DNA from: a virus
DNA length: 44,147 bases
Reading direction: 5' to 3' (one strand)
IMG/VR virus record: IMGVR_UViG_3300006026_000028
Location: 1-44,147 of that record
Part shown: one piece after another, positions 1 to 44,147 of the stretch
Layout of the letters: each line of letters opens with the position of its first letter
Numbering within the stretch: the first letter of the stretch is position 1
Translations under genes and position numbers: made by a program
Notes under the pieces: model-generated
What the model saw: only the letters and a program-made list of their open reading frames with translations
Told to the model about the DNA's origin: nothing
Databases searched by the model: none

Positions 1-2
1 GA

Positions 3-311
3 ATGAGTGAATCGCCTAAACGGGTTTGGATGGACCCCGATATTCATTTTCCAGAATGTGAAAAGCAATACTTATGCGACATAGGATACGTCCGCGAAGA
101 CCTTTACGAAGAACTGGAAGCCAAGCTGAAGTGGGTGATTGAAGAACGGGACAACACATTTGCGTTGATGTTGAAACGTGCGGAGGCAGCGGAAGCCAAG
201 CTGGCGACGGCGGTGGAGGCGTTGGAAAACATCTCCTATGGTGGGGCATACACCGACATGCAAATCGCCCGCGCCACCCTCGCAGAACTGAAAGACGACA
301 TATGTGTATAG
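3..311 (+). CDS. Hypothetical phage protein with coiled-coil centre
   Basis: A 102-aa protein whose middle (about residues 35-85) is rich in Ala, Glu, Lys and Leu and looks like a coiled coil. No enzymatic motif is visible. The start is only two bases into the window, so its ribosome-binding site cannot be seen and the true start could lie upstream. The 3' half is visibly richer in G+C (GCG, GAG and GCC codons) than the following genes, which suggests recent acquisition or a different donor. It ends 12 bp before the FkbM methyltransferase gene. Function unknown. Confidence 0.6.
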   Translation: MSESPKRVWMDPDIHFPECEKQYLCDIGYVREDLYEELEAKLKWVIEERDNTFALMLKRAEAAEAKLATAVEALENISYGGAYTDMQIARATLAELKDDICV

Positions 312-323
312 GAGGAATGTGTA

Positions 324-1082
324 ATGAAGCAACTGAATGGCTGGTGGGTAACTGATACTGAATTCGATAATGGTATTGCTCATTGGGGGCCAGATGAATG
401 GCAAAACCATATGTCCGAGTTTACTACGAAGTATTTTGTTCCAGACGAAAAGCGTCGTAGAGTTTGTCTAGATATCGGAGCAAACATCGGCCAATCTGCT
501 TTAGGACTAACGAAATATTTTAATAAAGTGCACTCATTTGAACCTTGTATAGATTTCTTCGAATGCTTAAACCGTAATATAGAACAAGCTTCCATTGATA
601 ATGTTATAACACATAATGTAGGTCTTTCTGATTATTCGGGCGAACTCTTTTTTAAGGAAAAGACACAGAGGTGTGGAACATCTCGCATGTTTACCACTGA
701 AGAGGTTAAAGCCAATCATCATCTAAAAAATACTGATGATTTTATTTTGCAAAGGGTAAATGTCCGGACCTTAGATTCTTATGAATTTAAATATGTGGAT
801 TTAATTAAGATCGACGTAGAAGGCTGGGAACCATACGTTCTAAAAGGAGGGATCAAGACCATCAATGATTGGAAGCCTACTATTGTTGCTGAGTGGCATA
901 GGACAAAAGACAAGGCAGCATTAGATAATATACTGCTCCCTTGGGGTTATGTTAAGTTATATCAACGCCGATCAGATTGGTACTATGTTCATAAAGATAA
1001 AGTTTTATCAGTGGTTACCAATCTAATAAAAGATCATCCAGTTGCATCTCATACAGCTTTTTGGAGATTACTAGGAATATGA
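324..1082 (+). CDS. FkbM-family SAM-dependent methyltransferase
   Basis: A 252-aa class I methyltransferase. SAM-binding motif I is DIGANIG (residues 50-56), followed by the acidic SFEP segment (71-74); the family signature IKIDVEGWE lies at 161-169. FkbM proteins O-methylate sugars or small molecules. In phages they are usually assumed to act on glycans, either of the host surface or of the virion, but the substrate cannot be read from sequence. A GGAGG ribosome-binding site lies about 8 bases before the ATG. It overlaps the next small gene by 4 bp (ATGA). Length is normal for the family, so it is probably active. Confidence 0.88.
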   Translation: MKQLNGWWVTDTEFDNGIAHWGPDEWQNHMSEFTTKYFVPDEKRRRVCLDIGANIGQSALGLTKYFNKVHSFEPCIDFFECLNRNIEQASIDNVITHNVGLSDYSGELFFKEKTQRCGTSRMFTTEEVKANHHLKNTDDFILQRVNVRTLDSYEFKYVDLIKIDVEGWEPYVLKGGIKTINDWKPTIVAEWHRTKDKAALDNILLPWGYVKLYQRRSDWYYVHKDKVLSVVTNLIKDHPVASHTAFWRLLGI

Positions 1083-1240
1083 AAGATACTATTCCCTTTC
1101 CAGACGTAAATCGTGTAGAAGTGATCGACGAGAATGGTCGGTCATATGTAAAATATTTTTGTAATAACGTAAAAATGTGTTTACAAGATGACGGATATAC
1201 GTTAAAATTGTTCTTAGATAAGGAGAACAATGATGGATAA
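1079..1240 (+). CDS. Small hypothetical protein (53 aa)
   Basis: The ATG at 1079 overlaps the stop of the FkbM gene (ATGA) and the frame stays open for 53 codons to the TAA at 1238-1240, overlapping the next gene. The product starts MKDTIPFPDVNRVEVID and looks like a small beta-rich phage protein. No known domain is recognised. The coupled position at both ends is the main support. Confidence 0.6.
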   Translation: MKDTIPFPDVNRVEVIDENGRSYVKYFCNNVKMCLQDDGYTLKLFLDKENNDG

Positions 1241-1502
1241 TCCTAATAAAGAGATACTTATTGAAATGCTTGAAGCTGAAAACAAAAAACTACGTAAAGC
1301 ACTCGATGTTTATCAGCGTGAACGTGACCGTTACAGACATGCCAATCCTGAAATGACTGGAGCCTATTTCTTGTCTGGGGGTCATGGTAATGTTGACTCT
1401 AACATGCTTCCAGAATATGTTCGTATTGTTCCTGCATATGGTTGTGCTTGGGAACAAGTCTATGTAAAGACTGATAGAACTATAAGCTATGAGGGATCGT
1501 GA
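1230..1502 (+). CDS. Hypothetical phage protein, N-terminal coiled coil
   Basis: A 90-aa protein with a charged helical N-terminus (residues 5-33, heptad-like) and a Gly/Tyr-rich C-terminal half. Two in-frame ATGs (1230 and 1233) follow an AGGAG at 1221-1225; the second gives the better 7-base spacing. Overlaps its upstream neighbour by 11 bp and the next gene through TGATG. Function unknown. Confidence 0.65.
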   Translation: MMDNPNKEILIEMLEAENKKLRKALDVYQRERDRYRHANPEMTGAYFLSGGHGNVDSNMLPEYVRIVPAYGCAWEQVYVKTDRTISYEGS

Positions 1503-1828
1503 TGTATAATCCTGACAACTGGGTAATTATCAAACTTGATGATGGAAAAGATCCGCATTATCGTGTATTAGCTGGCTGGAGTGGTGGATACACAACTGGT
1601 GACAGTTGGCGACTAAACAGTGGTATTACTCGACATGATTTCGATGGCGACTATTGGTATTTCTATGGAAGTAGTGGTAGTTGCTATAAGTGTTATGTGG
1701 ATAGCTATTGCTTGCGTATGAACAATGCTCATATTTGGGCAAAATTACAAGAACTCCACGGCGACAAAGTTGAACTGCTTGAAGATCAAGCGTGGATCAA
1801 AGAAGACTGGGATTGGATTATCAAATGA
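1502..1828 (+). CDS. Conserved phage hypothetical protein (Trp/Tyr-rich)
   Basis: A 108-aa protein unusually rich in Trp, Tyr, Gly and Asp, beginning MYNPDNWVIIKLDD. The ATG at 1502 overlaps the preceding stop (TGATG); a GTG three bases upstream is possible but less likely. The composition suggests a compact beta-sheet fold. I recall similar small proteins in other T4-like phages but cannot assign a function. Confidence 0.7.
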   Translation: MYNPDNWVIIKLDDGKDPHYRVLAGWSGGYTTGDSWRLNSGITRHDFDGDYWYFYGSSGSCYKCYVDSYCLRMNNAHIWAKLQELHGDKVELLEDQAWIKEDWDWIIK

Positions 1829-2055
1829 GCTTCTGGCATTACCAACTAATGTACCACAAGTATGACGAACCTCAACTTGGCGAAGAAGGCTATTATACAG
1901 TTCACGAATACTATGAAATGGATGATGGTCCTGGTTGGACTAAAGATCCTGTCACCGTGGATGGAAATAGTATTGAAGACGTGAAGAAAATGTTGTTGCT
2001 AATCTTGAAAGATATTGATAAGCATGGGGTAAAGGATTATGAGCCTAACAAGTAA
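1825..2055 (+). CDS. Small acidic hypothetical protein (76 aa)
   Basis: Start chosen at the ATG at 1825, which overlaps the previous stop (ATGA); the longer frame from 1792 would run deep into the upstream gene. The product begins MSFWHYQLMYHKYDEP and is rich in Tyr, Asp and Glu. Its last residues (GVKDYE) and the underlying DNA recur at the end of the gene at 3694-3882, where the DNA again carries the next gene's start codon. Function unknown. Confidence 0.65.
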   Translation: MSFWHYQLMYHKYDEPQLGEEGYYTVHEYYEMDDGPGWTKDPVTVDGNSIEDVKKMLLLILKDIDKHGVKDYEPNK

Positions 2056-2233
2056 AGCACAAGCCTATGATGTTCTAGTCAAAGAACTGTTTAGACTACT
2101 TGACATAACCGAAGAGACTGATGACGGCAGATACTTTAAACCTAATAGAATCTCTAGTTGCCGTGCAATGGATGCGGAAAAGCTGGAACAGGTTTTGAAA
2201 GAATTGAAAAATGTGTTGGAGGATCGGGGATGA
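2039..2233 (+). CDS. Small conserved phage hypothetical protein (64 aa)
   Basis: The ATG at 2039 lies inside the end of the previous gene, preceded by GGGGT as a ribosome-binding site. The C-terminal part (from about residue 36, including MDAEKLEQVLKELKN, helical) is encoded by the first copy of the 107-bp direct repeat. The stop overlaps the next start (ATGA). Function unknown. Confidence 0.65.
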   Translation: MSLTSKAQAYDVLVKELFRLLDITEETDDGRYFKPNRISSCRAMDAEKLEQVLKELKNVLEDRG

Positions 2234-2251
2234 CTTATTATAAGGAACTTC
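2145..2251 (+). repeat. 107-bp direct repeat, copy 1
   Basis: Positions 2145-2251 and 2879-2985 are identical except for one base (C at 2234, T at 2968). Copy 1 is coding: it holds the 3' end of the 64-aa gene and the first codons of the zinc-ribbon gene, including their ATGA junction. Confidence 0.95.
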
Positions 2252-2673
2252 CTTGTCGTAGATGTGGTCATGTATGGAAATGGGCGTTCGATAAGAAGTC
2301 TGTTCCATATTGCCCCGAAGGTCACGGCTGTACGGTTGAAGGACCAACTACTCGCGAATTGTTTGATGAAGTTATGAAGAGGTTGGAAAATATTGAAATG
2401 AAGATCGATCGTATTCCACAGGTTCCTCCGGTATATCCAACTATCCCAACCGGTCCCTCATTTGGTACAAGAATCTGTGTTAAATGTGGTATGAAATGGG
2501 AAGGCGCTATGGGATACGTTTGTCCTTCAAATGATTGTCCGGTTCAGGTGAAGGTGACGTCACAGACATATAACATCAGCACCTCCACTGGAGACTTTGA
2601 TATTGAGAGCCCGGATCCAGATGAAAGAACTTGGTACTATGATGGGGATGGAACGAAGAGGAGCAAGGAATGA
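2230..2673 (+). CDS. Protein with two zinc-ribbon-like Cys clusters
   Basis: A 147-aa protein starting at the ATG at 2230 (ATGA overlap with the previous gene); the longer frame from 2158 would be shadow sequence of that gene. Two similar Cys clusters are visible: CRRC with later Cys at about residues 9-34, and CVKCGMKW with downstream CPSNDC at about 83-103. These look like treble-clef or zinc-ribbon folds. Between them is a short helical segment and a Pro-rich linker. Such small ribbons in phages can bind nucleic acid or host proteins; the target is unknown. It overlaps the next small gene by 4 bp. Confidence 0.7.
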   Translation: MTYYKELPCRRCGHVWKWAFDKKSVPYCPEGHGCTVEGPTTRELFDEVMKRLENIEMKIDRIPQVPPVYPTIPTGPSFGTRICVKCGMKWEGAMGYVCPSNDCPVQVKVTSQTYNISTSTGDFDIESPDPDERTWYYDGDGTKRSKE

Positions 2674-2846
2674 AGTTTATTAAGACCGAACGATACGCTA
2701 ACCAAGATCGTGTTAAGATTGAAATGGAAGTCCACGATGAAAGCACCCTCTATGAAGTGCTAAAAGAGTTTCAGAACTTCCTTCGAGCTTGTGGTTATGT
2801 TATCGATTATAACAAATTTCTCGATTTTGTGGATATGGACGAATGA
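2670..2846 (+). CDS. Small hypothetical protein (58 aa)
   Basis: The ATG at 2670 overlaps the previous stop and follows an AAGGA. The product begins MKFIKTERYANQDRVKIEM and has an alternating pattern that suggests a small alpha/beta fold. Its stop overlaps a further ATG at 2843. No family recognised. Confidence 0.6.
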   Translation: MKFIKTERYANQDRVKIEMEVHDESTLYEVLKEFQNFLRACGYVIDYNKFLDFVDMDE

Positions 2847-2932
2847 CCGATAAAAAATCGTTACTTGACACAATTGCTATAGAATCTCTAGTTGCCGTGC
2901 AATGGATGCGGAAAAGCTGGAACAGGTTTTGA
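2843..2932 (+). pseudogene. Truncated coupled ORF running into repeat copy 2
   Basis: An ATGA-coupled start at 2843 opens a 29-codon frame (MTDKKSLLDTIAIESL...) whose last 17 or so codons are read from repeat copy 2 in a frame different from that used by the coding copy 1. This looks like the head of a gene cut off where the duplicated segment joined. It may still be translated as a short peptide. Confidence 0.35.
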
Positions 2933-2985
2933 AAGAATTGAAAAATGTGTTGGAGGATCGGGGATGATTTATTATAAGGAACTTC
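2879..2985 (+). repeat. 107-bp direct repeat, copy 2
   Basis: Second copy of 2145-2251, offset 734 bp, one mismatch. Here it does not encode the full proteins: the copied start of the zinc-ribbon gene (ATG at 2964) runs into a stop at 3015-3017 after 17 codons. Its TAAGGAAC stretch sits about 8 bases before the GTG at 2989 and so seems to serve as the ribosome-binding site of the DUF2493 gene. Confidence 0.95.
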
Positions 2986-2988
2986 TTC

Positions 2989-3393
2989 GTGGAGTTGAGT
3001 TCAAGGATGGATGGTAATGAGTTCAGAGTCCTCGTTTGCGGCGGAAGATCGTATGAAGACCGATCTAGAGTCTTTCATGTCCTTGATAAAGCACTCAGAG
3101 CTGCAACCCTGGCAGAAAGACCTTTTGTACTCATTCACGGCGGCGCAAAAGGAGCCGATGCGCTTAGTGGTGTATGGGCGGCAATGCGGGAAGAGTCAGT
3201 TGAAGAACGAGTATATCCGGCTGATTGGGAAGCTCATGGAAGAAGTGCAGGACCAATCCGAAACAGATTAATGTTGACAGATGGGCAACCACATGTTATA
3301 GTAGCATTTCCAGGCGGTAATGGAACTGCCGATATGATTCGACAAGGAAAGAAGGCTGGTGTTCCAGTGTATGAGGTGAAAAGAGGAAAATAA
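2989..3393 (+). CDS. DUF2493 / SLOG-type (YspA-like) nucleotide-binding protein
   Basis: A 134-aa protein with the whole DUF2493 signature: RVLVCGGRSY (13-22), LIHGGAKGADALS (48-60), PADWEAHG (77-84), AGPIRN (87-92) and VIVAFPGGNGTADM (103-116). This family has a SLOG Rossmann-like fold thought to bind nucleotide-derived ligands; its role in phages is undefined. The GTG start at 2989 has an AAGGA 8 bases upstream; an ATG at 3007 is possible but its AAGG is too close. Base composition is less AT-rich than its neighbours and it lies just after repeat copy 2, so it looks like an insertion. A second long frame overlaps it (see findings). Confidence 0.85.
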   Translation: MELSSRMDGNEFRVLVCGGRSYEDRSRVFHVLDKALRAATLAERPFVLIHGGAKGADALSGVWAAMREESVEERVYPADWEAHGRSAGPIRNRLMLTDGQPHVIVAFPGGNGTADMIRQGKKAGVPVYEVKRGK

Positions 3394-3394
3394 T

Positions 3395-3697
3395 ATGTCT
3401 AAGAAGTCATTAGCTGAAATCCTTTCTGAATTTAGCGAAGAACAAGAAGCCATTGAAAAGCAGATTGATGTTGATATGGACGAATGGTGGAATGGATTAT
3501 CCAAGGATGACCAGATGAAAGCATTCTATTCTGTTGTCAAGCGTCTTGTTGATGGTGAGTTGACTCAGAAGGGTTCTTATCGCTATGTGTTGTATGAAGT
3601 GTTTGGTTTTGGAATGGAAAGCTATATGCTAGGTATGATGTGTGGATATATGGCACTGCACAATAGCATTGAAAGAGACGTGGAGAAGTTTACATGA
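3395..3697 (+). CDS. Conserved phage hypothetical protein (100 aa)
   Basis: Begins one base after the DUF2493 stop, with a GAGGAAA ribosome-binding site. The protein has an acidic helical N-terminus and a hydrophobic Gly/Met-rich C-terminal section (YMLGMMCGYMAL) that could be a short amphipathic or membrane-associated helix. It ends in a 4-bp overlap with the next gene. Similar proteins occur in marine T4-like phages to my recollection; function unknown. Confidence 0.7.
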   Translation: MSKKSLAEILSEFSEEQEAIEKQIDVDMDEWWNGLSKDDQMKAFYSVVKRLVDGELTQKGSYRYVLYEVFGFGMESYMLGMMCGYMALHNSIERDVEKFT

Positions 3698-3882
3698 AAA
3701 ATGATATGAAACTAATAAACCGAAAGTTGAGAGAATCAAGAAAACTTCCGGAAACCAATCCCACAGAGTATAATCATAAACAGGATATCCTGAGGCACTG
3801 GGAGTTTGAAAGACACATGCTCAAGCAAGCATATGAACAAGAAATGTATGGATATGGAGTAAAAGATTATGAAAATGATTGA
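3694..3882 (+). CDS. Small basic helical hypothetical protein (62 aa)
   Basis: The ATG overlaps the previous stop (ATGA). The N-terminal half is rich in Lys, Arg and Asn and predicted helical. The C-terminus (GYGVKDYEND) resembles the end of the protein at 1825-2055, and the DNA at 3854-3872 is a near copy of 2024-2042. Function unknown. Confidence 0.6.
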   Translation: MKNDMKLINRKLRESRKLPETNPTEYNHKQDILRHWEFERHMLKQAYEQEMYGYGVKDYEND

Positions 3883-4105
3883 CCTACTTGAAGATGTACT
3901 TGAATCAGAAGCTATGCATGATTTTCTTAATCAAGTATGCTTGATTAAGTTGAGGTCGTCTCTTGATAACTGTGTCGTTGAGCGTCAACGACTCGATAAA
4001 ATTAAAGAGTATCGTGAGCTTTTGCTCCACGAAGAAGAGGACTGGGAATGTCTGGTCCAGGATATTCATGCATTGAACAGGGTGATTGATCTCTATGGCG
4101 GATAA
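3869..4105 (+). CDS. Hypothetical helical protein (78 aa)
   Basis: Starts inside the previous gene with a GGAGT ribosome-binding site 9 bases upstream; a second ATG at 3875 is also possible. The product is largely charged helix (MKMIDLLEDVLESEAMHDF...). No family recognised. The stop overlaps the short frame at 4095. Confidence 0.6.
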   Translation: MKMIDLLEDVLESEAMHDFLNQVCLIKLRSSLDNCVVERQRLDKIKEYRELLLHEEEDWECLVQDIHALNRVIDLYGG

Positions 4106-4181
4106 TAATTATATTATAGTAACAGCAATCTCAAAACACCGTATGCGCTATGTGATGCATAATGATTACCAACGAGTTTGA
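4095..4181 (+). CDS. Very short ORF (28 aa), possibly a truncated gene
   Basis: An ATG overlapping the end of the 78-aa gene opens a frame encoding NNYIIVTAISKHRMRYVMH near its start, then stops after 28 codons. This resembles the N-terminus of a common phage protein (V-T-x-I-S-x-H-R-x-R-Y-V pattern, from memory) that is normally two to three times longer. It is interrupted by the start of the next gene at 4162. It may be a remnant. Confidence 0.4.
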   Translation: MADNNYIIVTAISKHRMRYVMHNDYQRV

Positions 4182-4398
4182 ATTTGATGAAACCATTATC
4201 ACTGTTATGGATGATACTGGCACATATGAAGATATTCAAGTATTTTTGGATAATAATGAAGTCTATATCAGACAATATAATGAGGTAACAGAACACTATG
4301 ATCTGGTAGTCATGAGTTGTGAAATGTATCTACAGATGTTGAGTGCAATGAAGCTTCCAGAAGGGGCATTTCAATTTAATTTTAAAGGCAAAAAATAG
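4162..4398 (+). CDS. Hypothetical acidic protein (78 aa)
   Basis: A 78-aa acidic protein (MITNEFEFDETIITVMDD...). It overlaps the preceding short frame and is the last gene before the palindromic intergenic region and the early promoter at 4463. No known domain. Confidence 0.6.
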   Translation: MITNEFEFDETIITVMDDTGTYEDIQVFLDNNEVYIRQYNEVTEHYDLVVMSCEMYLQMLSAMKLPEGAFQFNFKGKK

Positions 4399-4430
4399 TG
4401 TATCATAAATGATACACAAATACCTTTTTT
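4398..4430 (+). terminator. Hairpin with delayed T-run, possible terminator
   Basis: A 9-bp perfect inverted repeat (GTGTATCAT at 4398-4406, ATGATACAC at 4409-4417) directly follows the stop codon. It is followed after 7 bases by TTTTTT (4425-4430). The spacing is longer than in a classic intrinsic terminator, so it may also be an operator-type palindrome. Confidence 0.4.
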
Positions 4431-4462
4431 CGAAAAAAGTTTTAAAAAGTGCATTTTAGGTG

Positions 4463-4491
4463 TTTACATGTATAGGCACACATGATATAGT
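4463..4491 (+). promoter_or_regulatory. Early sigma70-like promoter (extended -10)
   Basis: TTTACA at 4463-4468, 17-bp spacer, TATAGT at 4486-4491, with TG two bases before the -10 hexamer. It is embedded in AGGTGTTTACA, a sequence that recurs at 12700, 13081 and 14697. It drives the genes from 4525. Confidence 0.85.
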
Positions 4492-4524
4492 AATCATATA
4501 GTGAGAAAAAAAAGGTAACACACC

Positions 4525-4794
4525 ATGACCAAGTTTAACAAAGCGCTGATCAACAAAGATGGCGGTATGTTCGTGACCTACGGCGAGGACCGGAAGTTCA
4601 TTGCTCGGTTCAAGCACAATAAATCACCTTTTACCAAAGCCAAATTCATCAAAGAATTGGTTGCCAATCACACCGTTGAAGATTACTTCTCTAAACTAGA
4701 AGCTGGTAAAGCTCCCCTTGCTATCCTTCGGGATGCCAACCCCGATTGGTTCTACGGTATCCTCGAAAACTTCTCTGGTAAATCTTTCCGGTAA
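4525..4794 (+). CDS. Early hypothetical protein (89 aa)
   Basis: First gene behind the promoter at 4463-4491, with an AAGGTAAC leader. The 89-aa product is basic and begins MTKFNKALINKDGGMFV. It uses CGG for Arg and few AGA codons, unlike the structural genes. No domain recognised; immediate-early position suggests a host-takeover role (inference). Confidence 0.7.
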   Translation: MTKFNKALINKDGGMFVTYGEDRKFIARFKHNKSPFTKAKFIKELVANHTVEDYFSKLEAGKAPLAILRDANPDWFYGILENFSGKSFR

Positions 4795-4808
4795 TAGGAG
4801 AAAAACTC

Positions 4809-4985
4809 ATGAAAGTATATGTCAAAACAACCACTTCAGAGGGTTCGGAGTACAACGTTTGGGGGCGGCGGGTAGACTATACCCGGTCTTTTCATGTCGG
4901 CCCGTTTGACAGCACTCAAGAGGCTGTTGACTGGGCGATTGATGCTGGATATGAAGGAGTTGAAATTTTGGAGTTTGAAGCATGA
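4809..4985 (+). CDS. Small early protein (58 aa)
   Basis: The ATG at 4809 follows TAGGAGAAAA (ribosome-binding site). The product (MKVYVKTTTSEGSEYNVWG...) shows alternating beta and helix and ends with an acidic tail. Its stop overlaps the next start (ATGA). Function unknown. Confidence 0.65.
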   Translation: MKVYVKTTTSEGSEYNVWGRRVDYTRSFHVGPFDSTQEAVDWAIDAGYEGVEILEFEA

Positions 4986-5209
4986 CTAAAATAAACATGA
5001 ACAATGTAATTGTGTTGCACAAAGATCATGAGATCTCTATTGCCCAACACAAAGTCGGTCATAAAACCGAGGTCCAGGAAATCATGATCTTCGGCCCTTA
5101 TGTTGATGATGAGGTCATTCCTTTCGTCCAACACCATGGACCACTGGGTCTGGTAGAGGCCTTACAAACAGCAATTTCTCTTATTGATGAAAAGGTAGAT
5201 GCACTATGA
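4982..5209 (+). CDS. Small early protein (75 aa)
   Basis: Coupled by a 4-bp overlap to the gene upstream and again to the gene downstream. The product (MTKINMNNVIVLHKDHE...) is His-rich and mixed alpha/beta with a helical C-terminus. No family recognised. Confidence 0.65.
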   Translation: MTKINMNNVIVLHKDHEISIAQHKVGHKTEVQEIMIFGPYVDDEVIPFVQHHGPLGLVEALQTAISLIDEKVDAL

Positions 5210-5382
5210 ACTCGCAAGAACTAAAAGAACTTGGTTGGGACATTTATCGAGTCAACAACTGGGTTGCTCGTCATCGTGAAACTGGTCGTAAGATCACTGC
5301 TGGCACTTTCGCTACTCTGCTTCACCTTGTGAACTACGAAGAAGAAACCAAAAATGATCCTTGGAGAAAATTATTTGCCTAA
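5206..5382 (+). CDS. Small early protein (58 aa)
   Basis: The ATG at 5206 overlaps the previous stop and the frame runs to TAA at 5380-5382. The product begins MNSQELKELGWDIYRVNN and is probably helical with a basic centre (ARHRETGRK), a possible nucleic-acid contact. Function unknown. Confidence 0.6.
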   Translation: MNSQELKELGWDIYRVNNWVARHRETGRKITAGTFATLLHLVNYEEETKNDPWRKLFA

Positions 5383-5584
5383 AACCGTACACTACGTGGG
5401 GATGGATTATGCTACCTATCAACGGGCTCGGAAAGTCTTTGGTGGACCTGCATACTACCACAAGTGGATGGATGATCGGGTATGGACTGAAGTTGGTCCA
5501 GATGATATGGTAGTTGTGGATAATTGGAAATATAGTCCGTATGTCTGGGATGCAAGTGCTGTCCCTAGCCAATACACTGATTAA
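5354..5584 (+). CDS. Small early protein (76 aa), start uncertain
   Basis: Overlaps the previous gene by 29 bp if it starts at 5354. An internal ATG at 5402 (MDYATYQRARKVFGG) would avoid the overlap but has GGGG directly against it. Trp/Tyr-rich C-terminal half. No domain recognised. Confidence 0.55.
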   Translation: MILGENYLPKTVHYVGMDYATYQRARKVFGGPAYYHKWMDDRVWTEVGPDDMVVVDNWKYSPYVWDASAVPSQYTD

Positions 5585-5597
5585 ATGGAGATGAAAA

Positions 5598-6116
5598 ATG
5601 ACCAATAATGTATCAGATGAATTTTTGAGCAAAGGTACATACCTTGGTTACTTCGAGGTAGAAACACATACAACAAATAAGGATAAGGATGATAAACCAT
5701 CACGATCATATGAACGTCTTGTCTTTCGTCGTGCTTTGAACATCGAACGGCGTGACTTGATTGCAATGGGCGACATTGTTTACGGTATGTATGTTGATAA
5801 CAAACTTGTCAAGATTGGTAAAGCAGGTGGTGCTGAAGGTTGGGCTAGCCGAGCAAACGTATATGGTAATGACCCTGCTAATGAGAAAACAAACCGCAAA
5901 ATCTTGAAACATCTTCATGAGGATTTTGCAACAAAAAATCCAAAAGTTTTTGTTTATGGGCTGTCTGTTCCTCGGATTAAGACTACATATTTCTGTCCTA
6001 TTACTAATGAAACCGTTGATATTGAGGCACCACAGAATGGTGCAGTTGAAACTCATCTAATCGCAGTTGCAGAAGAGCAGGGTGAAAACCTTATTTTCTG
6101 TACACAAAAGAAATGA
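5598..6116 (+). CDS. GIY-YIG-like nuclease-fold protein
   Basis: A 172-aa protein. Residues 61-76 (VYGMYVDNKLVKIGKA) with Gly-Trp at 81-82 and Arg85 look like the GIY-YIG core: two strands, the KIGKA turn and the catalytic-type Arg on the next helix. A conserved-type Glu occurs later (E151, in the segment AVETHLI). The N-terminal 50 residues are an extra, unassigned part. Many phage GIY-YIG proteins are homing or DNA-degrading nucleases, but no intron or intein is adjacent, so it is a free-standing early gene here. It overlaps the following gene by 4 bp. The assignment is motif-based and moderate. Confidence 0.55.
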   Translation: MTNNVSDEFLSKGTYLGYFEVETHTTNKDKDDKPSRSYERLVFRRALNIERRDLIAMGDIVYGMYVDNKLVKIGKAGGAEGWASRANVYGNDPANEKTNRKILKHLHEDFATKNPKVFVYGLSVPRIKTTYFCPITNETVDIEAPQNGAVETHLIAVAEEQGENLIFCTQKK

Positions 6117-6448
6117 GTATGCATATGATCCGTGGTGTGCAAGTCCACGGCAAATCAAAGGTTAAACGTAAACCAGGTTGGAAAAAGGCCTTGGCGGACC
6201 ACGAAGAACGATTGAAAAAGCTTGGTGTCACTGGGAAAGGTGGTGATGCTCAACTTAAAATACCAGACTATTCTACCGGTCCTCGTATGACTTCGGATAA
6301 AATTCCTGGCAATGGCAATGTAAAACAGAATAATAAATACACAGGTAATGAGATTGCTGGTATTGTGACCACACATAAATCCAACCTTATGCCAGTACGT
6401 AAGGATAACAAGCAGTCATTTATAGATGCTGCTAACATGCGGAGGTAA
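6113..6448 (+). CDS. Conserved basic phage protein, function unknown
   Basis: A 111-aa very basic protein. The N-terminus has GKSKVKRKPGWKKALADHEE (residues 13-32), the centre is KIPDYSTG and the C-terminus is HKSNLMPVRKDNK...MRR. I recognise this arrangement as a small protein found in many unrelated tailed phages, with no established role. The central part is probably disordered. Coupled to the GIY-YIG-like gene by ATGA. Confidence 0.75.
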   Translation: MSMHMIRGVQVHGKSKVKRKPGWKKALADHEERLKKLGVTGKGGDAQLKIPDYSTGPRMTSDKIPGNGNVKQNNKYTGNEIAGIVTTHKSNLMPVRKDNKQSFIDAANMRR

Positions 6449-6451
6449 AGA

Positions 6452-6619
6452 ATGGCTAAGACAAGCGTTGAATGGCAAGAGCTTCATGGTCTTAATACTT
6501 ATATGTCACATCTAAAATGTATTAAGGTCAAGGCATCTGGTAGTCTGTTAATTGAGACCAACAGTGCAATTCGTATGGCAGAGATACGAATAAAAGAACT
6601 TGAAAATAAAGGTGTATAA
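6452..6619 (+). CDS. Small hypothetical protein (55 aa)
   Basis: The ATG at 6452 follows GGAGGTAAAGA, a strong ribosome-binding site at the end of the previous gene. The product (MAKTSVEWQELHGLNTYM...) is probably mixed helix and strand. The next gene starts on its stop codon (TAATG). Confidence 0.65.
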   Translation: MAKTSVEWQELHGLNTYMSHLKCIKVKASGSLLIETNSAIRMAEIRIKELENKGV

Positions 6620-6906
6620 TGCTACAGTTTGATGTGGATTATTCTAAAGAAATTCGTAACAGAATCAAACTATCAGTAGCAGCATATGCTTATGAGTATA
6701 AAGATGACTCTATCATGTCAGATGCTGATTTTGATGCACTCTCATTAGAAATAAATCCGAAGGAGAAAACTGGTAATAGAAAAATGGATAACTTTTTTAA
6801 AAAGCATTTTCATCCAGATACTGGCATGTGGATCAGATTTCATCCTGAAAAACAAAAACTAGAATACCTATATAAAACATATTATAAAGGCAAATCAAAT
6901 GTTTAA
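6619..6906 (+). CDS. Conserved hypothetical protein, LigA-N-like motif
   Basis: A 95-aa protein. The segment SVAAYAYEYKDDSIMSDADF (residues 19-38) resembles the Ia region of NAD-dependent DNA ligases, where YY-x-D-x-P-x-ISD-x-EYD is typical; the rest does not look like ligase. The similarity may mark a small nucleotide-binding helical module, but that is inference. C-terminal half is basic and ends overlapping the next gene. Confidence 0.6.
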   Translation: MLQFDVDYSKEIRNRIKLSVAAYAYEYKDDSIMSDADFDALSLEINPKEKTGNRKMDNFFKKHFHPDTGMWIRFHPEKQKLEYLYKTYYKGKSNV

Positions 6907-7357
6907 ATTAGCAATGGCTATTATTTTACTAGGCTCTACTTCTGCATTAGCGGGAGATGTGTCTGCTACTGTAAAACATCATTATAAAAATGTATGGGTT
7001 GATAAACCTATTAAGAAAAAAGAATGTTATACAAAAGAAGTTCCAGTATATGGACATATTCAACGTGAAGGGAATGCGGCAGGTGGTGCATTACTTGGTA
7101 TGATCCTTGGCGGTGTCACAGGCAAAGTTATTTCTGGTAAAGATGCAGGGGCTGCTGGTGGTGCTGTTATTGGTGGATTGATTGGTGCCGATCAAGGATC
7201 AAAATCACGAGATGAATTAGTGATTACTGGATGGCGTGAAGAACGTGTATGTGAAGAGATTGTGACTTATAAATCTCAAAAAATAAAAACATATTCTCAT
7301 TCCACCATTGAATGGAAACAAAACGGCGTGATATATAACCTAAGGTTCACCCGTTAA
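6899..7357 (+). CDS. Secreted glycine-zipper protein
   Basis: A 152-aa protein with a clear signal peptide (residues 1-18, MFKLAMAIILLGSTSALA, cleavage before GD) and no lipobox Cys. Residues 57-99 form a glycine zipper (GNAAGGALLG, GGVTGK, GAAGGAVIGGLIG), as in 17-kDa surface-antigen and SlyB-type proteins that insert into or span the envelope. Flanking segments hold Cys43 and a second Cys at about 118. It likely acts in the host periplasm or outer membrane during infection, perhaps as a superinfection-exclusion or envelope-modifying factor (inference). It is the last gene before the tRNA array. Confidence 0.75.
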   Translation: MFKLAMAIILLGSTSALAGDVSATVKHHYKNVWVDKPIKKKECYTKEVPVYGHIQREGNAAGGALLGMILGGVTGKVISGKDAGAAGGAVIGGLIGADQGSKSRDELVITGWREERVCEEIVTYKSQKIKTYSHSTIEWKQNGVIYNLRFTR

Positions 7358-7364
7358 ATTAATT

Positions 7365-7441
7365 GGACACGTAGCTCAGCTGGATAGAGCAAGAGACTTC
7401 TAATCTCTAGGTCGAGGGTTCGAATCCTTCCGTGTTCGCCA
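7365..7441 (+). tRNA. tRNA-Arg(UCU)
   Basis: Cloverleaf with acceptor GGACACG/CGTGTTC, anticodon stem AGAGA/TCTCT with loop CTTCTAA, T-arm GGGTTCGAATCCT, and encoded CCA. Reads AGA, which is frequent in the structural genes of this window. Confidence 0.97.
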
Positions 7442-7535
7442 AAATTCGTGGTCAAGTGTAGTGATCGGGGCTGGGGATTCTCGGCCGACACGAATCGGAT
7501 GCGGAGGGTCCGTCTACACACCTCCCAAAATTAAC
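7442..7535 (+). ncRNA. Structured non-tRNA spacer RNA between tRNA-Arg and tRNA-Thr
   Basis: A 94-base gap that is not a tRNA but is visibly structured: ATTCGTG (7444-7450) pairs perfectly with CACGAAT (7489-7495); inside, GGCTG (7469-7473) pairs with CGGCC (7482-7486); a second hairpin has GGAGG (7503-7507) with CCTCC (7521-7525). No T-loop consensus is present. Position resembles the stable RNAs C and D of T4. Confidence 0.45.
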
Positions 7536-7611
7536 GCCCTTATAGCTCAGCTGGTAGAGCAACTGATTTGTAATCAGTAGGTCCGCGGTTCAAGTCCGTG
7601 TGGGGGCACCA
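7536..7611 (+). tRNA. tRNA-Thr(UGU)
   Basis: Acceptor GCCCTTA/TGGGGGC, anticodon stem ACTGA/TCAGT with loop TTTGTAA, T-arm with GGTTCAAGTCC, and encoded CCA. Confidence 0.97.
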
Positions 7612-7703
7612 AAGTTGGGTTGACACACTGAACCTCACTTGAGGAAGATTGTTCGTTCTAGATAAGATTAATCAAGGTGGAAAAGGTCAACCCTTTTATT
7701 AAT
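7612..7703 (+). ncRNA. Structured non-tRNA spacer RNA between tRNA-Thr and tRNA-Trp
   Basis: A 92-base gap closed by a perfect 8-bp stem, GGGTTGAC (7617-7624) with GTCAACCC (7686-7693), followed by TTTTATT. Inside is a small hairpin CCTC/GAGG (7633-7644). It lacks T-arm and anticodon-arm features and CCA, so it is not a degenerate tRNA by inspection. A T4 RNA C/D-like stable RNA is the best guess. Confidence 0.5.
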
Positions 7704-7777
7704 GCGGGTGAAGTGTTACGGTAGCACGGCGGTCTCCAAAACCGCAAGCCGGGGTTCGACTCCCTGCACCTGTGCCA
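7704..7777 (+). tRNA. tRNA-Trp(CCA)
   Basis: Acceptor GCGGGTG/CACCTGT (two G-U pairs), anticodon stem GCGGT/ACCGC with loop CTCCAAA, T-arm GGGGTTCGACTCCC, and encoded CCA. Confidence 0.96.
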
Positions 7778-7779
7778 AT

Positions 7780-7856
<77 letters not shown>

Positions 7857-7860
7857 ATAT

Positions 7861-7936
7861 ACTCCTCTAGCTCAATGGTTAGAGCTGAGTGCTCATAACG
7901 CTTAGGTTACAGGTTCGAGTCCTGTGGGGAGTACCA
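7861..7936 (+). tRNA. tRNA with CAU anticodon (elongator Met or Ile2)
   Basis: Acceptor ACTCCTC/GGGGAGT, anticodon stem GAGTG/CGCTT with loop CTCATAA, T-arm CAGGTTCGAGTCCTG, and encoded CCA. The paired first base argues against an initiator. Whether it is Met or lysidine-modified Ile2 (reading AUA, as in T4) cannot be decided by eye. Confidence 0.94.
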
Positions 7937-7944
7937 AAAACATT

Positions 7945-8028
7945 GGCCGCTTGGTGGAATGGGAGACACTGGAGACTTAAAATCTCCTGCCTTCGGGCGT
8001 ACCGGTTCGAGTCCGGTAGCGGCTACCA
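7945..8028 (+). tRNA. tRNA-Leu(UAA)
   Basis: Acceptor GGCCGCT/AGCGGCT, anticodon stem GGAGA/TCTCC with loop CTTAAAA, a long class II variable arm (TGCCTTCGGGCGT), T-arm CCGGTTCGAGTCCGG, and encoded CCA. Confidence 0.96.
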
Positions 8029-8045
8029 AAACAAAGGAGGATAAA

Positions 8046-8408
8046 ATGGACCCTATTATTGGATTCATTATTGCAGTGAGTGCTATTATCAATTTTGATA
8101 ATGTAACTACTCTGAAAGAAGAAAATGCTGTATTGGAAAGAAAAGTTGAAACACTTAAATATGCTACAGAAGAAATTTATCAGAGGCATGAAAGTGTAGC
8201 AGAATATGTTGATGAGCAGTCAATAAAACATGAGGATGATTTTATTCGGCTTTCGGCATCTCATGCAGCTGCAACGGCACGTAGAAAATATGATATTGAA
8301 GAAAATGCATCCGATATTAAACGGCTTGAACTACAAGTGGAATATCTAATTAAAATGTTAAAAATCCAAGAGTTGCAGTCGTCACTTGAATCCGAAATTG
8401 GTAAATAA
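8046..8408 (+). CDS. Membrane-anchored coiled-coil protein
   Basis: A 120-aa protein starting at the ATG at 8046 with AAAGGAGG just upstream (8033-8040); the longer frame from 7959 would run through tRNA-Leu and is rejected. Residues 3-17 (PIIGFIIAVSAIINF) form a single hydrophobic segment; the rest is heptad-rich helix (LKEENAVLERKVETLKY and onward). The layout resembles small inner-membrane phage proteins such as i-spanins, but no lysis genes are adjacent, so that is only a possibility. First gene of the overlapping auxiliary operon; the next gene starts on its stop (TAATG). Confidence 0.7.
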   Translation: MDPIIGFIIAVSAIINFDNVTTLKEENAVLERKVETLKYATEEIYQRHESVAEYVDEQSIKHEDDFIRLSASHAAATARRKYDIEENASDIKRLELQVEYLIKMLKIQELQSSLESEIGK

Positions 8409-8995
8409 TGCTTCGTTATCAAAAATTAAATAAGTTTCCTCAAGATAGAGTAGAGGAATTAAAAAAGATTTATCATAAAAATATACCAGATCCTAGTACA
8501 TATCCTGATAACATGAAAAGCCATAGTTATCAATGGCAACGAACAGGCATTAAAGTACTTCAAGAAAAGTTTGATCTTGGACCGGAGTTTCAGTCCATTG
8601 CATTTTTTATGTTAAGTAAACCAAACGGGCAAATGGGTCACATTCATTTGGATCCAACTTTACAGTTTACTTTAAATATACCTATATATGTACATGCTAC
8701 TAAAGGTCAGTTTCTTGCACCAAAATATGATTCTTTGGACTATTACCCAAAACCGTATCAGATATATAGTCCAAGAAAAGATGATCCTACATATAAAGGA
8801 CCGAAGTATTGGGATGTTTGGGATTATAATAAAGATCTATTCGAGTATGTTGATATGGATAGCCCTATTCTGATCAATAACTGGTTACCTCATTCTTGGA
8901 TGAATTACCACAGTGAGTGGCGAGTTGTCTGTAGCATATTTTTTAAAACCAAAGATGTGACTGAAGCACAGGAGATAGTAAGAAAATGGCAATGA
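8408..8995 (+). CDS. 2OG-Fe(II) oxygenase-like protein
   Basis: A 195-aa protein with a double-stranded beta-helix oxygenase pattern: iron ligands H80-x-D82 (GHIHLDPT), distal H162 (LPHSWMN) and R172 (WRVVCSIFF) as the 2-oxoglutarate anchor. Such enzymes hydroxylate or demethylate proteins, nucleic acids, lipids or small molecules; the substrate is not known. A second, unrelated-looking oxygenase lies three genes downstream of it at 10841. It overlaps its downstream neighbour by 10 bp, and context (SDR, desaturase, methyltransferase-like) suggests small-molecule or lipid chemistry (inference). Confidence 0.78.
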   Translation: MLRYQKLNKFPQDRVEELKKIYHKNIPDPSTYPDNMKSHSYQWQRTGIKVLQEKFDLGPEFQSIAFFMLSKPNGQMGHIHLDPTLQFTLNIPIYVHATKGQFLAPKYDSLDYYPKPYQIYSPRKDDPTYKGPKYWDVWDYNKDLFEYVDMDSPILINNWLPHSWMNYHSEWRVVCSIFFKTKDVTEAQEIVRKWQ

Positions 8996-9216
8996 GAGAT
9001 CAATTGATTAAGGCGTGCCTTATGCACGCAGAAGGTGAACTGGAACGAGCCAAAACAAACATTATGGTCTACATGGATCAATCAGTAGGCATTGGTGAGC
9101 ACAGTGATATCGTAGAAGCCATTCAGGAAGAACTGGATAAGATGGCTGCTGCTGTTGATCGTATAGAAATGTTGGAGCGGTTTTTCCATGGTGATTACAT
9201 AAAGAATGCTAAATGA
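8986..9216 (+). CDS. Conserved helical phage protein (76 aa)
   Basis: A 76-aa all-helical protein (MAMRDQLIKACLMHAEGELE...), with the central motif VGIGEHSDIVEAIQEELDKM. I recall close relatives in T4-like cyanophages, always hypothetical. The start lies 10 bp inside the oxygenase gene and the stop overlaps the SDR start. Confidence 0.75.
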   Translation: MAMRDQLIKACLMHAEGELERAKTNIMVYMDQSVGIGEHSDIVEAIQEELDKMAAAVDRIEMLERFFHGDYIKNAK

Positions 9217-9686
9217 AAGTTGCCGTCACTGGACATCTCAATGGTCTTGGTAAAGCGTTGTTTCAACGCTTACCAAATGTTATTGGTTTTGACATTGTTG
9301 GTGGATGGGACAGCTACGATATTACAAAAGATTACAATAAAATAGCACAAAAAGCCCATGACTGTGATGTGTTTATTAATAACGCATACGATGGTCGTGG
9401 GCAAATTCTTATGCATCACGCTATTGAAGAACAATACCAACATACCAATAAACTGATCATTAATATATCTTCACTCACGACCGATCTATATACAGAACGT
9501 GATGATCAGTATGTTCAAGTGAAGCGAGAGTTAGAAAAGATAAGTAGGTATGCAAGGTGTCCATGTAAATGCATTCAAGTACCTCTCATGAACACTCAAC
9601 TCGCAAACGGAAAGAAGCATGCTAAAACTCACAAGATCAATGCTGACATTGTAGCAAAGGCAATAATTGAATGGCATATCTCTTAG
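9213..9686 (+). CDS. Short-chain dehydrogenase/reductase-like protein
   Basis: A 157-aa Rossmann protein. It has the cofactor loop TGHLNGLG (6-13), the NNA motif (56-58), a catalytic-type Ser in ISS (85-87) and Y100-x-x-x-K104 (YVQVK), so the SDR Ser-Tyr-Lys set is complete. It is clearly shorter than the 240-260 aa of ordinary SDRs, lacking most of the substrate-binding C-terminus. NAD(P)-dependent reduction of a small molecule or lipid precursor is plausible; substrate unknown. Overlaps the desaturase gene by 16 bp. Confidence 0.75.
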   Translation: MKVAVTGHLNGLGKALFQRLPNVIGFDIVGGWDSYDITKDYNKIAQKAHDCDVFINNAYDGRGQILMHHAIEEQYQHTNKLIINISSLTTDLYTERDDQYVQVKRELEKISRYARCPCKCIQVPLMNTQLANGKKHAKTHKINADIVAKAIIEWHIS

Positions 9687-10309
9687 TCTCATTTGCATGG
9701 TGGATGTTTCTATCCTCGGCAATCGTGTCAGCAGGGTACCATCGGTACTTTGCCCATCGTGCTTTTAAGGCCCCTGTTTGGTATGAGTATATAGTGTTAT
9801 TGCTCGGACCACTTTCTGGTTCTGGTCCAGTACTTGGTTGGGTTGGTGTTCATAGACTACATCACAATCACTCTGATACAGAAAAAGATCCACACTCACC
9901 TAAATTCGTTCCAAAATGGAAAGTACTCACATCTATGTTTGATGTGCCACCGATACCAAGGAGAGCAGTAAAAGATCTATTAAAGAATAAAAGAGTTATT
10001 TGGTTTCATAAACACCACAAAAAAGTAAGATTGTTATCACTGTTTTTCTTTTTAATAGTGTTTGGTCCAATCTGGACTTTTTGGTTATTCATCATGCCTA
10101 TGGTGTATGGTTATATTGGATATGGTCTACTTAACACATATTGTCATAGCAAAGAAACTGTAAGAAACTTGTGGTGGGTAAATATACTTACCGGCGGAGA
10201 GGGTTGGCATGCAAATCATCATGACAATCCAAGAGATTGGAAAATAGGTAAAGAATGGTATGAATGGGATCCTGGTGCATGGTTCATAAAATTAATCAAA
10301 AAATCTTAA
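9671..10309 (+). CDS. Membrane fatty acid desaturase (acyl-CoA delta-9 type)
   Basis: A 212-aa di-iron membrane desaturase with all three histidine boxes: HRYFAH (24-29), HRLHH (61-65) and HANHH (180-184). Hydrophobic segments flank them (about 3-21, 38-57, 120-155). Family members introduce a cis double bond into acyl chains of membrane lipids in the inner membrane. It is shorter than bacterial homologues (about 280-320 aa) but complete in catalytic boxes, as known for desaturases in marine phages. The phage could use it to keep membranes fluid during infection (inference). Overlaps both neighbours. Confidence 0.9.
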   Translation: MAYLLVSFAWWMFLSSAIVSAGYHRYFAHRAFKAPVWYEYIVLLLGPLSGSGPVLGWVGVHRLHHNHSDTEKDPHSPKFVPKWKVLTSMFDVPPIPRRAVKDLLKNKRVIWFHKHHKKVRLLSLFFFLIVFGPIWTFWLFIMPMVYGYIGYGLLNTYCHSKETVRNLWWVNILTGGEGWHANHHDNPRDWKIGKEWYEWDPGAWFIKLIKKS

Positions 10310-10860
10310 CTCTCGATGATTACGGTAAGGACAATTTTATTAAAGAGTTAAAAAGACTTGGTGACCAGGATAATCTTTTTGACAAGCGTAACAAAGAGTG
10401 GTTTCAAATTCTACCGCACTCTTTTGATAAGAAGTATATTGATTGGTTCTTTTTGTTTGATGGTGAGAAACCTATGGCATTCTCAACAATCCAAAAGTAT
10501 TACGGTGGCTGCTATCGTGTACTGACACGTACGTACATATATCGAGACTATAGAAGGTTTACCAATCCAAAGTTAGACACCTTCCTGAGCCCCACTATGC
10601 GACTGCTACCGTATCAATTAGAATATTTGACGGGTTATGATACAGTATTTGTTTCGATGCAGAGCAGTAATAGGAGAGATGCTCTCATACGCTTTAAAAC
10701 TAAAATAGAGTATCACACCGGAGACAAGTGGCACCTATCTAGAGACATGTTACAGACGTGTGTCGGTGGAAAAGACTGTTGGCAGAATGTAATATATAAA
10801 GGGAGTCCACCAATACTAAACAGTATGAGTATAGAAAAATATGACCGAATGTTTAATTGA
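10279..10860 (+). CDS. Hypothetical protein, possible acyltransferase-like fold
   Basis: About 193 aa from the ATG at 10279; an upstream in-frame ATG at 10264 would add five residues. Both lie inside the desaturase gene. The mix of beta strands and helices (FFLFDGEKPMAFSTIQKYYG at about residues 53-72 counted from 10279; TVFVSMQSSNRRDALIRF further on) is reminiscent of GNAT acyltransferases, but no clear acetyl-CoA loop is seen. Present in the middle of the auxiliary operon. Treat the fold guess as weak. Confidence 0.6.
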   Translation: MVHKINQKILTLDDYGKDNFIKELKRLGDQDNLFDKRNKEWFQILPHSFDKKYIDWFFLFDGEKPMAFSTIQKYYGGCYRVLTRTYIYRDYRRFTNPKLDTFLSPTMRLLPYQLEYLTGYDTVFVSMQSSNRRDALIRFKTKIEYHTGDKWHLSRDMLQTCVGGKDCWQNVIYKGSPPILNSMSIEKYDRMFN

Positions 10861-11494
10861 AAAAAGTAAAAGAACTCGTGTAAGAGGAACTGGTCCTCGC
10901 CGTAATAAACTTTTAACCATGTGTAAAATAGGTGAAGCTCCATGCCAAGTGGTAGAGGAGCTAAATTACATTTTGGATACATGCACAGGAAATGATATTG
11001 GCGGTGACAATTATGGCATTAGTCAAAATTGTAACTATGAGGAAGTTTTTAATACTGCTGACAAGTACAGACAAATTCTATTACAGAAAAAAGAAGAATC
11101 GGCAGAAGATGATGTAAACGAATATCTCTACACTGAATGGGATCATTCTTATGCAACACGGTATACAAAACCATTTTTAAATACTCTTTTTCATAATGTG
11201 TATAGATTTAGAATGAGTGAGATGCAAGGTGATCATGAACTAAACTGGCATATAGATGCAGATACAAGTGTCATATGCAGAGCACAAATTTGTTTATCTG
11301 ATTCTGATTCAGCATTAGAGTTTCGTGATAAAAAAGGTATCCATAAACTTGTGATGAAACAAGGTGATGTGTGGTTTATTAATACAGGGTGGAACCATAG
11401 AGTTGTGAATGGTAATAATATAAGGCGTAGTGCCATATTTGGTTTTCACTATGATGATTTAAAAGATAATGGAGTGATTAATGCCGTCTCATAA
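10841..11494 (+). CDS. 2OG-Fe(II) oxygenase / Asp-Asn hydroxylase-like protein
   Basis: A 217-aa protein with iron ligands H137-x-D139 (NWHIDADT), distal H186 (GWNHRVVNG) and Arg195/196 (IRRSAIFGF), the pattern of cupin-fold 2-oxoglutarate oxygenases of the aspartyl/asparaginyl hydroxylase type. The N-terminal 60 residues are basic and unassigned. Its layout differs from the oxygenase at 8408, so the two probably act on different substrates. Overlaps the previous gene by 20 bp and the next by 14 bp. Confidence 0.78.
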   Translation: MTECLIEKSKRTRVRGTGPRRNKLLTMCKIGEAPCQVVEELNYILDTCTGNDIGGDNYGISQNCNYEEVFNTADKYRQILLQKKEESAEDDVNEYLYTEWDHSYATRYTKPFLNTLFHNVYRFRMSEMQGDHELNWHIDADTSVICRAQICLSDSDSALEFRDKKGIHKLVMKQGDVWFINTGWNHRVVNGNNIRRSAIFGFHYDDLKDNGVINAVS

Positions 11495-12089
11495 ATTTAT
11501 GATCAAGTTGATGGATAGAGTTGCTACGTATGCTTGGGCTGGTCACGAATCAGATCTAGAAAGTTTCAGACATGGTCAGATAGCAACAAAAGATTGGTTA
11601 GTGTATGAGATTAATAAATTTGGAACCGATTTTAAAAAAGTTGCTGTTTTAGGATCTTGGGATGGTATTCTACTATATGAGTTAATGTCTTGGCATGGTA
11701 AAATTGAACATTGGGATTTTTACGATCTGAATCAAAATTGCCATAAACGACGTGATAAATATTTTGATATAAACTGTATTGCTCCAAATTATAACTCATA
11801 TACAATGGACGTAACAGAAATTTTTAATGATGAGAAATTCTGTTCACAATATGATTTAATTATCAATCCATCAGCAGAACATATGGTAGACATTCCTGCA
11901 CAAAAAGGCCCAATGTATGCTTTGACATCTAATAATTACAACGAGATAAAAGAGCATATCAATACCATCGAAGACTATAGAGATTTAGCGCTTAAAAATA
12001 ATATAAATAGAGTATTATATGAAGGTGAATTAAAATTACCTTTATACACGAGATATTGTACAGTAGGATACCACGACAATGACAGATGA
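11481..12089 (+). CDS. SAM-dependent methyltransferase-like protein
   Basis: A 202-aa protein with a Rossmann-type motif I VAVLGSWDG (54-62), an acidic strand-2 end DFYDLN (79-84) and a motif IV-like segment YDLIINPSAEHM (124-135). This matches class I methyltransferases, though the glycine-rich loop is atypical. Substrate unknown; within the overlapping operon it may modify the product of its neighbours (inference). Confidence 0.6.
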   Translation: MPSHKFMIKLMDRVATYAWAGHESDLESFRHGQIATKDWLVYEINKFGTDFKKVAVLGSWDGILLYELMSWHGKIEHWDFYDLNQNCHKRRDKYFDINCIAPNYNSYTMDVTEIFNDEKFCSQYDLIINPSAEHMVDIPAQKGPMYALTSNNYNEIKEHINTIEDYRDLALKNNINRVLYEGELKLPLYTRYCTVGYHDNDR

Positions 12090-12342
12090 GATATTTGATT
12101 TTGGATTTACAGCTGTCACAGAGGATGAACTGACTAGTGTACAAGAAGCAAATAAGACTGCAATAGCATTGAGTGAACAGAGTGATAGTAAACAGAGCCA
12201 ACTAGATTCTCTTTATAATGCTATTATACCCCTTTTAAATAATTTAAAAATGAACCCAGAAAAGGATTACATCTTATGGCCAAATCGTTTGGCTAAAGTA
12301 GAAGAATTTGAAGATTATTTACAGAAGATATACAAAGGATAA
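12079..12342 (+). CDS. Conserved T4-like phage protein, coiled coil
   Basis: An 87-aa acidic protein beginning MTDEIFDFGFTAVTEDEL, a pattern I recall from many marine T4-like phages, followed by a heptad-rich helix and NPEKDYILWPNR near the C-terminus. Function unknown. Last clearly coupled gene of the operon (11-bp overlap upstream). Confidence 0.78.
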   Translation: MTDEIFDFGFTAVTEDELTSVQEANKTAIALSEQSDSKQSQLDSLYNAIIPLLNNLKMNPEKDYILWPNRLAKVEEFEDYLQKIYKG

Positions 12343-12348
12343 ATTGAT

Positions 12349-12600
12349 ATGATAAACACAATGTGGTCTGCACTATTGCTAATATGTGCAGTGAATCCAG
12401 AAGGCGAGATTATGGAACCTAGAGTGTGTAACGCAGTGGTATCTCAAGATGTCTGGCGTAGTGAAGAAATTTGTATGAACCAGATTATCATAGAATTTAA
12501 TAGGAGTTTAGGCTCACCTCAAAAAAAATATGCCATTCGAGATTATGAATGCTTTGAATGGAAAAGACAGAGACACCCGGCATCTAAATCCAAACTCTAA
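12349..12600 (+). CDS. Hypothetical Cys-containing protein (83 aa)
   Basis: An 83-aa protein with a hydrophobic N-terminus (MINTMWSALLLICAV) and four Cys residues (about 13, 27, 42 and 64). It may be exported and disulphide-bonded, though the signal sequence is short and lacks an N-terminal positive charge. It ends just before a 156-bp non-coding stretch. Confidence 0.6.
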   Translation: MINTMWSALLLICAVNPEGEIMEPRVCNAVVSQDVWRSEEICMNQIIIEFNRSLGSPQKKYAIRDYECFEWKRQRHPASKSKL

Positions 12601-12756
12601 TACCCTGCTCCTCAAAAGTGTACTCTTTATTATACCACGGATTTTTGGTTTTGTAAACCCCTAAAATGCATACAGTTGATAACTAAAAAGTTACCAAAAA
12701 GGTGTTTACATCTATGCCTACATGTGGTATAGTAACAGAGTCAAAAGGAGTTGTAC
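12601..12756 (+). promoter_or_regulatory. Non-coding leader with early promoter
   Basis: 156 bp without a gene. It contains small hairpins (GGTTT/AAACC near 12650; TAACT 12680-12684 with AGTTA 12689-12693) and then the promoter: TTTACA 12705-12710, 17-bp spacer, TATAGT 12728-12733 with TG at 12725-12726. The AGGTGTTTACA context matches the other early promoters. Confidence 0.8.
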
Positions 12757-12921
12757 ATGATCAATAAAAAATGTCCTGTCTTCTCGATCTCAGACGAGAA
12801 CTTAGATGAGAAGATTGAAGAGTGTGAGCGTGTTGGATCTGGATATGCTCTTGAAATCACTGATGTAAAGGCCTACATTGAGTACATCGAAAATAAAGTG
12901 CTAGGAGAAACATATGACTAA
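12757..12921 (+). CDS. Small early acidic protein (54 aa)
   Basis: The ATG at 12757 follows AAAAGGAG. A 54-aa acidic product (MINKKCPVFSISDENLDEKI...) encoded immediately downstream of the early promoter at 12705-12733. It overlaps the next gene by 8 bp. Function unknown. Confidence 0.65.
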   Translation: MINKKCPVFSISDENLDEKIEECERVGSGYALEITDVKAYIEYIENKVLGETYD

Positions 12922-13042
12922 TTTTGAATGGGAAGTGCTGGAAGATATTTACGCTTGGGCGGATGCCACAAACTTCGATATTGAAGCGGATCGGAAAACA
13001 ATGATTGATGCATATTGGGCGGAAATTCTGGGTGTATCATAA
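12914..13042 (+). CDS. Small early acidic protein (42 aa)
   Basis: The ATG at 12914 is preceded by TAGGAGAAAC. A 42-aa, Trp-rich, strongly acidic helical product (MTNFEWEVLEDIYAWADATN...). Small acidic early phage proteins often bind host proteins, but no target can be inferred. Confidence 0.6.
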   Translation: MTNFEWEVLEDIYAWADATNFDIEADRKTMIDAYWAEILGVS

Positions 13043-13085
13043 TTGTAACAGTTGTGTCTTTTTTAAAAAAAGATGCAATTAGGTG

Positions 13086-13114
13086 TTTACATAGCAAATA
13101 ACATATGATATTGT
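13086..13114 (+). promoter_or_regulatory. Early promoter
   Basis: TTTACA 13086-13091, 17-bp spacer, TATTGT 13109-13114, with TG at 13106-13107. Same AGGTGTTTACA context as at 4463. An A/T palindrome (CTTTTTTAAAAAAAG) lies just upstream at about 13058-13072. Confidence 0.8.
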
Positions 13115-13138
13115 GTATATGTAACCAAGGAGGATCAC

Positions 13139-13498
13139 ATGATCACCATTTTTCAAATCCCGCTCACTGATGAGCAAGTCGATGCCTACAATGCAGGCCA
13201 AGCTGTCCCTTCAATAGATGCTAAACGGAAGCTGATGTTTGGTTCGAAGAAATTCAATCCTTCGATGCTCAAGTACTTCCGGGCGGTTGCAGAGGTGCAC
13301 ACCGACGATTTGGAAAAAGCTTTCGAAGCTACCAATATTCCCACTGGGATCATCGTGGATAAGATCTGGCAGATGCACTCGACTTCTGTTGGGGATATCT
13401 TTGAAAAAGATGATCGGTACTACATGGTGGACTCGTTTGGGTTCAAAGAGCTTCGGTTGTTTGAAGATGAAATCGAATCCATCGGCGAAGCAGCTTAA
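13139..13498 (+). CDS. Conserved phage protein (119 aa)
   Basis: Strong AAGGAGG ribosome-binding site (13128-13134) after the promoter at 13086. The 119-aa product begins MITIFQIPLTDEQVDAYNAG; the C-terminal part has MHSTSVGDIFEKDDRYYMVD, a beta-hairpin pattern found in several small phage and plasmid proteins. Uses CGG/CGT for Arg. Function unknown. Confidence 0.78.
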   Translation: MITIFQIPLTDEQVDAYNAGQAVPSIDAKRKLMFGSKKFNPSMLKYFRAVAEVHTDDLEKAFEATNIPTGIIVDKIWQMHSTSVGDIFEKDDRYYMVDSFGFKELRLFEDEIESIGEAA

Positions 13499-13518
13499 GG
13501 GGGGATTTATTTCCCCTT
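13497..13518 (+). terminator. Stem-loop after 13139 gene, weak terminator
   Basis: AAGGGG (13497-13502) pairs with CCCCTT (13513-13518) around a 10-base loop, starting in the stop codon. The following sequence (ATTCTTG) has only a poor T-run, so termination is probably partial. Confidence 0.4.
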
Positions 13519-13534
13519 ATTCTTGTGGTACAAT
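13506..13534 (+). promoter_or_regulatory. Probable promoter for 13563 gene
   Basis: TACAAT at 13529-13534 with TG at 13526-13527 (extended -10), and TTTATT at 13506-13511 as a weak -35 with 17-bp spacing. It lies within and just after the stem-loop at 13497-13518. Confidence 0.5.
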
Positions 13535-13562
13535 ACGCGTATAACAACGGAGACTCTATATC

Positions 13563-13841
13563 ATGGCGCTCACCCAAGCACAAATGGCCGACCGGCTCGC
13601 TATTATCAAACAGATCGCAGAACGCAAACAGCGTATGGCAAAGATCGTTGCCAAAGGCAAAAACGTTCAGAATTACGTGGACGAAGAATACACAGCTCCT
13701 AAACGTGTTAACCTCACCAAAAAATATGACGGTGGCGATTCTGAACTCCATTACACTGACGCTTCCAAGTACGCCAAAGAGTACTATGGTGACGTTGCCT
13801 ACCAGACCACTCGGTTCGATAATGATTGGGGAGATTACTAA
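13563..13841 (+). CDS. Hypothetical basic early protein (92 aa)
   Basis: A 92-aa protein (MALTQAQMADRLAIIKQIAE...), helical and basic in the first half, Tyr/Asp-rich in the second (YDGGDSELHYTDASKYAKEY). Preceded by ACGGAGAC. G+C-richer codons than the structural genes. The next gene starts on its stop (TAATG). Function unknown. Confidence 0.68.
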   Translation: MALTQAQMADRLAIIKQIAERKQRMAKIVAKGKNVQNYVDEEYTAPKRVNLTKKYDGGDSELHYTDASKYAKEYYGDVAYQTTRFDNDWGDY

Positions 13842-13996
13842 TGCGAGTAGAGCGTACAGATACTGGATACCTTGAAATGAGGATCCATGAATCAAATGAC
13901 AAGATTGATCGACTCAAATATCAACTTCGAGAACTACAAAAAACTGTAGACAGGTTGAATGAAAAGGTAGATGCCTTAACTAATGAAACCAAATGA
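13841..13996 (+). CDS. Small coiled-coil protein (51 aa)
   Basis: Starts on the stop codon of the previous gene. The 51-aa product is almost entirely heptad-patterned (KIDRLKYQLRELQKTVDRLN), so it should form a coiled coil. Overlaps the next gene by 14 bp. Function unknown. Confidence 0.62.
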   Translation: MRVERTDTGYLEMRIHESNDKIDRLKYQLRELQKTVDRLNEKVDALTNETK

Positions 13997-14156
13997 TCAA
14001 TTTAAATTAACTGTAGATGACATTGACCTTATTGAATCTTCTCTCAGAAAGGCAATGATCGACAATGAGAAGCATGCAAGTCTTATCGTAGACTTGCTAG
14101 CTCGTATTCACCACCAGAAGAACTGGTATAGACCTAAGAAATACATTGGAGGATAA
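13983..14156 (+). CDS. Small helical phage protein (57 aa)
   Basis: The ATG at 13983 lies inside the coiled-coil gene. The product begins MKPNDQFKLTVDDIDLIESS and continues LRKAMIDNEKH, a helical pattern common to small phage proteins whose role is unknown. It ends in GGAGGATAA, which supplies the ribosome-binding site of the next gene. Confidence 0.65.
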   Translation: MKPNDQFKLTVDDIDLIESSLRKAMIDNEKHASLIVDLLARIHHQKNWYRPKKYIGG

Positions 14157-14159
14157 TAT

Positions 14160-14423
14160 ATGATGACTCGTAAAGAAATGATGGAGATGCTTGAAGTGAC
14201 AACCTGCCAGGTTGATTTCACGAAAGTGAATGGAGACACACGTAACATGACGTGTACGCTTCGTGCAGATTTGATCCCTGCTCCTACTAAGTCAGATCCT
14301 ATTACACAGAAAAAAGTTCGTGCCGTAAACGAAGAAGTAATTCCAGTATGGGATATAAATGCTGAAGGCTGGCGCTCTTTTCGTGTAGACTCTGTCACCG
14401 GATTTAATGTGGTATCTACATAA
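14160..14423 (+). CDS. WYL_2 / DUF2693 Sm-like SH3-fold protein
   Basis: An 87-aa protein. VDFTKVNGDTRNMTCTLRAD (18-37), then the P-rich turn and VWDINAEGWRSFRVDSV (63-79) match the small WYL_2 (DUF2693) family with an Sm-like SH3 barrel. Widespread in tailed phages, with no proven function; RNA or DNA binding has been proposed from the fold. Two start codons, 14160 and 14163, follow GGAGGA. It ends in a TAATG overlap. Confidence 0.78.
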   Translation: MMTRKEMMEMLEVTTCQVDFTKVNGDTRNMTCTLRADLIPAPTKSDPITQKKVRAVNEEVIPVWDINAEGWRSFRVDSVTGFNVVST

Positions 14424-14692
14424 TGGCGGACCTTACTGGATTTCATATTGCCTATACGATATGTGTTATTGTCGTAGGATTTATGTTAGGTAGGAACTCA
14501 ACTGATTTTCGAAAAAAGCTAGAAGATTCAGTCCATCACACAATTGATGCTTTAGTTGATAGAAATTATGTCTGTAAAAAGTATAAAAATGGCGAATGGT
14601 ATTTGCTTACCTGTGATGAAGTTTGGCAAGAAGGTTATGATGCAGGGTGTAACAAAAATGATACATCCTCTAAAAATGTCAAGAATGTCTAA
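14423..14692 (+). CDS. Small membrane protein (89 aa)
   Basis: An N-terminal hydrophobic segment (residues 6-22, GFHIAYTICVIVVGFML) followed by a charged, probably cytoplasmic domain with three Cys (about 51, 64 and 76). Looks like an inner-membrane-anchored early protein. Last gene before the promoter at 14701. Confidence 0.68.
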   Translation: MADLTGFHIAYTICVIVVGFMLGRNSTDFRKKLEDSVHHTIDALVDRNYVCKKYKNGEWYLLTCDEVWQEGYDAGCNKNDTSSKNVKNV

Positions 14693-14700
14693 AAAAGGTG

Positions 14701-14727
14701 TTTACATCTACTGTTGTTTGGTATAGT
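14701..14727 (+). promoter_or_regulatory. Early-type promoter with 15-bp spacer
   Basis: AGGTGTTTACA context with TTTACA 14701-14706 and TATAGT 14722-14727 preceded by TG at 14719-14720. The spacer is only 15 bp, two less than in the other copies, so a second -10 candidate (TATAAA 14727-14732, 20-bp spacer) should be considered. Confidence 0.7.
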
Positions 14728-14755
14728 ATAAATTATCAAATGAGGAGAAGTGCCA

Positions 14756-15889
14756 ATGGCGCAACGTAAACTGATCAAGACCAAGAAAAAGGCATTGCCG
14801 CGAGCTCGTCGGACAGGCCTTGCGGCAGCACCCACTGATTCATATCGGTGGTTTGCTTCGTATGTGCGACTTGAAGTGGACAAGAAAGATATTGCGAGTG
14901 TGACTCGTAATTGGATCCGTAATAATTTTAAGGGTGAAAAACTCAAATTCATGCTAAACGGTCCAGACTGGGTCTATACAGGCGTATATGATACCGCAGC
15001 AATAATTGAATGGGTTATTAACCGTGGCAATGATGTACCTAAAGGTTATGACTTGAATACCGTTTTGAGCAGGTATATCGAAAAAGTTGAAAAGTGGGCT
15101 ACAATCCGTCAAGAGGAACGTGCTAAAACACTTGATGCTGATCCAGCTAAAAAGAAGGTTATTCAACTCAACCCAATGGAAAGGCAACAGCTTGCTGGTC
15201 GGAATCTTATTGCCGATTTAGAAGGTATACTTGACCTCTGGGAGGAACATAAGAATATCAACATCTATGATAAATTTGTTTCTGAAGGTGTTACCACTAT
15301 TGGTGCTAACATGGTTCTTAAATATTATATTCCACTTCAAGCAGAGCTTGAGGAGTTGATCAAAAAGAAAACTCCTGATCTGGTAGAAGGTTACCAGAAT
15401 ATGAAACCTAAGAAACAAAAAGAGTTGCTTGCTTTTGTTTCTAATATTATTTCGGACACAGAAAAGTTTCTCTTGTCCAAAAAGGCAGTCCGTTCTGTCC
15501 GCAAACCTCGAGTGAAGTCTGCTGATAAACAAGTAACAAAACTTAACTATCTGAAGACCTCGCAAGAATACAAACTCAACTCGATTAATCCAATGTCTAT
15601 TGTCGGTGCGTTCCGGCTGTACACCTTCAATACAAAGTACAAGACAATCACCGAATATGTCTCACATGGACCGAAAGGGTTTGAGGTAAAAGGTTCTACT
15701 CTACAGAAAGTTGACCTTGAACAGTCTCGTACAACAGCGCTGCGTAAACCGAACGAAAGTTTGCCAGTATTCCAGACCAAGACAATCAAGCAGATTGATC
15801 AGCACTGGAAATCACTCACAACAAAAACACGTGTGCCAAATGCACGTATTAACAAAGATACAATCATATTGAGGGTACTCGATAAATGA
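14756..15889 (+). CDS. Conserved phage protein (377 aa), function unknown
   Basis: About 377 aa from the ATG at 14756, with GAGGAGAAG upstream; a GTG at 14750 is less likely. The N-terminus is very basic (RKLIKTKKKALPRARRTG), the remainder is mostly helical with repeated Lys-rich stretches (KKKVIQLNPMERQQ, RSVRKPRVKSADK). That suggests DNA or RNA binding. It lies directly before gp33 and gp32 with its own promoter, so a role in replication or late transcription is plausible by context only. It overlaps the gp33 start by 4 bp. Confidence 0.78.
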   Translation: MAQRKLIKTKKKALPRARRTGLAAAPTDSYRWFASYVRLEVDKKDIASVTRNWIRNNFKGEKLKFMLNGPDWVYTGVYDTAAIIEWVINRGNDVPKGYDLNTVLSRYIEKVEKWATIRQEERAKTLDADPAKKKVIQLNPMERQQLAGRNLIADLEGILDLWEEHKNINIYDKFVSEGVTTIGANMVLKYYIPLQAELEELIKKKTPDLVEGYQNMKPKKQKELLAFVSNIISDTEKFLLSKKAVRSVRKPRVKSADKQVTKLNYLKTSQEYKLNSINPMSIVGAFRLYTFNTKYKTITEYVSHGPKGFEVKGSTLQKVDLEQSRTTALRKPNESLPVFQTKTIKQIDQHWKSLTTKTRVPNARINKDTIILRVLDK

Positions 15890-16113
15890 AGGAATTTTTA
15901 ACACGAACACTTTTTACCAAGATGGTCGAAGAGGCTGTCTTGGATAAAAAGATGTCCTATATGGATGCTATACTTGCCATTTGTGAAAAGAATGACATTG
16001 ATCCAGAGGGCGTCAAAAAATTTATTTCGGCTCCAATACGGAATAAAATAGAGGCAGAGGCTAAAAAATTAAACCTTTTGCCTCGAGAAAATGAATTGGA
16101 ATTTGATATATAA
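15886..16113 (+). CDS. 33: gp33-like late-promoter transcription coactivator
   Basis: A 75-aa protein matching the short gp33 of marine T4-like phages: KMVEEAVLDKKMSYMDAILAI (12-32, exceeding a helix turn), ICEKNDIDPEGVKKFIS (31-47) and a Leu-Leu-Pro tail with acidic end. T4 gp33 (112 aa) bridges the host RNA polymerase beta-flap and the gp45 clamp to activate late transcription with gp55. The match is by pattern and by its place next to gene 32, as in T4. The TATAAATA promoters further on are its expected targets. Confidence 0.72.
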   Translation: MKEFLTRTLFTKMVEEAVLDKKMSYMDAILAICEKNDIDPEGVKKFISAPIRNKIEAEAKKLNLLPRENELEFDI

Positions 16114-16117
16114 TGTG

Positions 16118-16146
16118 TTTACAAAACACTTTCGTTATGATATGAT
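16118..16146 (+). promoter_or_regulatory. Promoter of gene 32
   Basis: TTTACA 16118-16123, 17-bp spacer, TATGAT 16141-16146 with TG at 16138-16139. Preceded by ATGTG rather than AGGTG, so a slightly divergent member of the early promoter family. No MotA-type box is evident. Confidence 0.75.
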
Positions 16147-16190
16147 ACTAATATTACAGCAACATTTCAGCATATAAAAGGAAACAAAAT

Positions 16191-17129
16191 ATGTCTTTTG
16201 CAAACATGAAACGTAATCGTGGCGGCATCGAAAAACTTATCAATGCAGCCGAAGCAGCAGGTGGTGGTTCTAAATCTTATCAAGATGATCGCATCTGGAA
16301 ACCAACGGTGGATAAGGTAGGTAATGGCTATGCTGTACTTCGCTTCTTGCCAGCAGGTGAGAACCAAGAACTTCCCTTTGTCCGTTATTGGGACCATGGG
16401 TTTAAGGGTTCTACCGGCAAGTGGTACATCGAACGGTCACTTACATCTATTGGGCAAGATGATCCAGTAGGGGAACTCAATTCTAAACTGTGGAACTCTG
16501 GCATTGAGGCAGATAAAGAGGTCGCACGTAAACAGAAACGTCGCCTTCACTATGTGTCCAATGTTCTTGTTGTATCCGACCCAGGTAACCCTTCCAACGA
16601 GGGTAAGGTGTTTATGTTCCAGTACGGTAAGAAAATCTTTGATAAAATCATGGACGTGGTTCAGCCACAGTTTCAAGATGAGAAACCAATTGACCCATTT
16701 GATATGTGGGAAGGTGCAAACTTCAAACTTAAAATCCGTCAGGTAGAAGGTTATCGGAACTACGATAAATCTGAATTTGAAGGTCCATCTGAAATTGGTA
16801 CAGATGAATACTGTGAAAGCATCTATAATTCGATGCATGACCTGAGTGAATATACTGACCCTAAAAACTACAAGTCGTATGCAGAACTCAAGACAAAACT
16901 TGAAAGTGTACTAGGGACAGCCGGTATGATGACAATGAGTGATGAAATGAAACTCAATGTTGAGGCACCTGCACCTGCTATGCAAGAAATCACATCAGCT
17001 GATGTAGACTGGACTGGGACTTTCAATGATCAGTCTTTTGATAGTGTAGAGATTACCACTTCCTCTCCCGATGGTTCGTCGGAAGAAGATCCAATGTCAT
17101 ACTTTGCAAAGTTGGCAGCCGAAGGGTAA
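16191..17129 (+). CDS. 32: gp32 single-stranded DNA-binding protein
   Basis: A 312-aa T4 gp32 homologue (T4: 301 aa). It has a basic N-terminal region (MKRNRGG, residues 6-12, in place of the T4 LAST motif), the OB core including VLRFLPAGENQELPFVRYWD (49-68) and RRLHYVSNVLVVSDP (about 116-130), and an acidic C-terminal tail. It coats single-stranded DNA during replication and recombination and recruits partners through that tail. The T4 zinc cluster is absent: only one Cys is present in the whole protein. Residues 266-281 (EITSADVDWTGTFNDQ) are nearly identical, also in DNA, to part of the baseplate protein at 25914. Ends at a strong terminator. Confidence 0.92.
   Translation: MSFANMKRNRGGIEKLINAAEAAGGGSKSYQDDRIWKPTVDKVGNGYAVLRFLPAGENQELPFVRYWDHGFKGSTGKWYIERSLTSIGQDDPVGELNSKLWNSGIEADKEVARKQKRRLHYVSNVLVVSDPGNPSNEGKVFMFQYGKKIFDKIMDVVQPQFQDEKPIDPFDMWEGANFKLKIRQVEGYRNYDKSEFEGPSEIGTDEYCESIYNSMHDLSEYTDPKNYKSYAELKTKLESVLGTAGMMTMSDEMKLNVEAPAPAMQEITSADVDWTGTFNDQSFDSVEITTSSPDGSSEEDPMSYFAKLAAEG
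16985..17032 (+). repeat. 48-bp segment shared with baseplate gene (27092-27139)
   Basis: 45 of 48 bases match 27092-27139, including a 27-base exact run (17003-17029). Same reading frame in both genes. Confidence 0.92.
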
Positions 17130-17173
17130 GATGTTACCCCTCATTTGATCGGGTGATGCCGTAACACATCCGC

Positions 17174-17202
17174 GAGGGGCCACGGTTAGCCCCTCATTTT
17201 TT
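17174..17202 (+). terminator. Intrinsic terminator after gene 32
   Basis: GAGGGGC (17174-17180), 8-base loop, GCCCCTC (17189-17195), then ATTTTTT. It stops rightward early transcription in front of the converging minus-strand tail genes. A competing CCCCTCATTT at 17137-17146 could pair with the same GAGGGG. Confidence 0.9.
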
Positions 17203-19021
17203 ATGGTGCTGCCTGATACAATCCATCAGTATTATAAAAACCTTCACTGATCATATTGATTGTACTGCTATTATCTTCAGAGAAAGAAGCATTATTAGTA
17301 GATGCATCTACTATTCTGGCTATTTCATCACTCGTAAACCCTGCTTCAACACCGGCTCGTCTTACCTCAAGTTCTGCTACTTTTCTTGCAAGATCAGTCT
17401 CAATTGACCTTCTCGCTTCTTCCATCGTAGAAGTCATTTGAGCTCTTTGAACTTGAATTTCTTTAAGATCTTCAGTAAAATCAGGAAGAAAATAACCTAA
17501 TTTAGGATTATTTGCTTTAAAATCTACAAAGCTTTGAAAAATAGTTTCTTTTATGAGATTAGGTACATTACCTATAAATTCTGCAATACTTAAAAATCCT
17601 ATTTTAATTTTTGCAACAGCATTTGCAAATTTTTCTTCTGCATCAATTGCTATAAGTCTTGGTGTTTTTCTAAACCATTCTTCAATCATTCCAAGACCTG
17701 CTTTAAAATTTGCTTTTATGTTATCATATGATTCTATTAGCATAGTTTTGAGGTCGAGTTCAGGCAAGTCTAACTTAATACCTAATTTCTCTGCAAACCA
17801 TTCTGTAATAGGAGCAATTGCTTTATTGTACACAAATTCACCAATCTCAAGATAACCTCCTTGTAATATTAAAAATCGTTTCCATAAATTCGTTAAGCTA
17901 TCTTTGATTGATGTTTCGCCTGTAAAAAGACCTGCAAACCAATTAAATGCTGCTTCGCCAATTTCGAATACACCTCTAATCAGTGAATTAATTGATTCTT
18001 TGAAATTGAATTTTTGCACTGCTAATAGTGCATCACCTGCTAAACCTTGACCTTCTTTAACTGTTCCATCTTCATTGGTTTCTAAACCCAATAGATTTTT
18101 TAAAATCCAAGTCATAGCTCCTTTTAACAAATCAAGTGGAGCACCTAAGAAATCACCAAAAAATGCAGCAAAACCAGCTTTTGTCTTATCAAATACTGAA
18201 CCTTCTTCTCCCATAAAAGCAGTAACGGCTTCATATGCACTGAATAACACACCAATTGGCTTTAAAAGCTTACCTAAAAAACCCGCAACTTTTCCTGCCG
18301 GACCTAAAATATTTGCATTAATAAATGAAAATAATCCTTTACCAGCACCTGTAATAAAATCAACAATGCCACTGCTAAGTTTTACAAGTGGACTTAATAA
18401 ACGGTTAATTTGAAATGTTACACGACCAACAATATTCTTTTTAAATAGACCATCATCACCTTGTGCTATAATTGGTTTGCCATCCGCGCCAAGACCAAAC
18501 ATGGATAGTGCTCTAATTCTAAGAGCATTCATTCTCATAGCAATTTGAGTCGTTATAGGTGCGGCACGCTGGAACCGTCCTTGCGCATCTCTCGTAAGAA
18601 GACCTTCTGCGGTAAGACCAAAAATACCAAGAACAGCATTTCTCATTCTTATCACGCCATTATTGATTGTGGTAGGTATATTGGTTTTTATTATATCTTT
18701 AAGTTTTTTAATTGCACCAACTTCCCAGCCACGCAAGCCTGCCATAGCGGCGGCGAATGCACTAATACCACCAATTAAAGGTGCTATTAAAGCTGCTGGT
18801 GACCTAGAAAGAATTCCTAAACCACTGTTACTAGAACCACGACTTGGAACACTAGCAGTTGGACTTCTTCCTCGACGACCCTGTTCACGCAACGCCTCTA
18901 ATTGGTCACCAGCCATTTGAGTTTGCTTATCCAAAAACTTTTTAATTAAGTCTTTTGTATCTTTTGTATTTTCGTTTGTAGTTTTTAACTCTTTAACTAC
19001 ATCATCCAATTTTGCTGACAT
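17201..19021 (-). CDS. 29: Tail tape measure protein (gp29-like)
   Basis: A 606-aa protein, very close in length to T4 gp29 (590 aa). The N-terminus is a charged coiled coil (DVVKELKTTNENTKDTKDLI), then a Ser/Arg-rich linker, then long hydrophobic, Gly/Ala-rich helices (about 75-100 and 220-290: AALIAPLIGGISAFAAAMAG and others). That is typical of tape measure proteins, which set tail length and are ejected ahead of DNA. Direct sequence similarity to T4 gp29 is not obvious by eye; position after the gp26/gp51-like chaperone frames is the second support. Its ATG follows the stop of that frame immediately. Confidence 0.8.
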   Translation of the reverse strand: MSAKLDDVVKELKTTNENTKDTKDLIKKFLDKQTQMAGDQLEALREQGRRGRSPTASVPSRGSSNSGLGILSRSPAALIAPLIGGISAFAAAMAGLRGWEVGAIKKLKDIIKTNIPTTINNGVIRMRNAVLGIFGLTAEGLLTRDAQGRFQRAAPITTQIAMRMNALRIRALSMFGLGADGKPIIAQGDDGLFKKNIVGRVTFQINRLLSPLVKLSSGIVDFITGAGKGLFSFINANILGPAGKVAGFLGKLLKPIGVLFSAYEAVTAFMGEEGSVFDKTKAGFAAFFGDFLGAPLDLLKGAMTWILKNLLGLETNEDGTVKEGQGLAGDALLAVQKFNFKESINSLIRGVFEIGEAAFNWFAGLFTGETSIKDSLTNLWKRFLILQGGYLEIGEFVYNKAIAPITEWFAEKLGIKLDLPELDLKTMLIESYDNIKANFKAGLGMIEEWFRKTPRLIAIDAEEKFANAVAKIKIGFLSIAEFIGNVPNLIKETIFQSFVDFKANNPKLGYFLPDFTEDLKEIQVQRAQMTSTMEEARRSIETDLARKVAELEVRRAGVEAGFTSDEIARIVDASTNNASFSEDNSSTINMISEGFYNTDGLYQAAP

Positions 19022-19216
19022 TTAATTTCGGGCCTCTTTTTGGCGTTGTTCTTCTTCCTTTAAGTGTTGTATCAGTAATGAAAGATAAACTTCTCTTTCC
19101 CATGGTATCATTTCGTCTATCTCAGTCAATGAATATTTGTGATGTTGCATCAAACTGAATGAAGTCTGGTAATATGTACTCAGATTGTTATGAGATAGAC
19201 TTACTAGAAAAAATTT
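19022..19216 (-). CDS. -1 frame extension of the tail assembly chaperone (gp51-like)
   Basis: In the -1 frame relative to the gp26-type gene, an open frame runs from the slippery site to a TAA at 19022-19024, touching the tape measure ATG. After the slip it adds about 62 codons, reading LVSLSHNNLSTYYQ... then SLTEIDEMIPWEREVYLSLL and an acidic/Gln-rich end. The I-P-W-E-R-E motif resembles T4-like gp51 hub-assembly proteins as I remember them. No well-placed start codon exists: the first ATG is 20 or so codons in and has no Shine-Dalgarno. It is therefore most likely made as a gp26-gp51 fusion. Confidence 0.72.
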   Translation of the reverse strand, partial: KFFLVSLSHNNLSTYYQTSFSLMQHHKYSLTEIDEMIPWEREVYLSLLIQHLKEEEQRQKEARN

Positions 19217-19905
19217 GCCATTCCTTCCAATGTTTTCTTGTTTTTCATTTTACATGATACACACTCAAATTCTATATCATGACTAAGTTTAGGCATTCCA
19301 TCAACAAAATCTTGTATTAACTGAAACTGATTTCGGTCCATTGATTCGATGAACTCTTGAATTTCTTCAGGATTTTCATCTCTCATGTCAATTCGTTCAT
19401 CTTCTGTTATAACGTATGCTATACAAGATCTTAAAAGGTCAAATGCTGCTTCTGTACTGTCCATATTTTCATCGCTAATATCAGTAATTGAAGAATATAA
19501 AGGATATTGCATTTCTATGCTAATAGTATCAGAGATTTCAATAACACGATTACCTGATGGTGTTTCAATATCCAAAGATTCTAAATTTACATTTACTTCA
19601 TTTTTTTCTTTACAATGATCACATTCAATTACAATTGTAGATGTTTCTCCAACTGATTTGGATCTGAGTTTAGTAAACATGAACTCAACATCAAAAGTAG
19701 TAAGTTTTGTTTTGTTTAATCCATCAACACAAGCATCGAGAGTATCAACCACTGCATTGAGCATCTGTCTATTGTCTTCTGATTCCATTGCAATCATTAG
19801 AACTTTTTCTTCTTTTACCAAAAATGGTCTAAATCTAACAATATCTCCTGTAGAAGGGATTTTCATTTCATATTTTGGTTTATCATTTAGCTTAGGTAAT
19901 GCCAT
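19204..19905 (-). CDS. 26: gp26-type baseplate/tail assembly chaperone
   Basis: A 233-aa protein matching the T4 baseplate protein family of gp26 (PF12322 type): MALPKLNDKPKYEMKIPSTG at the start, FRPFLVKEEKVLMIAMES (25-42), and an internal helical region. It has two CxxC pairs, C95/C98 and C215/C218, that could hold a zinc. In T4, gp26 acts in assembly of the central baseplate hub. Here it lies directly upstream of the tape measure gene with a -1 frame between, matching the position of lambda G. Its last codons, AAT TTT TTC TAG, form a slippery sequence. Confidence 0.8.
   Translation of the reverse strand: MALPKLNDKPKYEMKIPSTGDIVRFRPFLVKEEKVLMIAMESEDNRQMLNAVVDTLDACVDGLNKTKLTTFDVEFMFTKLRSKSVGETSTIVIECDHCKEKNEVNVNLESLDIETPSGNRVIEISDTISIEMQYPLYSSITDISDENMDSTEAAFDLLRSCIAYVITEDERIDMRDENPEEIQEFIESMDRNQFQLIQDFVDGMPKLSHDIEFECVSCKMKNKKTLEGMANFF
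19207..19216 (-). promoter_or_regulatory. Candidate -1 ribosomal frameshift site
   Basis: Read on the minus strand, A-AAT-TTT-TTC precedes TAG. Both A AAT TTT and T TTT TTC fit the X XXY YYZ heptamer rule for -1 slippage in the gp26 frame. A -1 slip bypasses the stop and enters the frame ending at 19022. Confidence 0.68.
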
Positions 19906-19932
19906 TTCAATGTCCTTATAGTATAGTTATAA

Positions 19933-20706
19933 TTAATATGGTCCGGTTCTGTTCAGATCCAGTCTTGCTATTACTCCGGGTGGCGGCGAATCTGGGTATG
20001 GAGTTGTAATTGGTTTTGTTGTATTGATTGGTTCTGCTTTTTCTGTTAAACCCTGGCTTTTTGGTGTGAAATTAGACGTCCAATTTTTATAAGATAATTG
20101 AATCTGCAACTGCATTACATCTTCCATACCATTTCCCAATTCAACTGCTGACATGGTTGTGCAAAATGCTTTTTGTAAATTGCATTCATAAACAACGGAT
20201 TCTCTAAAAATTGGTAAATCAATATCCAACTCACCTTGAGCAATATCAAGTGAGCCTATTCTAGGCAATCTATTCTGTATTTCTGTTGGTAATGTGGGCA
20301 ATCCAATCGGTGTATTATATACTGGTAATGTAAAACCTTTTTTTAACTGTTGAATTTTAATATCAAAAGTATAGTCACTGTGGTAACCTGGCTGTAAAGT
20401 ATTTGGATCTAATGCCAAGGCTTGCCATGTTTCAAAATATTGTCTCACTCCATAATCATTTAAAAGTAAAAATGTCATATTTACATCATCATATGCTTGA
20501 TCATATGCTACTTTTTGAAGTATTGTTCCAATCTTTCTTTCCTGTGTCATAATTTGCCGACCAGGTAAGTTAACATTAGTGCACAATAAATTTATGTCTC
20601 TACTTGTAGCACCAGGCATTGATGGCAAGAAAACTCTAAAGACATTACCTTTTGCAATGCCACCCTTCGATGATATCAAGCCTTTCATTTCATCAATGCT
20701 AGCCAT
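19933..20706 (-). CDS. 54: gp54-like baseplate-tail tube junction protein
   Basis: A 257-aa protein with a tail-tube fold signature: KGNVFRVFLPSMPGATSRDI (19-38), CTNVNLPGRQI, a DYGVRQYFETWQ helix and a C-terminal VYECNLQKAFCTTMSAVEL...QLQIQLSYKNW segment. Marine T4-like phages carry proteins of this type annotated as gp54, which starts the tail tube on the baseplate. T4 gp54 is longer (320 aa). The C-terminal 35 residues are Pro-rich. Overlaps the upstream gene by 8 bp. Confidence 0.75.
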   Translation of the reverse strand: MASIDEMKGLISSKGGIAKGNVFRVFLPSMPGATSRDINLLCTNVNLPGRQIMTQERKIGTILQKVAYDQAYDDVNMTFLLLNDYGVRQYFETWQALALDPNTLQPGYHSDYTFDIKIQQLKKGFTLPVYNTPIGLPTLPTEIQNRLPRIGSLDIAQGELDIDLPIFRESVVYECNLQKAFCTTMSAVELGNGMEDVMQLQIQLSYKNWTSNFTPKSQGLTEKAEPINTTKPITTPYPDSPPPGVIARLDLNRTGPY

Positions 20707-21286
20707 TGATTAATCTCCTCGAATCTTTGTAGACATTGGCTCTTGTACTTTTTTCAAAATCTGCAGTAGGAAGAAATGTAGCAATCTCCCATTCAGGTGC
20801 TTCAATTTCAGCAAACTTTGATCTGACGTGATCATTTAAATACATTTTGTAACAGGCTTTAAAATATTTCAGTTTAGCTGCCCTCTGAAGCATTTGATAA
20901 TTTACTTTAAACCGAGTTGTTTCATCATATAGTTTATTGTTTAAGTTATCCATAAGACCATCAAGAAATTTAGCTCTTAGTGTTGGAGGTAGATAATGCA
21001 AATTCAATCCGTGGAAACCACCTTTTACTCTATCAACTAAGATAATAAGTGGAAACCTATCATAATAAGGCAATGTTTCTTTGTGTTTTGGATCATAATA
21101 AAACATTGCCATCGTACCTGGACCTATGCGAGTTTGTAGATTAACCTGATTGTCTTTCATCAGAGATGCTCTATTAGGACGCATACTTGCCAAACGTCTC
21201 CGAAACCACGTTTGGGACTCTTTGGATCTTAATGTGAGACCTTTACGAAAGGCTTCGATTTCAAGCGTATTAAAAAGATTGCTCAT
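20699..21286 (-). CDS. T4-like virion assembly protein, unassigned
   Basis: A 195-aa basic protein. Recognisable segments are FYYDPKHKETLPYYDRFPLI (63-82) and GGFHGLNLHYLPPTLRAKFL (about 91-110). I recall this pattern from other marine T4-like phages in the same tail/head-completion cluster but cannot name it with confidence; gp2, gp3 and gp28 equivalents are all missing here and any could be it. It lies between gp4 and gp54 and has its own TATAAATA late promoter (21311-21318, minus strand). Confidence 0.75.
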   Translation of the reverse strand: MSNLFNTLEIEAFRKGLTLRSKESQTWFRRRLASMRPNRASLMKDNQVNLQTRIGPGTMAMFYYDPKHKETLPYYDRFPLIILVDRVKGGFHGLNLHYLPPTLRAKFLDGLMDNLNNKLYDETTRFKVNYQMLQRAAKLKYFKACYKMYLNDHVRSKFAEIEAPEWEIATFLPTADFEKSTRANVYKDSRRLING

Positions 21287-21310
21287 GTCTATCCCTAATT
21301 TCCATAATGT

Positions 21311-21318
21311 TATTTATA
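21311..21318 (-). promoter_or_regulatory. T4-type late promoter (minus strand)
   Basis: TATAAATA on the minus strand, 25 bp upstream of the start at 21286 and inside the end region of gp4. Matches the T4 gp55-dependent late -10 element exactly. Confidence 0.8.
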
Positions 21319-21804
21319 TCACTTTTTAGGTTTTTTTCTTTGAAAAGGCTTCAAAGGTTTGGTAGACTTTGGTTTGATGCCCATGCTTTCAAGAGTGTTT
21401 TCTGTCCATATTACAAACTCCCAGTTACGGTCCTTTGCAAATTGTTGAGCAGCTTTCCATTTATTAATATTTTTTATGTATGTTAAACCTTCGTTAATAT
21501 ATTTTTTTGTCTTCTTACCAGGATTTACAGGAGGTTTGGTTTCTTTGTCTGGCTTTATTTCAATAAGTACCGTTTTTCCTGATTTAAAGGTTATTTTTAA
21601 ATCAACAAAATATCTGTGGTATTTTTTATCCACATCATAAAAATAGGGTATTACCGTTTCCTCAGAACTCCATGATTTAACTTCAGAATTTTCGTCACAC
21701 CATTTAAAACACCATTTTTCCCACATGGATCTATAAACGACATTTGTATAGTCGCCTTTATATTTCTTAAAATTTTTAACTTTATATTTGCCAGAATAAG
21801 CCAT
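21319..21804 (-). CDS. 4: gp4 head completion protein
   Basis: 161 aa from the ATG at 21802-21804 (MAYSGKYKVKNFKKYKGDY); a start at 21831 would add nine residues overlapping the late promoter and is less likely. It matches T4 gp4 (150 aa): IYRS-W-E type YRSMWEKWCFKWCDEN, the SSEETVIPYFYDVDKKYHRY segment and FVDLKI...VLIEIKPDKETKP, a nuclease-like alpha/beta core. gp4 acts in head completion so that heads can join tails. The basic C-terminus (KPFQRKKPKK) fits DNA contact. Confidence 0.85.
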   Translation of the reverse strand: MAYSGKYKVKNFKKYKGDYTNVVYRSMWEKWCFKWCDENSEVKSWSSEETVIPYFYDVDKKYHRYFVDLKITFKSGKTVLIEIKPDKETKPPVNPGKKTKKYINEGLTYIKNINKWKAAQQFAKDRNWEFVIWTENTLESMGIKPKSTKPLKPFQRKKPKK

Positions 21805-21813
21805 AATTTCCAA

Positions 21814-21821
21814 TATAAATA
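21814..21821 (+). promoter_or_regulatory. T4-type late promoter (plus strand)
   Basis: TATAAATA at 21814-21821, 35 bp before the gp48 start, followed by ATGATAAC. Drives the rightward structural operon. Confidence 0.82.
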
Positions 21822-21838
21822 ATGATAACAATAACTAA

Positions 21839-21846
21839 TATTTATA
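21839..21846 (-). promoter_or_regulatory. T4-type late promoter (minus strand, gp4)
   Basis: TATAAATA on the minus strand (plus-strand TATTTATA), 35 bp before the gp4 ATG. It faces the plus-strand late promoter with crossing start regions, so the two transcripts overlap at their 5' ends. Confidence 0.78.
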
Positions 21847-21855
21847 AGGTATGAT

Positions 21856-22863
21856 ATGGCAGAAACATTGAGATACCCACTCGAAGATTCTGAGGATTAT
21901 AAAGGCACGATTGTTTTTAAAGTCGTAGATGAAGATGCCGTCAGAGAAGCTTTGCTAAAAGATCTTCAAGATATAGCAGACGCTGCGGCTAAAAATTATG
22001 CAGACCAACAAGAAGCCGAGGCGCTACGCAGCGGTATTGTAGGGTCCGCAACTGATAGATTAGAAGCAGTTAACAAAGCTATTGATCATAAATCAGTAGA
22101 TACAGCAACAGTAACTTCTATAGAACAAGTTGAAAAAGATGCCACTTTACCTACGAAAAATACATCGGCTTGCCCTTACATCAGTCTGTTTTTACCAACG
22201 GCTTTTCAATTACAAGACGCAGTAACATTTGAAAATTTTGAATTAGGCACATTAGGTGCATCAGCTGAAACAGCAATGCAACAAGGACAAAGCGGTATTG
22301 CGGCAGCAGGTGGTGCAGCATATGATGCTATTAAAAGAATAACGGCTACTGAAAATGTCACGAGTCTTGCATCACCAACAGCTTCTCTTATAACAGCAAA
22401 TGTCTTGAGTAAATTTGGAGCAACAGGCGCACAAGCAGCGGGAGTCGTGAGAAGTGTCACAGGTGTTCAAGTAAACCCTAATACAAGAGCACTTTTTAAA
22501 AGTGTGCCTTTAAGAGCTTTTAGTTTTACTTTTAAAATGATTCCAACAAGTCGAGTAGAAGCAGAACAAATAAAAGCAATTGTAAGGCATTTTAGAAGTG
22601 AATTATATCCAGAAGGTTTGAGCCTTAGCGGCATTAATTATGGCTATAAATTTCCTAATAGATTTATAATAAGAGCACAATATAGAAATAGAGAAATGGC
22701 AGGATTAAAATTTTTACCTGCTTTTCTTACAGGAGTTTCAACTGTATATAATGACCAGGGTATGGGAATGCATGAGGATGGTAACTTTTCATCAACGACT
22801 ATTACTCTTAATTTTACCGAATCAAAAGCTCTTATGAAACAACACATCGAGGCAGATTTCTAA
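21856..22863 (+). CDS. 48: gp48-like tail tube cap protein
   Basis: A 335-aa protein (T4 gp48: 364 aa). N-terminus with DYKGTIVFKVVDEDAV (14-29), then a helical segment, then CPYISLFLPTAFQLQDAVTF (about 105-124) and a C-terminal tube-like domain LRAFSFTFKMIPTSRVEAEQ (about 220-239). The mix matches baseplate tail-tube cap proteins of marine T4-like phages, which close the baseplate before the tube polymerises. The next gene starts on its stop (TAATG). Confidence 0.78.
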   Translation: MAETLRYPLEDSEDYKGTIVFKVVDEDAVREALLKDLQDIADAAAKNYADQQEAEALRSGIVGSATDRLEAVNKAIDHKSVDTATVTSIEQVEKDATLPTKNTSACPYISLFLPTAFQLQDAVTFENFELGTLGASAETAMQQGQSGIAAAGGAAYDAIKRITATENVTSLASPTASLITANVLSKFGATGAQAAGVVRSVTGVQVNPNTRALFKSVPLRAFSFTFKMIPTSRVEAEQIKAIVRHFRSELYPEGLSLSGINYGYKFPNRFIIRAQYRNREMAGLKFLPAFLTGVSTVYNDQGMGMHEDGNFSSTTITLNFTESKALMKQHIEADF

Positions 22864-23585
22864 TGCCAAACTTTTTTAGAAACTTTCCAATTGTTAATTA
22901 TTCGTTTGGTGGATTACCAGACACGGTTTTATTTGAAAATATTACAGCATATATTAAAATTATAGACGATATAAAAGATAATGTTGCTTTTTATGAAACC
23001 ACTTTTATTGATGACTTCGAAAGACCTGATACACTATCTTTTAAACTTTATGGTACTGTTAATTATTACTGGACATTTTATTATTTAAATAACGATATTA
23101 GAGAATCTGGTTGGCCTTTGGCAGAATTAGAATTACAGAATAAACTTAAATCGGATTATCCTCATAGAACAATTGTTACACAGAATGATATATCAAAAAA
23201 GTTTAAAGTCGGTGATACTGTTGAGGGTCAAACATCGGGTACTACTGGAACGGTAGTAAAAAGATTTATTGATCTTGGTCAGATTGTTGTAAAAACATCT
23301 GATAATTTTAGTGTTGGAGAACTTGTAATTCCAAATAACTCTATTTCTGATACCATTACGGTTGCGAGTGAAGGTGTACAATATAATTCTGTTCATCACT
23401 ATGAAAACTCTTCTGGTGAATATGTCGATATAGATCCATTAAATCCATCACTTGGAGGTTTAACTCCAATTACATATTCCGATAGAGTCTATGCTAAAAA
23501 TACAGCACTCAGAGAAATTAAAATATTAAAACCAAATGTAGCAGTACAGATACAGGCAGAATATAATAGATTATTGAGTGAGTAA
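22863..23585 (+). CDS. 53: gp53 baseplate wedge protein
   Basis: A 240-aa protein beginning MPNFFRNFPIVNYSFG, with YETTFIDDFERPDTLSFKLY (about 42-61) and TVNYYWTFYYLNND...SGWPLAELEL. These are the gp53 hallmarks. gp53 clamps the wedges together in the last step before the hub and wedges join. T4 gp53 is 196 aa; the C-terminal half here (KKFKVGDTVEGQTSGTTGTV and on) is an added beta module, common in marine relatives. Confidence 0.85.
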   Translation: MPNFFRNFPIVNYSFGGLPDTVLFENITAYIKIIDDIKDNVAFYETTFIDDFERPDTLSFKLYGTVNYYWTFYYLNNDIRESGWPLAELELQNKLKSDYPHRTIVTQNDISKKFKVGDTVEGQTSGTTGTVVKRFIDLGQIVVKTSDNFSVGELVIPNNSISDTITVASEGVQYNSVHHYENSSGEYVDIDPLNPSLGGLTPITYSDRVYAKNTALREIKILKPNVAVQIQAEYNRLLSE

Positions 23586-23590
23586 TTGAT

Positions 23591-24925
23591 ATGGTAAAGC
23601 AATATACACAATCATCTTTTGATTACAGACTAGATGATGTTAAATATATGCCTGATGGTGATGAGAGCTCAAAAGATAATATTAGCATTGCTAATATCAT
23701 ATTCCAAGTTGACATATTCGAAAATATAGAAAGGCCATTTTTATCAGGGCAAATTATATTAAGCGACAATACTGGAATTTATGATAAATTTTTAGATATA
23801 AAAGGCACTGAAAGACTCTTATTACAATTTTCAAACCCTGAAACTACTAATGTAATTGAAAAAAGATTTGTAATAAGAAAGGTACATTCATCTACTAAAA
23901 CAGCTGAAAGATCAGAAAGCATTATTCTTAATATTGTTGATGAAACATATTATATTGATACGGTATTACAATTTAGCAAAGCGTTTAAAGGTACTCCAGA
24001 TGTTATTGTTAAGAATATTTTAAAGGATCAACTCAATGTTGAATTAATATCTCCACTAATAAGTCCATATCAAGATTCCATGAAAGTTGTAGTTCCTTAT
24101 ATGACTCCTTTAAAAGCTGCAAAGTGGATAACAAATAGAGCAAGTACGGAACACGGGTTTCCATATTATCTTTATGCTACTTTATTTGATAGTAAACTTA
24201 CATTAAAATCATTAGAAGAAATGTTTACCCAAGATTATTGGAATACGGAATATGATTTTCAATATTCTCAAGCACGAAATGAAAGAGAAACTAATTTAGT
24301 TCATCCAAGAAACTTATATAATATCAATGATTTTAAACAGAATAATACCGAAGATACATTATTATTAATGGAAAGGGGTTCAATCGGATCTTCTTACACT
24401 GTTATAGATTTAACGACTGGTGTATCAGATACATTTAGATTTAATTCAGATCAACTTTTTAAAGATGTTATTTTTGGAAATAAGCTGTTAGGAAAAGACA
24501 CAGATAAAATGCTAGGCTTACTTGATGATACTAGTGTTTTTGGTGATGATAATTTCAAATTAAGTGATCGAAATGGGCAAAATTATGACAGAGTGGTAAT
24601 GGTGAATACATATAATGACATCGGAAATTACTATACAGGAACATTTAGATTAGATGCTACCTCAAAGGCAATAAAAAATATTATTGTTAAATCCAGTGCT
24701 AAAATAAGTGTTGGCGGTTACATATTTTTTAGTGGTTCAGAAAATAGAACAATTGGGTCTAAAATTAATATAGATTTTCCAAACAACAGATCAGATATAG
24801 AATATCAAAATAAAGATTTAAAAAGATCAGGTGAATATGTAATACACTCTTGTCGGCATTCTTTTATTCAAGAAAGACATATGATAGATGCAACAATTGT
24901 GAAATTAGGGAATTTAAAAGAATGA
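23591..24925 (+). CDS. 27: Baseplate hub protein (gp27-like)
   Basis: A 444-aa protein. IANIIFQVDIFENIERPFLS (28-47) and GTERLLLQFSNPETT, then VRKVHSSTKTAERSESIILN-like strands and a helical part (ILKDQLNVELISPLIS), fit the gp27/gpD-type hub that forms the trimer ring beneath the tube. Length is close to T4 gp27 (391 aa). Identification rests on fold-like pattern and position next to gp5. The stop overlaps the gp5 start by 4 bp. Confidence 0.72.
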   Translation: MVKQYTQSSFDYRLDDVKYMPDGDESSKDNISIANIIFQVDIFENIERPFLSGQIILSDNTGIYDKFLDIKGTERLLLQFSNPETTNVIEKRFVIRKVHSSTKTAERSESIILNIVDETYYIDTVLQFSKAFKGTPDVIVKNILKDQLNVELISPLISPYQDSMKVVVPYMTPLKAAKWITNRASTEHGFPYYLYATLFDSKLTLKSLEEMFTQDYWNTEYDFQYSQARNERETNLVHPRNLYNINDFKQNNTEDTLLLMERGSIGSSYTVIDLTTGVSDTFRFNSDQLFKDVIFGNKLLGKDTDKMLGLLDDTSVFGDDNFKLSDRNGQNYDRVVMVNTYNDIGNYYTGTFRLDATSKAIKNIIVKSSAKISVGGYIFFSGSENRTIGSKINIDFPNNRSDIEYQNKDLKRSGEYVIHSCRHSFIQERHMIDATIVKLGNLKE

Positions 24926-25914
24926 GTGATCGTAATGAATTTACAGGACCACAAACTACAGCTTTCTATGGCGATCAAATAAGATGGTTTGTCGGAACCG
25001 TTATAGAAAAAGGCAATGATTTCCCACAGTTAGGTAGAGTTAAAGTAAGAATCTTAGGCATTCATGGTCCAGAAGTCAGTAATCATGATATACCATATGC
25101 ACAAGTCTTAATACCTACCACTGAACCAGGAACATCGGGTCTTGGATGGAATTCTGCACTCGAACCATCGGCTGCAGTTTTTGGAATATTTCTTGATGGT
25201 AAACAGTCTCAATTACCTCTTGTTTTAGGATCACTTCCTGTTGTAAATGTGCCATCTCTCACTCAAATAGAAGCAGGTATTGCTTGGAGTAATAGTGGGT
25301 CTCCAGGTGTTGGTGCACCTGCAACTATTGATGGAGCACTTGCTGGACCGCCTAGTAGCTTTTTTGTAGACCCAAATATTGAATACGGTGGTAATACTCA
25401 GTATGCTTGGTCCTATTTTAGAAGTACTGGAACCTTTACAGATATTGCTATTGCTGCACTGTTAGGTAATTTTCTTGTTGAGTCAGGTGGTGGCAAACCT
25501 CTTGATATTAGAACTTCTGTCAGAGGTGATCTAAATTTAAATGCAAGAGGTTCATTAGGTATTGCTCAATGGTATGCTGGTACTTCGAGACAGGATAATT
25601 TAATTAGATTTGCAAAAGAAAGAGGTGGTTCGGAGACAGATTTAACTATACAGTTGCAGTTTGTAGAGTATGAATTTATAACTGTATCTGAATATGATAT
25701 AACAAGATTAAATAATTATAATTCAATTGGACCAGCTACTGTTTATGTGCACCAATTTTATGAAAATCCTAAAAATACTGGTGCAAAAAGTGCACATCCA
25801 AATGAAACGAGAGGCAAAAAAGGTATTGCAAAATTAAAAGAATCAGAGAGAATAGGTTATGCCAAATCTGTATTTGAAACATTTACTAGAAAAACAAAAA
25901 GTAGTGCATTCTAA
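24922..25914 (+). CDS. 5: gp5-like hub protein with OB fold and tail lysozyme
   Basis: 330 aa from the ATG at 24922 (ATGA overlap). Residues about 20-110 are a gp5 N-terminal OB fold (VGTVIEKGNDFPQLGRVKVR, then PYAQVLIPTTEPG and LPLVLGSLP). Residues about 155-330 resemble the tail-type Phage_lysozyme2 family: IAALLGNFLVESGG with Glu187 as likely catalytic residue and SLGIAQW (211-217). It differs from T4 gp5, where lysozyme is of the T4L family and a beta-helix is fused at the C-terminus; here the beta-helix is in the protein at 27644. It digests peptidoglycan during tail penetration. The next gene starts on its last base. Confidence 0.85.
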   Translation: MSDRNEFTGPQTTAFYGDQIRWFVGTVIEKGNDFPQLGRVKVRILGIHGPEVSNHDIPYAQVLIPTTEPGTSGLGWNSALEPSAAVFGIFLDGKQSQLPLVLGSLPVVNVPSLTQIEAGIAWSNSGSPGVGAPATIDGALAGPPSSFFVDPNIEYGGNTQYAWSYFRSTGTFTDIAIAALLGNFLVESGGGKPLDIRTSVRGDLNLNARGSLGIAQWYAGTSRQDNLIRFAKERGGSETDLTIQLQFVEYEFITVSEYDITRLNNYNSIGPATVYVHQFYENPKNTGAKSAHPNETRGKKGIAKLKESERIGYAKSVFETFTRKTKSSAF

Positions 25915-27644
25915 TGGTAGACTTTACTCAATTTAATAATAAACTAGCACAAAGTGTAAAACAGTTTGAAAACTTAGATTTTCTTGAATCGTTTAAAACC
26001 GTTCAAGATGAATTCCAAACTGTAGCAGAAAGTGCTTTTAATAACGCCGAAGATTTTATAGAAGGTGAAATCAAAGGTGGCATACAAGCCATTGAATCTG
26101 CTGCTTCTGATTTAGCAGATAAAGTAAAAATTCTTGAACCACAAATAGCAAAAGCAACAAAAGAGATAGCAGATGAGATTCCTGCTATGAAAGAAGCTAT
26201 ATCATCCTCAGATATAACTAATCTTGAAAAGGTATTTGTTGCTGCAACAACAGGTAATACCGCTATTGATTTAGATGACATATATCCAGATATCCAATCA
26301 ACTGTTGAAACAGCAGAAGAAATGTTATTTGATATTACAACAACGGCAAATTTAGAAGGCGTTTATAAATCACTGAAAAATGCTGTTGAAAATTTAAATG
26401 ATACGGATCTTTCGAAGGTTCTTGAAAAGATAAAACCAGGTAATATTTCAGGTAAAGGTGATTTTAATCCTCTTGAAATGATGAGAGAGTTTGAGGATAA
26501 TATACAATCAGAAACATTCCAGAAATCATTAACAGCAGCCGTAGATAGATTTAACAATTCTTTAGGCGGCCTTCAAAAGGCAGGTGTGTTTTTAGCACAA
26601 CTGGAAAGTTTTCAATCGGCATTTTCAAATTCAATTTTTTCTGCAATTCCTAATTTTACAAGTAATATGGAAGAATTGTTAGTTGCATTTAGTAATGGTA
26701 ATGCTCAGTTATGTAGGTCTCTTGCTATTAAAGATATATCTTTTTCGGATGACTTGACAGCTGTTTTGGATGAAAATAATATTAAAGTGGATTTAAGTAG
26801 TGTAGAAGGTGTTCAAGATACAGTAACAAAAGCAAATGCTCTTAATTTGCCTCTTGCTCTTACAAGAGAATTGGATAATTTACAATCTATTATTGATTCT
26901 ATTGAAAAATTATTTCCTAATATTTTACCAACACCTGGTTCTTTCTTGCAGACACCTAAAGTTGTTGCTGACCCAACAACAGATACCGTAACGATGGCAG
27001 GTGGTAAAACTAGTAAAGGAACAGTAGATAATTTAAATGCTATCTTAAATAGTGAAGAAGATGTTGTATCATACATAAAATCAACTGAAAGAGAAATTAC
27101 ATCAGCTGTTGTAGACTGGACTGGGACTTTCAATGACCAACATCTTAACGCTACGTCAATCAATGAGTTATACTTAAATAATGAAAGAGAAGGAATTCCA
27201 TATCACTTTGTAATTAGAAAAGATGGTAAAATTGAAACAGGACTTCCTTTATCATCTAAAGGAAAATATAAAGAAAATTATAATGACCTTTCAATGGGAA
27301 TTGTTTTTGTTGCAGGTTACAATTCAGCAACACCTAGTAACCCAAGTGAAGACCCTGGAGAATTAACAGCTCAATCAATTACTAGTAGCCAAATGAAAGC
27401 ATTTAGGACTCTAATGAGTGGGTTCTATACAGCTATTCCACTTGGTCAAGCATATGGTTATTACGAATTATATGAATCAAGAGAAACTGTAGCAAAATCT
27501 GGACCAGGATTTTCTGTAAGTGAATTTGTAACTAAATCTCCTTTTCATAAAGGCAATTTAGGAGATGTCGTAGAAAATAAAAAATTCTATACAATAGATG
27601 AATTATCTAATTTATTACAAAAAGCAATTGAAGGAATAGATTAA
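25914..27644 (+). CDS. Baseplate protein with C-terminal degenerate amidase_2-like domain
   Basis: A 576-aa protein. Residues 1-370 are mostly amphipathic helix (SVKQFENLDFLESFKTVQDE and similar). Residues about 394-545 look like an N-acetylmuramoyl-L-alanine amidase (T7-lysozyme type): EITSAVVDWTGTFNDQ, then GIPYHFVIRKDGKIETGLPL and SMGIVFVAG, ending GPGFSVSEF. At the positions where active enzymes have zinc ligands (His, His, Cys) I read Asp in VVDWT, Tyr in AYGYYELY and Ser in AKSGPGF, so it is probably inactive and may only bind the wall or be structural. It sits between gp5 and the spike gene. Confidence 0.75.
   Translation: MVDFTQFNNKLAQSVKQFENLDFLESFKTVQDEFQTVAESAFNNAEDFIEGEIKGGIQAIESAASDLADKVKILEPQIAKATKEIADEIPAMKEAISSSDITNLEKVFVAATTGNTAIDLDDIYPDIQSTVETAEEMLFDITTTANLEGVYKSLKNAVENLNDTDLSKVLEKIKPGNISGKGDFNPLEMMREFEDNIQSETFQKSLTAAVDRFNNSLGGLQKAGVFLAQLESFQSAFSNSIFSAIPNFTSNMEELLVAFSNGNAQLCRSLAIKDISFSDDLTAVLDENNIKVDLSSVEGVQDTVTKANALNLPLALTRELDNLQSIIDSIEKLFPNILPTPGSFLQTPKVVADPTTDTVTMAGGKTSKGTVDNLNAILNSEEDVVSYIKSTEREITSAVVDWTGTFNDQHLNATSINELYLNNEREGIPYHFVIRKDGKIETGLPLSSKGKYKENYNDLSMGIVFVAGYNSATPSNPSEDPGELTAQSITSSQMKAFRTLMSGFYTAIPLGQAYGYYELYESRETVAKSGPGFSVSEFVTKSPFHKGNLGDVVENKKFYTIDELSNLLQKAIEGID
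27092..27139 (+). repeat. 48-bp segment shared with gene 32 (16985-17032)
   Basis: Encodes EITSAVVDWTGTFNDQ at the start of the amidase-like domain; 45 of 48 bases match the gp32 copy. It fits the amidase fold, so this is the probable original. Confidence 0.92.
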
Positions 27645-30133
27645 TGGGCCTTGTAGTATTACCTACTAATTCAGAAACAGTTTTACCAGAAAACCCAGAC
27701 AATGTTCCTGCTGGGGTTGTTGATAATGGAGATCCAAGAGGTGAATATCCACGGCCTCCCTATTTTGGTCAATCAAGTGTAAATAAAGAAGCAAGAGGTG
27801 GATCTGCAACTGAAGTAAAAACAGGTGGTTCTCATCCAAGTAATGGTAAATCAAATCCAGAACAACCTTCAGTAAGTCCAAAATATGGATCTGTTCAAGT
27901 AAAGGAAACTAAATCTGGTCATATACAAGTATTTGATGATACACCAGGTGGAGAAAGAGTTGTCCTAAAACATAGGACAGGTGCTGGTGTGCAGATGTCA
28001 GCTGATGGGTCTGTTGTAATTAGATCAAGAAATAATGCTGTTATTTCTATAGATGCAAATGGAGCGATTATCTGTGAGGGTGATTTTACATTTGTTACAA
28101 AAAATTTGAATATGGATATTAGTGGAGATCTTAACCTAGATGTAAAAGGTGATTATAATGTTAAGGTAGGTGGTAATCAAACAACTACAGTTGAAGGTGG
28201 TTTAAAAGAAAGCTCTAAAACAAAAAATGTCACAGTAAAAGGATTTAATGGTCAAACTGTATTAGGCCAAAATGTTTCTACCATTCTTGGTGCTTCTCTT
28301 GAAACCATTAAAGGAAATTCATCTCTTTCTGTAGAAGGTTCAATCACTCAAGCATCTAAGGGTGTCTATAGAACATCATCTCAAACAGAGATTATGGGTT
28401 CAAGTCCACGTATGTCTCTATTGGCTGGAGATATGTCGGTACTTGGTGCTGGTGGTACAATCGGTGGCGAGAATATGATTATGTACACCTACAATATGCA
28501 TGCCACTAAAACTGTTCATGCTGATACCATGGCAGCAAATGTTTTCCATGGTGATTTGAATGGTACAGCAAAAGAAGCGCTTGATGCGAACAGAGCGGCA
28601 ACTGCAGGAAGTGGCGCTGCTTCTCCAGGTGGATATACTACAGCATCTGTTGCTCTTGATAATACAGCAACTGCTGTGCCAAATTCAAACATGATGAAAT
28701 CTGCACTTAAATCAAGCAGAGGTGTAAAGAAAGTCTCAGTTGCAGATGATGTCATTAGAAATAGCATTGATAAATCTGGTGTTATGGGTGGCATTTCCGA
28801 TAGAAGCCTTGATCCAAGAGAAGCAAGAGCTAAATTAAAAGATCCTAATAACCGAAACAATAAGGATTTTATTGCGGCACTGTTAAAAGACGGTAGCGTT
28901 AGTAACAACTATTCCAACCCATCTGCGCCAGGTGTCAGAAGAACATATGGCGGAGAAGGTAGCACTACTAGGTCAAATACTGGAGCAAACTTTGTTGAAA
29001 GAACACGAACATACACTAAGTTTACGCCAGATCCTAGATTTAATCCTGATCTGATTGATCCTCGTGGCGAAGGTGCAAAGGCAATTACATCTAAAACACT
29101 TGTTGCTGAAGGTATACCTATCTCTACATTTTTAAGTGGAGTTGGTGGTAAAACTAATTTAGGACATCTTGCAACATTTAGTGAACGAGCGGCACTCATG
29201 AGGCAACTTGTTTTACAGGCAGAAGTAATTAAATTATGTAAAAACAATATTGGTAGATTCGAAGATTTTAGAATTGTTGTTGCAGAGGGTGTTTACAAAC
29301 CAGCAGCAAAAGAAACACTTGATAAAAAATCAATTCCTTATCTGAGAAAAACAGGGCAAGCAATTGTATATGAACTATATGACAAAGATGGTAATATCAA
29401 TATTGAAAGTTCATTTGAATTTGCGGAATACTTAGCTGAAAACTTATTTGGCTACGATAAAATACAATTGAGCTATGATAAAATTGATCCAAATAAAGAT
29501 GGTATTCATGTTCAAATTGTGGTTGTAATGCCAGAGATTAATGAAGATTTTAATATTGTTGGTAAAGCGAGCCCTGACTTTAAAGTTGCTACAGAATTTA
29601 ATAATACGGTTTTGTCTCCACGTGATTTAATTGAGGTTGATGAAAGTGGTAGTCCAGTATCAGATGCACCAGTCGCTGGCGAGACTGCTCAAGGTGGTCT
29701 GATAGAATATCAACTTATTGATAAGTCAAGAGATTTACGTGTCTCCAAAAAACTTGAATTAATTCTTGCAAATGCCGCAATAAAATCTGGAGTGGATGTT
29801 GTGGTGATTACATCTGGCGGTCAACCAGGATCAAAAGGTAAACGTGTCGGTAGTACAAGACACGATACATTAGAAGCTGCTGACCTCAAGTGCAAAGTTA
29901 ATAATAGATTTTTGAATAAGGATATTTCTTCTGATAGAGCAATCTTAGAAAAATTTGTAAGAGCAGCTAGAGCAGAGGGTATTTTAGCTGGCGGCATGAG
30001 TTCAAGCTATATGGGAGTAAACACGATGCACCTTGATACACTTGGTGCTAATTTGGGTGGTGGAAGATTTGATAGAAGAACTGTTACTACATGGCTATCT
30101 GATCAATGGTTTATAAATGCGATGACTAGCTGA
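27644..30133 (+). CDS. Central spike protein: gp5 C-terminal beta-helix plus peptidase-like domains
   Basis: An 829-aa protein. Residues about 85-290 are VgrG/gp5-type repeats (GVQMSADGSVVIRSRN, NMDISGDLNLDVKGDYNVKV, GNQTTTVEGG) expected to form the trimeric membrane-piercing beta-helix. A linker follows. The middle (about 480-660) has FRIVVAEGVYKPAAKETLD and YDKIDPNKDGIHVQIVVVMP, a possible worn D,D-peptidase-like unit. The C-terminus (about 690-829) resembles a hedgehog/DD-peptidase (M15-like) fold: GSTRHDTLEAADLK with H740 and D747, and NTMHLD with H796. So spike and a likely peptidoglycan peptidase are fused. Needs a fold search to confirm. Confidence 0.78.
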   Translation: MGLVVLPTNSETVLPENPDNVPAGVVDNGDPRGEYPRPPYFGQSSVNKEARGGSATEVKTGGSHPSNGKSNPEQPSVSPKYGSVQVKETKSGHIQVFDDTPGGERVVLKHRTGAGVQMSADGSVVIRSRNNAVISIDANGAIICEGDFTFVTKNLNMDISGDLNLDVKGDYNVKVGGNQTTTVEGGLKESSKTKNVTVKGFNGQTVLGQNVSTILGASLETIKGNSSLSVEGSITQASKGVYRTSSQTEIMGSSPRMSLLAGDMSVLGAGGTIGGENMIMYTYNMHATKTVHADTMAANVFHGDLNGTAKEALDANRAATAGSGAASPGGYTTASVALDNTATAVPNSNMMKSALKSSRGVKKVSVADDVIRNSIDKSGVMGGISDRSLDPREARAKLKDPNNRNNKDFIAALLKDGSVSNNYSNPSAPGVRRTYGGEGSTTRSNTGANFVERTRTYTKFTPDPRFNPDLIDPRGEGAKAITSKTLVAEGIPISTFLSGVGGKTNLGHLATFSERAALMRQLVLQAEVIKLCKNNIGRFEDFRIVVAEGVYKPAAKETLDKKSIPYLRKTGQAIVYELYDKDGNINIESSFEFAEYLAENLFGYDKIQLSYDKIDPNKDGIHVQIVVVMPEINEDFNIVGKASPDFKVATEFNNTVLSPRDLIEVDESGSPVSDAPVAGETAQGGLIEYQLIDKSRDLRVSKKLELILANAAIKSGVDVVVITSGGQPGSKGKRVGSTRHDTLEAADLKCKVNNRFLNKDISSDRAILEKFVRAARAEGILAGGMSSSYMGVNTMHLDTLGANLGGGRFDRRTVTTWLSDQWFINAMTS

Positions 30134-30139
30134 TATCCA

Positions 30140-30147
30140 TATAAATA
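30140..30147 (+). promoter_or_regulatory. T4-type late promoter
   Basis: TATAAATA between the spike gene and gp25, followed by AAGGTAAC. The 16-base string TATAAATAAAGGTAAC is repeated exactly at 33482. Confidence 0.82.
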
Positions 30148-30169
30148 AAGGTAACAGAGGATATGAAAT

Positions 30170-30610
30170 ATGGCAACTAAGTTATCAGCAGAAGATAGAA
30201 ACTTAGGCTCTTCAACCGTTTTTGGTACAAGAGCCAAAAAATACATTGACATAGATTTGACTTTTACTGCAAAAGCAAGCGGTGAGATATTTAAAAAACA
30301 AGAATCAGCTGCCGTAAAGCAAGCTGTTAAGAATCTTATTATGACAAACTACAATGAGAAACCTTTCAAACCTAAGTTTGGAGGTAACATTAGAGATTTA
30401 TTATTTGATTTAGCAGATGAATTTACAGAAGAAGATGCTGAAGCACGGATTAGATTTGCAATAAATTCATATGAACCAAGAGCAGAAATCCTTAATGTTA
30501 CCGCTCGTTCTGTTCCAGAAAGAAATGAATTAAAAGTATCGGTTACGTTTAAGGTAATAAATACAGATGAGATAATCACAATTACTTCAACACTGGCAAG
30601 GCTAAGATAA
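30170..30610 (+). CDS. 25: gp25 baseplate wedge protein
   Basis: A 146-aa protein (T4 gp25: 132 aa) of the gpW/gp25 family: FGTRAKKYIDIDLTFT (19-34), AVKQAVKNLIMTNYNEKPF then PKFGGNIRDLLFDLADEF, and the VTARSVPERNELKVSVTFKV strand pair. It forms the conserved inner wedge core with gp6 and starts sheath assembly. The gp6 start follows its stop directly. Confidence 0.92.
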   Translation: MATKLSAEDRNLGSSTVFGTRAKKYIDIDLTFTAKASGEIFKKQESAAVKQAVKNLIMTNYNEKPFKPKFGGNIRDLLFDLADEFTEEDAEARIRFAINSYEPRAEILNVTARSVPERNELKVSVTFKVINTDEIITITSTLARLR

Positions 30611-32473
30611 ATGGCAACAACTATTGAATCCTCAGCACTTAGTTTTGATAACATCAAAGCAAGTTTAAAAAATAAATTAAAAAATAGTACGGAATTTGCT
30701 GACTATGATTTTGAGGCTTCTGGCCTTTCTAATATTCTTGACGTGTTAGCATACAATACTCATTTAAATGGCCTTATTGCAAACTTCTCTATCAATGAAT
30801 CTTTTTTAAACACTGCTCAATTAAGATCTTCTTTGGTTTCTCTGGCAACAGGTATTGGTTACATACCAGATAGTAGAACGGCATCAAGAGCACTTTTAAA
30901 GGTAAGTGTAAATTTAGCAGGTGTTTCTGGCAGACCTTCTGTTATTGATTTGCCTAGATTTACTCGATTTAGCACAACTGTAAACGAAGTTTCATACACA
31001 TTTCAAACAACTGAAGTATTTACTGCCGAGGATGATGGTGCAGGTCTGTATGTATTTAAAACACAAGGCGGATCTGAATCCATTCCAGTTTTTGAGGGCT
31101 CAAGAAAAACAAAAACATTTTTGGTAGGTGAATTTGATGAAACAGATGTCTATATTATTCCAGATAAAAATATGGACACTAATACAGTTTCGGTAAATGT
31201 TTTTGATTCACTTAGCACTTCAGCATTTACTGCATATCAAAGTATTGTTAATGTAACTTCGGTAAATAAAAATTCTACCATCTACATCTTAAAAGAATCA
31301 CCGAATGAATTTTATGAATTATCATTTGGTGCTAACGATATTTTAGGTAAAGCCCCCAAAGCAGGCGGTAAAATCGTCGTTGATTATATTAGCACTGTAG
31401 GTCCAGATGCAAATACAGGATCAAGTTTTACTGCTATTGATCAGATAGCGGTGAATAGCGTTAATTACAACCTAACAGTTGCCACAACATCTAAAAGTGC
31501 TGGTGGAGATGTAAAAGAATCCGCATCTTCTATTCGTAGAAATGCTCCTTTTCAGTATGCAACACAAAATAGAATGGTCACAGCAGATGATTATAGATCA
31601 ATTATTTTACGCAATTTTTCATCTTTAATTAGTGACATTAAAACATGGGGTGGTCAAGATAATCCAAAACCTCAATTTGGTACTGTTTACACCTCTATTA
31701 AATTTGAGTCGGATGTAAGTGCACAACAACAGACAGATACTAAACAAGCCATTCGAGACCTTGTTGATCAATTAGCTGTCTTATCTTTTAAAGTAGAATT
31801 TGCAGATCCTCTTGATATTTTTGTTGAAACTGATATCAGATTCCAAGTAAACCCACAGTTAACTCCTCTATCAATTAACTCTCTGGGTGTTTCTGTGAAA
31901 AATGTTGTATCTAATTACTTTACAACAAACATTGGTGGATTTGATAAATCGTTTAGAAGATCAAGTGTTCTTGCATTAGTAGATGATGTATCGCCCGCTA
32001 TTCTTTCAAGTAGAGCAGAAGTAAAAGTTCAGCAGAGGATTACACCTACAGTAAATGCAATTAACAGTTTCAATTTGACATACCCTACACCTATTCTAAA
32101 TCCTCTTGATTCTATAGAACCTGTTATTGTAAGTAATAACTTTGTTTTAGGTGGCTCTACTTGTAGAATTGAAAATAGAACAGCAAAACAACAAGGTGAC
32201 GGTAGTTACACTCCAGCAAGCACTAATTTAAGAATTGTTGAATTAGGAACAGGTATTGTAAAACAAAACAATATTGGGTCTGTAGATCCTCTTACTGGTA
32301 AAGTAAATATAGTTTCATTTAAACCTGAAGCACTATCAGGTGGCTCAGGTATCATTAAATTATCTGTGACACCTGCTAACCAAAGTGCTATCACACCAGA
32401 GTTAAATGAAATCTTAAATTTTGATGAAACCGCATCCAAAGTTATCCCAGTTATTGTCGATGCTCCAAACTAA
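30611..32473 (+). CDS. 6: gp6 baseplate wedge protein (baseplate J family)
   Basis: A 620-aa protein (T4 gp6: 660 aa). It has the long helical N-terminus (FDNIKASLKNKLKNSTEFAD), the FEASGLSNILDVLAYNTHLN core motif (about 36-55), baseplate-J segments such as RRNAPFQYATQNRMVTADDY and IILRNFSSLISDIKTWGGQD, and a beta-rich C-terminus. Two gp6 copies per wedge form the inner ring that dilates on contraction. Immediately follows gp25, as in many T4-like phages. Confidence 0.92.
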   Translation: MATTIESSALSFDNIKASLKNKLKNSTEFADYDFEASGLSNILDVLAYNTHLNGLIANFSINESFLNTAQLRSSLVSLATGIGYIPDSRTASRALLKVSVNLAGVSGRPSVIDLPRFTRFSTTVNEVSYTFQTTEVFTAEDDGAGLYVFKTQGGSESIPVFEGSRKTKTFLVGEFDETDVYIIPDKNMDTNTVSVNVFDSLSTSAFTAYQSIVNVTSVNKNSTIYILKESPNEFYELSFGANDILGKAPKAGGKIVVDYISTVGPDANTGSSFTAIDQIAVNSVNYNLTVATTSKSAGGDVKESASSIRRNAPFQYATQNRMVTADDYRSIILRNFSSLISDIKTWGGQDNPKPQFGTVYTSIKFESDVSAQQQTDTKQAIRDLVDQLAVLSFKVEFADPLDIFVETDIRFQVNPQLTPLSINSLGVSVKNVVSNYFTTNIGGFDKSFRRSSVLALVDDVSPAILSSRAEVKVQQRITPTVNAINSFNLTYPTPILNPLDSIEPVIVSNNFVLGGSTCRIENRTAKQQGDGSYTPASTNLRIVELGTGIVKQNNIGSVDPLTGKVNIVSFKPEALSGGSGIIKLSVTPANQSAITPELNEILNFDETASKVIPVIVDAPN

Positions 32474-32482
32474 GAAAATAAA

Positions 32483-33466
32483 ATGTCTGTAGATAAAACA
32501 AGAAGAGATATTAATAGGAGAGAACTTGAATTTGGTAATAACCAAATTGACAAGGCTTTGCCTGAATATTTTCAAACAGATTATCCTAAACTTGTTACAT
32601 TATTAAACAAGTATTATGAGCATTTAGACTCTGATGGCAATTTTGGTTTTAAAATTAAAGATTTACCAACAAGTAGAGATATTGGTCAAACTGCACAATC
32701 TAATCTTACTTTTTTAGAAGATGAGTTGTTACTGGGTGCTAACTACCTTGAAGGTATTCTTGACAAAAGAACTGGTGCTGAACTTGCTAATAACTACTAT
32801 CGGACAAAAGGCACCAAATATTCTTTTGAAAGATTTTTTAGAGCGTTCTTTAAAGAAGACCCAGAAATTGTTTACGGTAAAGATCTTATTTTTAATTTAA
32901 ATGATGCTGATGGTGGTTCTATTCTTGGACCAGATACTAATAATAGAATACAAAATGATAAAGTATTTCAGCACTGGGGTCTTTTAATTAAGATAGGTTT
33001 ACAGCAGAATGATTGGAAAGAGTTATACGAACTTTTTGCCCACCCAGCAGGCATGTATTATGCGAGTGAAATCCAAATTGTTTCAAAAAACCAAGATATA
33101 TCATTTGATAATATGCCTATCTCAATTCCAAGTGTTCCAGCACCAGTTGTATACCAAGGTATTGCTAGCATGGCACCTGCATCTCTTACAGAACCATCTG
33201 GTATTGTTACAACTGATGATATTACAAGGCGTTTTGATCTTGATAGAATGTCTCTATCTGCTCATACTCTTGTCACACAAGATTCAACTGGGTTTGGTTC
33301 TCTGGCATTCAACGCAGAACAGTATCCATCGCTGTTTGACATGATAAGAACAACATCTCCAACGATGGATATGGATTCAGATGGCACATCACTGAAAACA
33401 TCTATCAGTCTGGATAACACAATTGAAACTCTTGACCAAGACAAATTTAAAGATTCCGCTGTATAA
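32483..33466 (+). CDS. Baseplate-associated structural protein, unassigned
   Basis: A 327-aa protein. DKALPEYFQTDYPKLVTLLN (23-42) with KYYEHLDSDGNFGFKIKDLP following, then NNYYRTKGTKYSFERFFRAF and YASEIQIVSKN. The same arrangement is common to marine T4-like phages after gp6 and is generally called a structural or wedge protein. It occupies the place of T4 gp7, but is a third of its length. Probably a wedge component. Confidence 0.78.
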   Translation: MSVDKTRRDINRRELEFGNNQIDKALPEYFQTDYPKLVTLLNKYYEHLDSDGNFGFKIKDLPTSRDIGQTAQSNLTFLEDELLLGANYLEGILDKRTGAELANNYYRTKGTKYSFERFFRAFFKEDPEIVYGKDLIFNLNDADGGSILGPDTNNRIQNDKVFQHWGLLIKIGLQQNDWKELYELFAHPAGMYYASEIQIVSKNQDISFDNMPISIPSVPAPVVYQGIASMAPASLTEPSGIVTTDDITRRFDLDRMSLSAHTLVTQDSTGFGSLAFNAEQYPSLFDMIRTTSPTMDMDSDGTSLKTSISLDNTIETLDQDKFKDSAV

Positions 33467-33481
33467 AACACTAAAAATTAT

Positions 33482-33489
33482 TATAAATA
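33482..33489 (+). promoter_or_regulatory. T4-type late promoter
   Basis: TATAAATA followed by AAGGTAAC, 25 bp before the start at 33514. Internal late promoter of the structural operon. Confidence 0.82.
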
Positions 33490-33513
33490 AAGGTAACCAA
33501 CAGGAAATATAAA

Positions 33514-34554
33514 ATGGCAAGACAAGTATTACAGAGTGGCACAGTTGCTAATGACGGCACGGGCGATACGCTCCGTGGTGCTACAACTAAAATTAATGCC
33601 AACTTTACCGAGTTGTATAATATTCTAGGTGGGGATTCCACTAACTCAAGTGTTTTCTTTGAGCCTAATAATATTGTCTTTGAAGGCACTAATGCAAATG
33701 ATTTTGAAACACGATTGACTGCAACAGAGCCAACTCAAGATAATACTATCACATTGCCAGACTCTACTGGCACCGTTGTTCTAACTACTGTAAAACAGAC
33801 ATTGCAAAAGAAAACATTAGTTTCTCCAGTACTAGTAAATACTGATCTTTATGATTCGGAAGGAGCAAATAACTTTTACGAGATTGTGCCACCTACTGCT
33901 TCTGGCATGAGTAAAAATATTAATTTAAATATTCCTACACTTACTGATAGTGATACACTTGTTACAAATACTTCAACATCTGTTCTTAGCGGCACAAAAA
34001 GATATGTATCACCTGTCATAAGAAATCCTCATATTGGCACCCAGATACAAGACTCTGGAGGTAATCCTATTTTAGGTCTACCTACAGTTTCTTCTGCGGT
34101 AAACTTTCCTACAATTAACAGTAATACTACAGGAAATGATATTAGTATTGTAGCATCTGGTACCGATACAAATATCAATATGGTTTTTGAAGGAAAGGGT
34201 ACTGGTACTATAAAAACAAAAGCATTTAGATTTGAAGATTCAGATTATACCGCAAGCGGATCTTCTGCTATTTCGCTGACAGCTCCAGTGGCACTTTTAA
34301 ACCAGTCTACTGCGGGCACTAACACTCTTGCAAATGGTGTTGGTGGTCAAGTCATGAGATTTGTAAATATTAATACTGGTGCAGTAACAATCACACCTGC
34401 AACATTTGCTCAAGGTACTACATTTACAGTGCAAAGTAAAGCGGCAATTGACGCAGTATACAACGCAACAACTGCTGGCAGTGCTACTGTTGGCTGGTAT
34501 TTGATTGGACTAGACTCCGCTGGTGGGCTAGGCAATCGAGTAATCATAGCATAA
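33514..34554 (+). CDS. Fibre-like virion structural protein
   Basis: A 346-aa Thr/Asn/Ser-rich beta protein. The N-terminus has SGTVANDGTGDTLRGATTKI followed by NANFTELYN, a motif seen at the base of many phage fibre and spike proteins. Then follow short beta repeats (TITLPDSTGTVVLTT, LVSPVLVN, GTGTIKTKAFRF). The C-terminus (FVNINTGAVTITPATFAQGT) resembles fibre tips. It lies between the wedge genes and gp8, so a short baseplate fibre or decoration is likely. Confidence 0.75.
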   Translation: MARQVLQSGTVANDGTGDTLRGATTKINANFTELYNILGGDSTNSSVFFEPNNIVFEGTNANDFETRLTATEPTQDNTITLPDSTGTVVLTTVKQTLQKKTLVSPVLVNTDLYDSEGANNFYEIVPPTASGMSKNINLNIPTLTDSDTLVTNTSTSVLSGTKRYVSPVIRNPHIGTQIQDSGGNPILGLPTVSSAVNFPTINSNTTGNDISIVASGTDTNINMVFEGKGTGTIKTKAFRFEDSDYTASGSSAISLTAPVALLNQSTAGTNTLANGVGGQVMRFVNINTGAVTITPATFAQGTTFTVQSKAAIDAVYNATTAGSATVGWYLIGLDSAGGLGNRVIIA

Positions 34555-34569
34555 CTTAAGGCGAAAAAA

Positions 34570-35940
34570 ATGGCAGCAATTATTACACAAAACTTGAAAA
34601 AACAAGTCATTCAAGATATTTTTGATGATATTACGGACTCTGCAGGCGCCAAGTATTATATTGGCATAGGTAAGTCAGAAGAATGGAATGATTCGGATGT
34701 TGCACCAAATCCAGCGCAAACCGAAAGAGAAATCCGAAACTTCCGCCTTGGTTTACAATCCATGAAAAGAGTTGCTGATTTTAGTTATGTTGTTCCGAGA
34801 AATAACTGGACGACTGGTACAACTTACAGCGCATATAATGATAATGCTGCTGGTCATCCTACTTCTCCATATTATGTAATGACCGATACTAATGCTGTTT
34901 ATCTATGTGTAAAACAAGGTAGAAATTCACTTGGTGTTGCAACTCCATCCACAGTAAAACCTACCGGTGTTTTAACTACTGTGAGAACATATACTGATGG
35001 TTATGCGTGGAAATTCTTATACACTATGACTACGCCAAATCAGACTGCTTTTCTTTCTTCTAATTTCCATCCAGTTTTAAAACAAGGTAAGCTTGATTCA
35101 GATGGTTCTGGGAATGTTACATCTTTGTCTCAGTTAGAAGAACAAAAAGGTATTCAAGATGCAGCTATTAGCGGTTCATTAAGTGGTATTACTGTAACTA
35201 ATGGCGGTGCTGGTTATACATCTACTCCTACGGTAACAATTAAAGGTAACGGGAGCAATGCAAGTGCGATTGCTACGGTATCAGGCGGTGTTGTTACTAA
35301 AATTGAAATGGGTGAATCAGCCGGTACACTTCTTATCGGATCTGGTTACGATTTTGCTGAAGCTGTTATTTCAGGTGGTTCTCCTACTACTGCTGCTAAA
35401 GCAAGAGTTAATTTAGGTCCAGTAGGAGGTTTTGGTGCTGATCCTAGAAATGACCTAAGATCAAGAGCGATTATGTTTAACATCAAGCCAAACGGAACAG
35501 AAACAAATGAGTTTGTTATTGGCAATGATTTTAGACAAATCGGTATTGTTAGAAACCCACTTGATTCAGCTGGAGCTGCTGTTACTGCAACTGCGGCAAA
35601 TGCTTTGTATAGATTAAAAATGTCAACAGCCACAGGTCTTTCTTTTACTATTGGTAGCACCGTAACAGGTGATACATCAGGAGCTAAAGCCATTATAGAT
35701 AAAACAGATTCGGATGAAATTTGGTATCATCAAACAGAGGCAACAGGATTTCAATCTTTCCAAGCAGGTGAAGGTCTTACAGATTCCGATGCTAATACTG
35801 GTACACTTCTTAGCTCTGGATTTAACTTAAAACCAAAAGCAATGCCATTTACCGGAGATGTTTTATATGTTGAGAATAGAGCAGCCGTATTGAGAGCAGC
35901 AGATCAAACAGAAGATATTAAAGTTATCATAGAGATATAA
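34570..35940 (+). CDS. 8: gp8 baseplate wedge protein
   Basis: A 456-aa protein (T4 gp8: 334 aa). The N-terminal third fits gp8: DIFDDITDSAGAKYYIGIGK (16-35), FRLGLQSMKRVADFSYVVPR (about 58-77) and YTDGYAWKFLYTM. Inserted Gly-rich repeats (ITVTNGGAGYTSTPTVTIKG) enlarge it, as in marine relatives. gp8 forms dimers linking gp7 and gp10 in the wedge. Confidence 0.87.
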   Translation: MAAIITQNLKKQVIQDIFDDITDSAGAKYYIGIGKSEEWNDSDVAPNPAQTEREIRNFRLGLQSMKRVADFSYVVPRNNWTTGTTYSAYNDNAAGHPTSPYYVMTDTNAVYLCVKQGRNSLGVATPSTVKPTGVLTTVRTYTDGYAWKFLYTMTTPNQTAFLSSNFHPVLKQGKLDSDGSGNVTSLSQLEEQKGIQDAAISGSLSGITVTNGGAGYTSTPTVTIKGNGSNASAIATVSGGVVTKIEMGESAGTLLIGSGYDFAEAVISGGSPTTAAKARVNLGPVGGFGADPRNDLRSRAIMFNIKPNGTETNEFVIGNDFRQIGIVRNPLDSAGAAVTATAANALYRLKMSTATGLSFTIGSTVTGDTSGAKAIIDKTDSDEIWYHQTEATGFQSFQAGEGLTDSDANTGTLLSSGFNLKPKAMPFTGDVLYVENRAAVLRAADQTEDIKVIIEI

Positions 35941-35949
35941 GGATTAAAC

Positions 35950-38900
35950 ATGGCAACCGAGGTAATTAAAAATTTATTCCTTACTCAATATAAGGATGAT
36001 TATAAAGATAGTGATAACTATTATCAAATCTTGTTTAATTCTGGTCGTGGTCTGCAAAGCAGAGAACTGAATCAGTTACAAACTATTCTTATTCAAGATA
36101 ATGCAGCTGCTTTAGGTGCAATTTATAGAACGGGTGCACCACTTTCGGGCGGTAGAATAGATCTGGAACAGAATGTTAAGTTTGTAAAACTGAATACAAC
36201 TACTAATTCTTTACCTACCGATCTTACAACCATTACTGGAGAAACATTCACTGAAGCTACTTCAGGAATTAAAATTAAATTACTAAAAGCAGTAGTTGCC
36301 ACAAGTTCTGATCCTGCCACAATTTTCGTACAAATTCTTGATTCAAATGGTCAAGTCCCTAGTGACACAACAGCTGCTCTTGATCTGACTCCAGGTAGAA
36401 CAATTACTGGAGATACTAGCGGTACTGTTCTTGAAATCCAAACAACAAATACTGCAGCAAATCCAGCAATCGGTAACTCAGCTGTAGTGCGTCAACAAAT
36501 TGGTAGATTTTATATTGATGGCCATGCTGTTTTTAAAAAAGCAGAAGATATTGTTATTGGGAAATATAATGATAAACCAACAACAAATGTCGGATTTAAA
36601 GTAGTAGAAAGAATCATCACATCAAGTGATGAACAAGAATTATTTGATAACTCAGGTGCAACTCTTAACTTAGCAGCACCCGGTGCTGATAGACATGAAA
36701 TTAAATTAGTCTTAACAGAAGAATCGAATGTTGATTCTGATGAAAGATTTGTTGAAACTGCAAAAGTTGTAAATGGTGTTATTGTTGAAACAACAGAAGC
36801 AGCTAATTCATATTCATCTTTGGGTGATGAAATGGCTCGAAGAACCCATGAAGAATCTGGTAACTACACTGTTAGTAATTTTCTTCTTGATTTTGCTACA
36901 AACGATTCCGATAACGCCAATCTTGACATTACATTTAACCCAGGTAAAGCATATGTAGAAGGTCACAGATACTATCTTCGTGGTCCTGTAACACCAATAT
37001 ATTCAAAACCTAGAACAACTCAGCTTGTACAGAATACATCATCCATTGCTCAATATGGTAATTATTTTGTGTGCAATGCTGGTAAAGGCAACTTACTTGA
37101 TATTACCACCTTTGAAGTAATTCAGCTTAGAGATACTACTGGCTATGGTGGTAGCACTATTGGTACAGCAAGAGTAAGAGCCATTGAGAAGGTTGGTTCA
37201 AATTATAGAGTTTATCTGTTTGAAGTTAACATGAACTCTGGCAAGAATATTTCTCTTGTAAGATCACTTGGTGATAGTACAACTGAATATTTTAATGTAA
37301 AATTAGAGACAACTGGTATTGCAGAACTCAAAGATCCTCAGAATAATAACTTGCTTTTTGATCTTCCAAGAGAAAGACCAGAAGAGTTGAGAGATATATC
37401 TGTCACTGCACAGTATAGAGGAACAGGCACAACAAATGGTTCGGGTGAGTTAGTTATCAATAGATCCAGTACTGATTTTGATCTTACAGATGCTTCAACT
37501 TGGATCGTAGGAATTGATTCAAGTGGTGAACTTTTTGATGCTACTGTTTCCGCATCATCTGTTTCTCAAGTCACATTGTCTGGCTTACCCACAAGTTCTT
37601 CTGCTACATTTTTATATTACCAGAAGAAAAGAGTTGCCACGGCGAGAACAAAAACACTTACATCAAGGTCTCAGAATGGCGTTGCTTTAAGTGGCGGTAG
37701 TTTTACTTTAGACCGTTGTGATATTTTTGACATTACATCTATTACAGATGTTGAAACAAGTACAGATATTACAAGAAACTTTACTCTTGATAATGGGCAA
37801 CGAGATAACTTCTATGGACCAGGTATTGTAACACTTATTTCTGGTAAACCAACACCTGGTGGAAATATTAATATTACATATAGGTTCTTTGACCATGGAT
37901 CTACAGGTGACTTCTTTGCAGTAAACTCATACGATGGTCAAGTTAACTATCAAGACATTCCTGGTCATAGACAAAACAATGGTAATGTTGTATCTCTTTA
38001 CAATGTACTAGATTTTAGACCTCGTAAAGCAAATAGCTCAGATGATTTTACTTCTACTGGTGCTATTATACATCCATTGCCTAGAAACACAGCATCTATT
38101 GATCTTGATGTGAATTATTATCTCGGTAAAAGAGGTAAGGCTTTTGTACATAGAGATGGTTATGTTGGTGTAAAATTTGGAGATCCTGCATTTAGCCCAG
38201 AATATCCAACTCTTGGTGAAGGCACAATGGAGATTGCATCTATTACGCTGAATCCGTATATGATTAACGATCAGGATAAAACGGTAACATATAAAGATAA
38301 CCGTCGTTATACCATGAGAGATATTGGATTACTTGAAAAAAGAATTGATGATTTGGAAGAGCAGACTGCTCTTAGTATGTTAGAATTACAAAGACAGAAT
38401 ATTAATGTTTATGATAGTGCTGGTTTAAATAGATTCAAATCTGGTATTTTTGTAGATAATTTTGTTAATGATATTGGTACAGATACAAAAGATCCTAATT
38501 ACAGATCATCTAGAGATTTAATTAAAAATGAAATTAGACCTAATTTTAGATCATACTCTGTTCCGTTAGTCTATGACTCGGCATCATCGACAAATACAAG
38601 ACGTGTTGGTGATAACATCTATATTAAATATTCACATCAGATTTTGGAGTCTCAGACAAAAGCATCAAGAGCTGTTATTGTAAACCCAGTAGGAACTCAG
38701 GTTATGACTGGCTCTTTACAAATGTCTCCCAGATCAGATATTTGGTATGAGGACTCGGACGCACCTGATAAGTTAGTTGATGGTGGCAATAAAATTAGTG
38801 TTAATGGCAATAAATATAAAGATTGGGATGCTACTTGGAGAGGTATCACAGCAGACGATGCTAACCAATACGCAGTTGGCGATGTTATTGATGAGAAAAC

Positions 38901-40077
38901 TAATGTCACCATTACGAGAACAGGACCAGGTGAAGAAACTACTACTCAAACCACTAAAACATGGACATTTAGTGGAAGTGAAGTTGTTGTAGAATCATTA
39001 GGTGAAAAAATCGTTAGCAAATCTGAAATTAAAAAGATGCGTTCAAGATTTGTTTCTATCAGAGCAACCGGTTTGAGACCCAATACAAGACATTATATCT
39101 TTATGGATAAAACAGAATTAAGTGATTATGCAAGCACATCGTCTGGTACTGGCGGGTTTGTTCCAGAAGCAAGTCTTGCTCGCAATTCTATTTACAGAAA
39201 AATGGGCAATAGATGGAAAAATGTAACAGGATATCCTGCAACACTCGGTGGCGCAACAACACATACTACTGATGGTAATGGTGCCTTATCTGGTTATATT
39301 CTCATTCCAAATACATCAAGCATAAAATTTAATACAGGTAGACGTGAAATACTTATTACTGATGTTAAGACTCATAAAACTTCTAATGCCACATCATATA
39401 CAAAAGGGGTGTTTATAGCAGAAGGTGAGTTGAGAGTATCTCAAGAAGAATACTTGGTAACAAGAGAATATGATTTTGCACTATCTGTATCTGATCAAAG
39501 ATATACAACAACTATTACACCACCTTATGCTGAACCAACGTGTTTCACTGCCGATACACTTATTACAATGGCAGATGGATCCACAAAACACATCTCTGCA
39601 ATTAGACGCGGTGATATTGTGAAAAGTTCTGAATGTGATAAGTGCGGTAATGTTCACGGCAACGAGGTAACAGATATTGAAATTACTCCTATCGGTTCAA
39701 GGTTGTTGTATGGCTTCAATGGTGCTGAACCATTTGTATCTGAAGAACACCCGTTGATGACTCCAGAAGGTTGGGGTTCTATTAATGTGAATACATTTAG
39801 AGAAAAAGAACCATCTACATATGACGCAGTAATGGAAGAAAATGGTGGACATCTCGTTGACATTAATGTAGGAACAACTCTTGTAACTGAAGATGGTGAG
39901 ATGAAAATCGAATCTTGGTTACCACAGGAAAGAGAACCAGAACTTCAACTGTATAACTTAGGTCTTAGTGGAAATCATACTTATTACGCAAACGGTATCT
40001 TGGTACATAACAAAGGCTGTGGCGGCCCAGGTTCTCCTGGTGCTGGTGGTTTCGGTGATGCCGATTGCAGCTTTTAA
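35950..40077 (+). CDS. Large baseplate protein (DUF4815-like) with C-terminal Hint domain
   Basis: A 1375-aa protein. The N-terminus (NLFLTQYKDDYKDSDNYYQI, then GRGLQSRELNQLQTILIQDN) matches the DUF4815-type structural protein of marine T4-like phages, a peripheral baseplate component. Beta-rich modules follow, with HYLRG-like VEGHRYYLRGPV, and a helical segment RYTMRDIGLLEKRIDDLEEQ. Residues 1198-1354 are a Hint (intein-like) domain: CFTADTLITMADGSTKHISA at its N-end, EEHPLMTPEGW, and YYANGILVHN at its C-end. Lys1355, not Cys/Ser/Thr, follows the terminal His-Asn. A Gly-rich 21-residue tail ends the protein. The next gene seems to encode the rest of the ancestral protein. Confidence 0.85.
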   Translation: MATEVIKNLFLTQYKDDYKDSDNYYQILFNSGRGLQSRELNQLQTILIQDNAAALGAIYRTGAPLSGGRIDLEQNVKFVKLNTTTNSLPTDLTTITGETFTEATSGIKIKLLKAVVATSSDPATIFVQILDSNGQVPSDTTAALDLTPGRTITGDTSGTVLEIQTTNTAANPAIGNSAVVRQQIGRFYIDGHAVFKKAEDIVIGKYNDKPTTNVGFKVVERIITSSDEQELFDNSGATLNLAAPGADRHEIKLVLTEESNVDSDERFVETAKVVNGVIVETTEAANSYSSLGDEMARRTHEESGNYTVSNFLLDFATNDSDNANLDITFNPGKAYVEGHRYYLRGPVTPIYSKPRTTQLVQNTSSIAQYGNYFVCNAGKGNLLDITTFEVIQLRDTTGYGGSTIGTARVRAIEKVGSNYRVYLFEVNMNSGKNISLVRSLGDSTTEYFNVKLETTGIAELKDPQNNNLLFDLPRERPEELRDISVTAQYRGTGTTNGSGELVINRSSTDFDLTDASTWIVGIDSSGELFDATVSASSVSQVTLSGLPTSSSATFLYYQKKRVATARTKTLTSRSQNGVALSGGSFTLDRCDIFDITSITDVETSTDITRNFTLDNGQRDNFYGPGIVTLISGKPTPGGNINITYRFFDHGSTGDFFAVNSYDGQVNYQDIPGHRQNNGNVVSLYNVLDFRPRKANSSDDFTSTGAIIHPLPRNTASIDLDVNYYLGKRGKAFVHRDGYVGVKFGDPAFSPEYPTLGEGTMEIASITLNPYMINDQDKTVTYKDNRRYTMRDIGLLEKRIDDLEEQTALSMLELQRQNINVYDSAGLNRFKSGIFVDNFVNDIGTDTKDPNYRSSRDLIKNEIRPNFRSYSVPLVYDSASSTNTRRVGDNIYIKYSHQILESQTKASRAVIVNPVGTQVMTGSLQMSPRSDIWYEDSDAPDKLVDGGNKISVNGNKYKDWDATWRGITADDANQYAVGDVIDEKTNVTITRTGPGEETTTQTTKTWTFSGSEVVVESLGEKIVSKSEIKKMRSRFVSIRATGLRPNTRHYIFMDKTELSDYASTSSGTGGFVPEASLARNSIYRKMGNRWKNVTGYPATLGGATTHTTDGNGALSGYILIPNTSSIKFNTGRREILITDVKTHKTSNATSYTKGVFIAEGELRVSQEEYLVTREYDFALSVSDQRYTTTITPPYAEPTCFTADTLITMADGSTKHISAIRRGDIVKSSECDKCGNVHGNEVTDIEITPIGSRLLYGFNGAEPFVSEEHPLMTPEGWGSINVNTFREKEPSTYDAVMEENGGHLVDINVGTTLVTEDGEMKIESWLPQEREPELQLYNLGLSGNHTYYANGILVHNKGCGGPGSPGAGGFGDADCSF
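39541..40011 (+). other. Hint (intein-like, BIL-type) domain coding region
   Basis: Codes for residues 1198-1354. Cys1 (C1198) is present; block-B-like VSEEHPL and block-F/G YYANGILVHN are present. No endonuclease domain fits in about 157 residues. Lacking a +1 nucleophile (Lys), it should cleave rather than splice. Confidence 0.8.
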
Positions 40078-40094
40078 ACTTAAAGGAATATTAA

Positions 40095-41687
40095 ATGGCA
40101 TATAGTTCTAAAAGAGGTATTCAAAAGGACCAGTTTGTTAACCCTATGGCACAAACTTTTATTGTGTCAGATGCCCATGGCTGTTTTTTGACAAAAATTG
40201 GTGTTTATTTTCAAGAAAAATCATCAACGTATCCAATTACTCTTGCACTTAGGAATGTTGAAGAGGGCGGAGCTCCAAACATTTATCAAGTTATACCTGG
40301 GTCTCAAGTTACTAAAAATCAAAGTGCGATTACCGTTTCCTCAGATGCAAGTGTTGAAACTCAATTTGAATTTGATGAACCGATTTACATAAAACCCGGC
40401 AAATTATATGCCTTCACTCTTTTTTCAAATGAGCAGAATTCATATAAAGTTTGGGCGGCTAAAGTTCTTGATTTTAATTTAGGATCTACTACAAATAAAA
40501 TTACAAAAAATGTTGCTCCAGGAAATCTATTTAAAGGTAATACAGGAGTTTCGTATCAACCTGAATTGGATACAGATTTAAAATATAATCTATATTCTGC
40601 AAAATTTGCAGCTACGACTGCCACTGCTAAGTTTTTTGATGCAAATACAGATCAAGAATCTCTAATCAATGATCCGTTTACTGGAACTGCTGGTTCTGCT
40701 GTTATTAGAGTACAACATCCAAATCATGGGTTTCAGGTAAATGATAGAGTGTTTATTAGTGGAGTCTCTGGAACAGTAAACGGCATTACAGCTACAAACC
40801 TAAATGGTAGAAGAACAGTAACTGCAATTGATGGTACTGGATATAAATTTAATGCTGGAGGAAATGCTGATTCTGCTGTTGAATTTGGTGGGTCAAACAT
40901 TATCGCAACTTCACAAATTAAATATGATGTAATTCAACCAAGCATTGGAGTTTACAACCCAAGAAACACTGGTAGTTTTTCTATCACGGGTAATTTAACT
41001 ACATCAAAATCTTTTGCCGGAACAGAGACAGCGTACGGAACAACTTCAAATGTAGCTTTGATTAATGATAAGGACACAATTCTTGATAACCCTCATGTAG
41101 TTATGAATGATTCAAATGAAGATCTTCATTCCATTACACAATCTACTGTTTTGTCGGCTACATTTTCTACTGATGTTGGTAGTAATAAAGTCGCGCCTTT
41201 CCTTGATGCACAGAGATCAAATTTAACTCTTATCGGTAATATTATTGACAATCAGGATTCGGCAGCAACAACAGGGTTTAATGTTCCATTGAATTTTGTC
41301 GCAGAAACTCATCCAGAAAATGGCACATCTCTTGCTAAACATATTACAAAACCAATTACACTTGAAGAACCTGCCACAGGTCTTAAAATTATATATGCAG
41401 CGAATGTACAGGAAGGTACTACAATTGATGTTTTCTATAGAACAGCAAGGATAGGTTCAGATTCAGACTTCACTAAAACCAGCTTTATTGAAACAACTGT
41501 GGATGCAGATCCTGGTAAAAGCCCCGGACAAAAACAGTTTAGAGAGTATGAACATACCATTGGTGCATTATCAGCAGATACTCTTGATGAATTTAATACC
41601 TTCCAAGTAAAATTAGTTATGAATTCAACAAATCAAAGCATTGTACCTAGAGTTAGAGATCTTACAGTTATTGCATTAGGTACATAA
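40095..41687 (+). CDS. Baseplate/structural protein, likely C-terminal half of DUF4815-type protein
   Basis: A 530-aa protein. The start (KDQFVNPMAQTFIVSDAHGC and FLTKIGVYFQEK, residues 11-42) matches the D-P-L-A-Q-T-F...G-x-F-L-T segment that in other phages I remember as internal to the large DUF4815 baseplate protein. Beta-rich afterwards, with ENGTSLAKHITKPITLEEPA and a C-terminal lectin-like stretch. It starts 17 bp after the Hint-bearing protein, so the two genes may be the two halves of one ancestral protein. A host-binding or distal baseplate position is likely. Confidence 0.78.
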   Translation: MAYSSKRGIQKDQFVNPMAQTFIVSDAHGCFLTKIGVYFQEKSSTYPITLALRNVEEGGAPNIYQVIPGSQVTKNQSAITVSSDASVETQFEFDEPIYIKPGKLYAFTLFSNEQNSYKVWAAKVLDFNLGSTTNKITKNVAPGNLFKGNTGVSYQPELDTDLKYNLYSAKFAATTATAKFFDANTDQESLINDPFTGTAGSAVIRVQHPNHGFQVNDRVFISGVSGTVNGITATNLNGRRTVTAIDGTGYKFNAGGNADSAVEFGGSNIIATSQIKYDVIQPSIGVYNPRNTGSFSITGNLTTSKSFAGTETAYGTTSNVALINDKDTILDNPHVVMNDSNEDLHSITQSTVLSATFSTDVGSNKVAPFLDAQRSNLTLIGNIIDNQDSAATTGFNVPLNFVAETHPENGTSLAKHITKPITLEEPATGLKIIYAANVQEGTTIDVFYRTARIGSDSDFTKTSFIETTVDADPGKSPGQKQFREYEHTIGALSADTLDEFNTFQVKLVMNSTNQSIVPRVRDLTVIALGT

Positions 41688-41688
41688 T

Positions 41689-41886
41689 ATGATTAAAGTA
41701 AAAGGTCATACTGATCTTGTAAGAGACCCTAATAATGGCGCTATTATTAATATAAATAAGAGTGAAGCTGAAAGGCTAAGAACTATCAGGAATGAAAGAA
41801 AACAAAAAGATTTAAAACTGCAAGCACTAGAAAATGATGTGAGTGAAATAAAATCCTTGCTAAAACAATTAATAGAGAAGCAATGA
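41689..41886 (+). CDS. Small coiled-coil structural-operon protein (65 aa)
   Basis: A 65-aa protein: IKVKGHTDLVRDPNNGAIIN at the start, then a charged coiled coil (LKLQALENDVSEIKSLLKQL). Similar short proteins follow the large baseplate gene in T4-like cyanophages, as I recall. Possibly a chaperone or connector of the fibre encoded next. Starts one base after the previous stop. Confidence 0.75.
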   Translation: MIKVKGHTDLVRDPNNGAIININKSEAERLRTIRNERKQKDLKLQALENDVSEIKSLLKQLIEKQ

Positions 41887-41887
41887 T

Positions 41888-44068
41888 ATGGCAAAAGCTT
41901 ATATACGGTTAACTAATAGAATTGATGCTTTTAAGGATGAGTTTAATAATCTCACTAATAAAGTAGGTGATCTTGCTACCTTAACAACTGGTGGATTTGT
42001 AGGGATTGGATCTGGTTCACTTTCAGCAAAAACTTTTTCTGGCGCTGATTCAAGTTTAACCGAAGCAATTAACGAAGTTGATTATAGATTGGATTCTGTG
42101 GATCAACTTTTAGATCAAGCAGTTCTAAAGACATCTAATGTTACTTTTGCTGAACTAGTTGCTACAGATAGTGCTGAGTTTCGAAGTAATATTGTAGTAG
42201 ATGGTAATACAAACCTTGCTGGAGAACTGATTGTTCAAGACAGCGCTGAATTCCAAAACAATGTAGTTATTGATGGCAAATTAAATGTTGGTGGTAATAC
42301 TACATTAGGTGGTACATTAATTGTAGATGGTCAAGTCACATTCAAAGCAGGGTCTGGTAGCAGTATCGGACTTGGTGATGATTCTGCTGATACAGTAGAT
42401 TTTAATGCAGACATTGCTTCAAACCTTATTCCAGATGCCGATAATACATATTCAATTGGTAGAAGCGGCGCAGAATGGAAAAATTTACACGTAGATGGTG
42501 TTGCAAACTTAGATGGTATTAAAGGTGACTCTGCTGCATTTACTGCTGGTATTACCGTAGGAACAACTCTTGGAGTAACTGGAACATCTACTCTCGGTGT
42601 GATCAACGCATCTGGTCTTGCATCACTTGATGGGGGCATTGATGTGGATGGGGCGTTTACAGTTGCCAACTCAACGGGTAATGTGGTAACAACAGGCACA
42701 CTCAATGTAACTGGACTTGTGACCGCAGATGGTGGCATTGATGTTGATAATATGCACATTGACGATACTTCTATTGCTCTATCAAGTGGAGATCTTACTG
42801 TAAGTGCTGGTGGGGATATTTACATTAAACCTACTGGTGACGATGTATTTTTTCAAGGCACTACTTCTAATGAACAGATCAAGTTTACAATGGGCACAAC
42901 CTTGCAAACTATCGCAGTATCTGATGCCTTAAAAATAGATGTTGCTGGTAATATTAATCTTGATGCTGATGGTGGTGTCATAGAACTTGATGATGGTGGA
43001 ACACAGTTTGGTGCTTTAAGAACAGAAGGTGGAGAACTTAGAATTGCTTCTGGTTCAACAAGTGATGCAAAAGGTGTAACCTTTACTGCAAATGGCGGTA
43101 GATCCAATAGCCAATTCCACGGTGTTGTAACATTTGATTCTGATATCACAATCAACGGTAATCTTACAACAACTGGTACTCAGCTAAATGCTTCGAACGA
43201 GATTAGATTGATGGATGGCACATCTGCTAGTGCAACTCCATCATCTCCAACTTATGACGCAACACTAAGTGTCAGACGTGGTACTCAAGACTCTGCTGAA
43301 CTGTTCTGGGATGAAACTAACAACTATTGGAAAATCGGTACTAAAACCGACAAAGAGCAAGTTGCAAGACATAATGATGCTGTAACATTTGCCTCGGTTG
43401 TCGTTGATAACACTACTATTGATGCCAATGAGATTACAAGAGCAGGCGGAAATTTAACTCTGCAAACTTCAACATCAGGTGACATTTATTTAAAACCAAC
43501 TGGTGATGATGTATTCTTCCAAGGTGTTACATCTGGAGAACAAATTAAGTTTACCATGGGTACATCTACTCAAACCATTGCAGCATCTGATGCCTTGACT
43601 CTTGATGCGGTTGGTGATATTACACTCGATGCTGATGGTGGTGATGTATTCCTTAAAGATGCTGGTACTACTTTCGGTTCACTTACTAATACAAGCGGAA
43701 ACTTGATTATTAAATCAGGCACAACAACTGCAGCAACATTCGCAGGTGCAAACGTAACATTTTCTGGAACAGTTACAGCTGGTTCTTTGAATACAACTGC
43801 AAGTGATCTGGTAGGAGCTATCAACGAACTGAAAGCACAAGAAACATCTGCACCAAGAGCTGCACTCAGCGGTGGTAACTCGATTACGTACAATAGCAGC
43901 AACGGTGAAATTGCGGTGACCACAAACTCTATCGCAGTATCTGAAATTGCAGGTATAGATAGTAACGGAACAAAATATAGAGCATTAGCTTCTAATGGGT
44001 CTGGTAACTTTATTTGGACAAGAAAAGTGCCTAGCATATTTGATTCGGATGGGACGCTTCTTAATTAA
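41888..44068 (+). CDS. Long fibre-like structural protein with internal repeats
   Basis: A 726-aa Thr/Ser/Gly/Asp-rich beta protein. The N-terminal 80 residues are helical (IDAFKDEFNNLTNKVGDLAT, SLTEAINEVDYRLDSVDQLL), a likely attachment and trimer-forming segment. Then many short beta repeats (GTLNVTGLVTADGGIDVDN and similar). Two gapless 84-residue copies lie at about 309-392 and 531-614. The C-terminus repeats SLNTTASDLVGAINELKAQE, as in other phage fibre proteins. It is probably a tail or baseplate fibre that meets the host. Confidence 0.82.
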   Translation: MAKAYIRLTNRIDAFKDEFNNLTNKVGDLATLTTGGFVGIGSGSLSAKTFSGADSSLTEAINEVDYRLDSVDQLLDQAVLKTSNVTFAELVATDSAEFRSNIVVDGNTNLAGELIVQDSAEFQNNVVIDGKLNVGGNTTLGGTLIVDGQVTFKAGSGSSIGLGDDSADTVDFNADIASNLIPDADNTYSIGRSGAEWKNLHVDGVANLDGIKGDSAAFTAGITVGTTLGVTGTSTLGVINASGLASLDGGIDVDGAFTVANSTGNVVTTGTLNVTGLVTADGGIDVDNMHIDDTSIALSSGDLTVSAGGDIYIKPTGDDVFFQGTTSNEQIKFTMGTTLQTIAVSDALKIDVAGNINLDADGGVIELDDGGTQFGALRTEGGELRIASGSTSDAKGVTFTANGGRSNSQFHGVVTFDSDITINGNLTTTGTQLNASNEIRLMDGTSASATPSSPTYDATLSVRRGTQDSAELFWDETNNYWKIGTKTDKEQVARHNDAVTFASVVVDNTTIDANEITRAGGNLTLQTSTSGDIYLKPTGDDVFFQGVTSGEQIKFTMGTSTQTIAASDALTLDAVGDITLDADGGDVFLKDAGTTFGSLTNTSGNLIIKSGTTTAATFAGANVTFSGTVTAGSLNTTASDLVGAINELKAQETSAPRAALSGGNSITYNSSNGEIAVTTNSIAVSEIAGIDSNGTKYRALASNGSGNFIWTRKVPSIFDSDGTLLN
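42812..43063 (+). repeat. Intragenic 252-bp fibre repeat, copy 1
   Basis: Encodes GDIYIKPTGDDVFFQG and on to 84 residues; matches 43478-43729 without gaps at protein level. Confidence 0.85.
43478..43729 (+). repeat. Intragenic 252-bp fibre repeat, copy 2
   Basis: Encodes GDIYLKPTGDDVFFQG and on to 84 residues; the second copy lies 666 bp after the first. Confidence 0.85.
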
Positions 44069-44080
44069 AGGATTAACACT

Positions 44081-44147
44081 GTGGATGCCCTACTCAAAAC
44101 CGATGGTGACGGTAACTTAACAAAAATAACTCACGCTGAAGAAGATT
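44081..44147 (+). CDS. Start of a further structural gene (partial)
   Basis: A GTG at 44081 with AAAGGA (44067-44072) 8 bases upstream opens a frame running off the end of the window: VDALLKTDGDGNLTKITHAE. The word order (D-G-D-G-N-L-T) resembles fibre-family starts. Too short to assign. Confidence 0.55.
   Translation, partial: MDALLKTDGDGNLTKITHAEED

Follow-up and report, generated by a model that had tools for sequence, protein, structure and literature searches.

Frameshifting in the tail assembly chaperone (TAC) genes of phage lambda (G/GT) and of other phages was reportedly described by Xu, Hendrix and Duda in 2004. The slippery heptamer of lambda is G_GGA_AAG, unlike the one described here, and we know of no sequence similarity between lambda G/GT and the TAC of the present locus. 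In E. coli dnaX, a heptamer A_AAA_AAG and a short local stem-loop direct a shift of about 50% efficiency, and the shifted product is the shorter one. T4 has been named as an exception to the G/GT frameshift of long-tailed phages (PMC5009743). The pair of short and long TAC genes of T4 is attributed to Vladimirov, Gautam and Davidson (2022, Virology 566:9–15, doi 10.1016/j.virol.2021.11.003) by PMC10885494; PMC12846349 credits the same work with poly-T frameshift signals in TAC genes of T4-like phages. On that basis the kind of system is already known: frameshifting in TAC genes is common among phages, and T4-like TACs bearing poly-T signals have been credited to earlier authors. The novelty implied by the initial annotation of this DNA, which knew of no frameshift fusion in T4-like phages, is therefore not fully upheld.

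The stretch of DNA that we analyzed (the window, 44,147 nucleotides) contains a locus that belongs to a marine T4-like phage. The gene neighbourhood is that of a T4-like tail/baseplate module, with tail tube, DNA end protector, tail tube cap, wedge subunits and hub/lysozyme. The features of the locus are, in the direction of transcription:

19933..20706, minus strand: tail tube family protein (phrog_45, 5.7e-30), just upstream of the gp26-type gene
19204..19905, minus strand: gp26-type tail assembly chaperone, short form, 233 aa, ending ...EGMANFF before the stop
19222..19228, minus strand: SD-like GGAAGGA (AGGA at 19225..19222), 8 nt 5' of the heptamer
19210..19216, minus strand: second formal heptamer A_AAT_TTT, unconserved and probably incidental
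19207..19213, minus strand: slippery heptamer T_TTT_TTC (U_UUU_UUC), conserved, adjoining the 0-frame stop
19201..19206, minus strand: 6-nt spacer TAGTAA from heptamer to stem, containing the 0-frame stop
19191..19200, minus strand: stem 5' arm GTCTATCTCA, 10 bp with 19124..19115
19115..19124, minus strand: stem 3' arm TGAGATAGAC, within TEID codons, pairing with 19200..19191
19022..19207, minus strand: –1 frame extension, gp51-type (phrog_634), C-terminal part of a predicted 294-aa long form
17201..19021, minus strand: 606-aa ORF, putative tape measure protein by its position

The gp26-type ORF (19905..19204) indeed ends in ATG GCA AAT TTT TTC TAG on the minus strand, as initially annotated, with the TAG at 19206..19204. 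The –1 frame, reported as open past this stop, runs from gene offset 656 to a TAA at 19024..19022 and comprises 61 codons after the heptamer. It encodes LVSLSHNNL...PWEREVYL...ARN, with the C-terminal end ...TEIDEMIPWEREVYLSLLIQHLKEEEQRQKEARN before the TAA. The first ATG of this frame 3' of the heptamer (19150) lies within the conserved part and lacks an SD, which agrees with the earlier view that the extension has no credible start of its own. The extension had also been said to end exactly at the ATG of the tape measure gene. Its TAA does directly abut the ATG of the next ORF at 19021, but the name of that ORF stands on position and composition: profile searches of the 606-aa product gave no Pfam or other family match, and BLASTP of this candidate against an ORF of C48C1 gave none. 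In Pseudoalteromonas phage XG4, the ORF in the syntenic position encodes an M23 peptidase domain (7.7e-19). Tape measure proteins in these phages seem to diverge very fast. Elsewhere in the window, matches to the gp5-type hub/lysozyme profile are split between two plus-strand ORFs (24850–25914 and 27644–30133), with an amidase-containing ORF (25914–27644, plus strand) between them.

The 0-frame product belongs to PF12322 (T4_baseplate; 3.1e-59, 200.8 bits against a curated cut-off of 24.5) and matches phrog_150 (2.7e-62); it is the one PF12322 gene of the 44-kb record, which may be a fragment. The extension, called gp51-type in the initial annotation on account of its PWERE motif, matches phrog_634, 'baseplate hub assembly catalyst' (1.8e-29). 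Since it also matches positions 230–282 of phrog_150, PHROGs apparently includes some joined members. Matches in BFVD were T4-like baseplate hub chaperones, some of them named gp51-like or hub assembly catalyst. The AF2 model of the 0-frame protein has a mean pLDDT of 92. With residues 1–95 of this model, VIA-align ranked 3fgx (Z 7.7), 2ob9 (Z 6.8) and 3klu (Z 6.5) first, with the fourth match at 4.0; a Z of 7–8 is by itself middling. The three leading structures, including 2ob9 from HK97 and 3klu (YqbN), are all phage TACs (PMC9603447). Foldseek against the PDB gave no significant match, TACs included, and a sequence search of the PDB with the gp26 profile gave no match. GTP cyclohydrolase IB, which filled the first Foldseek rows against the PDB, superposed poorly. 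The modeled N-terminal domain thus appears to have a TAC fold, and since the Foldseek scores alone are non-significant, we regard the fold match as support, not proof.

This locus very probably encodes a TAC in two forms, made by –1 frameshifting at U_UUU_UUC with the aid of the SD-like element and the stem. Most ribosomes would stop at the TAG and release the 233-aa short form, like lambda gpG. A minority would slip one base back on U_UUU_UUC, with tRNA-Phe in the P and A sites re-pairing with UUU, and would read 61 more codons to produce the 294-aa fusion, like lambda gpGT. Slippage would be helped upstream by pairing of the SD-like AGGA with 16S rRNA, and downstream by the stem that starts 6 nt after the heptamer. 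The role of the short form would be to cover the tape measure protein, and that of the extension to bring in tail tube subunits. The occurrence of frameshifting, its rate and these chaperone roles are what we infer from the comparisons below. The rate may be low, since in E. coli U_UUU_UUA and U_UUU_UUU are reported to shift far less readily than A_AAA_AAG (PMC5009743).

Conservation of the slippery site and of the frame among relatives had been proposed as a check on this reading. A first scan of 39 relatives with 34–100% identity found the –1 extension together with NNT TTT TTY in 39/39. In the larger set, T_TTT_TTN occurs in 276 of the 279 loci that could be analysed, which form 172 non-redundant clusters (XacN1 was set aside from this count). 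The three exceptions are T4, the Klebsiella Tevenvirinae phage KpV477 and the Ackermannviridae phage P46FS4. Carriers include Kyanoviridae, pelagiphage Mosig, Pseudomonas phage pf16, Stenotrophomonas phage Moby, Rhizobium and Agrobacterium phages, Aeromonas phage phiWae14, Vibrio Schizotequatrovirus, Pseudoalteromonas phage XG4 and the jumbo phage XacN1. An additional check found four more T4-like Tevenvirinae loci without the heptamer, and found it in two KVP40-like loci, one rhizobial locus and one re-examined locus. All 276 heptamer-bearing loci conserve the –1 extension (56–79 aa). In Xanthomonas jumbo phage XacN1 (L050 3770–4016), a T_TTT_TTT is placed 30 nt ahead of the 0-frame stop and leads into a –1 extension that is long and divergent; the short form of this phage would thus bear an extra tail of its own.

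T_TTT_TTN occupies the junction in 172/172 clusters over a GC range of 30–54%, while in-frame occurrences elsewhere are rare (43 per 103,391 codons). The junction encodes Phe-Phe in 161/172 clusters, and all 161 use T_TTT_TTY. Of 250 other Phe-Phe pairs in the same loci, 11 have the heptamer, against 172/172 clusters at the junction (Fisher p ~1e-102, with relatedness ignored). These counts exclude a chance origin of the heptamer at this place. The codon before TTT always ends in T, though it encodes D, S, A, N, G, R or F. One could argue that the T run is kept merely for the Phe-Phe of the protein and that the –1 frame is a decayed remnant, because gp26 of Tevenvirinae also ends with an EFF motif and has no extension. 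This explanation is extremely improbable: Tevenvirinae encode the two Phe without the heptamer (GAG TTC TTT or GAG TTT TTT), the PWERE motif and the length of the –1 frame are kept across clusters, and in 11/172 clusters TTA or TTG replaces the second Phe with Leu and leaves the heptamer unbroken. The latter changes indicate that selection acts on the RNA.

In 33/172 clusters a –1-frame stop touches the heptamer on its upstream side, and therefore the shift must occur in the T run. Both legal heptamers named in the initial annotation are present in the window, but T_TTT_TTC alone is conserved. The codon AAT of the window is AGT, GAT, TCT, GCT and others in relatives, and A_AAT_TTT was rejected as the main slip site because of this lack of conservation. 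A homopolymeric T run at the junction of every cluster would also suit transcriptional slippage, in which RNA polymerase loses register on the run and a fraction of the transcripts is frame-shifted. Bacterial transcriptional slippage has been described for A or T runs about 9 long (PMC5009743), whereas the T run measures 6 in 104/172 clusters, 7–8 in 67 and 9 in one; at 6–8 in 171/172 clusters it is too short, and we rejected this mechanism on that ground. An SD-like element and a stem at fixed distance are, moreover, stimulators of ribosomal frameshifting, which leaves slippage by the polymerase very unlikely.

The SD-like element recurs across clusters as AGG or GGA, 9–13 nt 5' of the heptamer. 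At this place the energy of the anti-SD duplex averages –6.0, compared with 0.36 at other positions (whose means have an sd of 0.84 and a minimum of –1.5), and AGG is found there in 91% of cases against a background of 10%. The Gly at this element is conserved in the protein too, and the choice of synonymous codons is biased as well: GAG accounts for 66% against 26% of Glu codons, and GGR for 63% against 35% of Gly codons.

Downstream of the heptamer, the window is predicted to form a 10-bp stem with a 5' arm that starts after 6 nt and pair probabilities of 0.86–1.00 (100-nt stretch: MFE –19.9, dinucleotide z –1.97). The same stem is found in related clusters, with the outer G-C changed to C-G in L059. 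Across the data set, 60-nt segments fold better than their shuffles just after the heptamer only (z –1.8 at +5), with z about 0 upstream of it and from +70 onward; a single predicted helix explains this signal. The mean best helix is –11.3/–12.1 with the 5' arm at +6/+7 and –5.6 elsewhere (sd 0.77). A helix of –12 kcal/mol or lower is available in 71% of clusters against 8.6% of control places, and one of –16 kcal/mol or lower in 46% against 1.1%. The position of the 5' arm is fixed, and the location of the 3' arm differs between lineages: among the 172 clusters it falls in the PWERE codons (70), at mid-distance (22), locally (22) or in the EID codons (17, window included), and 41 have no strong helix by our own threshold.

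In the PWERE class, synonymous third positions covary, CTT with GAA and CTC with GAG. Since preselection of loci by stem energy is biased, covariation was measured again on all 161 motif-bearing clusters without helix preselection; the two synonymous pairs then gave phi values of 0.58 and 0.55, against absolute values of at most 0.36 at control positions. On the tree, the covarying traits change 17–22 times, and phylogenetically independent pairs agree 6.2:0.7 (median p 0.07) and 5.1:0.6 (median p 0.125). From these independent pairs, each position taken alone, the covariation is suggestive rather than decisive. Taken together, these comparisons show selection on the heptamer, the frame, the SD-like element and the stem.

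An alternative that needs to be considered is that the extension represents a small gp51 gene in its own right, with translation from its own start or by reinitiation past the 0-frame stop, and without any fusion. GenBank records do annotate gp51 as its own CDS, and 56/172 clusters have an ATG of the –1 frame no more than 15 nt from the 0-frame stop, some as TAATG or TGATG overlaps, which leaves room for reinitiation in those clusters. However, the other 116 clusters, the window among them, have no ATG within this distance. A good SD and start for the second frame, which the initial annotation considered fatal to its proposal, were looked for in relatives, and the nearby ATGs have no SD in front of them (median duplex energy 0.6 against –4.0 kcal/mol at gp26 starts); 36 of the 56 fall inside the stem. 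The SD-like element is spaced for the heptamer, the heptamer itself would be left unexplained, and T4 gp51 is itself a fused protein. The absence of the heptamer and the presence of TAATG in P46FS4 also speak for a separate gene, which as an account of the extension is nevertheless improbable.

The junction of this Salmonella phage (L053 3700–3896) reads GAA ATT TTC ATC TAATG; it has a single PF12322 gene with the conserved –1-frame extension, and may have switched to an overlapping start.

The fusion that –1 frameshifting would produce has a counterpart in T4. In hhalign comparisons, the fusion profile aligns with T4 gp51 over 236 columns (1.8e-18) and crosses the junction, and with T4 gp26 over 203 columns (1.9e-23), ending at the slip site. 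Taken separately, the N-terminal and the C-terminal part of gp51 each match this profile (1.6e-8 and 9e-7), while controls (shuffles, reversal and unrelated T4 proteins) gave E values of 0.01 or worse. Both gp26 and residues 1–201 of gp51 belong to PF12322, and there are two PF12322 genes in T4 and KpV477 and one in each of 15 other complete phages. By these alignments, T4 gp51 is homologous to the full fusion and gp26 to the short form, and genes 26 and 51 of T4 look like the short and long forms encoded as separate genes. The earlier statement that gp26 and gp51 are separate proteins in T4 thus holds, and the interpretation as a –1 frameshift TAC is supported both by the conservation of heptamer and frame in 276 loci and by the end-to-end homology of the fusion to gp51.

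T4 and KpV477 have no –1 extension, and encode the two Phe as GAG TTC TTT or GAA TTC TTT. Their gene 26 (L043 and L055) continues for a few in-frame codons past the old slip site and ends in EFFELL and EFFKIMS, to be compared with DFFRIALSH. It is possible that these extra codons are the scar of a lost frameshift.

We lean slightly towards a three-part cassette as the common arrangement in T4-like phages, in which the 5' arm stays fixed 5–8 nt after the heptamer and the 3' partner has been relocated between lineages (to PWERE codons about 110 nt off, to the EID codons of the window's clade about 90 nt off, or to nearer hairpins), all within conserved coding sequence, and T4 would later have replaced the whole device by gene duplication. 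Such a cassette, with a stem whose 3' partner moves between lineages, may be new. The survey suggests that the T4 exception is limited to the Tevenvirinae sampled here, T4 and close relatives, and that cyanophages, pelagiphages, KVP40-like, rhizobial and other T4-like phages retain the frameshift signal. The cassettes, found at very different GC, also provide a natural set for testing the contributions of stem and SD-like element.

As to database records, GenBank gp51 CDSs begin at an internal TTG or ATG and lose the conserved LSH part (L042 3783–3887, L044 3762–3896, L052 3684–3824). A mis-split of gp26 and gp51 is likely in most matching phage records, and probably affects hundreds of GenBank entries.

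Among the known systems, T4 gp26/gp51 is of the same family (PF12322) as the TAC of the window, with gp51 as the equivalent of the full fusion and gp26 as that of the short form; in T4 these are separate genes, whereas the window has one gene with a –1 frame extension. With lambda G/GT the locus shares the order of chaperone, –1 extension and presumed tape measure gene, and a shift located where the short gene ends, to which the window adds the SD-like element and the stem. The TACs of the phage Adele type (Vandenendeviridae/Andersonviridae, GTTTTT motif) likewise combine a poly-T –1 site where the TAC gene ends with an open –1 frame, with frameshifting inferred by comparison only; they belong to other phage families than the window, and the portion of their description available to us mentions no stem or SD-like element (PMC12846349). 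The E. coli dnaX signal has the same three parts, an SD-like element upstream, a heptamer and a stem downstream at similar distance, and this is a likeness of mechanism, not membership.
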